Assembly (NCBI GenBank): GCA_020445605.1
Contig: JAGRGH010000040.1
Span: 1-64,000, forward strand
Source of the DNA: Chromatiales bacterium
GTDB lineage: Bacteria > Pseudomonadota > Gammaproteobacteria > JAGRGH01
Direction of reading: 5' to 3'
Length of the DNA: 64,000 nt
The stretch's first letter is position 1; every line of letters starts with the position of its first letter. The notes under the pieces were generated by a model. That model searched no databases and was not told the origin of the DNA. It saw only the letters and a list, made by a program, of their open reading frames with translations. Position numbers and translations under genes: made by a program. Shown here in pieces: positions 1 to 64,000 of this stretch.

Positions 1-108
1 AACGTGGCGCTTGCAGGGGTGAACGCCGCGCCATGGAGGGCGGGGCCGGGGCTGGTCATTTCTGCCGCGCTGCGCCATGGACGGCAAGTACAATGTCTGC
101 CCCACAAC

Positions 109-185
<77 letters not shown>

Positions 186-371
186 TTCACACAGCCAGAT
201 CCTTCAGGGGGCCCGGCTGCGAAAGTGGCCTGGCCTGGGCGTTGGCACAAGCACTCAGTCGCACACAGCGCTCGGGAGCGATTTTGAATGCGCCTGCGTG
301 GTCGCGCGGACGCGCATGACCGGGACAGCATGGAGTGCTCCCTTCGGGCGCATCAATCAAAGCATCCACAA

Positions 372-397
372 AAAAGCCCCCGGTGTCGGGGGCTTTT
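372..397. terminator. Bidirectional rho-independent terminator
   Basis: An 11-bp perfect stem (AAAAGCCCCCG / CGGGGGCTTTT) closes a GTGT loop, and it has A and T tracts on both sides. It lies 24 bases past the stop of the minus-strand gene ending at 422 and about 190 bases past the tRNA, so it can stop transcription from either side. Confidence 0.9.
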
Positions 398-421
398 GTT
401 ACTACTTTGATTCGCCGCTGA

Positions 422-1165
422 CTATGCGGACTGGCCCGTGCGGTTTCGCCGTGAGATACCGAGTGCCGCGAGGCCGAGCCCGATCAGTGCCAGCGGTGCC
501 GGTGCCGGCACACGCTCGTTCGGCGGGGGCTCGTCTTCGGTTTCGTAGGTGTAGACGACTTCCAGATCACCGTACCAGGCAGTGGTTGGAACACAACCGA
601 GCTGGCTGGTATTGTCCGCGTCCTCGCAGTCGACCAGTTGGGCAATTGCGCTCATGGTCAGCGAGAACTGGTCGCCGATGAAGGCCGCGATGAAGTCCAG
701 CGGATCGAGCACGATGGTGAATTCGTCCTCGAAATCGCCTGACGTGCCGTTAGTTTCCATCCGGCCGTCCATGCACGAGACGGAACCAGTGGAGCTTCCC
801 ACGCTGCTGTACGTGCAGCTCGCTTCGAAATTCGTTGCGAACTCGGATGATTGTGGGCTACCCGGCAGCACTGATCCGTCGACCTGTCCGCTGTGATTGG
901 AGTGGGCGTACCGGTCGAGCTGGTAGCCCTCGGGTCCGTCGTAATTGATCGTAAGCTCCAGATCCCAGTTCCAGTCGAAATTGATCTGGACGTCGGTCAG
1001 GGTGCCGAGGCTGGAGTCGAACTTGTCCAGAAACACCGTCTCGTCGGCGGTAAACGCGGTCATGTCGGAGGTCATCATGATCGCGGCGCCCGCGGGCTGG
1101 CTGGTCGCTACGCCGAGCGCGGCGATGGCCGCGCACAATGGAAGCAGTCTGGAACCGGGTTTCAT
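422..1165 (-). CDS. Secreted protein with PEP-CTERM-like sorting tail
   Basis: This is a 247-residue protein of unknown function. An N-terminal signal peptide (KPGSRLLPLCAAIAALG, then an AGA-type cleavage region near residue 27) is followed by an acidic, Ser/Thr/Asn-rich body without a recognisable catalytic motif. The C-terminus has the three-part layout of exosortase substrates: a VPAPAPL motif, a hydrophobic stretch rich in Gly/Leu, and a basic end (SRRNR). By family knowledge such tails direct export and cleavage by an exosortase, often for surface or exopolysaccharide-linked proteins. No exosortase gene is in the window. It is divergent from the epimerase gene at 1357 and has no strong Shine-Dalgarno. 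Confidence 0.75.
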   Translation of the reverse strand: MKPGSRLLPLCAAIAALGVATSQPAGAAIMMTSDMTAFTADETVFLDKFDSSLGTLTDVQINFDWNWDLELTINYDGPEGYQLDRYAHSNHSGQVDGSVLPGSPQSSEFATNFEASCTYSSVGSSTGSVSCMDGRMETNGTSGDFEDEFTIVLDPLDFIAAFIGDQFSLTMSAIAQLVDCEDADNTSQLGCVPTTAWYGDLEVVYTYETEDEPPPNERVPAPAPLALIGLGLAALGISRRNRTGQSA

Positions 1166-1356
1166 TTTCGGATGTTCCGCAGAGAAAACTGTCAGACCTT
1201 AAGACAAAGCAATTTTCGCGCCATCCAAGACAGTTCAATCCATTCAATGGCTTGTATTCTGGGTCGACCCGCCGGCGTCGCAAATTGTAAAAAATTTAGA
1301 CAGCCACCGGCCGGGCCGTGTAACGATCCAGGCGCCATGGCTGCGAGCCGCGAGCA

Positions 1357-2061
1357 ATGACGAAACGGGTGCTGGTGACCGGTGCGGCCGGTGTCGTGGC
1401 GGGCTACGTGCTGCCCCGGCTCGCCGAACGCCACGCATTGCGACTGCTCGACCGGCGGCCGGTCGGGCTCGACGTGCCCGGCGAACGGGTCGCGGCCGAC
1501 ATCACCGTGTTCGAACAGCTGTTGGACGCCTGCAAGGGCGTCGACACCGTCGTGCATCTCGCCGCCGAGCCGAGCATGCACGCCACGTTCGACGCCGTGC
1601 TGGGGCCGAACATCGTCGGCGCCTACCACGTGTTCGAGGCCGCGCAGCGCGCCGGCTGCGCACGCGTGGTGTTCGCAAGCAGCATCAACAGCGTGTTCGC
1701 GTATCCGCTGTCGATGAGCGTGACGCCGGACCTGCCGGTGAATCCGCTGAACGTCTACGGCGCGAGCAAGTGTTTTGGCGAGGCGCTGGCGCGCAGCTAC
1801 GCGAACCGCGGCTTGTCCGCATTGTGTGTGCGCATCGGCAAGATTCTCGCGCCCGGCGAGGCGCCGCCGCCGCCGGACGATATCTACCATCAGGCCTGGA
1901 TCAGCGCCCGCGATCTGGCGAGCGTGTTCGATCGCTGTGTCGCGAAGGAATCCGTCGACTTCGCGATCGTGCATGCGCTCAGCCGGCACGCGAACCCGCG
2001 GCTGAGCATCGAGTCGACCTGCGAGCTGCTTGGCTATCAACCGCAGGACGGTACGATCTGA
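1357..2061 (+). CDS. NAD-dependent epimerase/dehydratase (extended SDR)
   Basis: A 234-residue short-chain dehydrogenase of the extended or atypical type. The Rossmann motif GAAGVVAG lies at residues 9-16 and the catalytic YGASK is at Tyr134-Lys138, with Ser in the preceding SSIN segment. At 234 residues it is shorter than typical nucleotide-sugar epimerases (about 310-340) and closer to uronate dehydrogenase-like members, so its substrate is probably a sugar or sugar acid, though this is inference. It ends one base before the convergent phosphatase gene, so the two share almost no intergenic space and no terminator is visible between them. Confidence 0.8.
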   Translation: MTKRVLVTGAAGVVAGYVLPRLAERHALRLLDRRPVGLDVPGERVAADITVFEQLLDACKGVDTVVHLAAEPSMHATFDAVLGPNIVGAYHVFEAAQRAGCARVVFASSINSVFAYPLSMSVTPDLPVNPLNVYGASKCFGEALARSYANRGLSALCVRIGKILAPGEAPPPPDDIYHQAWISARDLASVFDRCVAKESVDFAIVHALSRHANPRLSIESTCELLGYQPQDGTI

Positions 2062-2062
2062 C

Positions 2063-2806
2063 TCAGGTCGGCTTCAGATACCGCCCGCTTGCGGGGTCGA
2101 AGCGCAGGTAGTCCGCGGAACCGATCGCCTTGCCGGTCCAGCGCAGGATGCCGGACTCGTCTTCGAACAGCGGTTCGCGTGCGTGCATGCGCATCGCGCT
2201 GATGGTGGTCGCGTGCGTGAACACAACCACCGTATCGTTCGCATGCGTGGCGTTCAGCGCATCCAGCGCGCAGGCCGTGCGTTCCAGCAGATCGAGAAAC
2301 GATTCGCCGCCGGGCGCGCGCAGGCTGGCGTCCGCCCCGAAGCGGAAGCGGTCCAGCCGTTCCCGCTCGACCGGCGCGAGGTCCGATGGCCGCCTGTTGC
2401 TCCATTCGCCGAGGTCAATCTCGTCCAGACTTGCAAATGACCGCACCTCCGGCGCATGACCGTGCTGATGCAGGCGTTCAATGAACGGTGTGGCCGTCTC
2501 ACGTGCGCGGGAGAGGGCGCTCGTGCAAACGACGAATCGTTGCGCGCCTGAAAGCTCCGCCCGCATGGCCTGAAACAGAGCATCGGCCAGCACGTCCGCC
2601 TGCCGGCGACCAAGCTCCGTCAGCTGGTTGAGTTCATCGTCACGGCCGGAGTTGGCCCAGCCGGATTCGTCGCGAAGTCCGTTGACATGCGTCTGGCCGT
2701 GGCGTGCGAGCCACAGTGGCATGCGCGGGGCGAGCGACGAACCATCGCGGGCGTAGCGAATCTGTCCGTTCGGCAAAAGCTCGAACCGACAACCCAGGTC
2801 GCTCAA
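2063..2806 (-). CDS. Histidine phosphatase family protein (phosphoglycerate mutase-like)
   Basis: About 247 residues. The catalytic RHG motif is at Arg35-His36-Gly37 (LWLARHGQTHVN), and a second His lies in VVVFTHATT, as in the branch-1 histidine phosphatase superfamily. I place the start at TTG 2806, because its TTGA overlaps the TGA stop of the upstream glycosyltransferase, a standard coupling arrangement, and because the residues between this TTG and the first ATG (2722) look like real protein. The ATG at 2722 is the alternative and would remove 28 residues. The coupling suggests dephosphorylation of a sugar phosphate or glycan intermediate, but this is inference. Confidence 0.82.
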   Translation of the reverse strand: MSDLGCRFELLPNGQIRYARDGSSLAPRMPLWLARHGQTHVNGLRDESGWANSGRDDELNQLTELGRRQADVLADALFQAMRAELSGAQRFVVCTSALSRARETATPFIERLHQHGHAPEVRSFASLDEIDLGEWSNRRPSDLAPVERERLDRFRFGADASLRAPGGESFLDLLERTACALDALNATHANDTVVVFTHATTISAMRMHAREPLFEDESGILRWTGKAIGSADYLRFDPASGRYLKPT

Positions 2807-3723
2807 GCGGTCGACCGCAGTGCGCGCCAGATCGCGGGCAGGGACAGACGCCGCCGTGTCGATCGAGGTGTGCCGAACGCCGCAAACGCGAATCCGTGGA
2901 TTGCGCGCAGCGCCCAGTACAGACCGCCCGCGTAGCGCCGCCGGCGGCAGTGCTCGGCGGACTGGCTTGCACAGTGCAGCGCCATCAGCCGATACCAGCC
3001 GGGCCGGTTGACCGCCTCGTGGCGATCCCGCGCCATCCGGTGCATGACGCGGATGCGGTCGTGATAGGTCTGCACGGGATTCGCGGCCATGTGGCTGTCT
3101 TCGAGCTTGAAGCTGTGGACCAGCGGCGCGTCGATCACGCCGATGTCGAACTCGCGCGCGATGCGCAACCAAAGATCGAGATCCTGCGTGGTGTTCAGCA
3201 TTTCGTCGAACAGCCCGACGCGATCCAGCGCCGCGCGCCGGACCATGACGGTCATCGCGACGTTCGCGCTGGCCGACAGGAGCTCGCGGCTGCTGCGCGC
3301 CAGCCGCTGTGGAAAGCTGCGGATGCGATCGCGCCGGTTGCCTGGCGTGCGGGTCAGCGTGCGGCCGGTGTGGACCAGGGCGACGCCGGAGCGTTCAAGA
3401 AAACCGATCTGTCGTTGCAGCTTCTCCGGGTGCCATTGATCGTCGGAATCCAGAAACGCGAGCAACTCGCCGCGCGCGTGGCGTACGCCACGGTTGCGCG
3501 CGGAGGCGACGTTGAAGTGCGGTTGCGTCAGATAGCGAACCTTGTCCGGCGCGAGGTCGACATAGCGTCGGGCCAGTGCAGCCGTCGAATCCGTCGAGCC
3601 GTCGTCGACGATCAGGAGCTCGAAATCCTGAAAGGTCTGCGCCAGCACGCTGTCGACCGCACGCGCGAGCACATAGGCCCGATTGTAGGTGGGAATCACC
3701 ACCGACACGGCCGGCGACGGCAT
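2803..3723 (-). CDS. Glycosyltransferase family 2
   Basis: About 306 residues from ATG 3723 (MPSPAVSVVIPTYNRAYVL). The GT-A fold signatures are VVIPTYNR at the start, IVDDGSTD at Asp40-Asp41 and the DxD-like FLDSDDQW near residue 95. Inverting GT2 enzymes use nucleotide sugars on the cytoplasmic side. An in-frame upstream extension to 3873 is less likely because it is cysteine-rich, unlike the family, and runs into the divergent promoter region. The histidine phosphatase overlaps its stop codon. The methyltransferase at 3882 is divergent, giving a small three-gene surface-glycan locus. Confidence 0.88.
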   Translation of the reverse strand: MPSPAVSVVIPTYNRAYVLARAVDSVLAQTFQDFELLIVDDGSTDSTAALARRYVDLAPDKVRYLTQPHFNVASARNRGVRHARGELLAFLDSDDQWHPEKLQRQIGFLERSGVALVHTGRTLTRTPGNRRDRIRSFPQRLARSSRELLSASANVAMTVMVRRAALDRVGLFDEMLNTTQDLDLWLRIAREFDIGVIDAPLVHSFKLEDSHMAANPVQTYHDRIRVMHRMARDRHEAVNRPGWYRLMALHCASQSAEHCRRRRYAGGLYWALRAIHGFAFAAFGTPRSTRRRLSLPAIWRALRSTA

Positions 3724-3881
3724 GATGGATGGATTCTGGTTGGTCGTCACCGCGCCCGGACACCGATGGTCTTGAAGGAGGCAACAGAATAGCGCCACCG
3801 GCGTGAACGCGCATGCACCGCGCTGTCCGACCTGCGTATCCTTCCGGACGGTCAACCAGATCCACTCCTGCAAGCCTGAAC

Positions 3882-4553
3882 GTGAGCGACTTCGTCAAGA
3901 GACTGTTCTCCAACCCGGACATGCTCGGCATGGGCCATCATCAGCGCCTTGCCGACCACAATCTGGGTCTGGGCGAGATCTACCACGCGCTCGCGCGGCT
4001 GCTGCGGCCCTCGACTGCGGTTGTGATCGGTTCGTGGCGCGGGTTCGCGCCGGCCGTCATCGCCAATGCCCTGCGTGAGAACGGCGAGGGCGGCGGGGTG
4101 GTCTTCATCGATCCGTCGTTTGTCGACGACTTCTGGATGGAGGCCGGAAAGGTTGCCGCGCATTTCCGTGATCTCGGTACGCCGAACGTCCGGCATTTCT
4201 GCTGCACGACACAGGAGTTCGTCGCGACCGAGGCCTATGCCGAACTTCGTGACATTGGCCTGCTGATGATCGATGGTCTGCACACGGCCGAGCAGGCACG
4301 GTTCGACTACCTCGCGTTTCTCGACAAGCTGACCGATCAGGCCGTGACCGTGTTTCACGACAGCGTGCAACGCCGCCGGGGGCGCATCTACGGCGAGGAG
4401 GTGCGCTATGAATACACCGTGTGCCTGCTGATGGAGCGGCTCAGGAACGATCCAGGCCTGGAACTGTTCACCCTGCCGTTCGACAGCGGCGCGACCTTCG
4501 TGCGCGGGCGACCCGAATCTCTGGAAACCCTCAACGCGCCGTTCGCAAGCTGA
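3882..4553 (+). CDS. Class I SAM-dependent methyltransferase-like protein
   Basis: About 223 residues from GTG 3882 (V/MSDFVKRLF). A glycine-poor SAM-binding region (TAVVIGSWRGFAPAVIA) is followed by an acidic strand (VVFIDPSF), then a strand ending in LMIDGLHTAEQARFDYLAF and a late HDS motif. This is the pattern of the Methyltransf_24 group (cephalosporin hydroxylase-like and glycan-modifying methyltransferases). GSWRG replaces the usual G-x-G-x-G, so SAM binding is likely but not certain. An ATG at 3813 would add 23 low-complexity residues. It is divergent from the GT2 gene and is probably part of the same glycan modification locus. Confidence 0.72.
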   Translation: MSDFVKRLFSNPDMLGMGHHQRLADHNLGLGEIYHALARLLRPSTAVVIGSWRGFAPAVIANALRENGEGGGVVFIDPSFVDDFWMEAGKVAAHFRDLGTPNVRHFCCTTQEFVATEAYAELRDIGLLMIDGLHTAEQARFDYLAFLDKLTDQAVTVFHDSVQRRRGRIYGEEVRYEYTVCLLMERLRNDPGLELFTLPFDSGATFVRGRPESLETLNAPFAS

Positions 4554-4657
4554 GAGCGGCGGAGCGCGGGCCGCTCGTTGCGGCCGGGCGCAGGCGGGCC
4601 GCGGAATCGAACCGAACGGGCTCGCGGTATGATCGAGCAGGCCCCCCGAATACAGGC

Positions 4658-6325
4658 ATGCCCATGAGCAAGACCGACAAGAAGCCCGCAGACGGCAAAT
4701 CCGCAAAGGCTCCGGCCGCTCGCAAGGGCCACAAGAAGCGTTCGAAGTCCGCGGCGAAAGGCGCCAAAGACGTCGACAAGGCCGAAAAGCGCGCACGCAA
4801 ACGCGAGCACAAGCTGGTCCTGCGCAACACCCGCGTCGAGGATTACCCGGACATCGCGCGGATGATGGACCGCATCTATCCGCACTGGGACGGCGCGTGG
4901 TCGCGCGAGCAGTTCGCCGCGCAGATCGCCCGCTTCCCGGAAGGCCAGATCTGCATCGAGGATCGCGGCCGGGTCATCGCGGCCTCGAATGCGCTGATCG
5001 TGAACCTGCGGCACTTCGGCGACAGCCACACCTACGAGGAGGTCACCGGCGACGGCTACTTCACGACCCACGACCCGCACGGCGACACCCTGTACGGCGC
5101 GGACATCTTTGTCGACCCGGACTATCGTGATCTGCGCCTGGGACGTCGGCTGTATGACGCGCGCAAGACCCTGTGCGAGAACCTGAACCTGCGCCGCATT
5201 GTCGCGGGCGGGCGCATCCCCGGCTACCGCAAATATGCCGACAGGATGACCCCGGTCAAGTACATCGAACTGGTCAAGGCGCAGGAGCTGCGTGACCCGG
5301 TGCTGTCCATCCAGCTCGCGAACGACTTTCACGTGCTCAAGGTCATTCACGAGTATGAGGCGAAGGATCAGGAATCACGCGCGAATGCCGCGCTGATCGA
5401 GTGGATCAACATCCACCACCAGGCCAAGGAACCACCGCTGCATGTGGATCGGTCGCAGGTCCGGGTCGGCGCGGCGCAGTGGCAGATGCGCCAGGCCCCG
5501 ACACTCGACGTGCTGAAACAGCAGATCGAATATTTCGTCGATGTGTTCGCGGGCTACAAGGCGGATTTCGTATTGTTTCCGGAGTTTTTCACGTTTCCGC
5601 TGATGGTGCAGTTCAATCAGGACAACCCGCCGCAGGCCATCCGCGACGTGGCCACGTTCACCGAAACCCTGCGCGAGCACATGCTGTCGCTGGCGCTGAG
5701 CTACAACATCAACATCGTCGCGGGCTCCATGCCCGTCTACGACGGTCAGGCGCTGCGCAACGCCTGCTACCTGCTGCGCCGTGACGGCACCTGGGACGTG
5801 CAGTACAAGATTCACGTCACGCCGGACGAGGCGAGCTACTGGGGCTTGCAGGGCGGCGACGAACTGCGCGTGTTCGACACCGACGCCGGTCGAATCGGCA
5901 TTCTCATCTGCTATGACGTGGAGTTTCCGGAGCTGCCGCGCATCCTCGCAGAGCGTGGCCTGCAGCTCCTGTTCGTGCCGTACTGGACCGACACCAAGAA
6001 CGCCTACGAGCGCGTGCGCCGCTGCGCGCAGGCGCGCGCCATCGAGAACGAGTGCTACGTGATCATCACCGGCAGTGTCGGCAACCTGCCGAACGTCGAG
6101 AACATGGATATCCAGTATTCGCAGGCGTCGGTGTTCACGCCTTCGGACTATCCGTTTCCGCACGATGCAATCGCGGCCGAAGCCACGCCGAACACTGAAA
6201 TGGCGCTGATTGCCGATCTCGATCTCGACAAGCTTGTGGACCTGCGCCGCAACGGCACCGTGCGCAACTGGCGCGACCGGCGCCTGGACCTCTATCACGT
6301 GCATTGGACCGGGAAAAAGCCGTAG
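4658..6325 (+). CDS. GNAT acetyltransferase fused to carbon-nitrogen hydrolase
   Basis: 555 residues from ATG 4658 (ATG 4664 is an alternative). The first 50 residues are lysine-rich and probably disordered. A GNAT domain covers about 52-235 (acceptor strand FVDPDYRDLRLGRRLYDAR, with the acetyl-CoA loop). A nitrilase-superfamily domain covers about 266-545, with the Glu-Lys-Cys triad visible as Glu309 (LFPEFF), Lys384 (QYKIHVTPDE) and Cys418 (ILICYDVEFPE). Such fusions are known in bacteria, but I know of no settled substrate. The arrangement suggests coupled amide hydrolysis and N-acylation of one small molecule or peptide. A TATGAT hexamer at 4627-4632 may be its -10 box. Confidence 0.9.
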   Translation: MPMSKTDKKPADGKSAKAPAARKGHKKRSKSAAKGAKDVDKAEKRARKREHKLVLRNTRVEDYPDIARMMDRIYPHWDGAWSREQFAAQIARFPEGQICIEDRGRVIAASNALIVNLRHFGDSHTYEEVTGDGYFTTHDPHGDTLYGADIFVDPDYRDLRLGRRLYDARKTLCENLNLRRIVAGGRIPGYRKYADRMTPVKYIELVKAQELRDPVLSIQLANDFHVLKVIHEYEAKDQESRANAALIEWINIHHQAKEPPLHVDRSQVRVGAAQWQMRQAPTLDVLKQQIEYFVDVFAGYKADFVLFPEFFTFPLMVQFNQDNPPQAIRDVATFTETLREHMLSLALSYNINIVAGSMPVYDGQALRNACYLLRRDGTWDVQYKIHVTPDEASYWGLQGGDELRVFDTDAGRIGILICYDVEFPELPRILAERGLQLLFVPYWTDTKNAYERVRRCAQARAIENECYVIITGSVGNLPNVENMDIQYSQASVFTPSDYPFPHDAIAAEATPNTEMALIADLDLDKLVDLRRNGTVRNWRDRRLDLYHVHWTGKKP

Positions 6326-6365
6326 ATCATTATTTGCAGGTTTTGCGCCCGAGTTCTGAACCGAA

Positions 6366-7319
6366 ATGTCCGATCCACAGATGATCCAGGCCGGCGAGCC
6401 GACCGTAGCGGCCCTCGGCCACAGCCCGCTGCGCTACCTGGTCGCGACCCGCCCCGGTTTTCTCGCCGTAAGCGCGGTACCGGTAGCGCTGGGCGCTGCG
6501 GCCGCACATTTCGCCGGCGCATCGCTGGAGGCCGGCGTGGTGGCCGCCACCGGGATCGGCGCGCTGCTGGTGCATGCGGGTGTCAATGTACTGAACGACT
6601 TCTATGACGATCGCTCGGGCGGCGACGCACTGAATGCCGAGCGGGTTTTTCCGTTCACCGGCGGCAGCCGGGTGATCCAGAACGGCGTGCTCAGTGGCGC
6701 CGCGATGGCGCGGTTTGGCATGACCTTGCTTGCCTTGGGGGCGGCGATCGGGTTCGCGCTGCTCGCGCGCGGCGGCTGGCCGCTCGCGGCGCTAGGCGCG
6801 CTCGGGCTATGGCTGGGATGGGCGTACTCGGCCCCGCCGTTCAGCTTGGCGGCGCGTGGCCTCGGCGAACCCGCTGTTGCGATCGGCTTCGGCCTGCTCA
6901 TCCCGGTGGGGACCTGGCTCGCGCAGGGGTTGCCGTTTCACGCCCTGCCGCTGATCGCGGGCGGGCCGTTCGCGCTGCTGGTCGCGGCCGTGCTCTACAT
7001 CAACCAGTTTCCGGATTTTCGTGCGGACAGCGCGGTCGGCAAACGAAACTGGGTCGTGCGCCTGGGCAGAAAACGCGCGGTGATCGGTTACTACCTGCTT
7101 GTCGTTCTGGCCTATGGCGCGCTGGTCACGGCCATTGCCCTTCGCTGGCTTCCCGCCGCCGCGCTGGCGGCCGCCGCGCCGGCCGCGCTGCATTACGCCG
7201 CCGCGCGCACCCTGGCGCGCAACTACGAGCGTCCGCAGGGCCTCGTGCCGGCCATTCGTCTGACCATCGCTGGCACCATCGTGCATGGCGCGCTGCTTGC
7301 CACCGCCCTGGCCGTGTAA
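6366..7319 (+). CDS. UbiA-family prenyltransferase (MenA-like)
   Basis: 317 residues with about eight or nine predicted membrane segments. Both Asp-rich motifs of the UbiA family are present: NDFYDDRSGGD (about residues 77-87) and NQFPDFRADSAVGKRN (about 213-228), which bind the Mg-prenyl diphosphate. The second motif, ending in a GK pair, resembles 1,4-dihydroxy-2-naphthoate prenyltransferase (MenA) more than 4-hydroxybenzoate prenyltransferase. No other menaquinone gene is in the window, so the aromatic acceptor stays uncertain. It lies between the GNAT-nitrilase gene (40-base gap) and hemW (27-base gap) and may be cotranscribed with them. Confidence 0.82.
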   Translation: MSDPQMIQAGEPTVAALGHSPLRYLVATRPGFLAVSAVPVALGAAAAHFAGASLEAGVVAATGIGALLVHAGVNVLNDFYDDRSGGDALNAERVFPFTGGSRVIQNGVLSGAAMARFGMTLLALGAAIGFALLARGGWPLAALGALGLWLGWAYSAPPFSLAARGLGEPAVAIGFGLLIPVGTWLAQGLPFHALPLIAGGPFALLVAAVLYINQFPDFRADSAVGKRNWVVRLGRKRAVIGYYLLVVLAYGALVTAIALRWLPAAALAAAAPAALHYAAARTLARNYERPQGLVPAIRLTIAGTIVHGALLATALAV

Positions 7320-7346
7320 GGCCCGGCCGGGCACGACCGACCGTCC

Positions 7347-8492
7347 ATGAGCGACGCGGCCCTCGGGCTCTACGTGCACCTGCCGTGGTGCGTGCGCAAA
7401 TGCCCGTACTGCGACTTCAACTCCCACGCACGGACCCAAGCGCCGGACGAGAACGCCTACGTGGCCGCACTGATTCGCGATCTCGAGCGCGAATGCGCAG
7501 CCATTGAAGCACCGCGTTTCACCAGCGTCTTTTTCGGCGGCGGCACGCCGAGCCTGTTCGCCTCGGAGTCGATCGCCGCCATTCTCGATGCCGTGCGCCA
7601 GCGCGATCGTCTGGTGCCCGAAGCCGAGATCACGCTGGAGGCCAACCCGGGCGCGTCGGACCAGGCGCGCTTCGCCGGCTACCGCGCCGCCGGAGTGAAC
7701 CGCCTGTCGATCGGCGTGCAAAGCCTCGACGACGCGGCCCTGCAACGCCTTGGGCGCATCCATGACGCACGCGCGGCGCGCGACGCCGTGCGTGCGGCGC
7801 GCGCCGCCGGATTCGAGAATCTGAACATTGATCTGATGTACGCCCTGCCTGACCAGGACGCGGCGTCGGCACTGGCGGACCTCGATCGGGCCCTCGCGCT
7901 GGACCCTGATCACCTGTCGTATTACCAGCTCACGATCGAGCCGGACACGGCGTTCGCCGCGCGCCCGCCGGCGAACCTGCCGGTCGACGACGCGATCGCG
8001 GAGATCGAGCACGCGGCAACCGAAATGCTCGCCGCCGCCGGCTACGCGCGCTACGAGGTCTCGGCCTGGACACGACCCGGGCACCAGTGTCGACACAACC
8101 TGACCTACTGGCGCTTCGGTGACTACGTCGGCATCGGCGCCGGCGCCCACGGCAAGCTGACCGACCCGGCCTCGGGGCAGGTTGAACGCCACGCGAAACA
8201 GAAGGCTCCGGTGCGTTACATGGCCACCGCCGGCACAGCCGCGGCCGACGCCGAGCGACGCTTCGTGGACGCGGACGAACTGCCGTTCGAATTCATGCTC
8301 AACGCGCTGCGGCTCGACGAGGGGTTCACCCTCGAACGCTGGGAGGCACGCACGGCGCTGCCCGCCAGCGTGCTCGACACCCGCCTGGACGCCGCGCGCG
8401 ACCGCGGACTGATCGAATCCGAGGGCGGTATCTGGCGCCCGACAGCCCTGGGACGCCGGTTTCTGAACGACCTGGTCGGCAGCTTTGCGTGA
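7347..8492 (+). CDS. hemW: Radical SAM heme chaperone HemW
   Basis: 381 residues, the normal family length. The HemW-type cluster motif CxxxCxxC is at Cys15, Cys19 and Cys22 (HLPWCVRKCPYCDF), followed by FFGGGTPSLF and the LTIEPDTAFA region typical of HemW, and a C-terminal HemW-type domain. By family knowledge it binds heme and inserts it into respiratory proteins. It was long misnamed as oxygen-independent coproporphyrinogen oxidase; the CPYCDF context lacks the extra Cys of true HemN. It ends one base before the start codon of the next small gene, so the two are translationally coupled. Confidence 0.93.
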   Translation: MSDAALGLYVHLPWCVRKCPYCDFNSHARTQAPDENAYVAALIRDLERECAAIEAPRFTSVFFGGGTPSLFASESIAAILDAVRQRDRLVPEAEITLEANPGASDQARFAGYRAAGVNRLSIGVQSLDDAALQRLGRIHDARAARDAVRAARAAGFENLNIDLMYALPDQDAASALADLDRALALDPDHLSYYQLTIEPDTAFAARPPANLPVDDAIAEIEHAATEMLAAAGYARYEVSAWTRPGHQCRHNLTYWRFGDYVGIGAGAHGKLTDPASGQVERHAKQKAPVRYMATAGTAAADAERRFVDADELPFEFMLNALRLDEGFTLERWEARTALPASVLDTRLDAARDRGLIESEGGIWRPTALGRRFLNDLVGSFA

Positions 8493-8493
8493 A

Positions 8494-8682
8494 ATGATCG
8501 AGCGCGAGGAGCACGAACTGCACTGCCCGTATTGCGGGGAGCCGTTCACGGCGTTGGTGGACCCGTCGGACACCGGTCGCTACGTAGAAGACTGCCCGGT
8601 GTGCTGCCGACCGATCGAATTCGAGGCCGTTTTCGACCCCGGAATGGGCGTTTATCTGCGCCTCAAACGTGACGACGATTGA
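8494..8682 (+). CDS. Small CPXCG-motif cysteine-rich protein
   Basis: 62 residues from ATG 8494, placed one base after the hemW stop (TGAAATG). Two cysteine pairs, CPYC (Cys11, Cys14) and CPVCC (Cys34, Cys37, Cys38), form a likely zinc ribbon. The rest is acidic (ends LKRDDD). It belongs to the CPXCG-motif family of uncharacterised small proteins. The coupling to hemW may reflect only shared transcription. Function unknown. Confidence 0.8.
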   Translation: MIEREEHELHCPYCGEPFTALVDPSDTGRYVEDCPVCCRPIEFEAVFDPGMGVYLRLKRDDD

Positions 8683-8709
8683 GCACCGCGTCACGCGGCG
8701 TCAAAAAAG

Positions 8710-8718
8710 TTTTACACA
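8710..8718 (+). promoter_or_regulatory. DnaA box (relaxed consensus)
   Basis: TTTTACACA matches the relaxed DnaA consensus TTWTNCACA. It lies about 170 bases left of two perfect boxes in the same orientation. Confidence 0.5.
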
Positions 8719-8888
8719 TTCCGACGAACGGCTGACGCGCTGCGTCACTGTCCGACCCGCGCAGTCCATTCGTATATCATGAAAAGGTGTAAGTGATTGA
8801 TTCCATGAGGCATCAATCATCTGGAAAAAAAGTAACCAAAATGAAAAAAAACCCGTATTCATGCGGTTTAGGCATCGCGGGCGAACCT

Positions 8889-8909
8889 TTATCCACAGCG
8901 TTATCCACA
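8889..8909 (+). promoter_or_regulatory. Two tandem perfect DnaA boxes
   Basis: TTATCCACA occurs twice, at 8889-8897 and 8901-8909, in the same orientation and separated by GCG, a 12-base start-to-start spacing. Both equal the strongest E. coli DnaA box. An A-rich tract lies just to the left and two GATC sites just to the right. Possible roles are DnaA titration, DnaA-dependent control of rpmE, or an origin-like site. Confidence 0.75.
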
Positions 8910-9014
8910 CGCTTTGGGGATCAATGATCGACCCTCGCGCCATCAAGCACTTAGCGGGTTTCGCTGAAAGTGCGCGACAGGTTCTTCGCGCAATTCGCAG
9001 CCCTCACGCATGGC

Positions 9015-9044
9015 TTGCCGGCGCCGAGGTTCAGCCCCTATAAT
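9015..9044 (+). promoter_or_regulatory. Sigma-70 promoter of rpmE
   Basis: TTGCCG (9015-9020) and a perfect TATAAT (9039-9044) are 18 bases apart. Transcription would begin near 9051 and leave a leader of about 43 bases before the rpmE start codon. Confidence 0.75.
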
Positions 9045-9093
9045 CTCGCGCCCGCAATTCCCGCTGAAGGCCGTGCAGGCCGAGCATCCGAAC

Positions 9094-9294
9094 ATGAAAT
9101 CAGACGTGCATCCCGATTATCACGACGTCAGCGTCACCTGTAGCTGTGGCAGCCGCTTCGAGACCCGTTCGACCGGGTCGAAGGAACTGCACATCGATGT
9201 GTGCTCGGCGTGCCATCCGTTCTACACCGGCAAGCAAAAGATCGTCGACACCGCCGGCCGCGTGGACAAGTTCCGCCGCAAGTACGGCATGTAG
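9094..9294 (+). CDS. rpmE: 50S ribosomal protein L31 (zinc-binding form)
   Basis: 66 residues from ATG 9094 ([16 protein letters not shown]), normal for L31. The four zinc cysteines of the C+ type are present (Cys16, Cys18, Cys37, Cys40), with the family motif HPFYTGKQK just after. L31 bridges the two ribosomal subunits; the C+ form also acts as a zinc reserve. It has its own promoter (TATAAT 9039-9044) and a terminator at 9330, so it is probably transcribed alone. A longer in-frame reading from 9010 would run through the promoter and is rejected. Confidence 0.97.
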
Positions 9295-9329
9295 TGCCGC
9301 TGCGGTCGCGCCGCGCGCGATCGCGTCCT

Positions 9330-9354
9330 GCCAGCCCCGCCGGGCTGGCGTTTT
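9330..9354 (+). terminator. Rho-independent terminator after rpmE
   Basis: GCCAGCCC (9330-9337) pairs with GGGCTGGC (9342-9349), followed by G and TTTT. It separates rpmE from the malic enzyme gene. Confidence 0.85.
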
Positions 9355-9435
9355 CGTCTGGCAAGTAGTAGATTTTGTGCTATGCACAAAATCTCTGCTG
9401 ACCATCCCCTGCGCTGACAACCGGACCGCCCGGAA

Positions 9436-10770
9436 ATGGCACGCAGCAAAGACGAACAATTCATCGCCGCCGCGTTGCGCTATCACGCGCAGCCCGTGCC
9501 CGGCAAGCTTGCCATTGCGCTGACCAAGCCCACCGAGACCCAGCGCGACCTCGCGCTGGCCTACACGCCGGGCGTCGCCGAACCGGTGCGGCGGATCGCC
9601 GCGGACCCCGCCACGGCCTACGAATACACCGCCAAGGGCAACCTGGTCGGGGTCATCACCAACGGCAGCGCCGTGCTCGGGCTCGGCAACGTCGGCGCAC
9701 TCGCCGGAAAGCCGGTCATGGAAGGCAAGGCCGTGCTGTTCAAGCGTTTCGCGGGCATCGATGTGTTCGACATCGAGGTCGAGGCGGAAACGCCGCAGGC
9801 GTTCATTGATACCGTCGCGCGGATCGCGCCGACCTTTGGCGGCATCAATCTCGAGGACATCGCCGCACCGCACTGCTTCGAGATCGAGCAGGCGCTGCGC
9901 TCGCGGCTCGACATTCCGGTGTTCCACGACGACCAGCACGGCACGGCGGTGATCGTTGCGGCCGGGCTGCTCAATGCCCTGCAACTGGTCGGCAAGCGGC
10001 TCGCGGACGTACGCATCGTCTGCCTCGGGGCGGGTGCGGCCGGCATCGCTTCGGTGCGGCTGCTGAACCTGCTCGGCGTGCCACGCCGCAACACCATCGT
10101 CGTCGACCGGACCGGGGTCATTCACACCGGGCGCACGGACCTCTCCGCGCACAAACTCGCGGTTGCCGTCGACACCCGCCGTCGCACGCTGATGGAGGCC
10201 ATGGTCGACGCCGACGTGTTCATCGGCCTGTCCGGCCCGGGTCTGCTGCCGCCCGAGCATCTGCGGCTGATGTCACGCGACCCGATCGTGTTTCCGCTGT
10301 CGAACCCGGATCCGGAGCTGTGGCCCGAGGAGATCCGCGAACTGCGCCCCGACGCAATCATCGCGACCGGCCGCAGCGACTACCCGAACCAGATCAACAA
10401 CGTGCTCGGCTTCCCGTACATCTTTCGCGGGGCACTCGATGTGCGGGCCAGCACCATCAATCACGAAATGCTCATCGCCTGTGTTAAGGCGTTGCGTGAA
10501 CTCACGCACGAGCCGGTTCCGGCGGCCGTGCTGGAGGCCTATGGGCTGAGCGAACTCGGCTTCGGCCCTGACTACATCATTCCCAAACCAACCGACCCGC
10601 GCCTGCGTGAACGCATCCCGCCGGCCGTCGCCCGTGCGGCGGTCGACTCCGGCGTCGCGCGTCGGTCCCCGCCCGAAACGTCCGCACCCGTGAACTCGGC
10701 GAACGCCGAGCCGAAGCGTCCGGACGCAGACCAACCCGCCCGCCGCAAGAAAAAGAAAAAGTCCAAATAG
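9436..10770 (+). CDS. Malic enzyme (oxaloacetate-decarboxylating)
   Basis: 444 residues. The N-terminal malic domain carries YTPGVAEPVR and FHDDQHGTA (about 163-171). The NAD(P)-binding domain carries GAGAAGIA (about 198-205) and the late SNPDPELWPEE. It converts malate to pyruvate with CO2 release. It resembles the catalytic half of MaeB-type enzymes but lacks the C-terminal phosphotransacetylase domain that brings MaeB to about 760 residues. The last 40 residues are unusual: low complexity, ending in a basic run RRKKKKKSK. It is followed closely by mdh and gltA, which suggests coordinated use of malate as pyruvate or oxaloacetate source. NAD versus NADP preference cannot be read here. Confidence 0.92.
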   Translation: MARSKDEQFIAAALRYHAQPVPGKLAIALTKPTETQRDLALAYTPGVAEPVRRIAADPATAYEYTAKGNLVGVITNGSAVLGLGNVGALAGKPVMEGKAVLFKRFAGIDVFDIEVEAETPQAFIDTVARIAPTFGGINLEDIAAPHCFEIEQALRSRLDIPVFHDDQHGTAVIVAAGLLNALQLVGKRLADVRIVCLGAGAAGIASVRLLNLLGVPRRNTIVVDRTGVIHTGRTDLSAHKLAVAVDTRRRTLMEAMVDADVFIGLSGPGLLPPEHLRLMSRDPIVFPLSNPDPELWPEEIRELRPDAIIATGRSDYPNQINNVLGFPYIFRGALDVRASTINHEMLIACVKALRELTHEPVPAAVLEAYGLSELGFGPDYIIPKPTDPRLRERIPPAVARAAVDSGVARRSPPETSAPVNSANAEPKRPDADQPARRKKKKKSK

Positions 10771-10822
10771 ATCCGGCGAACGCCCCGTCGCCGGCCGATT
10801 CACCACCAAGAGGTTCCCGGAC

Positions 10823-11758
10823 ATGTTGAACAAGATTTCCATCGTCGGCGGCGCCGGCCGTGTGGGAGAGACCACCGGCGTCTATCTGGCGCAGGCCGAA
10901 CTCTGTCGCGAGCTCATGCTCGTCGACGTGCGCGCGGGCGCTCCGGAAGGCGCGGCGCTCGATATCGCCCAGAGCCGCAACTATTACCGCAGCGACACGC
11001 GGGTCGACGGCTCGTCCGACCCGGCCGCGGTCGCCGGTTCGGATCTCATCGTCGTAACAGCAGGCCTGCCGCGCCAGCCGGGGATGTCCCGTTCGGACGT
11101 ACTGGGCAAGAACGTCGCGATCATCGACACCGTCATCGATGCGGCGCTCGCCCACGCGCCCGACGCGATGATGCTCATCGTCTCCAACCCGGTCGACGTC
11201 ATGACCTGGCGCGTGTGCCAGCGCACCGGCTGGGCGCGCTCGCGCGTGATCGGCCAGGCCGGCGTGCTGGATGCAGCGCGCATGGCGCACTTCATCGCGC
11301 TGGAAACCGGGTTTTCGATGAAAGACATCACGACCATCGTGCTCGGCGGGCATGGCGACACCATGGTGCCGGTCCAGCGGCTTTGCACGGTGAACGGCAT
11401 TCCGGTCGAGACCTTCATTGGCGCGCAACGCATGGCCCAGATCATCCAGCGCACCCGCGACGGTGGCGCGGAAGTGCTGAAACTGCGTGGAAACTCCAGT
11501 GCCTACGACGCGCCGGCCGCATCGGTCGCGGCGATGGTCGACGCGATCGCCTTCAACCGGCGGCGTATCATGCCGTCGGTCGCCATACTCGACGGCGAAT
11601 ACGGACAATCGGGCATCGCGATGGGGGTCCCGTGCGTGCTGGGCGCTGGCGGCATCGAACGCGTCGTCGAACTCGAACTCACCAATGCCGAGCAGGCTGC
11701 GTTCGCGACCTCGGCCGGCGCCGTGCGCGAGGACATCGATCGGCTGCCCACGCCCTGA
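10823..11758 (+). CDS. mdh: Malate dehydrogenase
   Basis: 311 residues of the lactate/malate dehydrogenase family. The nucleotide-binding motif GGAGRVGE is at residues 9-16. The substrate loop [10 protein letters not shown] has the Arg that favours malate over lactate. SNPVDVMTW and the catalytic His in GGHGDTMVP follow. It oxidises malate to oxaloacetate. The short tetrameric, LDH-like architecture (type-3 MDH) differs from the E. coli enzyme. It lies 52 bases after malic enzyme and 79 before gltA, the enzyme that uses its product. Confidence 0.95.
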
Positions 11759-11837
11759 ACCGCCAGAACGGCTGACGCGGACCGCACCGGTACAATGCCG
11801 GTTCGGCCCGCGTCCGGCCACCATCGGAGAACCGCAC

Positions 11838-13136
11838 ATGGCCCATAAACCCTATGTACTGACCAATCCGGAAACCGGCGAAAGCATCGAGTTGCCGGTG
11901 CTCGACGGCACGATGGGGCCATCGACGCTGGACGTGCAGCAGCTCTACAAACGCACCGGCATGTTCACCTACGACCCGGGTTACATGTCGACCGCGAGCT
12001 GTCGCTCCAGCATCACGTTCATCGACGGCGACCAGGGCATGCTGCTGTATCGCGGTTACCCGGTCGATCAGCTCGCCGAGCAGAGCGATTTCCTCGAAGT
12101 CTGCTACCTGATCATGTATGGCGAACTGCCGACGGCGGAACAATACGAGTCCTACCGCTCGAAGATCGTCTATCACACGATGATCAACGAAAGCCTGAAG
12201 ATCTTCTTCGACGGCTTCCATTACGACGCCCATCCGATGGCGATGATGGTCGGCGTGGTCGGATCGCTCGCCGCGTTCTATCACGACTCCCTCGACATCA
12301 ATGATCCGGGGCACCGACGGGTCTCGGCCTATCGCATGATCGCGAAAATGCCGACCATCGCCGCCGCGAGCTACAAGCACAACATCGGCGAACCGTTCAT
12401 CTACCCGGACAACAAGCTCTCGTTCACCGAGAACCTGCTGCACATGATGTACTCGGTGCCCAGCGAACGGTTCGAGGCGCCACCCGTGGCCGTGCGCGCA
12501 CTGGATGCACTGTTCATTCTGCATGCGGATCACGAGCAGAACGCCAGCACCTCCACGGTGCGGCTCGCTTCAAGCTCGGGCGCGAACCCGTTCGCGTGCA
12601 TAGCGGCCGGCATCGCCTCGCTGTGGGGGCCTGCACATGGCGGCGCGAACGAGGCCGTGCTGCAAATGCTCGACGAGATCGGCGACGTCTCGCAGATCGA
12701 CAAGTACGTCGCCAAGGCCAAGGACAAGGACGACCCGTTCCGGCTCATGGGCTTTGGTCACCGGGTCTACAAGAACTACGACCCGCGCGCACGCGTGATC
12801 CGCAAGATGGCCCACGAGGTGCTCGAGGCGCTGGGCGACTCGAATGACCCGCAGATGGAACTCGCGCTGCGCCTCGAGGAAATCGCGCTCAGTGATGAAT
12901 ATTTCATCGAGCGCAAGCTCTATCCGAACGTCGACTTCTATTCCGGGCTGATCTACAAGGCGATCGGCATCCCGCGCAACATGTTCACCGTCATGTTCGC
13001 GATTGCACGCACGGTCGGCTGGGTCACGCACTGGCAGGAGATGATGGGCGAACCGGATCACCGCATCGGCCGGCCGCGCCAGCTCTATCTGGGTGAGAAG
13101 AAACGCGACTTCGTGCCGCGCAGCGCGCGCGGATAA
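11838..13136 (+). CDS. gltA: Type II citrate synthase
   Basis: 432 residues from ATG 11838 ([20 protein letters not shown]). The catalytic His in GPAHGGANE is His267, the second His lies in [13 protein letters not shown], and the active-site Asp lies in NVDFYSG. The length and N-terminal domain fit hexameric, NADH-sensitive type II enzymes of Gram-negative bacteria. It condenses oxaloacetate, from the upstream mdh product, with acetyl-CoA. An in-frame reading from 11487 overlaps mdh and is a shadow. Two structured repeats directly follow the stop codon. Confidence 0.97.
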
Positions 13137-13536
13137 CGCCGCCGCGCGGGAGACATGGTCGTCTCGCCCGAAAATCGAACACTCAAGTGTTTGATCTTCG
13201 TGAGCAACCGAAAACCGCGCTTTTCGATTGCGATGTTGAAAAGGCCACGGATGGACCTTTTTCAACAGCCTGCCAGTGTCCTGTCCCGCAATTATCTATC
13301 GTTTCTGCGTGGCTGAGCAGGGCTGAATCAAGGCGGCGATTCGCAGCCATAGCGAGCTATGGACAGGATCGCCAACGCTGCGTCAGCCCTGCCCAGCCGC
13401 GCCCGCAGGGAGGGCCCCTACGGTTCGAGGGCGGTGTTGCGCCGCTTGCCAATGGAATGACCATTGCCTTCACGACGCGCCTTGCCCTCGAACCGTAGGA
13501 ACCCTCAGAAATGACAGATAATTGTGGGACAGGACG
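13137..13536. other. Gene-free interval occupied by two repeats
   Basis: These 400 bases between gltA and the convergent GNAT gene contain no gene. They are filled almost entirely by the four-hairpin repeat (13150-13272) and the MITE-like element (13275-13538). Confidence 0.85.
13150..13272. repeat. Four-hairpin intergenic repeat, copy A
   Basis: A stretch of about 123 bases shares most of its sequence with 23731-23853, in the same orientation. Four successive hairpins can be drawn in both copies. The last, GTTGAAAAGGCC pairing with GGACCTTTTTCAAC (13234-13267), works as a terminator-like stem. It lies directly after gltA, as copy B lies directly after the acylase gene. Confidence 0.8.
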
Positions 13537-13538
13537 CT
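13275..13538. mobile_element. MITE-like element with long terminal inverted repeats
   Basis: The outer 30 bases (13278-13307 and 13506-13535) are inverted repeats with 27 matches; they start GTCCTGTCCC on both strands, and the similarity extends three more bases outward with one mismatch. Inside are two hairpin arms. The first pairs 13312-13326 with 13383-13397 (14 of 15). The second pairs 13417-13432 with 13484-13499 (16 of 16, CCTACGGTTCGAGGGC). There is no reading frame inside. No clear target duplication was seen. Its right end supplies the stop codon of the GNAT gene at 13537. Confidence 0.7.
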
Positions 13539-13824
13539 AGTCGGCCAGAAGGTCGCCGTATTCGCGGTTGCGCCGCATGAACGCCGCAATGTAGGAACAC
13601 TGCGGCACGACGCGCAGGGACTGCGTGCGTGCCCAGTCCAACGCGGTGCGCGCGAGTTCGGCCGCAACCCCCTGCCCGCGATGTTCCGGCGGAACCAGGG
13701 TGTGAAATATCGTCACGGTATTGCCGGCGATGCGATATTCCAGCATCGCCGTCGCGCCAGCGAGTTCCGCCTGAAAGCGGTTCGCGGCCGGATTGTGCGT
13801 GATTCGCAGCGTGTCGTCAGTCAT
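13537..13824 (-). CDS. Small GNAT-type N-acetyltransferase (YjdJ/COG2388-like)
   Basis: About 95 residues from ATG 13824 (MTDDTLRITHN); ATG 13830 is equally possible. The acetyl-CoA-binding motif is visible in TLVPPEHRGQGVAAELARTAL, and the protein ends near FMRRNREYGDLL, as in the short family that often contains a conserved late Cys (here in VPQCSYIAAFM). The gene overlaps the end of the RND gene by 8 bases and so belongs to that operon. Its stop codon is formed by the tip of the MITE-like element, but length and C-terminus look normal. Confidence 0.8.
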   Translation of the reverse strand: MTDDTLRITHNPAANRFQAELAGATAMLEYRIAGNTVTIFHTLVPPEHRGQGVAAELARTALDWARTQSLRVVPQCSYIAAFMRRNREYGDLLAD

Positions 13825-16189
13825 GTTCATTCGGTTCGCCAGCAATCGGCTTTGGATCGCCGATCAACCAGCGCGCCAGCGTTGGCAGCAGCACGAGTGC
13901 GCCAATCATGTTCAACAGGAACATGAAGGTCAGCAGAATGCCCATGTCGGCCTGGAACTTCAGCGGCGAGAATATCCAGGTCGCCACGCCCACGGCGAGC
14001 GTTAGGCCGGTGAACAGCACGCCAATACCCGTCATGCGCAGCGTCTTGTCGAACGCATCCTCAAGTGGCTCGGATCTTTCCAGGCGGCTCTGTAGACGAC
14101 TGAAGATATAGATGCCGTAATCGACGCCGATCCCCACGCCCAGCGCCACGACCGGCAGGGTCGAAACCTTGAGCCCGATCTCCAGGAAGGTCATCAGCGC
14201 ATACGCCAGCACCGAGACCAGGGCAAGCGGCAACACGATGCACAGCGTGGCGCGAAGCGATCGGAACGTAAGCAGACAGAGCACGATGATGGCGGCGTAG
14301 ACATACACCAGGATGGGGAACTGCGCGGCATCGACCGCCTCGTTCGTGGCGGCCATGACGCCGACGTTGCTGCCGGCGAGCGCGTAGGTCACCCCATCGT
14401 CCGTATGCGCTTCACGGTAGCGCTTCACGGACTCCACGATGCGCTCGATGGTTTCGGCCTTGTGATCGTCGGTGAAGATCAGCACCGGCATGACCGAGCA
14501 GTCGCTGTTCAGCAGGCCGCTCGAGGTATCGATCGGCGAGACGGCCTGCGCAAGCACGGTCTGATCGCGCGGCAGCACACGCCAGGTCATGGCACCCTCG
14601 TTCCAGCCGGCGTTGATCAGTTTCGCGAGCATGCCGAGCGTCAGCACGGACTGCACGCCTGGAATGTTCTCGACGTGCCAGGTGAACTCGTCGATGGCCG
14701 CCATGCGCGCGTGGTCGATGCAGGCCTGCGGTTCGGTCTCGGCGAACACCGTGAGCACGTCCACGCCGATCGAAAAACGCCGGGAAATCACGTCGGTATC
14801 GATGTTGTAGCGCGAATCCTGACGCAGCTCGGGCACGCCACGATGCAGATCGCCGATCTTGATGTCCGCCGCCTTCCAGGCGCCGAGCACGAACAGCACG
14901 ATGCCGATCGCAACCGTGATCGACGCCGGGCGCGGCCGGGTGATTTTCGCAAGGCCATGCCACATGCCGCGCCTGGCCTCGGCGATCGCATGCAGCTGCC
15001 GCCGGTACTCGTGTGAGTACGGCACGAAACTCAGCAGCACCGGCAACAGCACGAGATTGGTCAGGATGATGGCCGCGACACCGAGCGAGGCGGTGATCGC
15101 CATCTCCTGGATGATCTCGATCTTGATCAGCAGGATGGTGATGAAGCCGATGGTATCGCTCGCGAGTGCGATCCCGCCTGGAACGAGCAGCCGGCGGAAG
15201 CTCAGGCGCGCGGCCTGCATCGAGTCGGCGCCGTCGAACACCTCCGCACGCACGGCGCCGACCATCTGGACTCCGTGCGAGACGGCGATCGCGAACACCA
15301 GAAACGGCACGAGTATGGACATCGGATCGATGCCGAAGCCGACCAGGGTCAGGCTGCCGAGCTGCCAGACGACGGCAATCAACGAACAGACCAGGGGGAT
15401 CAGGGTCAGTGCAGGCGAGCGCGTAAACCAGTAAACGAAAACCGCGGTGATCACGAACGCGATGCCGAAAAACACCACCACCCGCGCTGCGCCTTCGGTG
15501 ATGTCTCCGACAACCTTCGCAAACCCGATGATGTGCACGTCGATTGCGGCCTGCACCGAGATGCCGCGGTCGCTGGTGATAAAACGCTCGCGGATCTTCT
15601 TTTCGAGTTCGCCGGCGACCTGCTGATAGTCGATACGCTTGCCCGTGGCTGGATCGATCTCCAGCAGGTTCGCGACGATCATCGCGCCAGTGAAATCGTT
15701 CGCGACCAAACGGCCCACATAGGCGGATTTCAGGAGGTTCTCCCGGACGCGGGCGAGCCCCTCGGGCGTTGGCTGAAAATCCGCGGGCACGACGTTGCCG
15801 CCGGAGATGCCGTCCTCGACGACTTCGGTGAACCGGGTGTTTGGCGTGAACAGGGACTGCACGCGTGCGCGGTCGACGCCCTCGATGAAGAACACCTCGT
15901 CGGTCGCGCCCTTCAGGGTTTCAAAGAATTGCGGGGTGAAGATGTCACCGCGATCGACGGTCAACGCGATCAGGATGCGGTTCGCGCCGCCGAAGGAGTC
16001 GCGATACTTGACGAAGGTCTGCATGTACTCATGCTGCAACGGCAGGAGCTTGGCAAACCCGGCATCGACCCGCAGCTTGAGTGCGGCCGCCCCGAAGGCC
16101 AGTGTCGCCAGCGCGAATGCCAGCAGCACCAGACCGCGGTGGTCGAACACCGCCCGCTCGATGGCACGTACGACTCCGCCCCTAGCCAC
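13817..16189 (-). CDS. RND/MMPL-type inner-membrane exporter
   Basis: 790 residues with the duplicated RND layout: TM1 near 17-37, a large periplasmic loop, a bundle of five or six TM segments (about 215-395, including GIDPMSILVPFLVFAIAVSHG), TM7 near 425-445, a second loop and a final bundle (about 640-780). It resembles the MMPL/HpnN and sterol-sensing-type RND proteins that move lipids or hydrophobic molecules, rather than the AcrB drug pumps of about 1,040 residues. The gene overlaps the YCF48-like gene upstream by 8 bases. Grouping with DUF1302 and DUF1329 suggests export of a hydrophobic compound across the envelope. Confidence 0.9.
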   Translation of the reverse strand: MARGGVVRAIERAVFDHRGLVLLAFALATLAFGAAALKLRVDAGFAKLLPLQHEYMQTFVKYRDSFGGANRILIALTVDRGDIFTPQFFETLKGATDEVFFIEGVDRARVQSLFTPNTRFTEVVEDGISGGNVVPADFQPTPEGLARVRENLLKSAYVGRLVANDFTGAMIVANLLEIDPATGKRIDYQQVAGELEKKIRERFITSDRGISVQAAIDVHIIGFAKVVGDITEGAARVVVFFGIAFVITAVFVYWFTRSPALTLIPLVCSLIAVVWQLGSLTLVGFGIDPMSILVPFLVFAIAVSHGVQMVGAVRAEVFDGADSMQAARLSFRRLLVPGGIALASDTIGFITILLIKIEIIQEMAITASLGVAAIILTNLVLLPVLLSFVPYSHEYRRQLHAIAEARRGMWHGLAKITRPRPASITVAIGIVLFVLGAWKAADIKIGDLHRGVPELRQDSRYNIDTDVISRRFSIGVDVLTVFAETEPQACIDHARMAAIDEFTWHVENIPGVQSVLTLGMLAKLINAGWNEGAMTWRVLPRDQTVLAQAVSPIDTSSGLLNSDCSVMPVLIFTDDHKAETIERIVESVKRYREAHTDDGVTYALAGSNVGVMAATNEAVDAAQFPILVYVYAAIIVLCLLTFRSLRATLCIVLPLALVSVLAYALMTFLEIGLKVSTLPVVALGVGIGVDYGIYIFSRLQSRLERSEPLEDAFDKTLRMTGIGVLFTGLTLAVGVATWIFSPLKFQADMGILLTFMFLLNMIGALVLLPTLARWLIGDPKPIAGEPNEHD

Positions 16190-17177
16190 CGCCGGTGCCT
16201 GGCTGAGTTGACGTCAGATTGACCCGGCGCACGCCTGCCTCACCGACCGACACGAGGCTGCCATCGCCCATGCGTAGAAGCCTTTGCAGGCCCTTGCGGT
16301 CGGGTTGGGGAAGTGCCGCGATGCGCTGCCCGGCAACGGACCATTCGAGCAGGGTTCCACTGAGGCCCGCGATCAGCACGCGATCTTCGTCCAGCGCGAC
16401 GGCCGCAGTGAGCATCGCCGTGGTCCCGGTGTCGAGAGCCTCCCAGGTTTCCCCGTCGTCAACCGATCGAAACAGGTGGCCGCGCAGTCCCAGCAGCGCA
16501 ATGTCGCCATCGGCGGTCGCAATGGCGCTGAAATACGAGCCCTCATACGGCGTTTCGAGATTGCGCCAGGTTTCGCCGGCATCGTCGGAGCGATAGGCCG
16601 TGCCGGCCTCCGCGGCGATCAGGAGCCCACCGTTTGGCAGCCGCACAATCGCATTGAGGTGAAAGTCTTCGTCGGGATTCACTGCGTGCTGAGCCCAGGT
16701 CTGTCCCGAATCCATCGAGCGCAGGTACAGGCCGTAGGCGCCGATCGCATGCACGACGCCATCGGCCGCAAGGACATCGAGCAGAGGCTGCCGTGCATCG
16801 GGCTCGCAACGCGCGAGGGTCCACGACCGACCGGCGTCGTGACTGCGCACGATGACACCATCGTGGCCGGCCGCGATCCATACATCGGCGCCGATCGATG
16901 TGACGGCGGTCAGCGTCGCACGCGCAGGCGGCACGACCTGTTGCCATTCGTGCCCGCCGTCGTCGCTGCGCAGGATATGCCCACGCTCGCCGACGACGAT
17001 CGCGAGCGCGTCGTCGACGGCGCCGTCGAGCAATAACGATTGTGCCGCGAGCGGTGCGATGCTGGCGCTGTGGCCGGCGCAGGGCTGGTCCGCGGCGCGC
17101 GCCACGGAGCCCAGCGCAACCGCCAGCCCGCAGAGCGATGCGAGGCCGCAGATCAGTTGTCGAGTGACCATCTGCAA
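16182..17177 (-). CDS. YCF48/BNR-repeat beta-propeller protein, periplasmic
   Basis: 331 residues. A signal peptide (MQMVTRQLICGLASLCGLAVALGSVARA) is followed by repeated blades of the form S-x-D-x-G-x-T-W (for example RSDDGGHEW, RSHDAGRSW, RSMDSGQTW, RSDDAGETW, RSVDDGETW). This is the YCF48/photosystem II stability factor-like fold. In non-photosynthetic bacteria such proteins occur beside RND transporters with DUF1302 and DUF1329 partners; their role is unproven, perhaps a periplasmic adaptor. It overlaps the RND gene by 8 bases. A hairpin lies in the 68-base gap before it. Confidence 0.88.
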   Translation of the reverse strand: MQMVTRQLICGLASLCGLAVALGSVARAADQPCAGHSASIAPLAAQSLLLDGAVDDALAIVVGERGHILRSDDGGHEWQQVVPPARATLTAVTSIGADVWIAAGHDGVIVRSHDAGRSWTLARCEPDARQPLLDVLAADGVVHAIGAYGLYLRSMDSGQTWAQHAVNPDEDFHLNAIVRLPNGGLLIAAEAGTAYRSDDAGETWRNLETPYEGSYFSAIATADGDIALLGLRGHLFRSVDDGETWEALDTGTTAMLTAAVALDEDRVLIAGLSGTLLEWSVAGQRIAALPQPDRKGLQRLLRMGDGSLVSVGEAGVRRVNLTSTQPGTGGG

Positions 17178-17182
17178 CCGAA

Positions 17183-17205
17183 AAGGCCCGCGGATGGCGG
17201 GCCTT
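17183..17205 (-). terminator. Intra-operon hairpin (attenuator or partial terminator)
   Basis: AAGGCCCGC and GCGGGCCTT form a 9-bp stem in the 68 bases between the DUF1329 gene and the YCF48-like gene. Read in the minus direction it is followed by TTTTCGG. It could lower expression of the RND half relative to the DUF1302-DUF1329 half. Confidence 0.55.
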
Positions 17206-17245
17206 GGGAATCCCTGATCATCGCGTCATCCGTTGGCCGTTCGGA

Positions 17246-18601
17246 TCAGCGCCGCCCTTCTCTGCGCAAGGCGTCGGCGGTGTAGTCGTCGGGCGTGCGC
17301 TGCACCTCGAAGTCGTACATCGAGCTTTCATTATCAAGCCCGATCGCGAGGTAGCGCCCGGCTTGCAGGTCCGTGTGAACCTCCAGCGTGGTCCAGAACA
17401 CGGGCTTCTCGTAGTAGTTGATCGGGTGTCCCTCGGACACGCGCCAGATCTGGTCGCGGTTGTCGTACTGATCGACGTGCAGAATCTGCCAGGAGTCCTC
17501 GTCGACATAGAACGTGCGGCGTTTGTACACGTGCCGCGTGCCGTCCTTCAGACGCGCCTCGACGACCCAGACCCTGTGCAGTTCGTAGCGCAGGTGCTCG
17601 GGGTTCACATGCAGCGGCGTGAGGATGTCGGAGTACTTCAGCTTGTCGCTGTGCAGCGCATAGGAGTTGTACGGCACGATCATTTCGCGCTTGCCGACCA
17701 GTTCCCAGTCGTAGCGTTCGGGGCTGCCGTTGAACATGTCGAACTGATCGGACGTGCGCATGCCGTCCGACGCGGTACCCGGATTGTCGAACGCGACGTT
17801 CGGCGCGCGGCGCACGCGGCGCTGGCCCGGGTTGTAGATCCAGGCGCGACGGTGTTCCTTGGCCTGATCGAGGGTCTCGTGCACGAGCAGGATCTGCCCG
17901 GCCAGGCGCGCCGGCGCGGTCACTTCCTGCTTGAAATACAGGATCGTGTTGTCCAGCGACGCCTCGGTGGAGCCGTCGATGGAGTAGATCACGTAGAACT
18001 CGTCCTTGAAATCGACCAGCGTGTAGTCACCGCCGCGCGTCGGCGTGGCCTGGGAGATCACCCGCGAGGCGATCTCGCCGCGATAGCGCAGGATGTGATT
18101 CCAGATCACCTCCAGACCGGTCTTCGGGATCGGAAACGGTATGCCGATGACCGCGCCGGTCACGCCGTTGCCGCCGTCGGTCACCCTGGCCGTGCTTGCC
18201 ACCGTCCGCGTCGCATCGTAGATGCGTTGCGGAGCCGACGCGCTGCGCTGCGTCGGGTACAGGTTCATGTAGAAGCTCGGATAGGTCTCCAGCATCGCCT
18301 TCTGGCCCGCGGTGAGCCGCTCGGCGTACTGCGCCATGTTGTCCTTCGTGATCTTGGCGATGACGGCATCAGCGGCGAACGGGTCCGGATGGTGCATGCC
18401 TTTCGTGTAACCGGCCGGCGGCGCCGTGATGCCACCGGTCCACGCCGGGATGGTGCCGGCCGCATTGCCGGCCTTCTCGCCGCCCAGCGGCGTGAGGTCC
18501 GCACCCAGACGCGCGACCTCCTGGGCGCTGATCTCGGCGCGTGACAGCGGGCTCAGCAGACAGATCGCAAGGGCGGCGGCAAGTTTGCTCATTGTTTTCA
18601 C
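17246..18601 (-). CDS. DUF1329 family protein (LolB-like fold, periplasmic)
   Basis: About 451 residues from GTG 18601, chosen because GGAGG stands 9 bases upstream; ATG 18592 would fit its spacing poorly. A signal peptide (SKLAAALAICLLSPLSRA) leads to a mature DUF1329 region (ISAQEVARLGADLTPLGGE, IPAWTGGI, then WVVEARLKDGTRHVYKRR and EDSWQILHVDQYDNRDQIW). Family structures resemble outer-membrane lipoprotein carriers, so lipid binding is plausible. The gene sits 17 bases after the DUF1302 gene, the usual pairing. The ligand is not known. Confidence 0.9.
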   Translation of the reverse strand: MKTMSKLAAALAICLLSPLSRAEISAQEVARLGADLTPLGGEKAGNAAGTIPAWTGGITAPPAGYTKGMHHPDPFAADAVIAKITKDNMAQYAERLTAGQKAMLETYPSFYMNLYPTQRSASAPQRIYDATRTVASTARVTDGGNGVTGAVIGIPFPIPKTGLEVIWNHILRYRGEIASRVISQATPTRGGDYTLVDFKDEFYVIYSIDGSTEASLDNTILYFKQEVTAPARLAGQILLVHETLDQAKEHRRAWIYNPGQRRVRRAPNVAFDNPGTASDGMRTSDQFDMFNGSPERYDWELVGKREMIVPYNSYALHSDKLKYSDILTPLHVNPEHLRYELHRVWVVEARLKDGTRHVYKRRTFYVDEDSWQILHVDQYDNRDQIWRVSEGHPINYYEKPVFWTTLEVHTDLQAGRYLAIGLDNESSMYDFEVQRTPDDYTADALRREGRR

Positions 18602-18618
18602 GTTTGCTTCCCTCCGCC

Positions 18619-20427
18619 TCAGAACGAGTACTTGACGGTCGCCGCGATGAAATCGCGATCGTTGACCAGGTTCAGCCGCCCGGCACCGAAGAAATTCGTG
18701 TAGGAGATGTCGGCCTCCCACGCTTCCAGATAGGTCGCCTGCAAGCCGAGCGTGATGGCCTTGCGGTCTTCCAGGAACGGCCCGCCTGGCCCGGGTGAGT
18801 TGCCCTTAACATCATGCGCCCAGGCCACGCGCGGCAACAGGTTCACGCCGCTGAACACGTTGTTGAGGGTCATGCGGTAAAGCAGGCGGTAACCCCAGGA
18901 ATCGCCATCGGCGAAATTCCCGGTCTTCTCGGTCGCCGGTTGCAGTCCGCCGAGCGTCGCGAGCGGATTGCCGCTGGTGTAGGTGCCGGCGACCTCGAGC
19001 CGCAGGTCATCCTTCTTCGGCATGGAATGCACATGGTTCCAGGCGACCTCGGCGAGCAGGATCGACTGATCCGCACCCAGTGCGGGTCCGAATGCCTTCG
19101 TCGCCGTCACCTGCAATTGCGATACGTCGCGCCGGATAAAACCGGGCACCTCTGAATTGAAGCCATAGGCCCCGAGCTGGCTGGGCACACCCAGCGGTGA
19201 CAGGGCGGCAAACAAAAGCTCCACATCGTCGACCTGCAACGGCACGTCTTTTTTGTGTGAAAGCTCGCCCTGCAACGCAACGCCGGTGGTGCCGAGCTGG
19301 GTGTTGAACGACAGCCCGTAGAGCTTGATGTCCTTCGGATACTCGAGGAAATACCCGGCGCTGCCGGCGTAATCCCCGGCCAGGGCGCCGGCCGGCAGGC
19401 CGGTGCGCGGATCCACGATCGGCGCGAGCGAGCCGGTCCGGCCGCTGATGATCGGCAGCCGACTGTGATAGCGGATGTGGTAGAGGCCGAATTCGGTCTC
19501 GTTTAGCTGCGGGACGAACAGCCGAACGGCGACGCCGTACTGGCCGTTGTTTCCCGGGGTGCGACCCGGATCGCGCGGCACCACCGAACCTGCTGGTGAA
19601 CTGCCGGCCAGCGCCGCGCCGGCGGGCCCGGCCGGCAGCATGTCGGAGACTGAACCGAAGCCGAGCATCGCGCGGGTGCCGCCGACGCCGGCAAAGTCGT
19701 TGGTGGAGAAATACGTGCCGGGCGGATCGACCTCGATTCGATCCCAGTCGTAGAGCAGGAAGCCCTCGACGGAGATGTCTTCGGTCAGTCCGACCGAGCC
19801 CCAGAACATGCCCTCCGGCAGCAGCGCCTCGCGCAGTTCCGCGCCGGGTGCACGCAGCGCCGAGAGGTCGACCGGGTTGATGACGTTGATGCCGCCGGGG
19901 ATGAACGTGCTCTCGCCCCAGCTGACGACCTGTTCACCGGCGCGCAGCGCGACCGGGTGATTCGCGACGTCGAAATTCGCCGAGAGGTAGGCGTCGAGCA
20001 GCACCGCATCGGAGCCCACGACGTCGAGCGCTTCGCTGGTCAGGTCGGTCCGGTCGCGATCGGAGTCCTCCTGTTCGAAATCGTAGAACGCCTTGCCGCG
20101 CACGAACGCGCCGAAGTTGCGCCAGCGCAGATCCAGTTCCGAGGTGATCTTGGCGATGTTGCTGACAACGCCGCGATCGTAGTTGAGGTTGCCGTCGTCG
20201 CCGTTGACCGAGTACGCGTTGCCGCCGTTGGCGATGCCGACGATGTCGTCGTCGCGCCCGCTCACGCGCCACGCGACACCCCAGGACAGCGTCGTGTCGA
20301 GCCGGGCTTCAAGTTCGCCGGTGGAGAGATCCAGCGCCGGGGCCTCGCCCGGGGCAAGCGCCAGTGCCAGCAGCGCACCCAGGCCGGTCAGCCGTGGGTA
20401 ATGAGTCTTTGGTGTGTCTACACGCAT
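18619..20427 (-). CDS. DUF1302 family outer-membrane protein
   Basis: 602 residues from ATG 20427, with GGGGAG 9 bases upstream. A signal peptide ends near PGEAPALDL. The body is a beta-barrel-like protein rich in alternating strands, ending in Phe (ATVKYSF), the usual outer-membrane insertion signal. Family motifs include AGEQVVSWGESTFIPGGINV and VGLTEDISVEGFLLYDWD. DUF1302 proteins pair with DUF1329 proteins in hydrocarbon- and steroid-degrading bacteria. It is the first gene of the operon and is divergent from the acylase gene. Confidence 0.9.
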   Translation of the reverse strand: MRVDTPKTHYPRLTGLGALLALALAPGEAPALDLSTGELEARLDTTLSWGVAWRVSGRDDDIVGIANGGNAYSVNGDDGNLNYDRGVVSNIAKITSELDLRWRNFGAFVRGKAFYDFEQEDSDRDRTDLTSEALDVVGSDAVLLDAYLSANFDVANHPVALRAGEQVVSWGESTFIPGGINVINPVDLSALRAPGAELREALLPEGMFWGSVGLTEDISVEGFLLYDWDRIEVDPPGTYFSTNDFAGVGGTRAMLGFGSVSDMLPAGPAGAALAGSSPAGSVVPRDPGRTPGNNGQYGVAVRLFVPQLNETEFGLYHIRYHSRLPIISGRTGSLAPIVDPRTGLPAGALAGDYAGSAGYFLEYPKDIKLYGLSFNTQLGTTGVALQGELSHKKDVPLQVDDVELLFAALSPLGVPSQLGAYGFNSEVPGFIRRDVSQLQVTATKAFGPALGADQSILLAEVAWNHVHSMPKKDDLRLEVAGTYTSGNPLATLGGLQPATEKTGNFADGDSWGYRLLYRMTLNNVFSGVNLLPRVAWAHDVKGNSPGPGGPFLEDRKAITLGLQATYLEAWEADISYTNFFGAGRLNLVNDRDFIAATVKYSF

Positions 20428-20811
20428 CTCGTCGTACTCCCCTTCCGCTGCGCCGGGTCTGATCACGCAACGACTGTTGGCCAAAGCGTTTGAACGAAGC
20501 CGCCGACCATTGCGGCCACCGCAGGTGCTGATTCAGACAAGGTGAACGCGCCGCGACTGGCGGAAGTGTAGCGGATTCGCGGACTCTGGACAGCATTGAG
20601 AAACCGCCACACAGAACAGTAGGCGCGTATATAAATATATGGAGATTTTCTAATCGACTGTGCCAGACGTTGCGGAACTGCGCGTTCCGGTGCAACGCCT
20701 GCCCGATGCTATACTCCGAGACGTTTCAGGTGATGGGCAACCCATCCCTGAAAGCATATGACTTGAAGAACAAGGACCACCGCCAAAGCAAGCCGCCGGA
20801 GTCACGACGCC
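20428..20811. other. Divergent promoter region without a gene
   Basis: These 384 bases separate the DUF1302 operon from the acylase gene. I see an AT-rich tract (TATATAAATATATGG near 20629-20643) that may hold promoters in either direction, a possible -10 (TATACT 20710-20715) for the acylase and a stem-loop just after it. No gene is evident. Confidence 0.6.
20724..20753 (+). promoter_or_regulatory. Stem-loop in the acylase mRNA leader
   Basis: TTTCAGG-t-GATGGG pairs with CCCATCCCTGAAA to give a 13-bp stem with one bulged T and a CAA loop. It begins about 9 bases after the TATACT hexamer, so it could be the very 5' end of the transcript, a position that often stabilises mRNA. It ends 58 bases before the start codon. 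Confidence 0.5.
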
Positions 20812-23718
20812 ATGAAGCGAATTCGCCAGATCGTACGCGCAGGGTTGGGTGCACTGTCACTGTCGTTGACACTGGCCTCGGCCGGCGTCCACGCCGCCGC
20901 CCTGGTGCTTCCCGGACTGAACGGACCGGCCAGTCTCGACACCGATGCCGCGGGCCAGCCCGTCATCACCGCCACCAATGACGCGGACGCCTGCTTCGTG
21001 CTCGGCTGGTCCCATGCATCGAACCGCTTGTATCAAATGGACGTGCTGCGCCGCGCAGCCAGCGGCACCCTTGCCGAACTGCTTGGCAGTGCCGTCCTTG
21101 AACAGGACGTGCAATTGCGCACCCTGGGGCTGCGGCGTGCGGCGGAACGATCCGAAACCGTACTTTCGGCCACCGACCTCGCGTGCCTGCAGGCCTACGC
21201 CGCTGCGATCAATACGCTGATCGCCGTGGCGCCGCAGCTTCCACCGGAATACGGCGCGCTGGAACTCACGAAGGCGGGCATTCCGGCATGGACACCAACC
21301 GACACCCTGGCGATCGTCAAGCTGCTGACGTTTCAGCTCGGCGTAAGCTTGGTTGATATCGATCGCACGATTGCATTGCTGACATTGCAGGGGGTAGGCG
21401 CAGCAACCGGCTTTGATGGTGCCGCAGCGTTCTTTGAGGAACTCTGGCGCGCCGCTCCGTTCGAGTCTGCCCCGACGATCCCCGATTACTTCGATGACAT
21501 GGGCAAGGCCCCCACCCCGCTCGCGGCGGCCGCAATTGAGCAGGGAAAACTGCTCGCGCAGCTGAAGCAGTTTCGGTCGCAGGTGGACTCCAACCCGCTG
21601 TTGCAGGCGGCACTCAGGCCGACCTCGAGTTCGATGGGCAGCAACATGATGTTGGTCGCTGGCGCGCTGACGGAATCCGGCTATCCGATGTTCGCGAACG
21701 ACCCGCACCAACCGCTGGAAAATCCGTCGCTGTTCTTTCCGATTGCGAGTCTGGACGTGACGGATGCACAAACGCCGTACTGGGTTTCAGGCGTCAGCTT
21801 CCCGGGCGTACCAGGGTTCGGCCAAGGCTGCACCGCAAGCTACTGCTGGGGCTCGACCGTCAATCGCGTGGACCAGACCGACGTCTTTCAGCTGAAACTG
21901 CAGATCGATCCGCAGGCTGGCGTTCCGGTCGCGTACTTTGTCGAGAACATGCCGCGCCCGCTGCAGCTGATTCCGCAGACCTACAAGGTCAACCTGATCA
22001 AAAATACCGTGTTCGACGACGTGGTCGACTCCGGAATCACCCCACAGGATCCCGGGGGCCTGACCCTGATCGCGCCGGATTTCGGACCCATCGTCAACGT
22101 CGATTTCAGCGACCCGACCAATGTCACCGCGCTGGCGGTGGCCAGTGTCATCCAGTTCGCTACGCAGGAGTTCCACTTTTTCCGCCAGCTGCCGTTCGTG
22201 AATTCACCGCAGAACTTTCGCGCCGCGCTGGAGTACTTCGACGTGGGTTCACAGAACTGGGGCTACGCGGACAACGCCGGCAACATCGCCTATTTCACGA
22301 TGGCGGAGATTCCACTTCGCACGGACCTGCAGATGGACAAGGTCGCCGGCCTTGGCCCGGGTTTCATCCGCAACGGCAATGACCCGATGACCCACTGGGC
22401 TGCGCTGGCCAACCCGCAGCCCAACCAGGCAACGCCGTTCGAGATCCTGCCCTACGATGAGTTGCCGAACGAGATCAATCCGACACGCGGTTACATCATC
22501 AACGCCAACAGCGACCCGGTCGGAACGACTGCGGACAACAACCCCCTGAACCAGTGGCGGGCCGGTGGCGGAATCTATTATCTCAACGAAGGCAGCACCT
22601 ATTACGGCGGATATCGCCAGGTGCGCATGGCCACGCGGATCGCCGAGGTTGTGGAGAACGATCAGCGGAAGTTCACGCTCGATGACATGATCTCGATCCA
22701 GGGCGAGACCAAACTGCACGACGCCTCGGTGTTCGTGCCGTACATCGTCCAGGCCCTGGTGAACGCCCAGCGTCCGGAAGCCGAGCTGCCCTTGAAGGCA
22801 CTGCTGCTCGTGCCGAATCTCGTCGCGGCCGTACAGCGGCTCGCGGCGTGGGATTTCTCGACGCCGACCGGAACGGATGACGGATTTGATTTCGGCGACA
22901 ACCCGGCGCAACCCGGCCCGCCGTCGGACGCGGAGATCGCCAACAGCGTCGCCGCTACGCTTTATAGCGGTTGGCGCGACTTCATCGTTCGCGGCACGTT
23001 TGACCTGCTGTTCGGCACCCTGGAGACCTTCACGAAGGTAGACGGGCTCGCGGACGACGTCCTGCCGGAACCGGAATCGCGCATACGAGCCCTGCGCCAC
23101 GTGCTCGAGAATTTCGATGCCTTCAAGGGCGGCAGCGCCAGCAAGCTGTTCTATTTCTTCGGCACGCCCGGCATCAACAGTGTCGCCGATGCGCGCGACT
23201 TCGTGATCCTGCTTGCGATGAAGAACGCGCTCGATCAGTTTGCGAGCCCGGCATTCGACGGCGCGTTCGGTCAGTCGAAAAACCTCGATGACTACCGCTG
23301 GGGCATGCTGCACCGCATCGTGTTCAAGCACACGCTGGGGGATTTCGAGCCATTGCTGAACGTCCCGCCCGGCGCAAACACGGTCGATGCGTTGCAGGGT
23401 TTTGCCGTCGACGGCGGAACGCTCAGCATTGATCTCGCAACGAGCGATCGGCTGCGTGCCGACACGCCCGCGGACTACCAGTTCAATATGGGGCCAGCAC
23501 GGCGTTTCGTTGCGCACCTGGTACCGCCGGAAATGGGTCCGATCCAGGCCCAACAGATCACGCCCCTCGGCGCCAGCGGTATCCCGAATCCGGCCGATCC
23601 GTTCTATGCGAACCAGACGCCGCTATGGCTGACCAACCGGTTTCTGCCGCTGCCGACCGGGAAACCCGATCCGGCCGGTCTGATTGCGGGCGACGAGTTC
23701 CTGCCGCTTGTTCCTTAA
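20812..23718 (+). CDS. Penicillin acylase family protein (Ntn hydrolase)
   Basis: 968 residues, larger than typical penicillin G or AHL acylases (about 750-850). A signal peptide (IVRAGLGALSLSLTLASAGVHAA) directs it to the periplasm. The autoprocessing site is MGSNMMLVAG, making Ser277 the likely N-terminal nucleophile of the beta subunit. FANDPHQPLENPS follows, like the ANDPHL signature of the family, and a late NSDP motif (INANSDPVGTT) is kept. GSNMM replaces the usual GSNNW. Substrates of relatives include penicillins and acyl-homoserine lactones; this one cannot be assigned. It is divergent from the envelope transport operon. Confidence 0.88.
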   Translation: MKRIRQIVRAGLGALSLSLTLASAGVHAAALVLPGLNGPASLDTDAAGQPVITATNDADACFVLGWSHASNRLYQMDVLRRAASGTLAELLGSAVLEQDVQLRTLGLRRAAERSETVLSATDLACLQAYAAAINTLIAVAPQLPPEYGALELTKAGIPAWTPTDTLAIVKLLTFQLGVSLVDIDRTIALLTLQGVGAATGFDGAAAFFEELWRAAPFESAPTIPDYFDDMGKAPTPLAAAAIEQGKLLAQLKQFRSQVDSNPLLQAALRPTSSSMGSNMMLVAGALTESGYPMFANDPHQPLENPSLFFPIASLDVTDAQTPYWVSGVSFPGVPGFGQGCTASYCWGSTVNRVDQTDVFQLKLQIDPQAGVPVAYFVENMPRPLQLIPQTYKVNLIKNTVFDDVVDSGITPQDPGGLTLIAPDFGPIVNVDFSDPTNVTALAVASVIQFATQEFHFFRQLPFVNSPQNFRAALEYFDVGSQNWGYADNAGNIAYFTMAEIPLRTDLQMDKVAGLGPGFIRNGNDPMTHWAALANPQPNQATPFEILPYDELPNEINPTRGYIINANSDPVGTTADNNPLNQWRAGGGIYYLNEGSTYYGGYRQVRMATRIAEVVENDQRKFTLDDMISIQGETKLHDASVFVPYIVQALVNAQRPEAELPLKALLLVPNLVAAVQRLAAWDFSTPTGTDDGFDFGDNPAQPGPPSDAEIANSVAATLYSGWRDFIVRGTFDLLFGTLETFTKVDGLADDVLPEPESRIRALRHVLENFDAFKGGSASKLFYFFGTPGINSVADARDFVILLAMKNALDQFASPAFDGAFGQSKNLDDYRWGMLHRIVFKHTLGDFEPLLNVPPGANTVDALQGFAVDGGTLSIDLATSDRLRADTPADYQFNMGPARRFVAHLVPPEMGPIQAQQITPLGASGIPNPADPFYANQTPLWLTNRFLPLPTGKPDPAGLIAGDEFLPLVP

Positions 23719-23730
23719 CAGTCTGTTGGC

Positions 23731-23853
23731 GCGAGACAGGGATGTCTCGCTCGAAAATCGAACACACACGTGTTGGATTTTTGGGAGCAACCGAATACCG
23801 CGCTTTTCGGCTGCGATGTTGAAAAGGCCACGGATGGGCCTTTTTCAACAGCC
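23731..23853. repeat. Four-hairpin intergenic repeat, copy B
   Basis: This is the second copy of the repeat at 13150-13272. Hairpin 1 is CGAGACA/TGTCTCG, hairpin 2 AACAC/GTGTT, hairpin 3 CCGAA/TTCGG, and hairpin 4 pairs GTTGAAAAGGCC with GGGCCTTTTTCAAC. The stems persist although bases differ from copy A. It directly follows the acylase gene and probably ends its transcript. Confidence 0.8.
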
Positions 23854-23879
23854 TTTTACCAGTCGGGCGATCTTCTGAA

Positions 23880-24203
23880 ATGAACCGGACGGACGAACGC
23901 TTCGAGAACTTCGAAGCGTTCTATCCGTTTTATCTCTCACAGCATGCCGACCTGCGTTGCCGGCGCATGCATTTCGCCGGCCTTGTGTTCGCGTTCGCGG
24001 CGCTGCTGATGGCGGCACTCACGCAAAACGCCTGGTGGCTGCTGGCCGGCCTGGTGGCCGGCTACGGATTTGCATGGATCGGCCATGCCGCGTTCGAACA
24101 CAACCGGCCGGCGACGTTTTCGCATCCCTGGTACAGCCTGCGCGGGGACTTGCGAATGTTTCGCGAGATGCTGACTGGCCGGATTGGTCTGACAAAGCGC
24201 TGA
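23880..24203 (+). CDS. DUF962/Mpo1-like membrane protein
   Basis: 107 residues. The family signatures are present: YLSQHADLRCRRMHFAG near the start and GHAAFEHNRPATFSHPWYS in the second half, with two hydrophobic segments between (about 30-65). Mpo1 of yeast is an Fe(II)-dependent dioxygenase acting in alpha-oxidation of 2-hydroxy fatty acids, and the conserved His residues match its metal ligands. The role in bacteria is less clear. It lies just after the acylase gene and repeat B, and before a degenerate repeat. Confidence 0.85.
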   Translation: MNRTDERFENFEAFYPFYLSQHADLRCRRMHFAGLVFAFAALLMAALTQNAWWLLAGLVAGYGFAWIGHAAFEHNRPATFSHPWYSLRGDLRMFREMLTGRIGLTKR

Positions 24204-24330
24204 TCAATTCACCCTGACTTGCCAGAACCTTCCTGAGCCAAAAGCGCGGTTGTTCGGTTGATTGCATTCCCGACGGCTTGCCGCCGTCGCAAAGGGCGGC
24301 ACTTCCCTGTGCCGCCAGAGGTTCGTATCT
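24199..24330. repeat. Degenerate copy of the palindromic repeat at 44362-44555
   Basis: The stretch begins with CTGATCA and ends with CTGATCAG. It shares with the 44.4-kb element the blocks TTGCCAGA, GCCGTCGCAAA and TGTGCCGC in the same order. The resemblance is partial, so common descent is an inference. Confidence 0.45.
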
Positions 24331-24357
24331 GATCAGGGCCGCGCCGGGCGCGTGGCC

Positions 24358-26136
24358 CTACTCGACCCGACGCAGTTCCACGCGACGATTGGCCGCACGC
24401 CCGGCGGCATCGGCATTGTCGGCGACGGGTTCCGTCTCGCCATAACCACGTGCGCCGAGCCGCTCACCGGCCACGCCGTGTTCGATCAGATACTCGCGCA
24501 CGGCCTCGGCGCGGCGCTGCGAAAGGCGCAGGTTATAGCCGTCATCGCCCGCCGCATCGGTGTGACCGGCGACTTCGAGCTTCAGGGTTGCGTGGATGTT
24601 CAGCGTTGCGGCCACCTGATCCAGGATCGCGCGCGATTCCTCGCGCAACACAGCGGAATCCGTTTTGAACTGCACGCCCTCGAGCGCAATCGCCGCGTTG
24701 TCGGGACAGCCGGTTGCGCCGACAGCCAGTCCGGCCGGGGTGGCAGGGCAGAGGTCCGCGCGGTCCGCGACGCCGTCGGTGTCGGCATCGGGCTCACAGC
24801 CGTTCGCCAGCACCGACGCGCCGGCCACGGTTTCTGCGCAGCGGTCTTCGGCATCGACCACGCCGTCACCGTCGCTGTCGCGGGTGGCTGCCTCGAGGGC
24901 GGCCAATTGGTTGGCGAGCGCTTCGCGCTCGACCCGAATACCGGCGCAGTCCGCAAGCTGCGTTTCCAGCTCGGCGATGCGGGCGCCCTGCGCCGCGCGG
25001 CTTGCGGCGAATTCGGCGGCACAAGCCGCGGCCTGCTGGTCGCCTTGGGCGATGCGGGCCTCCTGATCCCGGGCCGCCATGCGCGCAGTGACGAGTTCCT
25101 GTTGTGCAGCACTCAGGCTGACCTCAAGCTCGGCGATCCGCCCACGCAGCCCTGCGAGTTCCCGTTCTCCAGCGGTTACCTCGGCACGCAGGCGATCGGC
25201 TTCGACCGCTGCCGACCGGTCGCGCGCATCCGCGGCCTTGCTCGCCGCGGCCAGCGCCGTCTGCGCGTCCGCGGCGGCCACTTCGGCCGCAGCGATGCGC
25301 TCGCGACCGGATGCGACCGTCTCGCGCAGCCGACGGAGCTGATCGGCGTCGGCCGAGCGCGCCGCGTCCGCTGCCTCGGCGCCAGCCTTCGCTCGGGCCC
25401 GCTCGGCCTCAAGCTCGCGTTCGAGCGCGGCGCCCCTGCCGGCCTGTTCCGCCAGCTGTCGCTGAAGTTCCTCCACGCGTGCCTCGGCCGCGGCACGCTG
25501 GGCGTCCAGCGCCTGGGTGCGCTGCTCCAGGCGGGCGATGCGCGCGGAGGTCTCATCCAGTGCCGTGGCGGCGCTCTGCGAGCGCTGTTGCGCGGCGGCG
25601 AACTCGGCGCGCGAGCTGGCCAGCGCGGTCTCCAGTTCGGCCCGCTGCGCGGCCGCCTGGTTCGCCGCATTGCCGGCGGCATCCTGTGCGGACGTCAGGC
25701 GCCCGGTCAGTGCGTCGATCTGGCTGCCCAGCTCGTTCTGCGTCGCCAGCGCCGCCTCGCGGGCGGCCGTGGCCTCGGCGAGCTGCGCCTTGAGTTCGGC
25801 GATTGCGCTCTGCGCGTCGGCAACGATCGCGCGCAGCTGATCGAGTTCGGTGCGGCTTTTCGTCAGTTCCTGCTCGATGGCCGAGCAGTCCGGGCCGGCC
25901 GCGACGCGCTCAGGCGTGCGGTGACATCCACCTGCGCGTGGCGCGACGCGATCCTCGAACACCATCGGCGGCGGGGGCGGCATGAGCACGATGCCCGGAT
26001 CGATCATCGGCGGCGGCACATAGCGTGGCGGCGGGGGTGGCAGCGGTGGGCCGCCCCAGGGCATCTGCGCTGAAGCCAGCAGCGGCACGAACAGTGCAAC
26101 TGCCACTGTGATTGTCGATCCACGTCGTTTCGGCAT
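24358..26136 (-). CDS. OmpA-family protein with long coiled coil
   Basis: 592 residues from ATG 26136. A signal peptide (MPKRRGSTITVAVALFVPLLASAQ) is followed by a proline-rich stretch (runs of PPPPP, about 30-60). Then comes a long Ala/Glu/Arg-rich coiled coil (about 80-395), two thrombospondin-3-like calcium repeats (DSDGDGVVDAEDRC, DADTDGVADRADLC) and a C-terminal OmpA domain (about 470-590; LEVAGHTDAAGDDGYNLRLS, GYGETEPVA). OmpA domains bind peptidoglycan. The coiled coil could span much of the periplasm, so a tether or spacer role is likely. It is divergent from the chelatase gene. The stop codon sits in a GC-rich inverted repeat (about 24334-24360) that may end transcription. Confidence 0.88.
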   Translation of the reverse strand: MPKRRGSTITVAVALFVPLLASAQMPWGGPPLPPPPPRYVPPPMIDPGIVLMPPPPPMVFEDRVAPRAGGCHRTPERVAAGPDCSAIEQELTKSRTELDQLRAIVADAQSAIAELKAQLAEATAAREAALATQNELGSQIDALTGRLTSAQDAAGNAANQAAAQRAELETALASSRAEFAAAQQRSQSAATALDETSARIARLEQRTQALDAQRAAAEARVEELQRQLAEQAGRGAALERELEAERARAKAGAEAADAARSADADQLRRLRETVASGRERIAAAEVAAADAQTALAAASKAADARDRSAAVEADRLRAEVTAGERELAGLRGRIAELEVSLSAAQQELVTARMAARDQEARIAQGDQQAAACAAEFAASRAAQGARIAELETQLADCAGIRVEREALANQLAALEAATRDSDGDGVVDAEDRCAETVAGASVLANGCEPDADTDGVADRADLCPATPAGLAVGATGCPDNAAIALEGVQFKTDSAVLREESRAILDQVAATLNIHATLKLEVAGHTDAAGDDGYNLRLSQRRAEAVREYLIEHGVAGERLGARGYGETEPVADNADAAGRAANRRVELRRVE

Positions 26137-26329
26137 GCGGCCTCCCGGTTCGGCGGCACCGCTTGTCGGGGCGCCGTGTAAACGAATCATCATCAGAAAC
26201 CTGTCTGCACCCGACCGTGGATCACGGCCCTGGGCACACGCAAGGGTCGGGTATTATAGGGGCTCGTGTCCTGCCCTCCACCCCGTGGGCAGGGCATCAA
26301 TCACCGGAAATTTTCAGGATTTTTCAATC

Positions 26330-26689
26330 ATGCGCGCGCTGGTACTGGTCGCTCACGGATCACGCCGCGGGGCATCCAACGACGAGGTGCGTGAGCTGGC
26401 CGCGCGACTCGCCGCACAGGCCGGTGCACGTTTCGAACTGGTGCGCGCGGCGTTTCTGGAACTGGCCGAGCCATCGATCCCGGACGGCATCACGCAGTGC
26501 GTGCGCGACGGCGCAGGCGAGGTTGTCGTGCTGCCGTATTTCTTGTCCGCCGGACGCCATGTCGCAACCGACATTCCCGCAGCGGTGGACGAGGCAAGGG
26601 CCGCAAACCCCGACGCAGACATTCGACTTGCGCCGTACCTGGGCCAGTCGGCCGTATTGGCGACCGCGCTGCTGGAACTGGCGGGATAG
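26330..26689 (+). CDS. CbiX/SirB-type sirohydrochlorin chelatase-like protein
   Basis: 119 residues from ATG 26330 (MRALVLVAHGSRRGASN), the size of the short one-domain CbiX forms. The two metal-handling histidines are visible: His9 in LVAHGSR and the His of LPYFLSAGRHVATDIP. The family inserts Co or Fe into sirohydrochlorin for cobalamin or siroheme. No other corrin or siroheme gene is nearby, so the metal is not assigned. TATTAT at 26252-26257 is a likely -10 box. The gene converges on purD, 37 bases away. Confidence 0.85.
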   Translation: MRALVLVAHGSRRGASNDEVRELAARLAAQAGARFELVRAAFLELAEPSIPDGITQCVRDGAGEVVVLPYFLSAGRHVATDIPAAVDEARAANPDADIRLAPYLGQSAVLATALLELAG

Positions 26690-26726
26690 CAGCCGGCCCG
26701 AAGCGAAACCTGGGTTGACCGGAAAC

Positions 26727-28025
26727 TCAGCTCGAATCGGAATCCAGATCGCGTCCGACCGCGCGATGACCAATGTCGGTGCGGTAATAGACCTCGTCCC
26801 AGCGGATCGTCGCGACGCGTTCGTAGGCGGCGACGCGCGCATCCAGGATGCGCTCGCCGAGGGCGGTCACACACAGCACACGGCCACCCGCGGTCAGCAC
26901 CTGGCCGTTGTCGAGCCGCGTACCGGCGTGGAACACCTTGACGCCCGGGCTTTCGGCCTCGTCCAGCCCGGTGATCGGCGCGCCGCTGCGATAGCGTCCG
27001 GGGTAGCCGCCCGCGGCCATCACCACACCCAGCGCCGCGCGTGAATCCCAGCGCGCCTCGACCTGGTCGAGCCGCCCTTCGGTGGCGGCCACGCACAGCT
27101 CGATGAGATCGGACTTCAGCCGCATCATGATCGGCTGCGTTTCCGGGTCGCCGAACCGGCAGTTGAACTCAAGCACCTTCGGCACGCCGGCCGCATCGAT
27201 CATCAGGCCGGCATACAGGAACCCGGTGTACGGTCGACCCTCCGCGGCCATGCCCGCGACGGTCGGCAGCATGACCTCGCGCATGACACGGTCGTGCATC
27301 TCGGCGGTGACGACGGGCGCCGGCGAATACGCGCCCATGCCGCCGGTGTTCGGCCCGCGATCGCCGTCGTCGCGTGCCTTGTGATCCTGCGAACTCGCCA
27401 TTGCCAGGACATGCTCGCCGTCGACCATGACGATGAAGCTGGCTTCCTCGCCGCGCAGGAACTCTTCGATGACGACGCGCTGTCCAGCCGCGCCGAACGC
27501 GCCGCCGTCGAGCATGTCGCGCACCGTGTCCGACGCAACCGCAGGCGACTCGGCAATCACGACACCCTTGCCGGCGGCCAGCCCGTCGGCCTTGATCACG
27601 ACCGGGAACCGCTGATTTTTAAGATAGGCCAGCGCGGGCCCGACCTCCGTGAAGCTCGCATAGGCGGCCGTGGGAATCTTGTGCCGTGCCAGGAAATCCT
27701 TCGAATAGGTCTTCGAGCCCTCGAGTTCAGCCGCGGCCGCCGTCGGACCGAACACCCGCAGCCCCGCTTCGCGGAACCGGTCGACGATGCCGATCACCAG
27801 TGGCGCTTCCGGCCCGACGATGGTCAGGCCCACCGCCTTCTCGCGCGCGAACGCGACCAGCGCATCGAGGTCGTCCGCGTCGATCGGGACATTCGTCAGG
27901 CGCGGTTCGAGCGCGGTCCCGGCGTTGCCCGGCGAGACATACACCGCCTCGGCCTGCGGCGACTGCGCGACGCGCCATGCCAGCGCGTGCTCGCGTCCGC
28001 CACCACCGACGATCAGCACATTCAT
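26727..28025 (-). CDS. purD: Phosphoribosylamine-glycine ligase
   Basis: 432 residues with the GARS architecture: [17 protein letters not shown] at the N-terminus, the ATP-grasp region ([31 protein letters not shown]), GYLYAGLMI-like [10 protein letters not shown] with [12 protein letters not shown], and the C-terminal domain ([14 protein letters not shown]). It makes glycinamide ribonucleotide, the second step of purine synthesis. It is the last gene of a long minus-strand series and starts 5 bases after purH, a normal purHD pair. Confidence 0.97.
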
Positions 28026-28030
28026 CGCCG

Positions 28031-29590
28031 TCAGTGCCGGAAGTGGCGCATGCCGGTGAACACCATCGCCATGCCGTGTTCGTTGGCGGCCGTGACGACT
28101 TCCTCATCGCGCATGGAACCACCGGGCTGAATCACCGCGACGATGCCAGCGGCCGCGGCCTGGTCGATCCCGTCGCGAAAGGGAAAGAACGCATCGGAGG
28201 CCATGACGGCACCCTTCACTTCGAGCCCGGCGTGTTCGGCCTTGATTGCGGCGATGCGCGCGCTGTTGACGCGACTCATCTGGCCGGCGCCAACCCCGAT
28301 CGTGCGTCGACCCTTCGCATAGACGATGGCGTTGGATTTGACGAATTTGGCGACCTTCCAGGCGAAGACCAGATCAACGGCCTCGTCCTTGGTTGGTGCG
28401 CGATCGGTCGCCGTGCGCAGACTCTCGCACAGCGAAAGATCGGCGTCCTGAACCAGCAGCCCGCCGTTGACGCGTTTGAAATCCAGCCGTGCGAGCGACT
28501 CGGTCCATTCCCCGGTTTCCAGCAGGCGCACGTTCTTCTTCGCGGCGACGGCCGCGACGGCGCCGGGTTCGATCGCCGGTGCGATGATGACCTCGACGAA
28601 CTGCCGCTCGACGATCGCCTTCGCGGTGGCTTCATCCAGCGGCCGGTTGAACGCGATGATCCCGCCGAAGGCCGATTCCGGATCGGTTTCGAACGCCAGA
28701 TCGTAGGCCCTGGCGATTTCGTCGGCCTCCGCGACTCCGCATGGATTGGCGTGTTTCACGATCACGCAGCACGGGCTCTCGAACTGCTTCACGCATTCGA
28801 GTGCGGCATCGGCGTCGGCGATGTTGTTGTAGGAGAGTTCCTTGCCCTGCAGCTGGCGTGCGGTTGCGATGCCGATCTCGGCCGGACTGTGTTCCCGATA
28901 GAACGCCGCGCCCTGATGCGGATTCTCGCCATAGCGCATCGGCTGGACGCGGACATACTGCAACGACAGGGTGCGCGGCAGATTGGTTGCCGGGGCCTTC
29001 CCGTCGTCGAGCGAGCCGAGCCAGTTTGCGATCGCGCCGTCATAGCGCCCGGTGTGTTCGAACGCGCGTGTTGCGAGGTCCAGACGCAATGCGTCGTCCA
29101 GCGCACCAGCATGCGCATCCATTGAATCCAGCACGCGCGCGTAGTCGGATGGATCGACGACCACTCCGACGCTGGCATGGTTCTTCGCGGCCGCGCGCAG
29201 CAGGGTCGGCCCGCCGATGTCGATGTTCTCGATGGCATCGGCGAATTCGCACGCCGGATTCGCCACGGTGGATTCGAACGGATACAGGTTCACGACCACC
29301 AGATCGATCGGCGCAATGCCATGCTCGCGCATGACCGCATCGTCGATGCCGCGCCGCCCCAGAATCCCGCCATGCACGCGCGGATGCAGGGTCTTCACGC
29401 GACCGTCCATCATCTCGGGGAAGCCCGTGTGCTCGGAGACGTCGGTCACCTCGACGCCTGCTTCCCTCAGCAGACGCGCGGTGCCGCCGGTCGAGAGGAT
29501 CGCCACGCCACGACCAGCCAGCGCTTGCGCGAAGTCGGCGATCCCGGTCTTGTCCGATACGCTGATGAGCGCGCGCTGAATTCGGTTCAC
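28031..29590 (-). CDS. purH: Bifunctional AICAR transformylase/IMP cyclohydrolase
   Basis: 519 residues, full length. The IMP cyclohydrolase domain (MGS-like) fills about 1-195 ([42 protein letters not shown]). The transformylase domain fills the rest ([61 protein letters not shown]). It performs the last two steps of IMP synthesis. It lies 80 bases after fis and 5 bases before purD. Confidence 0.98.
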
Positions 29591-29670
29591 GCGGAGGTCT
29601 CCAAGGGTTCGATGAAGATTGCCTGATGTCGCTACCAGGCGCGTTGCGCGGGGCGTCGATCAGCGCCTGA

Positions 29671-29961
29671 TCAAATCAGATTCCACTGGCGCAGCTTTTT
29701 GCGCAGCGTCGCACGACTCATGCCCAGCACCTCCGCGGCCCGACACTGATTGCCGCCACAATGCTGCATGACCGATTCCAGCAGCGGCTGCTCGACCTGA
29801 CTGAGCAGCAGCTGATACAGACCGCTCGGCGGTTCGCCGTTGAGGCGGTCGAGATAGTGGTCGATCGCATCGCGCACACATTCACGCAGCGGTTCCGAAC
29901 GCTTGTGCGCGGAAACCGCCAGATCGATATCCGTTTTGACTGTTGATGACTCCACGGTCAT
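29671..29961 (-). CDS. fis: DNA-binding protein Fis
   Basis: 96 residues from ATG 29961, close to the 98 of E. coli Fis. The C-terminal helix-turn-helix is clear (MQHCGGNQCRAAEVLGMSRATLRKKL). The N-terminal half contains the LREC..AIDHYLDRL dimer helices. Fis bends DNA and controls rRNA promoters and chromosome structure. It follows dusB as in most Gammaproteobacteria, but its first 80 bases overlap the end of dusB in another frame. Confidence 0.95.
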   Translation of the reverse strand: MTVESSTVKTDIDLAVSAHKRSEPLRECVRDAIDHYLDRLNGEPPSGLYQLLLSQVEQPLLESVMQHCGGNQCRAAEVLGMSRATLRKKLRQWNLI

Positions 29962-30943
29962 CGGCCCCCTCTGCGCCACAAGTCGGTGGAAAACACGCGC
30001 GTACGGCCGCGTATTGCGCGTTGGCGGTTTCAAGTTCATTGATTGCGGCGCGCGTCGCGCGACCGTCCGGCCGGCCCGCCAGGTACCAGCCGATATGTTT
30101 GCGTGCGATCCGCACGCCCTGCGCCTCGCCGTAGAAATCGTACAGCGCGAGCAGATGTTCGCACAGCCATGCGCCGATTTCCGCGGGCTGCGGCTCCGCG
30201 GCCGACGCGCCCGTTTCGAGCGCCCGCGCGATCGCGCCGGGCAGCCACGGCTGCCCCTGTGCCGCGCGGCCAATCATGATAGCGTCGGCGCCGGTTTCAT
30301 GCAGTACCCGCCGCGCGGTCTGCAATGAATCAATGTCGCCGTTGGCGATGACCGGAATCGCGACCGCCTGCTTGACCGCCGCGATCGTTGCATACTCCGC
30401 CGCGCCGCCAAACGCGCAGGCACGCGTGCGACCGTGCACCGCAATGGCGCGCACGCCGGCGGACTCCGCAATCCGCGCGATCGCCACCGCGTTGCGGCGG
30501 GACGGGTCCGGACCGCTGCGAATCTTCAGCGTGACGGGCACGTCGACCGCGTGCACGACCGCATCGAGAATCTCCGCGACACGCTGCTCGTCCGACATCA
30601 GTGCGGAACCGGCGGCGACGCGACAGACCTTCTTCGCCGGGCAGCCCATGTTGATGTCGATGATCTCGGCGCCGTAGTCGACATTTTCGCGCGCGCAGTC
30701 GGCCATCAGCCGCGGATCGGCCCCGGCGATCTGCACCGCGATGGGGCCGGGCTCGCCGCGATGATCGCGACGCAGCCGGCTCTTGCGGGTTTCGGCGAGC
30801 AGCGGATTCGCGCTGACCATTTCGCTCACCGCGAGTCCGACGCCGAGCCGCCGGCACAGTTGTCTGAACGGCCGGTCCGTCACGCCCGCCATCGGTGCGA
30901 GCACGACGCGATTCACAATCTCGATCGGGCCGATGTTCCACAC
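29882..30943 (-). CDS. dusB: tRNA-dihydrouridine synthase B
   Basis: 353 residues. FMN-binding TIM barrel with the catalytic Cys101 in DINMGCPAKKV, the N-terminal LAPMAGVTDRPFRQLC and the late GADAIMIGRAAQGQPWL. It reduces specific uridines in tRNA. E. coli DusB has 321 residues; here the frame continues past the usual end, so about the last 26 residues are encoded by bases that also encode Fis. It starts 4 bases after the DUF3426 gene. Confidence 0.95.
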   Translation of the reverse strand: MWNIGPIEIVNRVVLAPMAGVTDRPFRQLCRRLGVGLAVSEMVSANPLLAETRKSRLRRDHRGEPGPIAVQIAGADPRLMADCARENVDYGAEIIDINMGCPAKKVCRVAAGSALMSDEQRVAEILDAVVHAVDVPVTLKIRSGPDPSRRNAVAIARIAESAGVRAIAVHGRTRACAFGGAAEYATIAAVKQAVAIPVIANGDIDSLQTARRVLHETGADAIMIGRAAQGQPWLPGAIARALETGASAAEPQPAEIGAWLCEHLLALYDFYGEAQGVRIARKHIGWYLAGRPDGRATRAAINELETANAQYAAVRACFPPTCGAEGADDRGVINSQNGYRSGGFRAQAFGTAA

Positions 30944-30947
30944 GGGA

Positions 30948-31865
30948 TTACAGCAGGTCGATCTGAAAACCGGATGCGCGGGCGTCCGGTCGGATGATGT
31001 CCAGGCGCATGGGCATGCGCCCGGCTGGTTCGATCATCGCGGCCGCCACCGCGTATTCACCGGGCTCGAACACGCGACGCGCGAGCACCTGTCCGCCGGC
31101 CGCCATCAGGGCGAGCTGCACGCGCGGCGCGGGCTGCGCGAAGTCCGCGGTGTTCACGACCGTCAGGGTCACCTGCAGCGCGTCGGCCCGATCCGGGTCC
31201 TGCTGCACCTCGCGCGAAATCACCGCGAGCAGCGCCGGATCGCGACGCGGCGGCACGCTGCACGGCGCGATGCGGCAGAACGGTTCGAGCACGAGTCGGC
31301 TCAGCGGATAACGGTCGACGAAGGCCGGATCGGCCAGCATGAACTGCAATGCCAGCGTGACCGTGGCGATCACCGCACCGACCGACCACAGCGCGAGCCC
31401 CGTGGACGGGCGCCGCGTGGCGGGCCGGGCGTGGCGCGCGGGCGAGTGGCCGGGCGCGGCCCGCAAAACGGCCCGCAGCGTATCCGGGTCGAGCGAATCG
31501 GGCGATTCCGCCGGGCCGCTGGACGGCGCGTCGGCATCCAGATCGAACGCCGCCTGGCGCCGGGAATCGGCCGGGGCAGACGCGTCCGCCGGCCGTCGAT
31601 CGGCGTCCCAGTGCAGGGGATCACTGCGGGGCGGCGATTCAACGCCCGCATCGTCGTCCGGCCGCATAACCGGTTCGGCCTCGGACCACTCCGGCAGGAT
31701 CGTCTTGGGATTCAGCGGATCGTCGTCATCGCGTTCGACCTTGAGTCCGTCGAGCGCATTGAACACCTCGCGACAGCGCCCGCAGCGCACCAGCCCCTGC
31801 GCGGCCTCGATATGCTCGGGGCGCAGCCGAAACCAGACATGGCAGGCGGGACACTGGGTCAGCAT
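30948..31865 (-). CDS. Zinc-ribbon and DUF3426 membrane protein
   Basis: 305 residues from ATG 31865, one base after the prmA stop. An N-terminal MJ0042-type zinc ribbon has Cys5, Cys8, Cys28 and Cys31 (CPACHVWF, CGRC). A long acidic, probably disordered linker follows, then one TM segment (about 160-185, TGLALWSVGAVIATVTLALQ) and a periplasmic DUF3426 domain. The family is conserved between prmA and dusB in many proteobacteria, and its function is not established. Confidence 0.88.
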   Translation of the reverse strand: MLTQCPACHVWFRLRPEHIEAAQGLVRCGRCREVFNALDGLKVERDDDDPLNPKTILPEWSEAEPVMRPDDDAGVESPPRSDPLHWDADRRPADASAPADSRRQAAFDLDADAPSSGPAESPDSLDPDTLRAVLRAAPGHSPARHARPATRRPSTGLALWSVGAVIATVTLALQFMLADPAFVDRYPLSRLVLEPFCRIAPCSVPPRRDPALLAVISREVQQDPDRADALQVTLTVVNTADFAQPAPRVQLALMAAGGQVLARRVFEPGEYAVAAAMIEPAGRMPMRLDIIRPDARASGFQIDLL

Positions 31866-31866
31866 G

Positions 31867-32742
31867 TCAGCCGCACCGGCCGGCGAGGCGTACCCAGCCG
31901 CCGCGTTCGGCCGGCGGATCGAAACGGATCGCATGCGCGTAGGCCGTCATCACGGCGTCGGCCTGTTCGGCCAGCACGCCGGACAGCGCGATGCGCCCGC
32001 CAGCGGCGAGACGCTCGATCAGCGCGGCTGCGTGTTCGACCAGGGGACCGGCAAGTACGTTGGCCACGATGACATCGTAACGCGCCGCCGGCAGCACGTC
32101 GCTGGCCGTCACGCGCGCGGCGCAGCCATTGGCGGCGGCGTTCAGTCGGGTGGCCTCGAGCGCCTGCGGGTCGATGTCCACGGCCATTGCCGCCGCGGCA
32201 CCGAGCTTCAGGGCCGCGATGGAGAGAATGCCGGAGCCGCAGCCAAAATCGAGCAGTCGCTCGCCGCCGTCGATCGCGCCGTCCAGCCATGCCAGACACA
32301 AGGCCGTGGTCTCGTGGGTGCCGGTGCCGAACGCCAGCCCCGGGTCCAGTCGCACGCAGACCGCGTCCGGGTCGTCGGGTCGCTCCGCGGCATGCGGCAG
32401 CACCCACAGCCGGCGGCCGAAACGCATCGGTCGAAAGTGCGCCAGCCATTCGCGCGTCCACTCGCGTTCGGCCAGCGGCGCGAACCGCAGTGACTGGGCG
32501 GTTGCGGCGCCGAGCATCGCGGCGACGGCCTCGGCGATGCGCCCGGCGCTTTCGGTTGCTTCAAACAGTGCCGTGATCCGCGCGCTCGGCCACAGCGGTG
32601 TCGCGCCTGGTGGTGGTTCGAACAGCGGATCGTCCGCGGCGTCGCGCAGGGTGATGGCAAGCGCACCGATTGCCTCGAAGCAGGCCTCGGTGCCGGTCAC
32701 CGCCTCCCGGCTGACTTCGAGCGAGACCTCGAGCCAGTCCAT
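31867..32742 (-). CDS. prmA: Ribosomal protein L11 methyltransferase
   Basis: 291 residues from ATG 32742, whose A is the last base of the accC stop (TAATG). The PrmA signatures are [14 protein letters not shown], the SAM loop LLDFGCGSGILSIAALKLGA and the NPPY-like NVLAG motif (DVIVANVLAGPL). PGLAFGTGTHETT is diagnostic. It trimethylates L11. A longer reading upstream is a shadow of accC. Confidence 0.96.
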   Translation of the reverse strand: MDWLEVSLEVSREAVTGTEACFEAIGALAITLRDAADDPLFEPPPGATPLWPSARITALFEATESAGRIAEAVAAMLGAATAQSLRFAPLAEREWTREWLAHFRPMRFGRRLWVLPHAAERPDDPDAVCVRLDPGLAFGTGTHETTALCLAWLDGAIDGGERLLDFGCGSGILSIAALKLGAAAAMAVDIDPQALEATRLNAAANGCAARVTASDVLPAARYDVIVANVLAGPLVEHAAALIERLAAGGRIALSGVLAEQADAVMTAYAHAIRFDPPAERGGWVRLAGRCG

Positions 32743-34082
32743 TACGCGCCGAGCAGCTTCTCCAGATAGTGGATGTTCACGCCACCCTTGATGAAACCGG
32801 AGTCGCGCATGATGCGCTGGTGCAGGGGCGTGTTGGTCTTGATCCCGTCGATGACGAGTTCGGACAGCGCCTGACGCATGCGCGCCAGCGCAGTTTCGCG
32901 GTCGCGGCCGTGCACGATGAGCTTGCCGATCATCGAGTCGTAGTAGGGCGGAACGACGTAACCGTTGTAGATGTGGCTGTCGACCCGCACCCCCGGTCCG
33001 CCCGGCGGGTGGAACTGGCGGATCGTGCCCGGCGAGGGCATGAAGGTCTCGGGATCCTCGGCGTTGATGCGGCACTCGATCGCGTGGCCGCGCATGCGCA
33101 GGTCCTCCTGACGGATCGACAGCGGCTCGCCGCTGGCGATCAGCAACTGCTCGCGCACGATGTCCACGCCCGTGACGAATTCGGTGACGGGGTGCTCGAC
33201 CTGGACGCGCGTGTTCATTTCAATGAAATAGAACTCGCCGTCCTGGAACAGGAACTCGAAGGTGCCCGCGCCGCGGTAGCCGATCTGCCGGCAGGCCTCT
33301 GCGCAGCGTTCGCCGATGCGGGTGCGGGTGGCCTCGTCGAGTCCGGGCGCCGGCGCCTCCTCGACGACCTTCTGGTGGCGCCGCTGCATGGAACAGTCAC
33401 GCTCGCCCAGATGTACGGCGTTGCCGTGCGTGTCGGCCAGCAACTGGATCTCGACGTGCCGCGGGTGATCCAGGAACTTCTCCATGTACACGGTCGCATT
33501 GCCGAACGCGGCATGCGCCTCGGCGCGGGTCAGCGCGATGGCGTTCAGCAGCGTCGCCTCGGAATTCACCACACGCATGCCGCGGCCGCCGCCGCCGCCG
33601 GCGGCCTTGATGATCACCGGATAGCCGATCGTGCGGCCGATGCGCAGGCTCTCGTCCGGATCATCGCCCAGCGGACCGTCGGAACCGGGCACGCAGGGCA
33701 CGCCGGATTCGCGCATCGCCCGGATCGCGGCGACCTTGTCGCCCATGAGGCGGATGGTGTCCGGCCGCGGGCCGACGAACACGAAGCCGCTGGATTCCAC
33801 ACGTTCGGCGAAATCGGCGTTCTCCGACAGGAACCCGTAGCCCGGGTGGATTGCCACCGAGTCGGTCAGTTCCGCGGCGCTGATCAGCGCCGGGACGTTC
33901 AGATAGCTGTCGGCCGCGCGCGCCGGACCCACGCAGACCGACTCGTCTGCGAGCCGCACGTGCATGAGATTGCGGTCGACATCGGAATGCACCGACACCG
34001 ACTTGATGCCGAGTTCACGACAGGCGCGCAGGATACGCAGCGCAATCTCGCCGCGATTTGCGATCAGGACTTTTTCGAGCAT
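32742..34082 (-). CDS. accC: Acetyl-CoA carboxylase, biotin carboxylase subunit
   Basis: 446 residues, family length. ATP-grasp enzyme with [17 protein letters not shown], the Gly-rich loop [30 protein letters not shown], the [14 protein letters not shown] active-site segment and the [13 protein letters not shown] domain C. It carboxylates the biotin carried by AccB for malonyl-CoA synthesis. It follows accB by 26 bases and overlaps prmA by one base. Confidence 0.98.
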
Positions 34083-34108
34083 GGGCCGTTACCGGGCGCG
34101 CTGGCGCC

Positions 34109-34585
34109 TCAGTCGATGTAAAACAGGACCTGGTCGTACTCGACCGGCTGGGCGTTTTCCACGCAGATCTCCGTAATCACACCCGCGCGATCGGCGGTGA
34201 TCTGGTTGAGGATCTTCATCGCCTCGATGATGCAGAGCGTGTCACCGGCCGACACCCGCTGGCCGACCTCGATGAACGGTTTGGCGCCGGGTGACGGCGC
34301 CGCGTAGTAGGTGCCGACCATCGGCGAAGTCACCGGGTCGCCATCGTGCACCGGCGCGGCGGGTTCGCTCGATGTGCTGGCACCGGCGCCCGAGGCCGCC
34401 GGCGCGGGCTGCGCCCCGGGCATTCCGCCCATGGGAATGGGCCAGGGCGCGGCAAAGCCCATCGGCGGGGCGCTGGTCGAATTGCGCGAGATGCGGATGG
34501 ACTCCTCGCCCTCGTGGATCTCGATCTCGGCGACGTTGGATTCGTCCAACAGCTCGATCAGTTTCTTGACCTTGCGAATATCCAT
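34109..34585 (-). CDS. accB: Acetyl-CoA carboxylase, biotin carboxyl carrier protein
   Basis: 158 residues from ATG 34585 ([18 protein letters not shown]). An Ala/Pro-rich linker joins the N-terminal helix to the biotinyl domain, with the biotinylated Lys124 in [12 protein letters not shown]. The protruding thumb sequence ([18 protein letters not shown]) is kept. It is followed 26 bases later by accC, the conserved accBC operon. Confidence 0.97.
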
Positions 34586-34619
34586 CGGCACAAAGGTTCT
34601 CGTCTGGTTGGGTTGTGCT

Positions 34620-35066
34620 TCAGCCGGCGGCCGACAGGCGGTTGAGCGCCGCGGCAAGCGCCAGCTCGTAGCCGGCCGCCCCGAGGCCGGAGATCACACC
34701 GACGGCGATGTCGGACAGGTACGAGCGGTGGCGAAACGCCTCGCGCGCGAACACGTTCGACAGGTGCACCTCGATGAACGGCAGCGCGGTGGCGGCGAAC
34801 GCATCGCGCAGGGCGATCGAGGTGTGCGTGAACGCCCCGGGATTGATGATCACGAACCGGCAGCCCCGGGCCGGTGCGGTCTGGATGCGCCCGACCAGCT
34901 CATGCTCGGCGTTGGACTGAAAGCTGTCGAGTTCGAAGCCGGCTTCCGCAGCCAGTCCGGCGAGCCGCGCGTCGATTTCGGCCAGGGTCGTGCGGCCGTA
35001 GATTTCGGGCTCGCGGGTGCCGAGCAGGTTCAGGTTCGGACCATGCAGGACGAGAATCGAGGCCAC
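34620..35066 (-). CDS. aroQ: Type II 3-dehydroquinate dehydratase
   Basis: 148 residues from GTG 35066 ([25 protein letters not shown]). The catalytic Tyr lies in the REPEIYG loop, with the NPGAFTHTS and the [15 protein letters not shown] motifs. It dehydrates 3-dehydroquinate in the shikimate pathway. The 23 residues upstream of the GTG are proline- and arginine-rich and look untranslated. It leads the accBC group and lies 163 bases after the TlpA-like gene, a gap that probably holds a promoter. Confidence 0.96.
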
Positions 35067-35229
35067 TGGACTGGTGCTTCTCGCTGGAGGTTGCCGGGGG
35101 TTGGGCGCCGCTTGGCACCGCGCGCCCATCATGACCGGGCACCAGCGCCATGTCCAGTTGTTTACATGCAGTTTTTCGACATTTGCGCGACATTCCCTGC
35201 CGGATCGCGCACCAACTGAACCGCCGCCG

Positions 35230-35787
35230 CTATAGCAGGGGCTTGATCACGGCCTCCGCTTCGGCGTGCTGGACGAGCCCCGAGAACACCCGTTTGAGCC
35301 TTCCGTCGCGATCGAAGACCACGGTATAGGGCAGCCCGCCGTATTCGTTGCCGAACGCACGCGCCAGCTCCGAGCCCGCTTCATCGCCGAGCAGGATCGG
35401 GTAGCTGATCCCGTAGCGGGAGACGAACTCGCGGACCGCCTGCTCGTCATCGGTCGCGATCCCGACGAACTGCAGGCCGGCCGCGCCGTACTGGTTCTGC
35501 AGGTCGACGAAGCCCGGAATTTCCGCGCGGCACGGCGGGCACCAGGTCGCCCAGAAATTCACCACCAGCACCTTGCCGCGCCACTCGCGCGCGTCGCGCT
35601 CGCGGCCTTCGAGGTCGAGAAACCGAAATTCCGCGACCTGTTCGACCGGCTTGGGCTGCACCAGCGTGCGCATCTCCGGCGCCGGCGGCGGTACGGCCGG
35701 ACGCAGGTACAGGCCGGCCGCGACCCCGGCGGCCACGCCGAGCGCCGCAATCGCGGCGATCGCCAGACCGCGGCCCGGCGCGTTCAA
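35230..35787 (-). CDS. TlpA/ResA-type thioredoxin-like protein
   Basis: 185 residues. A single N-terminal membrane anchor (about 7-28, [21 protein letters not shown]) holds a periplasmic thioredoxin domain with the CPPC active site at Cys83-Cys86 ([13 protein letters not shown]) and the cis-Pro segment [14 protein letters not shown]. Such proteins reduce disulfides, often in cytochrome c maturation, and take electrons from DsbD or CcdA. The gene follows dsbD by 43 bases, so DsbD is its probable reductant. Confidence 0.9.
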
Positions 35788-35830
35788 CGCCGGGTCGACC
35801 GCGGGATCGACAGGCAGCGGGACACGCGCG

Positions 35831-38341
35831 TCATCCGCCGGCGCCCTGCGCGGCGGTCTTGAAATGCTCGACGTGCGTGACGAACGCCTCGGCCGGCACG
35901 AAGCCGACCTTGCGGTAGGCCCGCAGCTCGGTGCCGTCCGGTGTGAAAAACAGAATCGCCGGCGGCCCGATCAGGCCGAAGCGCTTCAGCAGCGCCTGGT
36001 CGGCCGCGTCGTTGTCGGTGACGTCGGTCTGTAGTACGAGGAAACTCGAAAGCGACTGGACGACCTTCGCATCGCTGAAGGTGTAGTGCTCGAGTTCCTT
36101 GCAGGAGATGCACCAGTCCGCATAGAAATCCAGCATCACCGGCTGGCCACGCGCGGCGGCCTGCGCGAGCGCGGCATCCAGCCCGTCCGTGCCCTTGACC
36201 TTCTGGAAGCCCAGCGCGGGGGCAGGCGCGGCGGTGCCCGCCGCGCCCCCGGTGGCGACTGACGAGGTCAGGCCACGCAGCGGCTGCCAGACCTCGCGCG
36301 CGCCGCTGGCCGCACCGATGATCTGCAGCGCGCCGTACAGCGCGACGACCACGCCGAGCGATTTCCAGAACCTGCGCCAGCCGTTCGGCCCGTCGCGGCC
36401 GACCGGGTCCAGCGCACCGAGGTAGACGCCGCTGGCGATCAGCAGCGTGCCCCAGAGCAACAGGGTCACGCCGACCGGCAGGATGCGTTCGAGCAGCCAG
36501 ATGGCGACTGCCAGCAGGCCGACGCCGAAGAAGGCCTTCACCGCGTCCATCCACACGCCGGCCCGCGGCAGCAGCTTGCCGGCCGAGGTGCCGATCGCGA
36601 GCAGCGGCGCGCCCATGCCCATGGACAGCGCGAACAGCGCCGTGCCGCCGAGCACCGCATCGCCGGTCTGGCCGATGACGATGAGCGCGCCGATCAGCGG
36701 TGCGGTCACGCACGGACCGACGATCAGCGCCGACAGGAAGCCCATGACCGCGACGCCCGTCAGGCTGCCGCCCTGCTGGCGATTCGAGACATTGCTGAGC
36801 CAGCTCTGCACCTTGCCCGGCATCTGCAGCTCGTAGAAGCCGAACATCGACAGCGACAGCAGCACGAAGATCGCCGCGAAGATCGACAGGACCCAGGGGT
36901 TCTGGAACCAGATCTGCAGGTTCGCGCCGCCGAGCCCCGCGAGCACGCCGACCACCGTGTAGGTCAGCCCCATCGCCAGCACGTAGACCAGCGACAGCAC
37001 GAAGGCCTTGCGCGTGGTCAGCTTGTCGCCCTGGCCGATGATGATGCCGGACAGGATCGGAATCATCGGGAACACGCAGGGCGTGAACGCGAGCCCCAGG
37101 CCGAGCAGGAAGAACAGCCCGGCCGACACGATCAGCGGTTTTTCGAGCAGGAACTTCGCAAGTTCGTCCTGTTCGCTCTCCGGCGGCGCCGCCACCGGGG
37201 CGGCCGGCGCGGCCGCAACCGGCGCGGGCGCGGAAGCGGTCTGGGCCGGCGCCGCTACAACTGGTGTTGCCACCACGGGCGCGGCGGCCACGGCCGTCGC
37301 GCGCGAATCGACCGTCGTCGCCGGAAGCTCGATCGCGATGGTCTTTTTGATCGGCGGGTAACACACACCACGCTCGGCGCAGCCCTGGTAGGCGGCCTTC
37401 AGATCGAGCGCGAGCGGACCACCGGCGGCGCGCTCGACGGCGACATCGGCCGTGATCAACCCGTGATAGACCTCGACCGTGCCGAAGCTCGGGTCGTCCT
37501 TGGTCTCGCCGCGCGGCAGTTCCACCGTGCCGAGGCGTGCGTCGGCACCGACGAGTTCGAGCTTGATCTTGTCGCGGTACAGGTAGTAGCCCGGCGCGGC
37601 CTGGAACTGCATGCGCAGCCGGTTGCCGTCGACGACCTCCGGGATGAACTGGAACGCCTGGTCGGGCGGCAGCAGGTCGTCCTCGTCGTCGTTGAATCCG
37701 AGCGACCGGCTGAGTGAAGTCAGCCCGTCGAGCGCCGATCCGCCAAACGGCCCCGCGGCCGGCGCGGTATCGCCCAGCGCAGGCGCGAGCCCGGCGACGG
37801 CAAGCGGCGTGGCGGGAACTGCGTCGGCCAGCGGCGCCAGCGCCGTCGCGGCCAGCGCCGGGGCGCCGGCGACCGGAATGACCGCGGCGGGGGCGCCCGC
37901 CAGCGCGATGGTCACGGTCTGGTGAAACGGCGGATAGCAGACACCGATATCCGCGCAGCCCTGCACCGTGGTTTTCAGATCCAGGGCGTCGGGCAACGGG
38001 TCGGCTTGATACGGCACATCGATCGACACCGCCCCGCGGAAGATCTCGATATCGCCGAAAAACGGGTCGTTCTTCTTTTCGCCCGGCGGGATGATCGGGT
38101 CGCCCAGGGTCACGCCCTCGGTCGTGCCCAGCACCTTGAACTTGGACCGGTACAGGTAGTAGCCATCGGCGACGCGCCAGCTCAGGCGCACCGCGCCGTC
38201 GACGAGCTGCGGAGCCTGAAGTGCGAAGGCCTGTTCCGGCGGCAGCAGGTCGTCGTCTGTGATCGCTCCGGCCGCGCCGGCCCACAGGGCGGCGAAAATC
38301 CACAGCAGGGCGCGCCAGCGCGCCGCAAACGCGTCAATCAT
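35831..38341 (-). CDS. dsbD: Thiol:disulfide interchange protein DsbD with two alpha domains
   Basis: 836 residues against the usual 565-600. After a signal peptide, two DsbD alpha domains follow one another: about 28-150 with Cys129/Cys135 (CADIGVCYPP) and about 220-342 with Cys321/Cys327 (CAERGVCYPP). Each is preceded by DDLLPP-x-QAF, and an Ala/Pro/Gly linker separates them. A second Ala/Pro linker leads to the eight-TM beta domain (about 402-690; FTPCVFPMIP with Cys422, LIVGPCVTAPL) and the gamma thioredoxin domain with CISC at Cys744/Cys747. It carries electrons from cytoplasmic thioredoxin to the periplasm. ATG 38341 overlaps the cutA stop (ATGA). The TlpA-like protein downstream is a likely client. 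Confidence 0.96.
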   Translation of the reverse strand: MIDAFAARWRALLWIFAALWAGAAGAITDDDLLPPEQAFALQAPQLVDGAVRLSWRVADGYYLYRSKFKVLGTTEGVTLGDPIIPPGEKKNDPFFGDIEIFRGAVSIDVPYQADPLPDALDLKTTVQGCADIGVCYPPFHQTVTIALAGAPAAVIPVAGAPALAATALAPLADAVPATPLAVAGLAPALGDTAPAAGPFGGSALDGLTSLSRSLGFNDDEDDLLPPDQAFQFIPEVVDGNRLRMQFQAAPGYYLYRDKIKLELVGADARLGTVELPRGETKDDPSFGTVEVYHGLITADVAVERAAGGPLALDLKAAYQGCAERGVCYPPIKKTIAIELPATTVDSRATAVAAAPVVATPVVAAPAQTASAPAPVAAAPAAPVAAPPESEQDELAKFLLEKPLIVSAGLFFLLGLGLAFTPCVFPMIPILSGIIIGQGDKLTTRKAFVLSLVYVLAMGLTYTVVGVLAGLGGANLQIWFQNPWVLSIFAAIFVLLSLSMFGFYELQMPGKVQSWLSNVSNRQQGGSLTGVAVMGFLSALIVGPCVTAPLIGALIVIGQTGDAVLGGTALFALSMGMGAPLLAIGTSAGKLLPRAGVWMDAVKAFFGVGLLAVAIWLLERILPVGVTLLLWGTLLIASGVYLGALDPVGRDGPNGWRRFWKSLGVVVALYGALQIIGAASGAREVWQPLRGLTSSVATGGAAGTAAPAPALGFQKVKGTDGLDAALAQAAARGQPVMLDFYADWCISCKELEHYTFSDAKVVQSLSSFLVLQTDVTDNDAADQALLKRFGLIGPPAILFFTPDGTELRAYRKVGFVPAEAFVTHVEHFKTAAQGAGG

Positions 38342-38664
38342 GATTTCACGGACTCCCGCACCCAGTTCAGATAGTTCTCGAAGCCGCCGACCACGGGCAG
38401 GGCGATCAGCTCGGGTAGCTCGTAGCGATGCAGCTCACGCACGCGCGCGGTGACCGCATCCAGGTTTGCGGTCGTGGTCTTGATGACCAGCAGCACCTCG
38501 GGGTCGCAACAGACCTCGCCCTTCCAACGATAGGTGGACCGCAGCCCGCCGATCAGGTTCACGCAGGCGGCCAGTCGTCCGCCCACCAGGGCGTCGGCGA
38601 TCGCCCCGGCGACGATCTCGTCCGGGCAGGTGCACAGCGCCACTACAACGTCGGTTTCTGCCAT
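38338..38664 (-). CDS. cutA: Divalent-cation tolerance protein CutA
   Basis: 108 residues from ATG 38664 (MAETDVVVALCTCPDE); a start at 38682 is possible. Family motifs are LAACVNLIGGLRSTYRWKGE, the EVLLVIKTT strand and ELPELIALPVVGG. CutA is a small trimer of uncertain biochemical role. Its stop overlaps the dsbD start by four bases, the classic cutA-dsbD coupling. It is divergent from fxsA. Confidence 0.96.
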   Translation of the reverse strand: MAETDVVVALCTCPDEIVAGAIADALVGGRLAACVNLIGGLRSTYRWKGEVCCDPEVLLVIKTTTANLDAVTARVRELHRYELPELIALPVVGGFENYLNWVRESVKS

Positions 38665-38767
38665 CCGGCCAAGATACACCAAGGCCCTCGACGCACCCTA
38701 GCGGGACTAGTCAAATCCGGCCAACGGTCTTGTATGGTTACGGTTTCGCCCCATCTGGGACTGCGTA

Positions 38768-39211
38768 ATGCAACTGTCCGGCCCTCTCGCACTGGCGCTG
38801 TTCGTCGCCGTACCCGTCACCGAGCTGTATCTGCTGATTCAGGTCGGCGGCGTGATCGGCGCGCTGCCGACGATTGGTCTGGTGCTGCTGACCGCCGCAG
38901 TTGGCGTGAGCCTGTTGCGCCAGCAGGGCATGGCAACCCTTGCACGGGCGCGCGAGCGCATCGATGCCGGAACGCTGCCTGCCGCCGAGCTGCTCGAGGG
39001 CGTCGCGCTGCTGGTCGCGGGCGCTCTGCTGCTCACCCCCGGGTTCGTGACCGACACGATCGGCTTTCTGCTCCTGATCCCAGCCAGCCGCCGCGCGCTG
39101 GTCCGCGCTCTCATCGACCGTGGAGTGATCCATGTCGCCGGCCGGCCCGGCGCCCGACCGGCGAGCGGCAACACCATCGAGGGCGAGTTCGAACGCCGGG
39201 ATGACCTGTAA
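38768..39211 (+). CDS. fxsA: FxsA family membrane protein
   Basis: 147 residues with three or four hydrophobic segments (about 5-25, 27-47, 78-105). The signatures PVTELYLLIQVGGVIGALPT and the LTPGFVTDTIGFLLLIPASRR region identify FxsA, known from suppression of F exclusion of phage T7. It lies directly upstream of groES, as in E. coli and many relatives. Confidence 0.92.
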   Translation: MQLSGPLALALFVAVPVTELYLLIQVGGVIGALPTIGLVLLTAAVGVSLLRQQGMATLARARERIDAGTLPAAELLEGVALLVAGALLLTPGFVTDTIGFLLLIPASRRALVRALIDRGVIHVAGRPGARPASGNTIEGEFERRDDL

Positions 39212-39325
39212 GCGGTTGATTTCAATAATCGCCAAGGCTTCAGCGGCCTCAGTCCAGACCGGCATCCTCGCCCTCGCCCGATCCTCCGAACCACGCCGGC
39301 CTGGAAAAATTTCCCATCTCCGCCC

Positions 39326-39353
39326 TTGACATCCGCGGCGCCGCTCCTACCAT
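39326..39353 (+). promoter_or_regulatory. groES promoter
   Basis: TTGACA (39326-39331) and TACCAT (39348-39353) are separated by 16 bases. The -10 abuts the CIRCE operator, so bound HrcA would block the polymerase or early elongation. CCCTTGACA also resembles a heat-shock -35. Confidence 0.65.
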
Positions 39354-39379
39354 TGGCACTCGCTTTTGGTGAGTGCTAA
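39353..39379. promoter_or_regulatory. CIRCE operator (HrcA site)
   Basis: TTGGCACTC - 9 bases - GAGTGCTAA, one mismatch from the consensus TTAGCACTC-N9-GAGTGCTAA. It lies just ahead of groES and implies control of groESL by the repressor HrcA, whose gene is outside the window. Confidence 0.93.
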
Positions 39380-39436
39380 CAATTTTCCGCACTCGTTTTT
39401 CTCATTGCATCTCTCGTTAAGGAGGAGCTGGCAGCA

Positions 39437-39727
39437 ATGAATATCCGTCCCCTGCACGATCGCGTCGTGGTCCGTCGTCTCGACGAAGAGCGCAAAAGCC
39501 CCGGTGGCATCGTGATCCCGGACTCCGCGACCGAAAAGCCGATCCAGGGCGAAGTCCTCGCCATCGGCAACGGCAAGATTCTCGAAAGTGGTGAGAAGCG
39601 CCCGCTCGACGTCAAGGTCGGCGACAAGATCCTGTTCGGCAAGTACTCCGGCACCGAGGTCAAGCTCGACGGCCAGGAGCTGGTCGTGATGCGCGAAGAC
39701 GACATCATGGCCGTGCTGGTCAGTTGA
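39437..39727 (+). CDS. groES: Co-chaperonin GroES
   Basis: 96 residues ([20 protein letters not shown]), with the mobile loop ([16 protein letters not shown]) that contacts GroEL and the roof loop. A strong AAGGAGG ribosome site is placed just ahead. It is controlled through CIRCE and lies 55 bases before groEL. Confidence 0.99.
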
Positions 39728-39776
39728 TCGGTCCGCGCCGTTTCCACCCCATCCCCTGAAGATTTCATAGAGGTAG

Positions 39777-41438
<1,662 letters not shown>

Positions 41439-41446
41439 GCGCCCGT

Positions 41447-41472
41447 CGTCTGCCCGCTCATGCGGGCAGACG
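41447..41472 (+). terminator. First hairpin after groEL
   Basis: CGTCTGCCCGC and GCGGGCAGACG form a perfect 11-bp stem with a TCAT loop, 9 bases past the stop. There is no T-run, so it may protect the mRNA 3' end rather than stop transcription. Confidence 0.65.
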
Positions 41473-41491
41473 AACCTGCTTCACCACACGA

Positions 41492-41517
41492 AAGCCCCGC
41501 TCCGGCGGGGCTTTTTT
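41492..41517 (+). terminator. Rho-independent terminator of groESL
   Basis: AAGCCCCGC - TCCG - GCGGGGCTT followed by a T-run (TTTTTT with the stem end). A typical strong terminator. Confidence 0.93.
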
Positions 41518-41562
41518 GTCGGCGAGGTCATTGATAACTGCGCGCTAAAATATTCGATAAAC

Positions 41563-41628
41563 GTGGTCTGTCCCCAATAATTTGTGTCCCCAATAATTTG
41601 TAATTTGTAATTTGTAATTTGTAATTTG
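41563..41628. repeat. REP-like motif followed by short tandem repeats
   Basis: GTGGTCTGTCCCC (41563-41575) is followed by two copies of GTCCCCAATAATTT (41570-41583 and 41586-41599) and then 4.9 copies of the heptamer AATTTGT (41595-41628). The heptamer run is far more AT-rich than its surroundings. Confidence 0.85.
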
Positions 41629-41826
41629 CGCGGCACTGACCCCGCCACAATTCCGATACCCGCGCCCCGGTCCCCGACGCTCCCAAATCGTTTTGACATC
41701 CAGAACCCGCGGACCGATGTATGCAAGGTGACCGACCCGGGCCTCGCTGGCATCTGTCGAAACTGGATGGTCCAATAGGAGGGTCGGCGGAATTTGGCTC
41801 GCCGGATCAGCACAGGGGTACATGAG

Positions 41827-42513
41827 ATGAAAAGGCTGCTTTCAGCATTCTTGCTGTCTTGCGTCGCACCGGCGGCGGTTGCCGCACCGATCGGATTTAC
41901 GTTCAACGCCGGACCGGTCGTCTTTGTCGAACTTGGCCCGGTCGATCCGGAGGTCGCAGCATTCCAGGGATTCCAGCTGGGGGAATCCGTACTGGTGACC
42001 TTCGCGATCGACGATGCGACACCGGATATCGACCCGATCGATCAGCGCGGAGAGTTCGAGGACCCGACCGGCACCATCACCCTGACTGGAGCCATCAGCG
42101 GCACGACCATCGCGATGCGCCCGGGCGTCAATATCCAGCTCGACTCGGTGTTCGAGTTTGACCTGCGAAATATTTTAGTAGGACCCGTGCTGCACGTCTT
42201 CGAGCTATTCGACGACACCGATTTCCTGTCGGTCCACCCGATTCTGAGTGACCCGGATGATCTGGCCGTCAGCATCGCGGAACTGGCCAGCCTGCTGGAC
42301 CCCCAGGGCCATTTTCTCGGCCTCAATCTCGCCTTGGGCTCCACCGCCGCCGTCGGCACGCTGGATTCCCTCGGTGCGTTTGTCGCACTCGAATTCGGCC
42401 CGGTGGCCTGGGTGCCCAGCGCACCGGCACCTCTGCTGCTGTTGCTCGGCCTTGCGGCATTGCCTTTTTTTGGTAGTCGCGCGGCGAGCTTGTTCCCGTC
42501 GTCCGCGGGCTAA
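41827..42513 (+). CDS. Secreted protein with PEP-CTERM-like tail
   Basis: 228 residues from ATG 41827 (MKRLLSAFLLSCVAPAAVAAP, a signal peptide cut near AVAA). The body is acidic with many Asp/Pro/Gly turns and has no catalytic motif I recognise. The C-terminus VPSAPAPLLLLLGLAALPFF then SRA resembles exosortase sorting tails, although the terminal basic cluster is weak. It may be a surface or matrix protein. It lies in the accessory patch between groEL and the REP palindrome. Confidence 0.65.
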   Translation: MKRLLSAFLLSCVAPAAVAAPIGFTFNAGPVVFVELGPVDPEVAAFQGFQLGESVLVTFAIDDATPDIDPIDQRGEFEDPTGTITLTGAISGTTIAMRPGVNIQLDSVFEFDLRNILVGPVLHVFELFDDTDFLSVHPILSDPDDLAVSIAELASLLDPQGHFLGLNLALGSTAAVGTLDSLGAFVALEFGPVAWVPSAPAPLLLLLGLAALPFFGSRAASLFPSSAG

Positions 42514-42610
42514 TCCCTCGCCGGCAGTTCCCGACGCGCGTGAGAATTTGAGGCGCGCTTCGCGTCGCGGCCGGTCGCCGAAGAGTAGAGTTTGAGATTG
42601 GGAAATAACT

Positions 42611-42663
42611 GGGGACAGACAACGGTTTTTCTTGGACTTTTCACGAAACCGTGGTCTGTCCCC
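42611..42663. repeat. REP-like palindrome
   Basis: GGGGACAGAC (42611-42620) and GTCTGTCCCC (42654-42663) form the outer arms, and AACGGTTT / AAACCGT the inner arms. The same GTGGTCTGTCCCC occurs at 41563. In many genomes this core flanks REP-associated tyrosine transposases, but none is in the window. Confidence 0.75.
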
Positions 42664-42683
42664 ATTGTCCAACAGCCTGCTAG

Positions 42684-42842
42684 CGCTTCGGACGTGCATT
42701 GAACCTGAACGTGCACTTTCACATGCTGTTTCTCGATGGCGTGTATGTCGAACAGGGTAGCGGGTGCCCGCGTTTTCGCTGGGTCAGGATTCCCAGCGGC
42801 GCAGAATTGGACGAGGCGCCGAGCACCCGGCCGAGCCGTCGG
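42684..42842 (+). pseudogene. Remnant of an IS91-family (HUH/Y2) transposase
   Basis: The translation LNLNVHFHMLFLDGVYVE, followed by RFRWVRIPSGAEL, matches the conserved region of IS91-type transposases around the HUH (HFH) motif. About 50 residues survive. An in-frame stop at 42681 lies just upstream and similarity is lost after RRL, so both the N- and C-terminal parts, including the catalytic tyrosines, are missing. It cannot be functional. Confidence 0.72.
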
Positions 42843-43108
42843 CTACTTGTAAGCGACCAAGCCGGCGCTGCGCGCGAACTACCGCGAGTGGACCCCAGCA
42901 ACAGCTTCAATCCGGGGATCGGTCAAGATGTCCAGGCTCCGGGGATACACCGAGACGGATGCCGGACCCGACGGCCTGCCGACGGAGCGGTCCAGGCCCT
43001 GAGGCGTGTTATCCTCCCGGCCGTCGGTGCCAATGCCCGAAAGCACCGCCGGTCGCGGGCACTTCGCGCCCCCGCACGAACCGGTTCGCCGACAAGGGTC
43101 ACCACACC

Positions 43109-43663
43109 ATGAAAAATCCGATCCGACGCCTCCTTCTCCTGACGTTGCTTCTCACCCTCTGCCGCTCCGCCAGTGCCAACATCATGTGGGACTGGAGTGC
43201 CAATGGCGGCCAGGATCACGGACGCTTCGTCACCACCGGTGACGTCACTGGGGGCACGGTTGCCGCCGGCGATTACGTGATCCTGGAATTCTTCATGGAC
43301 AAGACCAGCGTGGTGGCGCTGCAGTCACTGGAGGGCGGCAGCTGGCCGGGAGGTCCATTCAATCTGTTCAGCGGACCCGACCTCGGGATGCTTTGGGACG
43401 GGTCGGCGGTGACCCAGTACTATCGCGACAGCGGTGTAAGCACAAACGGGTTTGGGTTCGCCACATCGCCTACCGGTGGCTACACCTTCCCCTACTGGGT
43501 ATTCGATGTCGGGCTCCTGATCATCGCCGACGATAGTGGGCCCGGCGCGACCTTCAACTTTACCGATCAAACCACCACTCCGGACCTCGTGCCCACGCCG
43601 CCCTCCTTGCTACTCGTGCTGGCGGGCATGTTCGCACTGCGACGCCGGTTCAGGGCCGCCTGA
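43109..43663 (+). CDS. Secreted protein with PEP-CTERM-like tail
   Basis: 184 residues from ATG 43109. A strong signal peptide (NPIRRLLLLTLLLTLCRSASA) leads a Gly/Asp/Thr-rich body with many aromatic residues (WDWSANGG, FNLFSGPDLGMLWDG). The tail VPTPPSLLLVLAGMFALRRR has the motif-hydrophobic-basic order of exosortase substrates. Function unknown. It and the protein at 41827 flank an IS91 remnant and are not similar to each other outside signal and tail. Confidence 0.72.
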   Translation: MKNPIRRLLLLTLLLTLCRSASANIMWDWSANGGQDHGRFVTTGDVTGGTVAAGDYVILEFFMDKTSVVALQSLEGGSWPGGPFNLFSGPDLGMLWDGSAVTQYYRDSGVSTNGFGFATSPTGGYTFPYWVFDVGLLIIADDSGPGATFNFTDQTTTPDLVPTPPSLLLVLAGMFALRRRFRAA

Positions 43664-43681
43664 TCGCAACCCCGTGCGGCC

Positions 43682-43720
43682 GGCAAAGGGGTCCGGCAAA
43701 GGGGTCAGGGCAAAGGGGTC
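43682..43720. repeat. Three tandem copies of a 12-base unit
   Basis: GGCAAAGGGGTC occurs at 43682-43693, 43695-43706 and 43709-43720, directly upstream of the vapBC promoter. Confidence 0.9.
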
Positions 43721-43752
43721 AGAGCCCTTAAATTGACTGCGTCCACTTGTGG

Positions 43753-43783
43753 ATGCATACAATGATGCTTATATTGTATGCAT
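43753..43783. promoter_or_regulatory. vapBC operator palindrome
   Basis: ATGCATACAAT and ATTGTATGCAT form a perfect 11-base inverted repeat with a 9-base spacer. The right arm overlaps the vapB start codon (43782). Candidate promoter elements lie within it: TTGACT 43733 with TACAAT 43758-43763, or TTGTGG 43748 with TATATT 43770-43775. This is the expected binding site for VapB/VapBC autoregulation. Confidence 0.85.
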
Positions 43784-43988
43784 GAGAACGACACTGAATA
43801 TCGACGACAGCTTGCTGTCCGAAGCGGGGCGCCTGACAGGAATTCGTGAGAAGACCGCGCTGGTCCGGGCAGGGCTGGAGGCCCTGATTGCTCGGGAAAG
43901 TGCGCGCCGCCTGGCGGCCCTGGGCGGTTCCGAGCCAGATCTGAAACAAGTTCCACGCCGCAGGGAAGCCTCGGATGCTGCTGGTTGA
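43782..43988 (+). CDS. vapB: VapB-type antitoxin
   Basis: 68 residues from ATG 43782 (MRTTLNIDDSLLSEAGRLTG). This N-terminus is typical of VapB ribbon-helix-helix antitoxins (type II VapB, the MRTTLNIDD group); the C-terminal basic tail would bind and neutralise the toxin. It overlaps vapC by 14 bases. The start codon lies inside the operator, so the mRNA is either leaderless or has a very short leader. Confidence 0.9.
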   Translation: MRTTLNIDDSLLSEAGRLTGIREKTALVRAGLEALIARESARRLAALGGSEPDLKQVPRRREASDAAG

Positions 43989-44343
43989 CACCTCCATCTG
44001 GGTCGACCACCTGCGCCAGGGCGAACCCCGACTGGTGGCGCTGCTGGAGCGCGAAGAAGTGCTCATCCATCCGTTCGTTATTGGCGAACTGGCCTGCGGC
44101 AATCTAAGTAACTGCCAAGAGCTGCTTTCCCTGTTGGGCGAACTGCCCGCGATCAACCCGATTACGCACGATGAAGCGCTTGCGCTGATAGAGCATCACC
44201 AACTCATGGGTCGTGGCCTAGGCTGGATCGATATTCACCTCTTAGGCTCGGCTATGGTCGCAGGGGCTGGCTTCTGGACTCGCGACCGTCGCCTGCGGGA
44301 GGCGGCCGACAATCTGAACGTGGCTGCCCCGATTGGTCCTTGA
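43975..44343 (+). CDS. vapC: VapC-type PIN-domain toxin
   Basis: 122 residues, family size. The four acidic residues of the PIN ribonuclease active site are visible: Asp5 (LLVDTSIWVDHL), Glu38 (IGELACGN), Asp86 (GWIDIHLL) and Asp104 (WTRDRRL). VapC toxins cut tRNA or rRNA and are held inactive by VapB. The gene is intact, so the pair is probably active. It is followed by a palindromic repeat. Confidence 0.93.
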   Translation: MLLVDTSIWVDHLRQGEPRLVALLEREEVLIHPFVIGELACGNLSNCQELLSLLGELPAINPITHDEALALIEHHQLMGRGLGWIDIHLLGSAMVAGAGFWTRDRRLREAADNLNVAAPIGP

Positions 44344-44361
44344 TATCAGCGCCTTCCCTTA

Positions 44362-44555
44362 GGGAAGCTCTGATCATCCATCCAGGGTTGCCAGAGCAGC
44401 GAAAACGAAAAAGCGTGATTTTTCGTTTTCTCGAAATTTCAACGGCATGCAGCCGTCGCAAACGGCGTCCCTTGCTTGTGCCGCGAAAAACGCCGAATTG
44501 ATCAGAGTTTCCCTGGGGAATACCCTGAGCGAATCTGGCTTGATCAGAGCTTCCC
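44362..44555. repeat. Palindrome-ended intergenic repeat
   Basis: A perfect 15-base terminal inverted repeat, GGGAAGCTCTGATCA (44362-44376) and TGATCAGAGCTTCCC (44541-44555), bounds 194 bases. An inner TGATCAGAGTTTCCC (44499-44513) nearly repeats the right end. The middle has GCATGCAGCCGTCGCAAA, shared in part with 24199-24330. No coding capacity. Confidence 0.7.
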
Positions 44556-44612
44556 GAGTCAGGTTGCGCGTGACGGTTCGCCAGATCTGCCACCCGATTC
44601 AATCGAAAAACG

Positions 44613-45239
44613 ATGCAGACAGCGGACGGCGTCATCAAATTCCGGTTGCACCACGAGTCGGCACCCGCTCTCGCGTTGCCAGCCGTCGCGTCGCTGCTGA
44701 ACTGGTTCCGACGCTGCCGCGAACGCGGTCTGGTCGGGCAGGATGGCACGCGCTACGACGGCGCGGCCTATGGAAACCTGAGCATTCGCTGGCCCGATGG
44801 CGGATTCGTGGTCACCGGTTCGCAGACCGGCGGACTCGAATCCATCGGGCCGGAACACCTGTGCCATGTTCTGCGAGTCGATGAAAAAAATAACAGCGTG
44901 CGGTCGCGCGGCCCGATACCGCCGTCGTCGGAATCGATGACGCATGCGGCGATCTATCGCTGTCGACCGCAGGTGCAGGCCGTGATTCACGTCCACGCGC
45001 CAGCACTATGGCGATCGGCGGACGCATTGCATTTGCCGGTCACAAGCCCCGACGTCCCCTATGGCACGGCTGAGATGGCGGCCGAGACCGAGCGCATTCT
45101 GGCGCAGCATCCGGCGCTGCCCGGCGGTTTTGCGATGGGCGGTCATGAAGACGGCGTGCTCGCCTACGGGCGCGACCTGGCGGAAGCTGGCGCCTACCTG
45201 CTGGGGCTGGTAGACGACCCCGGGAGAGTCGGCGATTGA
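44613..45239 (+). CDS. Class II aldolase/adducin family protein
   Basis: 208 residues. The zinc-binding set of class II aldolases is visible: His126 and His128 (VIHVHAPALW), His178 (GGHEDG) and the catalytic Glu107 (SSESMTHAAIY), after the GNLSIR phosphate loop. Relatives include fuculose-phosphate aldolase, ribulose-phosphate epimerase and methylthioribulose-1-phosphate dehydratase (MtnB). The length and the GNLSIR and HVHAP motifs are compatible with MtnB, but no other methionine-salvage gene is nearby, so I leave the substrate open. Confidence 0.82.
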   Translation: MQTADGVIKFRLHHESAPALALPAVASLLNWFRRCRERGLVGQDGTRYDGAAYGNLSIRWPDGGFVVTGSQTGGLESIGPEHLCHVLRVDEKNNSVRSRGPIPPSSESMTHAAIYRCRPQVQAVIHVHAPALWRSADALHLPVTSPDVPYGTAEMAAETERILAQHPALPGGFAMGGHEDGVLAYGRDLAEAGAYLLGLVDDPGRVGD

Positions 45240-45267
45240 ACCACGCCCGTTCACCCGGAATTGACTC

Positions 45268-46695
45268 GTGCGCAACGACGCCACGGGATTGTCTCAGGAC
45301 ATGCTGATGCCGACATCGCGTGCGAATCTGACGACGGTAATCGCGGGCGCGCTCGCAGGTGGGGCCTTGCTGTGGTCGTTGCTCCCACAGTTCTTCTCGT
45401 TTGACAGCTATGCCTACATTGCCCTCGGGATGCACCCGCAGGGGCATGCACTTCGACAACCCGGATTCGGCTGGATGCTGCTTGCTTTGGCGCGCTTCGC
45501 CAACCTTCAGCCGTGGCTGAATCTGAACGACTTGCTGTTGGGGTGGCACAGTCTGTTCTTCGGCCTGATGGCCCTGTGGGTGAAACAGCACTGGCGTACG
45601 ACCAGCACGACGGGCCGCATTGTGCTCGTGGTGTCGACACCGCTTGTGATCGTGGCGACGATGTTCGTCGCGAACGGGTTTTGGGCGGAGGTGACGGCAT
45701 GGACCTTCGTGCTCTTGCTGTGCTTGGTGTTGAGTCACGAGCGGGGCAATCGAGGCGCGAGGCTCTGGGTGATGCTGTTCGGTCTGGTCCTGCTGGCGAC
45801 GATGGCCCGCCGACAACTGATGATCCTGCCGTTGGCGCTGCTGGCCACGATGCTGACGGCGAACCTGTCCAAACCGGCCAGGCGGTCGGGATTGATTGGT
45901 GTCGTGCTGCTGGGAACTGCGGTGCTCCTGGTTCACCAGCAGAAAGACCAGTACTTCGTCCGGAACTTTCCGGAAGACCCCTACGGTCGGGCATTCTTTC
46001 CGGATCTGGTGAAAAAGAGCCTGCAATGCCGGCTCAAATGCGATCTGGCGATGTACGAAACCGATTGCAGCACCGAGCAGGGCCGCGCGCTCGTGGAGCG
46101 CACGCAATGCCATGAACTGGTTCAGTTCATGACCAGTCTCGGGCCGCCGCGAGTCGAACAACCCTCCGTGCTCGCCGCCATTCGTTACGCCGGCGCCGAG
46201 AAGACGCTACGCTGGCTCGCGCAGGCGCCGCTGGACTATCTGGGCGAATTTTATCCGCACCTCGAATACCAGGCATTCGGATTTGATGCCGGCCACAGCC
46301 TGTTGACCGAACACGCCGATACGCGCGCCGTGTACGCGCAAGCGCTGGATCCGGGGCCGCTGACACCGTCTGCGACCATGCGGAAACTGATCGATCTGAA
46401 CCGCTGGCTCTACGAGCATGCTGCCTTTCATGTGATGACGGCGCTTTCGGTCTTTCTCGCCCTGTTCGCATTGCTTGAACGATCCGGCCGGAACATCACC
46501 AGCGTCTTTCTGGCCTGGTTCATCGTCGGCACTTATCTGACCTTTGCGTACTTCCAGCCGCAGACCCCACTGCGCTACCTGTTACAGGTCATACTCCCCG
46601 GCTGGTGGTTGCTGCCACGCGTTTTCGAACGACGACACGCTCGCACTGCGCGCGCATCAAACAACGCTGGTGAGGGGCTGAGGCCCGCTCTGTAA
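45268..46695 (+). CDS. Multi-spanning membrane protein, GT-C-like
   Basis: About 475 residues from GTG 45268 (ATG 45301 is an alternative). I count ten or eleven hydrophobic segments and a soluble region at about 235-370 with four cysteines (LQCRLKCDL, ETDCS, TQCHEL). The early LPQFFSFDSYAYIALG places Asp and Tyr as in the first loop of GT-C glycosyltransferases, but homology is not certain. Role unknown. It could move or glycosylate envelope lipids, in keeping with the LPS genes further right. Confidence 0.6.
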   Translation: MRNDATGLSQDMLMPTSRANLTTVIAGALAGGALLWSLLPQFFSFDSYAYIALGMHPQGHALRQPGFGWMLLALARFANLQPWLNLNDLLLGWHSLFFGLMALWVKQHWRTTSTTGRIVLVVSTPLVIVATMFVANGFWAEVTAWTFVLLLCLVLSHERGNRGARLWVMLFGLVLLATMARRQLMILPLALLATMLTANLSKPARRSGLIGVVLLGTAVLLVHQQKDQYFVRNFPEDPYGRAFFPDLVKKSLQCRLKCDLAMYETDCSTEQGRALVERTQCHELVQFMTSLGPPRVEQPSVLAAIRYAGAEKTLRWLAQAPLDYLGEFYPHLEYQAFGFDAGHSLLTEHADTRAVYAQALDPGPLTPSATMRKLIDLNRWLYEHAAFHVMTALSVFLALFALLERSGRNITSVFLAWFIVGTYLTFAYFQPQTPLRYLLQVILPGWWLLPRVFERRHARTARASNNAGEGLRPAL

Positions 46696-46877
46696 ACGGA
46701 CCTGATTTTCGGGAAGGCGGTGCTCCGAGCCCGGAGCCCGGCAATCATCGGGACCGTTGCGTGCGCCGCGCACGGGGCTCGGCTGATCGTTGCCGAGCGT
46801 CCCGCCGCGTTGCGCGGTATCAAGGCCGCGGTTGTCGCGCCGGGATCAGCGTAACCGCGCGTGATGGCTGTCGATCA

Positions 46878-46911
46878 GGCGCGGCGCGGAGACAGGGCTC
46901 CGCGTCGCGCC
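46878..46911. terminator. Strong hairpin between convergent genes
   Basis: GGCGCGGCGCGGAG pairs with CTCCGCGTCGCGCC over 14 positions, one a G-T wobble, around an ACAGGG loop. It lies 6 bases past the stop of the small minus-strand gene. There is no T-run. Confidence 0.55.
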
Positions 46912-46917
46912 GGGTGC

Positions 46918-47091
46918 TCAACGTTTGCGGAAGAAACGTACCGCGAGCACGGCCGCCAGCACGCCGAGTACCGTGAGCGCGACGGGAGAGTCGACCGGTA
47001 CGGACTGCTCGACCACCTTCTTCTTCATCTCCGCGAACGCGGACAGCGGCAGCAATGTGGTGCCGGCCACGAGCAGGAACTTGTTGATCAT
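46918..47091 (-). CDS. Small secreted protein with sorting-like tail
   Basis: 57 residues from ATG 47091, with GGAGG placed five bases upstream. A signal peptide (MINKFLLVAGTTLLPLSAFA) is followed by a very short mature part (EMKKKVVEQSVPVD). Then comes SPVALTVLGVLAAVLAV and the basic end RFFRKR, the three-part layout of exosortase-type tails. If the tail is cleaved, only about 15 residues would remain. It may instead be a two-TM miniprotein. Function unknown. Confidence 0.6.
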   Translation of the reverse strand: MINKFLLVAGTTLLPLSAFAEMKKKVVEQSVPVDSPVALTVLGVLAAVLAVRFFRKR

Positions 47092-47172
47092 CTGATCCTC
47101 CAACGGAAAGCGAATCACCCGGATTCCGGGTGTACCCCAAAACGCCGCAACCATAACGGAACCCCGCACGCA

Positions 47173-49491
47173 TCACAACGACGCGGCCCGGTCGGCCTGA
47201 TGACTGCCTGCCTGATCGCCCCCGAAACGTTCGGGGCCAAGCAACCAGGTGCGCAGATACAGCGCCTCGAAAAGGTTCGAGTAGTCATCGGTCCAGACGC
47301 GATGCGTGCCGCTGCCTACGGCTGGCAGAGCTCGCCAGCCGTCACCCTGCGCAACACCCGGCAGGTCGGCTTCCGAGTGTACGATGACGACCCATTTCGA
47401 GGCCGATATCTCGTCGGCGGATTGCGCGGCGGTCGGCGTGAATTCACCGACCCGTCCGGCCAGCCCGAGAGAATCGATCAGCCGCGCCAGGACCGGTTCG
47501 AGGTCCACGTAGTTGTTCGTGATCTGGAACATCAACAGGCCGCCGGGCGCGAGTTTGTCGAGGTACATGCCGAGCGCCTCGCGGGTCACCAGATGCATCG
47601 GGATCGCATCGGAGGTGAAGGCGTCGAACACCAGCAGGTCGTATGCGCCATCGGTCGCCTGCGCGAGTTTGAGCCGTCCGTCGCCGAGAATGATCCGCGC
47701 CTGCGGGGCGCAACGATCCAGAAAGCTGAAGTACCGCGTGTCACGGGCGATTTCGGCCATGAGCGGATCGAGTTCATAGAACGTGATCGACTGGCCCGGG
47801 CGGACAATGCAGGCGAGCGTGCCCGCCCCAAGGCCCAGTACGCCGATGTTGCGAATGCGGCCCGCAGCGTGCATTGCCTCAACGATCTGACCAAGCGGCG
47901 CCGCGTGGTGGTAATAGGTGGCCAGCTCCGTGGCGCGATCCGGTTGCAGGCGCTGGGCGCCGTGCACGGTACGGCCATGCACCAGGTAGCGGATGCTGCC
48001 GTCGCCCTTGTCGACCACCGAGTACACGCCGAAAAAACTGCGGTCGCGCAATTGCACTGCACCCGCAGTGCTGGACGCATGCGCGGTCGCCAGCAGCGGC
48101 AGCAGACCGAGCGCGAATCGGGCCGGATGGTTGCGAAACCGGTCGAGCACCACGGCGATCGCGGCGAAGAAGACAAACACGCCAGCGGCGCCGAACTGGT
48201 CCGGATTCAGCGCCGGGAATGCACGCGGAAGCAGAAAGAACACCGCCAGCAGCGCGGGCAGTGCGAAATCGAGCCACGAGAGTCGGGTCATGGCGCGCCC
48301 CGATGACGCCCTCGCGCGCGGTCTCAACAAAGCGGCGAGCAACACGACCAGCGGGTACTCGTATACACCATCAAAAGCCAGCGGGGCGATGACTGCGCAG
48401 AACACCCCGCCGAGCAGACCGCCGACGGAGATCCATAGATAAAACTCTGTCAGATCGCTCACGTGCGGGCGCAGCCGCACGAGTTCACCATGGCACACCA
48501 TCGCCGTCAGAAACAGCACGGCGAGGTGCAGCACCAGCCGCATCCAGCCGTCGTCGATCGCCCAGAAGATTGCCAGGGCAATGAACGCCCAGGCCTGGAG
48601 TTCCAGCATCCAGTGCGCCTTCAGCCACTGCCGCCGCGCGAAGACGAACACGAACGAAAGCAGGAACAGGGCCAGCGGCACGACCCAGATAAACGGAACC
48701 GCGGCAACATCGGTGCTGATATACAGCGTCACGGCCAACAGTAGCGCCGACGGCACGAAGGCCAATGCAAGCCAGCGCAAACGTGTTGGCCAATCGGGTG
48801 GCACCCGCGCGGCCCGCGCGCCGGTCACATCCACCGCAGGCCGCTCCGGACGGCTCGAGCGAATCATCCACCCGCCACAGATCGCGATCACCATCAGCAA
48901 CAGCGCGTAGCCCAGGGCCCATGCCAGGTTCTGCTGATCCAGCCCCAGCGCCGGTTCGACGAGCACCGGATACGCAAGCAGGGCCAGGAGCGCGCCGAGG
49001 TTGCTTGCGGCGTAGAGGAAATACGGGTCATGCGCGTGCCGATGACCGCTGCGGGCGAACCACCGCTGCATGAGCGGCGCGGTCGCCGAAACCGCGAAGA
49101 ACGGCAGGCCGATCGACAGCGACAGATGCCCCAGCAACCAGAGCGCGGGCTGCGTCGTGATCTCGGCGGAACCGGCGTCGGGCCGTGTTGCCGGTAGGCT
49201 CGCCAGGGCGAGCAACAGCAGCACGACATGAACAACCGGCTGCATCCACGGCGTTACGCGTGTGGATAACAGATGCGCGTAGAGGTAGCCCAGCAGAAGC
49301 ACGGCCTGAAAGAACATCACCGCCGTGATCCACACGGCCGGCGACCCGCCCAGGGTCGGCAACACCAGCCGCGACACCATTGGCTGGATCATGAACAACA
49401 GAGCCGCGCCGAGAAAGATGGCGAGCGAGAACACAAAAACCATGGCGCGGCCGCCGGCCGTGGATGGGTTCACGATGTCATGGACTGCCAT
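47173..49491 (-). CDS. MFS-like membrane protein fused to spermidine synthase-like domain
   Basis: 772 residues. About twelve TM segments fill the first 480 residues (FLGAALLFMIQPMVSRLVLP at the start, the usual beginning of this family). The C-terminal third is a Rossmann methyltransferase-like spermidine synthase domain: GVLGLGAGTLACIVRPGQ, FYELDPLMAEIARD, ILGDGRLKLAQ and DLLVFDAFTSDAIPMHL. The DAFTSDAIPxHL motif is typical of these fused proteins rather than of true spermidine synthases, so the reaction is uncertain. It lies 13 bases after the TraX-like gene and is probably cotranscribed. Confidence 0.85.
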   Translation of the reverse strand: MAVHDIVNPSTAGGRAMVFVFSLAIFLGAALLFMIQPMVSRLVLPTLGGSPAVWITAVMFFQAVLLLGYLYAHLLSTRVTPWMQPVVHVVLLLLALASLPATRPDAGSAEITTQPALWLLGHLSLSIGLPFFAVSATAPLMQRWFARSGHRHAHDPYFLYAASNLGALLALLAYPVLVEPALGLDQQNLAWALGYALLLMVIAICGGWMIRSSRPERPAVDVTGARAARVPPDWPTRLRWLALAFVPSALLLAVTLYISTDVAAVPFIWVVPLALFLLSFVFVFARRQWLKAHWMLELQAWAFIALAIFWAIDDGWMRLVLHLAVLFLTAMVCHGELVRLRPHVSDLTEFYLWISVGGLLGGVFCAVIAPLAFDGVYEYPLVVLLAALLRPRARASSGRAMTRLSWLDFALPALLAVFFLLPRAFPALNPDQFGAAGVFVFFAAIAVVLDRFRNHPARFALGLLPLLATAHASSTAGAVQLRDRSFFGVYSVVDKGDGSIRYLVHGRTVHGAQRLQPDRATELATYYHHAAPLGQIVEAMHAAGRIRNIGVLGLGAGTLACIVRPGQSITFYELDPLMAEIARDTRYFSFLDRCAPQARIILGDGRLKLAQATDGAYDLLVFDAFTSDAIPMHLVTREALGMYLDKLAPGGLLMFQITNNYVDLEPVLARLIDSLGLAGRVGEFTPTAAQSADEISASKWVVIVHSEADLPGVAQGDGWRALPAVGSGTHRVWTDDYSNLFEALYLRTWLLGPERFGGDQAGSHQADRAASL

Positions 49492-49504
49492 GGCGCGATG
49501 AGAT

Positions 49505-50305
49505 TCAGTACCAATGCAATTCGAACAGGGAATGGCGCTCGGGATAGAGCAGGGCCGCGAGCACCTTGAAGGCCAGCAGATGGATCACGTAGACCTCCAG
49601 TGTCCGTCGCCCCGTGAGTTTGAGCACCGCGGTCATCGCCGTGGGCAGCGCAGCGGTGAGTCTCGCATAGCGATGTGACTCGAACAGGCCGAGCAGCAGA
49701 CCGATGGCAATGACACCGGCCGCCATGGTCAGCCCATCCAGCAGGCTGAACCGAAAGTACAGCTGTTGATAACCGATGTAGGCCAATGCCGACAGGGGCA
49801 TGAAAACGCGAACGCCCGGCGCTCCCCTCGAATCGCCGGATCGATGCCGCACCGCATGCCCATACAGCGCGAACAGCATGCCCAGCGCGCCATATTCGAA
49901 TGCGAACAGGCTTGGCCATACCAGTGCTGTAAGCAATACCGCGGTCACCAACATCCGGCCAATGCCGGGAAATGCAAAGTCCGCACACGGTATTTTGCAC
50001 AGTCGCGCGACGATGATCGTCACCAGCACGCTCAGGGGGAAAATCGGCTCGCCGACGACAAACGATGAAGCGGCGAGCACCACCGCGCCGGCCACAAGTG
50101 TCCACGGGATCGTGCGCGTGTTCGAATAGCCGACCAGAAACAGCCAGATCGGAAACGATATCCGTCCGAAGATTCGCCAGCCGGCCTGCTCCGGAAAGAA
50201 GTACGCGCCGACATGATCGATCAGCATCAGGATCAACGCCAGCGTCTTCAGAAGATCGTAGGACGTCAGATCGTCCGGAAGAACGGCAGCGGGCGTGTGT
50301 TGCAT
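49505..50305 (-). CDS. TraX-like membrane protein
   Basis: 266 residues with eight or nine TM segments. The opening TSYDLLKTLALILMLIDHVG and the FGRISFPIWLFLVGYS segment match the TraX family (acyltransferase-3-like fold), named for the protein that N-acetylates F pilin. Chromosomal relatives have unknown acceptors. The Asp-His of LIDHVG corresponds to the conserved catalytic pair of acyltransferase 3 proteins. It is the first gene of a two-gene minus operon. Confidence 0.8.
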   Translation of the reverse strand: MQHTPAAVLPDDLTSYDLLKTLALILMLIDHVGAYFFPEQAGWRIFGRISFPIWLFLVGYSNTRTIPWTLVAGAVVLAASSFVVGEPIFPLSVLVTIIVARLCKIPCADFAFPGIGRMLVTAVLLTALVWPSLFAFEYGALGMLFALYGHAVRHRSGDSRGAPGVRVFMPLSALAYIGYQQLYFRFSLLDGLTMAAGVIAIGLLLGLFESHRYARLTAALPTAMTAVLKLTGRRTLEVYVIHLLAFKVLAALLYPERHSLFELHWY

Positions 50306-50411
50306 GACTCAGAAAATGTGGGGTGACGGGCCGGAGCGGTTGCGGCGGAATTCGGACGGTACCAGAATGCGCGGCGCCCGGAGTGCTGAGTCCGACCGGC
50401 TGTCAACCCGC

Positions 50412-50466
50412 ACGCCTGGCGTGATCACGCAGGCGTCCGCCCGCCAGTCTATTCGAAGCGCGGGCG
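50412..50466. promoter_or_regulatory. Two palindromes in a divergent intergenic region
   Basis: ACGCCT-g-GCGTGATCACGC-AGGCGT (50412-50436) is a near-perfect palindrome with one unpaired G. Directly after it, CCGCCCGC and GCGGGCGG enclose a 16-base loop (about 50437-50466). No gene lies in 50306-50597. A regulator site or paired terminators are both possible. Confidence 0.5.
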
Positions 50467-50597
50467 GAACTCGTCGTTCCGATATACTTCGCAACCCGGC
50501 CGTCAACCGCTCAGTTCAACATGCGGACGAACGCGGACCGGTTCATCCGATCCACTGCTCGGTCCGCGCCCACCGCCCGAAACAGCGACGCTGAAAC

Positions 50598-51359
50598 ATG
50601 AATCTCTCCGGCAGGATGAAACAGGCGATCGAGCGCCTGACGGGCACACGGATCTTTCGGTTCCCGCCGCGCGGGGTCGACATGTTCCACGACATCGCCG
50701 CGGCGCTGCCGATGTTCCGGCCGAGCATTGTGTTCGACGTCGGTGCAAACGTTGGCCAGTCCGCGCGGTTGTTCCTGGATCACTTTCCAGATACGACCAT
50801 CCACTGCTTCGAGCCGTCCACGGACAATCATCGCAAGCTGCGCAACCACCTCGCCGGAACCGGGCAGGCACACTGTCATCGAATCGCGCTCGGCGCCGCG
50901 AAGGCCGACGGGACCATGGTGCTGCAGGGCATCCCCGAGATGTATTTCCTGCGCGAACAGTCCCGCGAGCAGCCGGACGCCGACTCGCCCACCGAATCCG
51001 TAACGATCGACACCATCGACGCATTCTGCGAGCGGAACGCGATCGAGCGCATCGGTTTCCTGAAGATCGACACCGAGGGCAGTGACCTCGAGGTATTGAA
51101 GGGTGCAACGGATTCGCTCGCCAGACAGTCGATCGATCTCGTTCTGGTCGAGGCCGGAATGAGCCCGACCAATCAACGACACGTGTCGTTCGAAAACCTC
51201 AAACAGTTTCTCGAGTCGCACGAATACTATCTGTTCGGGATCTACGAACAGATCCATGAATGGACCACGCGGGAACCGCATCTGCGACGCACGAACCTGC
51301 TGTTTCTTTCCAGAGAAACGCGAAGAATGAATCAGAAAGGCAGGAGGCTGGACCGCTAG
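50598..51359 (+). CDS. FkbM family methyltransferase
   Basis: 253 residues. SAM motifs are clear: FDVGANVGQSARLFL, the acidic FEPS, and the FkbM signature FLKIDTEGSDLEVLKGA. FkbM enzymes O-methylate polyketides, sugars or glycolipids. Standing alone beside LPS genes and pointing opposite to both neighbours, it probably modifies a surface glycan. The last 15 residues are basic and extra to the fold. Confidence 0.88.
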   Translation: MNLSGRMKQAIERLTGTRIFRFPPRGVDMFHDIAAALPMFRPSIVFDVGANVGQSARLFLDHFPDTTIHCFEPSTDNHRKLRNHLAGTGQAHCHRIALGAAKADGTMVLQGIPEMYFLREQSREQPDADSPTESVTIDTIDAFCERNAIERIGFLKIDTEGSDLEVLKGATDSLARQSIDLVLVEAGMSPTNQRHVSFENLKQFLESHEYYLFGIYEQIHEWTTREPHLRRTNLLFLSRETRRMNQKGRRLDR

Positions 51360-51374
51360 GGATCGTCATTCAAT

Positions 51375-52604
51375 TTAGGCCCACAAGGCCCGATAGATCG
51401 CCAGATATCTGCCGGAGACCGCCTCGGTAGAACACTCGCTGAGCGCGTAGCTTTTTGCGCGACTTGCATATTCGTCCCTTGCCTCGAAGAGCGCGAATAT
51501 CCGCTCAATCTCGTCGGTGGACAATGCCGTTTCATCGCCCACGACCACGCCCAGCTCGTTGTCGCGCACCAGGCCCGCCACGCCGGAGGCCCGTTCGTTC
51601 GTGACGACCGCCAGGCCCGCCGCGAGGTATTCGACGGTCTTCACGCTCAGACGCGGATCGGGCTGCGCCATGAAGTTCAGGCCGGCGTCCATGCACGCCA
51701 GATATCCGGGCACCTCGTCGAACGACGCGCCCACCACCCGGTGCCGGCGCTCGTCGATCCCGTGCGCCGCCATGACCTTGCGTAGCACCCGCTGATCTCG
51801 CGTTACAAACAGAAAGCAGGCGGGCCGCCCGGACTTCGCGATCGAACGCATAAAACCGGCGTAGGCGTTCGGGTCGTTCCAGAATCGCAACCCCAGACTG
51901 CCCACATAACCAAACACGAACGCGTCCGGATCGATGTCCAGTTCATGGCGAATGCGGGTTCGGTCGGCAGCCGCGCTCGTGAACCGTGCCGTGTCGACGT
52001 TGTTGCCGATGACATGCACGCCGGCCGACGGCACACGCGCAAGCAGACTCCGGCCAAACGCCTTCGAGGTGGCCACGACTGCGTCCGCTCCACGCAGAAG
52101 CCGCAGTTCCACCGCCTGCCAGTACCGGTGTGTGCGGCCGCCCCGTTTCATTCGCCCGAGCGTGACGCCTTCCTCGGGGAACGGCGACCGCGGATCGAAG
52201 ACCACCCTGAGATTGGGGCGTCTCGACTTGAGTCGAACGCCCGCGAGTGCAATCGGATAGGAGCGGAAGTGAACGACGGCACTGGCGCGCCGTTCGATCA
52301 GTCGTTTCAGCGTACGCACAACGCGGCCGATGACCAGCGGACCCTGGACGGGGCGATAGAACTGCCAGTCCAGGCGACGTGCCGTCCAGCCGAGGAACCC
52401 CACCGGTTCCACCACGAGCCCGACAGAATCCGGCAGCGCTTGTCGCAACAGTCGCCCAGCAGGTTTCGCATCTTCCGGTCTGGAAAAATAAACGAAGGTG
52501 AGATCGACCTCCTGTCGGGCAAACATCGCACAGATGTCCAGCACCTGACCACGCAACAGCGGCGAAGCCAGGTCCTCCATCCAGACAACGTAATAAACCT
52601 TCAC
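51375..52604 (-). CDS. Glycosyltransferase family 4-type
   Basis: About 409 residues from GTG 52604 (V/MKVYYVVWMEDLASP). The GT-B fold shows in the C-terminal half: FVFGYVGSLGLRFWND, then VVGASFDEVPGYLACMDAGLNFM and the donor-binding region DPRLSVKTVEYLAAGLAVVT, with Glu of the E-x7-E-like site in KTVEYLAAG. It is likely to add a sugar to the LPS core or O-antigen. It is last of a four-gene minus-strand series (waaP, two-kinase protein, methyltransferase, this). The residues upstream of the GTG are Cys/Arg-rich and not protein-like. Confidence 0.83.
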   Translation of the reverse strand: MKVYYVVWMEDLASPLLRGQVLDICAMFARQEVDLTFVYFSRPEDAKPAGRLLRQALPDSVGLVVEPVGFLGWTARRLDWQFYRPVQGPLVIGRVVRTLKRLIERRASAVVHFRSYPIALAGVRLKSRRPNLRVVFDPRSPFPEEGVTLGRMKRGGRTHRYWQAVELRLLRGADAVVATSKAFGRSLLARVPSAGVHVIGNNVDTARFTSAAADRTRIRHELDIDPDAFVFGYVGSLGLRFWNDPNAYAGFMRSIAKSGRPACFLFVTRDQRVLRKVMAAHGIDERRHRVVGASFDEVPGYLACMDAGLNFMAQPDPRLSVKTVEYLAAGLAVVTNERASGVAGLVRDNELGVVVGDETALSTDEIERIFALFEARDEYASRAKSYALSECSTEAVSGRYLAIYRALWA

Positions 52605-52674
52605 AATCAGGTTCAGGCTGGGCTGCAGAGCGCGTCGCAGCGCCAGAGGCGAACCACGCGATGCAGCGCGGGTT

Positions 52675-53337
52675 TCAATCGCGCACCAGCAGCATCTGGT
52701 AGCGCGACAACTCGACGCGCCAACCACGTTCCAGCATGTAGGCGATCACGAGCTTACCCTTGCCGCCGCCGCGTATGCGGCAGTCATCGATCAGCACGAT
52801 GCTGTTGGCGTGCAACCGCGCCTCGATCGCCTTGAATTCGGCGAGGTGATGCGCCTGGCTCGCCTGCTGCACGGCCGGATCGTTGCGGTCATAGTCGAAG
52901 CTGTCCAGATACAGCAGGTCCACCGCTCGGTCGCACTGCGCGAGGTAGGCGACCGAATCCGAGGTCACGAACTCGACAAACTCCCCGAGGCCCAGCTGCG
53001 CGACCGCGGCCTGCGCCGCCGAGATGCTGGCGGGGTCGATATCGACGGACACCACGCGCGCATGGTGTTGTTGCGCCCATGCGGCGAACACGATCGTGGA
53101 CGCGCCGTCCGATTTGGATTTGGCGAGTCCCTCGCGCGCGACGCCCGTTTCGAGGATGAAACGCCCGCCACGCGCTTCGAGCAGATCAAGTGCGCGACGA
53201 AAGGTGTCGCGCCGCTTGCCGAAGTTGAACCGCGCGGGCAACAGGGGCGCCAGCGTCTTCCAGCGTGAACGCCGGTACAGCCGATAGCCGATGTATGCCG
53301 CCACCGCCACAAGCAGCACGGCAATCAATAGTCTCAC
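52675..53337 (-). CDS. Membrane-anchored class I methyltransferase-like protein
   Basis: About 220 residues. I favour GTG 53337, with AAGGGG about ten bases upstream; TTG 53340 is equally possible. One TM segment (LLIAVLLVAVAAYIGYRLY) anchors a Methyltransf_24-type domain: ILETGVAREGLAKSKSDGAS in the SAM-loop position, VVSVDIDPAS, DLLYLDSFDYDRND and IVLIDDCRIRGGGKG. The glycine motif is atypical (ETGVAREG). It follows the two-kinase gene by 7 bases. Substrate unknown, probably an LPS intermediate. Confidence 0.75.
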   Translation of the reverse strand: MRLLIAVLLVAVAAYIGYRLYRRSRWKTLAPLLPARFNFGKRRDTFRRALDLLEARGGRFILETGVAREGLAKSKSDGASTIVFAAWAQQHHARVVSVDIDPASISAAQAAVAQLGLGEFVEFVTSDSVAYLAQCDRAVDLLYLDSFDYDRNDPAVQQASQAHHLAEFKAIEARLHANSIVLIDDCRIRGGGKGKLVIAYMLERGWRVELSRYQMLLVRD

Positions 53338-53344
53338 CAAGACA

Positions 53345-54856
53345 TCACCCCTTGTTGTTTCCTGGACCGGCGGCTTCCGCCGAGCCGCCATTCAGGAGTG
53401 TTTCGAACTGCCGCAGCAGTTCTGGCCGATCCCGCCAGTTGGCGAGAAACCGGCGTCGATCCCGCGCGCAGCCGCGTCGCGCGAGCCAGCCAAACCGCGG
53501 TTCGCGCATCGCATCCAGATCGAGGAGCAACACGTCATCGCGGCAAATCAGAAAATTCGTCGCTTTCATATCACCGTGCACAATGCCATTCATGGACAGC
53601 AGTTGCACCAGGTCGCACAGCCGCCTGGCAACCAGCGCCTCGTCGGCGTTCATCGCGCGGTCAAACGCGAAGAATTCGGCTGCGTTCTGCGCATCAACCC
53701 ATTCCGCGAGAAACCATGCGCGCCGCGTGAACGGGCCACGCTTTTCCACGATCGCGGCGATCGGCGCCGGCGTCGCAATGCCATGAAACAGCAGCCGGTG
53801 CGCGTTGCGCCAGGATTTGAGCGCACGCGACTGGCGCAGCGCCAGCTTCAGTCCATGCAGTGCGTTTTTGATGTTGTAGCGTTTCACCGCGAGCACTCGC
53901 CCCAAGAGCTCGCGCGTCCAGATCGTGCAGGTATTTCCCTGTTTGAGCATTCGCGCGCCATCCGGTGGTTGTTCGATTGCGCTCAAGTTCAGTTCGCAAC
54001 CGGGATCCGCGCCGTCAAGTTTTCTCACATAGATGCGTCGCAGGTCGCCGTTGCGATCCACCTTGATGTCTGTGCAATTGCGGAACATCTTCTTCAGATG
54101 TCGCCGTGTGGATTCGCGCCGCAGCCGGGCCGTGTGGCGCTCGATTGCGGCGATCGCCTCGCGGTTGGTGAAAAACCCCGTCGCCTGTGCGTAGCGCTGG
54201 AACAGCTGCGGCACCGCGGACAACATGCGCAGCGGCAGCAGCGCAAAAAATGCGGCAAGGTTCTGGCTGCGGGTGTGCCGTGACAACCGCCCGTGCATGC
54301 GCACCCGCGCGCCATCGATCGAATAGACTTTGCCGTCGGCGAGCAGAAAATTGCCCAGGTGCATGTCGTTCTGGACAACCGCCGCGTTGTGGTTGGCGGC
54401 GACATGGTCGACAAGATCGGAGAAGATCGCCAGCCGCTCCCCATCGCTCGTCGCGTTCTGCAGGGCAGAGCGGGGCGTCTGCGCATCGGCGAGCCAGCTG
54501 GCCACCAGCACGAACGCGGCCGTTCCGTCGACCGGACCGGAGTGCAGCACCGACGGCGCGGAAATGCCGGCCCTCGCGAGGGTCGCGTAGCCCCGATCCT
54601 CGCGACGCCAGTTCTTGCGTGCACCGTCGCCGTAGAACAGCTTGATCAGCACGGGTTCATCGTGCCAGCGCCCGGCGCCGACCAGTCGCTTGCCGGGCAG
54701 CCAGCGCAGGGTTTCGGTGAATTGCAGTTCTCCGGTTCGGCCGGCGGCCTGCCCGACCGGCACGCGGAAGGGTGCAACGAGATGTTCAGGAGAAACGTCA
54801 CGCGTCAGCGGCATGTTCGCCGGTCGACCGGCCGACGTGAGTGCGGTGATGGTCAA
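53345..54856 (-). CDS. Protein with two tandem LPS-kinase-like domains
   Basis: 503 residues, about twice a WaaP-type kinase. The first kinase fold (about 45-235) shows Lys72 (VLIKLFYGDG), Asp164 and Asn169 (NDMHLGNFLL) and Asp181 (YSIDGARV). The second (about 310-490) shows Lys325 (VLAVKRYNIK), His427-Asp429 and Asn434 (VHGDMKATNFL) and Asp446 (LLLDLDAM). All ATP and Mg residues expected for the KdkA/InaA/WaaP kinase group are present in both halves. Its ATG overlaps the waaP stop (ATGA). It probably phosphorylates heptose or Kdo of the LPS core, perhaps two positions. Confidence 0.85.
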   Translation of the reverse strand: MTITALTSAGRPANMPLTRDVSPEHLVAPFRVPVGQAAGRTGELQFTETLRWLPGKRLVGAGRWHDEPVLIKLFYGDGARKNWRREDRGYATLARAGISAPSVLHSGPVDGTAAFVLVASWLADAQTPRSALQNATSDGERLAIFSDLVDHVAANHNAAVVQNDMHLGNFLLADGKVYSIDGARVRMHGRLSRHTRSQNLAAFFALLPLRMLSAVPQLFQRYAQATGFFTNREAIAAIERHTARLRRESTRRHLKKMFRNCTDIKVDRNGDLRRIYVRKLDGADPGCELNLSAIEQPPDGARMLKQGNTCTIWTRELLGRVLAVKRYNIKNALHGLKLALRQSRALKSWRNAHRLLFHGIATPAPIAAIVEKRGPFTRRAWFLAEWVDAQNAAEFFAFDRAMNADEALVARRLCDLVQLLSMNGIVHGDMKATNFLICRDDVLLLDLDAMREPRFGWLARRGCARDRRRFLANWRDRPELLRQFETLLNGGSAEAAGPGNNKG

Positions 54857-55671
54857 GGCAGTTTCGGCGCGTGGCCGTACATCTTGCGATACAGGGCGAT
54901 CGCGCGACGCTCTACATCGGACCAGAATGGGCAGTCGCCACCGAGCGCATGACGCAGCGGCCGACCGGTAAAACGCACGATGAAGCGCAACAGGTCGCGT
55001 CGTGTAATGCCGAAGTGCATCACGGAGAAATACAGACTGCCGAGATCCTTGACCAGCCAGCGTCGCGGTGTCTTGCCGCGGATCTGCACACGATGCAGAT
55101 CGATCAGATATACACGCGGCGGTGCGCCACGTCTCAGGCCCTCGATCGAATCACGCGCGAGCAGAAAGTGCCCGAGGTAGTAGTCTCGATGATTCATGCC
55201 GCCGAGCAGCATGCGCCGCGAGATCGCCGCGAGTTCGTCAACTAGCGCGCGCTTTTCGACGAACGCCGGCGGGGTGTCACGCCACTGCTCGCAATAGCGG
55301 TCCAGTGCAATCGTGTCCTCGAGGGCCCGGGTTACGACCAGCGAGCGCTGGGTCAGCGGATTTCGCCCCTTGGCGCCGTAGGCGACCATCTCCACGGTCG
55401 GGATTCCGGAGGCCCGGAAGCGCTGGATGGCGGTCCATTCCGTGCGGGCACCGATGACCGGCAGTCGCAGGTAGAAGAGGTTCTTCAGGATCTCCCTCAC
55501 GCGCGCGCCGCGATGTGTCTTGACGTAGAAGAACTCAGCGCCGATCTGCGCACGCACGGTGCGGCGACGGTCCTGGTGACGAACGACCTCGCCGTCCAGC
55601 GCCATGAAATAGTCAATGGTCGCGCCATCGCGCGGCAGGGTCTTTTCAAACGTGTCGTCGAGCCACAGCAT
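54853..55671 (-). CDS. waaP: LPS core heptose kinase WaaP (RfaP)
   Basis: 272 residues from ATG 55671 (MLWLDDTFEKTLPRDGATID), family length. The eukaryotic-like kinase motifs are AEFFYVKTHRGARVREILKNL, the catalytic NHRDYYLGHFL with Asp163, and LIDLHRVQIRGK with Asp191. It phosphorylates heptose I of the inner core, which supports outer-membrane stability. The coupled gene downstream encodes two more kinase folds. It is divergent from the SGNH-like gene. Confidence 0.93.
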   Translation of the reverse strand: MLWLDDTFEKTLPRDGATIDYFMALDGEVVRHQDRRRTVRAQIGAEFFYVKTHRGARVREILKNLFYLRLPVIGARTEWTAIQRFRASGIPTVEMVAYGAKGRNPLTQRSLVVTRALEDTIALDRYCEQWRDTPPAFVEKRALVDELAAISRRMLLGGMNHRDYYLGHFLLARDSIEGLRRGAPPRVYLIDLHRVQIRGKTPRRWLVKDLGSLYFSVMHFGITRRDLLRFIVRFTGRPLRHALGGDCPFWSDVERRAIALYRKMYGHAPKLP

Positions 55672-55795
55672 GGGTCTGTGCAAACCGCTCGTGGAAACCT
55701 TCGGGGATGGCGGGCATGCCGGGCCGTGGCATCGTCGATCAATGATACCGTAGCGCCTTCCGCGGCCCGAGCCGCACCGCCCACCCCGACGGCCC

Positions 55796-56431
55796 ATGCG
55801 ACTGTTTCGCACCCGCCCCAGGCGCAAGATCCACACCTTCGGCGACAGCCACTGTCACGCTGGCTGGAAGAAGGTGCGTTCGCGCTCGGTGGAAGTGCAT
55901 ACCCACCGGCTGGGGCCCAGGCTGATGCACAGCTTTGGGAAACTCGGCCTCGAACTGCTTGACCTCGCCGATTATCGACTGGACGCCGACGACGTCGCCT
56001 GTTTCTGCTTTGGCGAGATCGACTGCCGCGGACATGTGCAGCGACTTGCCGAGACCGACCACGAATCGGTCATCGACCAGGTCGTCGATGCCTATTTCGA
56101 CGCCATCGAGCTGAATCGGGCGCGCACGGCCGCCAGGACCATCGCCGTCTACAACGTGGTCCCGCCCGTGCACCGCGACCGGGTCTGGGAGGACCCGGCG
56201 TTTCCGTTCCTCGGATCGGACGCCGAACGCTTGCACTACGTCTGCTACATGAACGAGCGACTGCGCGCCGGATGCCGCGCGCGTGGGCTGGTGTTCGTGG
56301 ACGTTTACACTGACTACAGTGATGTGGACGGTTTCCTGGACCCGCAGCTCAGCGACGGCAAGATTCATATCCGCAATCCCCGACCCTTGACGCGGTTCCT
56401 GGAACGCCACCTTGGCGTGCTGAAAAATTGA
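55796..56431 (+). CDS. SGNH hydrolase-like protein
   Basis: 211 residues. The start HTFGDSHCHAGWKKV matches block I (GDS) of the SGNH superfamily. FCFGEIDCRGHV stands at block III and LSDGKIHI resembles block V (Asp and His), with one extra residue between them. No signal peptide. Similar proteins occur in capsule and LPS clusters and may be esterases or acetyl-transfer enzymes. It lies between waaP (opposite strand) and the DUF302 gene. Function not assigned. Confidence 0.65.
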   Translation: MRLFRTRPRRKIHTFGDSHCHAGWKKVRSRSVEVHTHRLGPRLMHSFGKLGLELLDLADYRLDADDVACFCFGEIDCRGHVQRLAETDHESVIDQVVDAYFDAIELNRARTAARTIAVYNVVPPVHRDRVWEDPAFPFLGSDAERLHYVCYMNERLRAGCRARGLVFVDVYTDYSDVDGFLDPQLSDGKIHIRNPRPLTRFLERHLGVLKN

Positions 56432-56527
56432 ATCCCGCGCAAGCATCCCCGGTCCCGGCCGGTCTCCTGTCATTCGCGCGCTGCGCCCCAAGCGGTCATC
56501 GCAACCACCCAACCCGGAGGTAGCCCC

Positions 56528-56974
56528 ATGTTCCGTGCACTGCTGATCGCGGCCCTGGTCTGCATCGCGACCACGGCCCGCGCCGGTGACTACATCACCA
56601 CCGAAAGCCCCGACGACGTGCAGACCACCTTTGACCGACTCCAGAAGGCGCTCGGCAACCGCGGGCTGAAGGCCTTCGTCGAGGTGGACCACGCAAAGGG
56701 CGCCGTCAATGTCGGCCAGACCCTTGCCCCCAGCAAGGTGCTGATCTTCGGCAACCCCAAACTCGGCACGGCCCTGATGCAGATCAACCCGGAGATCGGC
56801 GTGGACCTGCCGCTGAAGATGTCGGTCTGGCAGGCCGCGGACGGGCGCACGCGCGTCACGTATCGGTCGGCCGATTCGCTCGCCGCGGCGCACGGCATGG
56901 ACCCGAACGCACCGCCGTTCAAGCAGATGACCCTGGCGCTGGCCGCGCTCGCCAAGGCAGCCGCCGGCATGTGA
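56528..56974 (+). CDS. Periplasmic DUF302 protein
   Basis: 148 residues with GGAGG a few bases ahead of ATG 56528. A signal peptide (MFRALLIAALVCIATTARA) precedes one DUF302 domain: SPDDVQTTFDRLQKALGNRGLKAF, VLIFGNPKLGTALMQINPEIGVDLPLKM and VTYRSADSLAAAHGM. The fold is known structurally, the function is not; some members are linked to metal or redox stress. Confidence 0.85.
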   Translation: MFRALLIAALVCIATTARAGDYITTESPDDVQTTFDRLQKALGNRGLKAFVEVDHAKGAVNVGQTLAPSKVLIFGNPKLGTALMQINPEIGVDLPLKMSVWQAADGRTRVTYRSADSLAAAHGMDPNAPPFKQMTLALAALAKAAAGM

Positions 56975-57025
56975 GCGCCGGCCGGGGATTGCCCCGGCGC
57001 AGCGGCGGTGGCAGGCTCGCGGGCC

Positions 57026-59806
57026 ATGTCGCCGCTGTCGCAGACCGACCACGAACAGATCACGGCCCGCGTATTCGCGGCGAGCGATTTCGCGCGCCGC
57101 ACGGCCGAACGCTGGCCGGAGATGCTCGACGGGCTTCGCGCGAGCGGCGCGTTGGACGCGCCGCGAGCGCCGGGGACGATCGCCGCCGAGGTCGCGCACG
57201 CCTGCGTGGAGGCCGGCGACGAGGAGCAGCTTGGCCGCGCACTGCGGCTCGCGCGCCAGCGCGAGATGCTGCGCATCTGCTGGCGCGACATCGGCGGCCT
57301 GGCGGAACTCGATGAGATCCTCACCGACCTGAGCAACCTCGCCGACGCCTGCGTGCAGACCGCGCTGGCGCACCACCGCCGGCTCGCCGCGGCGCAATGG
57401 GGTGAGCCGTTCGACGATCGCGGCGCGGCCGTCGACCTGATCGCCATCGGCATGGGCAAGCTCGGCGGCGGCGAGCTGAACTTCAGCTCGGACATCGATC
57501 TGATCTTCGCCTACCGCGCCGACGGCGAGACCTGCGGCGGCCGCCGATCGACCTCGAACCACGAGTACTTCACGCGCATCGCCAGGGCCGTGACCGTGAC
57601 GCTGGAAAGCCCACGCGCCGAGGGCTTCGTGTTCCGGGTCGACACACGGCTGCGTCCGTTCGGCCTGAGTGGGCCGCTCGCGGTCAGCTTTGCGGCGCTG
57701 GAGGAATACCTGCACGGCCAGGCGCGCATGTGGGAGCGCTACGCCTGGATCAAGGCCCGTGCGATTGGGGCGCGCGCCAGCGATCAGGCCCTGCTCGACG
57801 CGATCGTGCGACCGTTCGTCTTCCGGCGCTACCTCGATTTCTCGGCAATCGAGGCGATCCGCGACATGAAGCGCATGATCGAGGACGAGTACCGCGACCG
57901 TCGCATCGACGACAACGTCAAGCTCGGCCGCGGCGGCATCCGCGAGATCGAGTTCATCGGCCAGGTCTTTCAGCTCATCCGCGGCGGTCGCGAGCCGACC
58001 CTGCAGGCCCGTCCGATCCGCGCCGTGCTGCGCCGGTTGGCGCGGCTCGGCCTGCTGGACGAGGCCGTGGCCGACCGGCTGGATACGGCCTACTGTCTGC
58101 TGCGTCACGTTGAGAACCGCCTGCAACAGGTCGACGACCAGCAGGTCCATGTGCTGCCCGCCGACGACACGACGCGCGCGCGTATCGCGACCGCGCTCGA
58201 TCACCCGGACTGGACCGCGCTGCTGGCAGCCCTGGATGCCGCGCGCGCTGCGGTGCACCGGGAGTTTGCGGCGGTGTTCTCGACCGATACCGACGCCGCC
58301 GCAGCGGACCGGTTCGCGCGGGTCTGGACCCACCCGCAGGAGGCCGGCAGCGACGCGGAACTGGGCCACGCGGGATTTCGCGATCCGCCCGCCGCGCGCG
58401 AGCGCATCGGCCAGCTGCGCGGCTCGGGCGGCTTCCGGGTGCTCGGTCAGACCGGCCGTGCCCGGCTCGATCACCTCGTCCCGGCGCTGATCGAGGAGGC
58501 CGCCGCCACGCCGGATCCGGACGGCGCGCTCGAGCGGCTGCTCGCGGTCATCGAGGCGATCGGCGGGCGCAGCGCCTACCTGGCGCTGCTGTACGAACAT
58601 CCGGCGGCGCGCACCCATCTCGCAAGTCTCGTCGGTCTGAGCCCGTGGATCGCGCGCGAGATCGCCCGCCAGCCGATCCTGCTCGACGAATTGCTCGATC
58701 CGCGCCGGCTGTACGCGCCGGCGACCGACGACCGGCTCATGCGCGAGCTGGTCGCGCATCTGGCCGCGATCCCCGAGGATGATCTCGAGGAGCAGATGGA
58801 GCGGCTGCGTCAGTTCGCCCATGCGCAGATGCTGCGGATTGCCGCTGCCGACATCACCGGCGCGCTGCCGCTCATGAAGGTCAGCGATTATCTGAGCGCG
58901 CTGGCCGAGGTCATGCTGCGCTACGCCCTCGCGCTGGCCTGGACCGAGCTGACCGAACGCCATGGCGTGCCCGGATTCGAGGTCGATGGCGTTCGCCGCG
59001 ACGCACAGTTCACGATCGTCGCCTACGGCAAGCTCGGCGGGCTGGAACTCGGCTACGGCTCGGATCTCGACATCGTGTTCCTGCACGACAGCACCGGCAG
59101 CGCGCAGCACACGAACGGCGAGCGTAGCGCGGAAAACGCCGTGTTCTTCACGCGCCTCGCGCAGCGGATCATCCACATCCTGACCGCCCCGATGCGCTCG
59201 GGCACGCTCTACGAGGTCGACACGCGCCTGCGGCCGAACGGCAAGTCCGGCCTGCTGGTGTCGAGCTTCGACGCGTTTGCGCTCTACCAGAACGACAGCG
59301 CCTGGACCTGGGAACACCAGGCCCTGATCCGCGCCCGCCCGGTCGCGGCAATCGGCCGCCCCGAGCCCGCCTTCGCGGCGATCCGCGATGCGGTCCTGCG
59401 CCGCGAACGCGATCCGCGGAAGCTGCGCGAGGAGGTCGTCGAAATGCGCTCGCGCATGCGTGCCGAACTCGACCGCAGCACCACCGAGGACTTCGACCTC
59501 AAGCAGGGCCACGGCGGTATTACGGACATTGAGTTTATGGTTCAATATCGCGTTCTGCGTCACGCTTTCGAGCATCCTGAGCTCACGCGCTGGACCGACA
59601 ACATCCGGCTGCTGGAGACTCTGGCCGGATGCGGTCTGATGCCTGCCTCCGACGCCGGACGGCTGGCCGAGATCTACCGCCGGCTGCGCGGCGACATCCA
59701 TCGCGCCAGCCTGCTCGACCGGCCGGTGCTGATCGACCCCGGGGCGCATGCCGCCGAACGGGCGTTCGTGCAGGCGCAGTGGCAGGCGACTTTTGAGACC
59801 CCTTGA
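57026..59806 (+). CDS. glnE: Bifunctional glutamine synthetase adenylyltransferase/deadenylase
   Basis: 926 residues from ATG 57026 (GTG 57008 possible), against 946 in E. coli. Two nucleotidyltransferase domains with the GxGKLGGxEL-SD-D signature: GMGKLGGGELNFSSDIDLI (about 142-160, removal of AMP) and AYGKLGGLELGYGSDLDIV (about 665-685, addition of AMP). A PII-signal region lies between. It tunes glutamine synthetase to nitrogen supply. It ends 13 bases before ilvE, the order known from Pseudomonas. Confidence 0.97.
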   Translation: MSPLSQTDHEQITARVFAASDFARRTAERWPEMLDGLRASGALDAPRAPGTIAAEVAHACVEAGDEEQLGRALRLARQREMLRICWRDIGGLAELDEILTDLSNLADACVQTALAHHRRLAAAQWGEPFDDRGAAVDLIAIGMGKLGGGELNFSSDIDLIFAYRADGETCGGRRSTSNHEYFTRIARAVTVTLESPRAEGFVFRVDTRLRPFGLSGPLAVSFAALEEYLHGQARMWERYAWIKARAIGARASDQALLDAIVRPFVFRRYLDFSAIEAIRDMKRMIEDEYRDRRIDDNVKLGRGGIREIEFIGQVFQLIRGGREPTLQARPIRAVLRRLARLGLLDEAVADRLDTAYCLLRHVENRLQQVDDQQVHVLPADDTTRARIATALDHPDWTALLAALDAARAAVHREFAAVFSTDTDAAAADRFARVWTHPQEAGSDAELGHAGFRDPPAARERIGQLRGSGGFRVLGQTGRARLDHLVPALIEEAAATPDPDGALERLLAVIEAIGGRSAYLALLYEHPAARTHLASLVGLSPWIAREIARQPILLDELLDPRRLYAPATDDRLMRELVAHLAAIPEDDLEEQMERLRQFAHAQMLRIAAADITGALPLMKVSDYLSALAEVMLRYALALAWTELTERHGVPGFEVDGVRRDAQFTIVAYGKLGGLELGYGSDLDIVFLHDSTGSAQHTNGERSAENAVFFTRLAQRIIHILTAPMRSGTLYEVDTRLRPNGKSGLLVSSFDAFALYQNDSAWTWEHQALIRARPVAAIGRPEPAFAAIRDAVLRRERDPRKLREEVVEMRSRMRAELDRSTTEDFDLKQGHGGITDIEFMVQYRVLRHAFEHPELTRWTDNIRLLETLAGCGLMPASDAGRLAEIYRRLRGDIHRASLLDRPVLIDPGAHAAERAFVQAQWQATFETP

Positions 59807-59819
59807 ACGGTAACGACCC

Positions 59820-60749
59820 TTGGCGAAACCCCCATTCGACGATCGCGACGGCGTGATCTGGTTTGACGGCAGGCTCGTGCCCTGGCGCGAGGCGCGCGTG
59901 CACGTGCTCACCCATACCCTGCATTACGGCATGGGCGTGTTCGAGGGCGTGCGCGCCTACCGCACGGAATCCGGCACGGCGATCTTTCGCCTCGGCGACC
60001 ACACCCGCCGCCTGTTCGGCTCGGCGCACATCCTGGCGATGGAACTGCCCTACGACCAGGCGACCCTCAACGATGCGCAGCGTGCCGTGGTGCGCGAGAA
60101 CGGCCTGGAGGCCGCCTACATCCGGCCGATGTGTTTCTACGGCTCGGAGGGCATGGGTCTGCACGCCGAAGGCCTCAAGGTGCACTGCATGGTCGCGGCC
60201 TGGGCCTGGGGCGCGTATCTCGGCCAGGAAGCGCTGGAAAAGGGCATCCGGGTGCGCACCTCGTCGTTCACGCGCCATCACGTGAACATCACCATGTGCA
60301 AGGCCAAGGCCAACGGCAACTACATGAACTCCATGCTGGCCGTCACCGAGGCGCAGCAGTGCGGCTACGACGAGGCGTTGTTGCTGGACGTCGACGGCTA
60401 TGTGGCCGAGGGCAGCGGCGAGAACATCTTCATCGTGCACGACGGCGCGATCTATACGCCCGAGCTGACCTCGGCACTGGACGGCATCACGCGCCGCACG
60501 ATCTTCGCGCTGGCCGCCGAGATCGGCGTGCCGGTGCATGAAGCGCGCCTGACCCGCGACGCGGTCTATGTCGCCGACGAGGCGTTCTTCACGGGTACGG
60601 CCGCCGAAGTCACGCCGATCCGCGAACTCGACGGCCGAACCATCGGCAACGGCGGGCGTGGCCCGCTGACCGAGCGGCTGCAATCGATGTATTTCGACCT
60701 CGTGCACGGCCGCCGCGTGACCCCCGAGGGCTGGCTCACGCCGGTCTGA
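59820..60749 (+). CDS. ilvE: Branched-chain amino acid aminotransferase
   Basis: 309 residues from TTG 59820; the next in-frame ATG lies inside the conserved HTLHYGMGVFEGVRAY, so the TTG is needed. Fold-type IV aminotransferase with the PLP Lys in the MCKAKANGNYMNS segment (near residue 161), EGSGENIFIV and TGTAAEVTPIRELDG. It makes leucine, isoleucine and valine from their keto acids. It is placed between glnE and the small zinc protein. Confidence 0.96.
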   Translation: MAKPPFDDRDGVIWFDGRLVPWREARVHVLTHTLHYGMGVFEGVRAYRTESGTAIFRLGDHTRRLFGSAHILAMELPYDQATLNDAQRAVVRENGLEAAYIRPMCFYGSEGMGLHAEGLKVHCMVAAWAWGAYLGQEALEKGIRVRTSSFTRHHVNITMCKAKANGNYMNSMLAVTEAQQCGYDEALLLDVDGYVAEGSGENIFIVHDGAIYTPELTSALDGITRRTIFALAAEIGVPVHEARLTRDAVYVADEAFFTGTAAEVTPIRELDGRTIGNGGRGPLTERLQSMYFDLVHGRRVTPEGWLTPV

Positions 60750-60767
60750 TTCAGGACCCCTACGACC

Positions 60768-60989
60768 ATGCCTGCCACGAACGATCGCAGTAACGGTTCG
60801 AAGCGGCCCGCCGGCGACAAGGGCGCGGCGCGTGTGCGCTATACCGTAAAGCGTTCGGAACTGCCGCTGTACTGCCCGAACGAGAACATGCCGCTGTGGA
60901 GCGCGCATCCGCGCGTCTACCTGGCGATCGAAAAGACCGGCAGCGCGGCGTGCCCGTACTGCGGCACCGAATACTCGCTGGTTGACTGA
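60768..60989 (+). CDS. CHCC-type zinc-finger protein
   Basis: 73 residues. Zinc ligands Cys36, His47, Cys62 and Cys65 (YCPNENMPLWSAHP, ACPYCGTEY) define the zf-CHCC family, related to the 13-kDa subunit of respiratory complex I. The gene is conserved between ilvE and waaF in Pseudomonas-like clusters. Its end overlaps the start of waaF by 8 bases. Function in bacteria unknown. Confidence 0.88.
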   Translation: MPATNDRSNGSKRPAGDKGAARVRYTVKRSELPLYCPNENMPLWSAHPRVYLAIEKTGSAACPYCGTEYSLVD

Positions 60990-62031
60990 CGCCCGCACGC
61001 TGGTCATCGGTCCGGCCTGGATCGGTGACATGGTCATGGCGCAATGTCTGTTCGCGGCGCTGCGCGAACAGGCGCCGTCCACCCCGATCGACGTCGCCGC
61101 CCCGGCCTGGACCCGCGCACTGACCGGGCGCATGGCCGAGGTCGACGCCGGCATCGATCTGCCGTTCCAGCATGGCCAGGCCGCGCTCGCCGCACGCTGG
61201 CGCATGGGTCGCGGTCTGCGCGGTCGCCATGACCGGGCGATCGTGCTGTCGAACGCCTGGAAGCACGCGCTGATGCCCTGGGCGGCCGGCATTGCGAAAC
61301 GCACCGGCTACTGGGGCGAGGCACGCTGGCCTCTGCTCAATGACGGCCGGCGCCTGGACCGGCGCCGCCTGCCGCGCACCGTCGACCGCTTTCTGGCCCT
61401 CGCCCACCCCGACGGCGCCTACGACCCCGCCATCGCGCCGGACCCGGTCGCGCGCCTGCGCGCCGATCCGCAGGGGGTCGAGACCGCACTGGCCGGACTC
61501 GACCTGCTGCGCCCGGTGCGACTGCTCGCGCTGTGCCCGGGCGCCGAGTACGGCCCGGCCAAGCGCTGGCCGGCCACGCATTTCGCCGACCTTGCCCGGC
61601 ACTACGCCGCGCGCGGCTGGAGCGTCTGGCTGTTCGGCTCGGACAGGGACAAACCGATCAGCACGGGAATCGCCGACCACATCGCGGCCCACGGCGGCAT
61701 CGACGGCGACGGCGAGGTGATCGATCTGACCGGGCGCACGACGCTCGCGCAGGCCATTGATCTGCTGTCGCTCGCGACCGTGACGGTCAGCAACGATTCC
61801 GGGCTCATGCACGTCGCGGCCGCGCTCGGTCGGCCGGTGGTCGCGCTGTACGGCTCGTCCGACCCGGGCCACACGCCGCCGCTGTCCGCGCACGCCACCG
61901 TGCTGCGGCTGGGGATGGAATGCAGCCCGTGCTTCAAGCGCGACTGCCCGCTGGGTCACACCCGTTGCCTCGTGGATCTCGCGCCCGCGCAGGTGATCGC
62001 GGCGGTCGCCGCCGCCGCGCTCGAGGACTGA
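60982..62031 (+). CDS. waaF: LPS heptosyltransferase II
   Basis: 349 residues from TTG 60982 (L/MTDARTLVIGPAWIGDMVMAQ). GT9 fold, with the GPAWIGDMVM start, LCPGAEYGPAKRWP, TVSNDSGLMHVAAALGRPVVALYGSSDP and the closing CSPCFKRDCPLGHTRCL. It adds the second heptose to the inner core from ADP-heptose. The start overlaps the zinc-finger gene, so the two are coupled. waaC follows after 13 bases. Confidence 0.95.
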   Translation: MTDARTLVIGPAWIGDMVMAQCLFAALREQAPSTPIDVAAPAWTRALTGRMAEVDAGIDLPFQHGQAALAARWRMGRGLRGRHDRAIVLSNAWKHALMPWAAGIAKRTGYWGEARWPLLNDGRRLDRRRLPRTVDRFLALAHPDGAYDPAIAPDPVARLRADPQGVETALAGLDLLRPVRLLALCPGAEYGPAKRWPATHFADLARHYAARGWSVWLFGSDRDKPISTGIADHIAAHGGIDGDGEVIDLTGRTTLAQAIDLLSLATVTVSNDSGLMHVAAALGRPVVALYGSSDPGHTPPLSAHATVLRLGMECSPCFKRDCPLGHTRCLVDLAPAQVIAAVAAAALED

Positions 62032-62044
62032 GGAATCACGTCCG

Positions 62045-63088
62045 GTGAAGGTCCTGCTGGTCAAAACCTCCTCGCTCGGCGATCTCGTGCACACCCTGCC
62101 GGCCGTCACGGAAGCCGCACGCGCGATTCCGGATCTGACGCTGGACTGGGTCGCCGAAGAGGCGCTTGCGCCGATCCCGGGCTGGCACCCGGCCGTGCGC
62201 AGGGTCATCCCGATCGCCTATCGGCGCTGGCGGCTCGAAGGCCTGTGGCGATCCAGTGCACGTCGCGAGATGCGCGCGTTCGCACGCACTCTGCGCGAGG
62301 AACGCTACGACTGTGTGATCGACGCCCAGGGTTTGCTGATCAAGAGCGCCTTCGTCGCCACGCTGGCGCGCGGGCGAGTCTGCGGCTGGCCAGCGGGCAT
62401 TTCGCGCGAGCGCGCGGCGACCTGGCTGTATTCGCGCGGCGTGGATATCGGCGAGGAGCGCCATATCATCGAGCGCATCCGGCTGCTGTTCGCCGGCTGC
62501 CTCGGCTATACCAGCGGCGAGCGTGGCGCGTTCGACTACGGCCTGCGCCCGCCGACGACGCCACGCCTCGACGAACGCCGGCTGGTGTTCCTGCACGGCA
62601 CGACCTGGGCCAGCAAGCTCTGGCCCGAGGCGTACTGGATCGACCTGGCCCGGCGCGCGATCGCGGCCGGATTCGACGTGCGCCTGCCCTGGGGCAGCGA
62701 TGCCGAGAAGGCCGCGGCCGAACGCATCGCGGTGGCGAGCGGCGCGCGCGTGCTGCCGCGTCTCACGCTCGATGGCGCCGCGCGGGAGATCTGCTCGGCG
62801 CAGGCCTACGTCGGCGTCGACACCGGGCTCGCACACCTGGGCGCGGCGTTCGATGCGCCCGGCGTGATCCTGTTCGGCTCCACGGCGCCGGACCGCGCCG
62901 GGGCGCTCGGCGTGCGCCAGGTGAACCTCAAGGCGAACTTTGCGTGTGCACCCTGCCTGCGCCGCGACTGTACCTACCCGGGCGTACGCGACGTCGATCC
63001 ACCGTGCTTCGGCAGCGTCGATCCCGGCCGGGTCTGGGGTGCGCTGCAGGCGGTCCTGCGCGAAGCCGAGGCCCATGCGCAGGGTTGA
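62045..63088 (+). CDS. waaC: LPS heptosyltransferase I
   Basis: 347 residues from GTG 62045 (V/MKVLLVKTSSLGDLVHTLPAVTEA, a textbook WaaC start). GT9 motifs are FLHGTTWASKLWPEAYW, AYVGVDTGLAHLGAAFDAPGVILFGSTAP and FACAPCLRRDCTYPG. It adds the first heptose to Kdo of lipid A-Kdo2. It follows waaF. A 120-base gap then leads to the carbamoyltransferase. Confidence 0.96.
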   Translation: MKVLLVKTSSLGDLVHTLPAVTEAARAIPDLTLDWVAEEALAPIPGWHPAVRRVIPIAYRRWRLEGLWRSSARREMRAFARTLREERYDCVIDAQGLLIKSAFVATLARGRVCGWPAGISRERAATWLYSRGVDIGEERHIIERIRLLFAGCLGYTSGERGAFDYGLRPPTTPRLDERRLVFLHGTTWASKLWPEAYWIDLARRAIAAGFDVRLPWGSDAEKAAAERIAVASGARVLPRLTLDGAAREICSAQAYVGVDTGLAHLGAAFDAPGVILFGSTAPDRAGALGVRQVNLKANFACAPCLRRDCTYPGVRDVDPPCFGSVDPGRVWGALQAVLREAEAHAQG

Positions 63089-63208
63089 ACCGCAGTGGCC
63101 AGCCGGCCGCGCGCACTGGTCGCTTGCGGAGCTTTCTGGCAGTCTGTCGCGCGTTCCGCAAATCGCAACTGACTTCCGCATGTTTCGCCGCCACCAACTG
63201 CCGACGCC

Positions 63209-64000
63209 GTGATCGTCCTGGGACTCTCCGGCGCGGTCAGCCATGATCCGTCCGCGGCGCTGTTCGTCGACGGCGAACTGGTCGCCGCGGTCGAGGAAGA
63301 GCGCTTCCTCCGCGACAAGCACGCGAAGGGAAAATTCCCGTATGAGTCGGCACGGTTCTGTCTGGAGTTCGCCGGCATCCAGCCGCAGCAGGTCGACGTC
63401 GTCGCGTTTCCGTACGCTCACATCGGCCTGTTCAACTCACTCGCGCGCTGGCATTTCGCGCGGCGCTACTGGTATGCGCCGGATCGCGCGCTGACGGCGC
63501 TCTTCAACGGCAACCGCCGTTACCGGCGCAATCTCGCGCGACTGCGCCAGCTCTGCGACGACCTGGGCATCGGCGCGAACCGCGTGCGCATCGAGATGGT
63601 CGAGCACCATCTCGCGCATGCATCGAGCGCCTATCACCTGAGCGGCTTCAAGGAAAAGACCGCGATCGTCGGCATCGATGGCAAGGGTGAATACGCGACG
63701 ACGTTCTTCGGTGTCGGCGAGAACGGCCGCATCACCCAGCGCAAGGCGTTTTACGATCCGGACTCGCTCGGCGGTTTCTATGCCGCGATGACTGAATACC
63801 TCGGCTTCGAGATGTTCGACGGCGAGTTCAAGGTCATGGGCATGGCGCCGTATGGCGACCCGACCCGTCACGACCTGTCGCGCCTGCTCAGACACGGTCC
63901 GCGCGGTTTCAGCGTCAACACGCGCCTGATCAATGTCATCGGCATGCGCCGCCACAAGGAAGACGGCCGCAACTTCTACTTCAGCCCGAAGCTGATCGAG
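63209..64000 (+). CDS. Carbamoyltransferase (NodU/CmcH family), cut by the window end
   Basis: The first 264 residues from GTG 63209 (V/MIVLGLSGAVSHDPSAALFVDGEL); the frame is still open at 64000. The N-terminal Kae1/YrdC-like domain shows EEERFLRDKHAKGKFPYESA, VEHHLAHASSAYHLSGF with metal His residues, and GIDGKGEYATTFF plus EFKVMGMAPYGDPTRH. In Pseudomonas LPS clusters a homologue carbamoylates the core heptose, and that role fits here by context. The full family length is about 550-600 residues, so half is missing. Confidence 0.92.
   Translation, partial: MIVLGLSGAVSHDPSAALFVDGELVAAVEEERFLRDKHAKGKFPYESARFCLEFAGIQPQQVDVVAFPYAHIGLFNSLARWHFARRYWYAPDRALTALFNGNRRYRRNLARLRQLCDDLGIGANRVRIEMVEHHLAHASSAYHLSGFKEKTAIVGIDGKGEYATTFFGVGENGRITQRKAFYDPDSLGGFYAAMTEYLGFEMFDGEFKVMGMAPYGDPTRHDLSRLLRHGPRGFSVNTRLINVIGMRRHKEDGRNFYFSPKLIE

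Follow-up and report, generated by a model that had tools for sequence, protein, structure and literature searches.

A run of five genes in the window (here the whole stretch of 64,000 nucleotides from the Chromatiales contig JAGRGH010000040.1, assembly GCA_020445605.1) raises the question of what molecule is moved across the cell envelope by the proteins that it encodes, and in which direction. An earlier note, made from the letters of the DNA, had treated the arrangement as a trans-envelope export system. The arrangement as such was already in print: AmeABCD of Castellaniella defragrans 65Phen was described in 2018 as a four-gene cassette, its composition and order were reported to be conserved, and its authors regarded it as a likely new subfamily within HAE3 (PMC6394551). 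The operon of the window is an AmeABCD-type cassette, and since this design has been published, evidence on the cargo is what the present analysis adds.

The operon and its surroundings

Table 1. Genes of the operon (A to D and the GNAT gene) and the divergent acylase gene, in window coordinates
Feature	Coordinates	Strand	Family match
A, DUF1302 protein (AmeA-type), 602 aa, signal peptide	18619..20427	minus	PF06980, 588.6 bits
B, DUF1329 protein (AmeB-type), signal peptide	17246..18592	minus	PF07044, 526.9 bits; PF17131 LolA_like
C, YCF48-like beta-propeller (AmeC-type), periplasmic, signal peptide	16182..17177	minus	PF14870 PSII_BNR/YCF48, 3.6e-15
D, HAE3/MMPL-type RND transporter (AmeD-type), 790 aa	13817..16189	minus	PF03176 MMPL, 2.3e-27
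Small GNAT, overlaps the end of D	13537..13845	minus	PF14542
Penicillin-amidase family acylase, divergent, signal peptide	20812..23718	plus	PF01804, 408 bits

The five genes were described in the earlier note as a tight series, and Pfam searches recover every family named there, all on the minus strand (Table 1). B starts at ATG 18592 (or at GTG 18601), 17-26 nt past the stop codon of A, and C starts about 70 nt past B; the overlap is 8 nt for C with D and 14-29 nt for D with the GNAT gene. These short gaps, with the C/D and D/GNAT overlaps, make the spacing operon-like, and the GNAT gene is probably co-transcribed with D here. A search of the region between A and the acylase gene for regulatory motifs gave one imperfect inverted repeat, and promoter-like sites at chance level. 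The hallmarks of an HAE1 tripartite pump, a membrane-fusion protein and a TolC-type outer-membrane factor, do not occur among the Pfam matches of the operon proteins. Reading of the flanking ORFs places genes for malic enzyme, malate dehydrogenase and citrate synthase around the cassette, in addition to the acylase gene; downstream of the latter lies a gene (23880-24203) of the Mpo1-like, 2-hydroxy-palmitic acid dioxygenase family.

The source genome, 3.36 Mb in 63 contigs, contains a single full-length DUF1329 gene. It also has a second, reduced set elsewhere (L112:4942-9873; G000:C31, stretch from 38000), made up of a TetR-like regulator, an MMPL/RND protein of 798 aa, a LolA_like (PF17131) protein of 264 aa and a signal-peptide protein of 397 aa that looks barrel-like and has no Pfam match. 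This set lacks a YCF48 gene and presents the barrel-carrier-pump design in three parts; pairs of short LolA_like and DUF1302-like proteins are common to many genomes of the class.

Predicted structures of the four proteins

One part for each layer of the envelope was the central idea of the earlier note, and it is supported by the models, profiles and hydropathy of the four proteins. The AF2 model of A (pLDDT 87) has about 18 long strands, and its best Foldseek matches in the PDB are porins of the OmpF, OprD/Occ, AlgE and chitoporin types; on this model A is predicted to be a porin-like outer-membrane beta-barrel. A FadL-like fold was considered and set aside, as no FadL occurs among the top 50 PDB matches, and by Pfam A belongs to PF06980, not to the FadL family (PF03349, Toluene_X barrel). 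For B, the model (pLDDT 88) matches LolA3 (9tp6, 2.9e-16), the DUF1329 protein 4z48, 3bk5, 3buu and LolA/LolB, and B is accordingly modelled as a periplasmic carrier of the LolA/LolB fold; a sequence search of the PDB found no convincing DUF1329 relative, and the likeness was found by fold alone. The profile of C matches Ycf48 (5ojr) at 3.1e-32. Signal-like N-termini, taken with the models of A and B and the profile match of C, support the predicted placing of A in the outer membrane and of B and C in the periplasm.

D has 12 hydrophobic segments (from hydropathy, with windows merged) and two periplasmic loops, at residues of about 42-228 and 447-617. Its best NCBIfam model is that for HAE3 (TIGR00921), with 155.7 bits, under the model cut-off of 351.9. 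Its PDB relatives by sequence are remote and include MmpL5 (6e-14), HpnN (2e-6), NPC1-related proteins (2e-5), MmpL4 and MmpL3. Assignment as an HpnN hopanoid transporter was rejected (77.3 bits, NCBIfam cut-off 751.85), as was assignment as a BstA sterol transporter (37.7 bits, cut-off 1400). In TM4, the motif Ser-His-x-x-Gln (S304-H305-Q308 of D) is present in 97/97 alignment rows, and in TM10 Asp-Tyr (D690-Y691) is present in 96/96 readable rows; judged from this alignment, the two motifs are a possible family-specific signature of the proton relay. MmpL3 has Asp-Tyr at both the TM4 and the TM10 places, and by comparison the lineage of D would have an asymmetric relay site. In the RND paralogue that belongs to the reduced set of the source genome, Asp stands at either site, unlike in D with its TM4 His.

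Conservation as one unit

The four genes travel together. Among the 80 nearest DUF1329 relatives in GTDB genomes (64-75% identity to B), 71 have A-B-C-D in this order and on one strand, and most of the other nine end at a contig edge. These loci come from Desulfuromonadia and other Desulfobacterota, Acidobacteriota, Opitutaceae and other Verrucomicrobiota, gamma- and alphaproteobacteria, Entotheonella and Binatia; across these groups D retains 54-65% identity. Of 274 genomes sampled evenly from the class of the window, 42 match the D profile and 45 have full-length DUF1329: both are present in 42 genomes, DUF1329 only in 3, RND only in 0 and neither in 229 (Fisher, 2e-46). The co-occurrence of the four families on which the earlier note had staked its reading is thus strongly upheld, in order (71/80) and in the presence of DUF1329 in all 42 genomes with the RND protein. 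Within the class, then, the distribution of the cassette is patchy (42/274). A few genomes have multiple copies, and copy numbers are lower bounds since some genome searches scored only the top few candidates per genome; correction for kinship in the genome statistics extends no further than taking one genome per family.

Departures from the common layout include a changed order, B-A-D-C, at two loci (L123 and L124), and a division in genome G161 between A-B (L144) and C-D (L145), as in Pseudomonas putida (see below). Fusions joining any of the four parts, sought as evidence of interaction, were not found. The identity of 64-75% in DUF1329 between the source genome and Acidobacteriota, Desulfuromonadia and Opitutaceae (loci L032-L111) suggests, from these cross-phylum sequence comparisons, that the whole cassette may have undergone wide horizontal transfer.

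The GNAT and acylase genes had been put forward as possible modifiers of the cargo. Across 119 related loci, a set drawn from outside the genus and family of the source genome, no homologue of either was found; the two are therefore best regarded as local neighbours and not as conserved parts, and the idea that they modify the cargo gains no support.

Lipases, beta-oxidation genes and FadL

The neighbours of the cassette in relatives (called with a simple ORF and composition script) support the suggestion in the earlier note of a hydrophobic molecule or lipid as cargo. Lipase or beta-oxidation genes are neighbours at 15/80 named loci. At nine loci from Desulfuromonadales and gammaproteobacteria, a gene for a VolA-type lipase (Lipase_bact_N) lies upstream of A on the same strand, mostly adjacent to it, and the lipobox is present in most cassette-linked lipases. 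Genes of beta-oxidation (the long-chain acyl-CoA synthetase FadD, FadB, FadA, FadE and ECH) flank the cassette at six named loci and at others, from Desulfuromonadia, Acidobacteriota and gammaproteobacteria. At the Opitutaceae loci the flanking genes look like housekeeping genes.

Several further neighbours were observed. A cytochrome P450 gene follows the cassette in Entotheonella (L088:14995-16182) and a glycerol-3-phosphate acyltransferase gene precedes it in one genome of the Steroidobacteraceae (L083:5206-7698), either of which would fit a lipid or hydrophobic substrate. A Ser/Thr protein kinase gene precedes A at seven gammaproteobacterial loci, the kinase having a cyclic-nucleotide-binding domain at the two that were checked (L057 and L097); it is a possible regulator of the cassette.

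As a control for this neighbourhood signal, the 274 class genomes were screened for PF12262 (Lipase_bact_N, VolA-type) and for PF03349 (FadL). The lipase occurs in 36, of which 22 are without the cassette and the other 14 contain A-B or the families of the cassette. FadL adjoins the lipase in 13 of the 22 cassette-less genomes, typically 150-250 bases off, and in 12 of the 14 others A lies within 10 kb of the lipase on the same strand, usually adjacent. No lipase in the 36 genomes adjoins both, a FadL profile search found no FadL beside the cassette-linked lipases, and the difference in FadL adjacency between lipase genomes with and without the cassette is significant (Fisher, 2.5e-4). In the lipase tree, in which the duplicate contigs L043/L146 and L053/L140 were each counted once, the partner must have switched at least 3 times along branches with good support, and the cassette-linked lipases form two separate groups amid those linked to FadL. 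At three loci (L186, L187 and L188, of G024, G037 and G228), in genomes with many DUF1302/DUF1329 copies, a VolA-type lipase gene lies directly beside a DUF1302 gene; the DUF1302 barrel may thus have lipase partners even where the full cassette is not involved.

Canonical FadL (E<1e-70) is found in 6/42 cassette genomes and in 91/232 others (p=0.0015), and it is also rarer in cassette genomes when one genome per family is taken (p=0.009); the depletion is gone, at one genome per family, if any weak PF03349 match is admitted, such matches being counted without positions (p=0.47). In a wider set from several phyla, considered without a matched baseline, 35 of 48 named cassette genomes have no FadL-family match. 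The source genome itself has no match to PF03349 or to the PF12262 lipase. It has a fadE-fadD-fadB-fadA operon (L165:3819-11861) and ten AMP-binding matches, and no lipase or beta-oxidation gene adjoins the operon of the window.

Proposed function and its alternatives

Taken together, these data argue that the operon is a lipid transport cassette of the AmeABCD type, most likely enabling a cell without FadL to assimilate long-chain fatty acids or comparable hydrophobic substrates for growth, a reading to which we give about an even chance. The cassette would constitute a proton-driven route for fatty acids and other hydrophobic substrates that occupies the slot held elsewhere by FadL; we infer its inward direction, and we infer the cargo of the window's own cassette from the cargoes suggested for its relatives. 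In such a route, A would let in a hydrophobic molecule from the cell surface; in relatives, this molecule would often have been released by the adjoining VolA-type lipase. B would shield the lipid in its cavity and ferry it across the periplasm, and C could dock on D as an adaptor that presents B or shapes the periplasmic domain of D. D would then drive the lipid, at the expense of the proton gradient, into the inner membrane, where FadD-type synthetases might trap it. Direction is the least certain step of this mechanism.

Assimilation is favoured by the FadL slot, by the lipases and beta-oxidation genes, and by the poor growth of mutants on hydrophobic substrates, among them those of P. putida on Tween 20 and of Delftia on phenanthrene (see below). 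With limonene as the only carbon source the ameABCD mutant grows poorly, whereas at 3 mM limonene with added acetate its growth is normal (PMC6394551), and this rescue by acetate is compatible with a defect of supply as well as with a defect of detoxification. The reading is weakened by the description of solved RND lipid transporters of the MmpL and HpnN types as exporters, by the lack of lipase or beta-oxidation neighbours at the window's own operon and of a PF12262 lipase in its genome, by the 6/42 cassette genomes that keep canonical FadL and the loss of family-level depletion when weak matches count, by the housekeeping-like flanks in Opitutaceae, and by a model of A that is not FadL-like.

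It is further weakened by the case that the authors of AmeABCD made for efflux, in which D would expel toxic hydrophobic compounds (terpenes, solvents or surplus fatty acids) and A, B and C would carry them outward. Deletion of ameABCD increases sensitivity to high limonene and leaves slightly more Nile Red in the cells after CCCP (PMC6394551), and the RND relatives MmpL3/4/5 are named exporters. In real time, however, mutant and wild type hardly differed in their efflux of Nile Red (PMC6394551), and the association of the cassette with lipases and beta-oxidation operons, in the slot of FadL, suits use of a substrate better than tolerance of it. Efflux is on balance rather unlikely, and export, the direction assumed by the earlier note, is not supported by neighbourhoods that point more to assimilation.

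A role in trafficking or homeostasis of the outer membrane, by which phospholipids or other envelope lipids would be moved between membranes and the growth phenotypes would be indirect, would suit a LolA/LolB-type carrier and a pump related to MmpL, HpnN and NPC1, all of kinds that handle lipids or lipoproteins, as well as the cassettes of Opitutaceae that lack catabolic neighbours. We consider it improbable, as the patchy spread of the cassette and its recurring lipase and beta-oxidation neighbours speak instead for a conditional, nutritional role. Yet another view is that the proteins mature or display an esterase or lipase and do not transport its products, as an earlier, hydrolase-related suspicion about PP_0765/PP_0766 of P. 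putida would have it. The lipase immediately adjoins the cassette in many relatives, and P. putida cannot grow on Tween 20 without PP_0765/PP_0766 and PP_2018/PP_2019, for which transport was proposed (PMC10866462). Nevertheless, 22 genomes have a lipase of this family and no cassette, with FadL adjoining the lipase in 13, and many cassettes, the window's included, are in genomes without a PF12262 lipase, which makes a maturation role highly improbable.

A bolder form of the assimilation reading, that the cassette is a second, energised system of Gram-negative bacteria for uptake of long-chain fatty acids that replaces FadL, the porin-type barrel and the LolA-fold carrier handing lipids to an RND protein that works inward, is put forward tentatively, as a possibility somewhat short of even. 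If true, there would be an RND system dedicated to import, and lipid feeding by FadL-less bacteria with full beta-oxidation would be explained. As late as 2022, no protein other than FadL was said to be known to take up long-chain fatty acids in Gram-negatives (PMC9496633), and a widespread cassette that stands in its place beside the same lipases is a testable candidate for a second route. A shared function is thereby offered for the DUF1302, DUF1329 and periplasmic YCF48 families, and the direction of transport by AmeABCD itself is reopened, since supply would account for the published growth data as well as efflux does.

Comparison with known systems

The sterol and lipid transporters NPC2-NPC1, MmpL3, HpnN and BstA offer one comparison, as their transporters share the RND fold with D, although the sequence similarity of D to NPC1, MmpL and HpnN is remote. 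NPC1 takes sterol from the soluble carrier NPC2, and the handover from B to D may, by analogy, follow a similar logic. We know of no YCF48 or DUF1302 partner for any of these systems, nor of an RND partner dedicated to FadL.

FadL differs from the cassette in being a single protein, and it comes from a family other than that of A, which lies outside PF03349 and models as porin-like. The likeness lies in the lipase: in Vibrio cholerae the VolA lipase (vca0863) has the FadL homologue vca0862 as its numerical neighbour and frees fatty acids for uptake (PMC9496633), and homologous lipases pair with the cassette in the relatives considered here.

Parts of the cassette have been described elsewhere. 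Nanopods of Delftia contain DUF1302 and DUF1329 proteins (PMC3110197); deletion of the Delftia DUF1329 gene impaired growth on phenanthrene, according to work cited in PMC13101534, and a DUF1329-YCF48-MMPL cluster was highly expressed in a benzene-degrading consortium (PMC13101534). In P. putida all four parts are present, in two loci (PP_0765/PP_0766 and PP_2018/PP_2019), whereas they form a single contiguous operon here; co-folding of the P. putida proteins predicted a strong contact for PP_2018 with PP_2019 and weak ones for PP_0766 with PP_2019 and with PP_0765 (PMC10866462).

The closest counterpart is AmeABCD, which was compared by family, order and length. It shares all four families and their order with the cassette of the window (DUF1302, DUF1329/LolA superfamily, COG4447/YCF48 and HAE3 RND), with lengths of 605/451/316/787 aa for A/B/C/D (PMC6394551) against 602/about 448/331/790 aa here. 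The two differ in setting: AmeABCD sits in a monoterpene island and was interpreted as an efflux system (PMC6394551), whereas the cassette of the window lies beside genes of central metabolism and an acylase.
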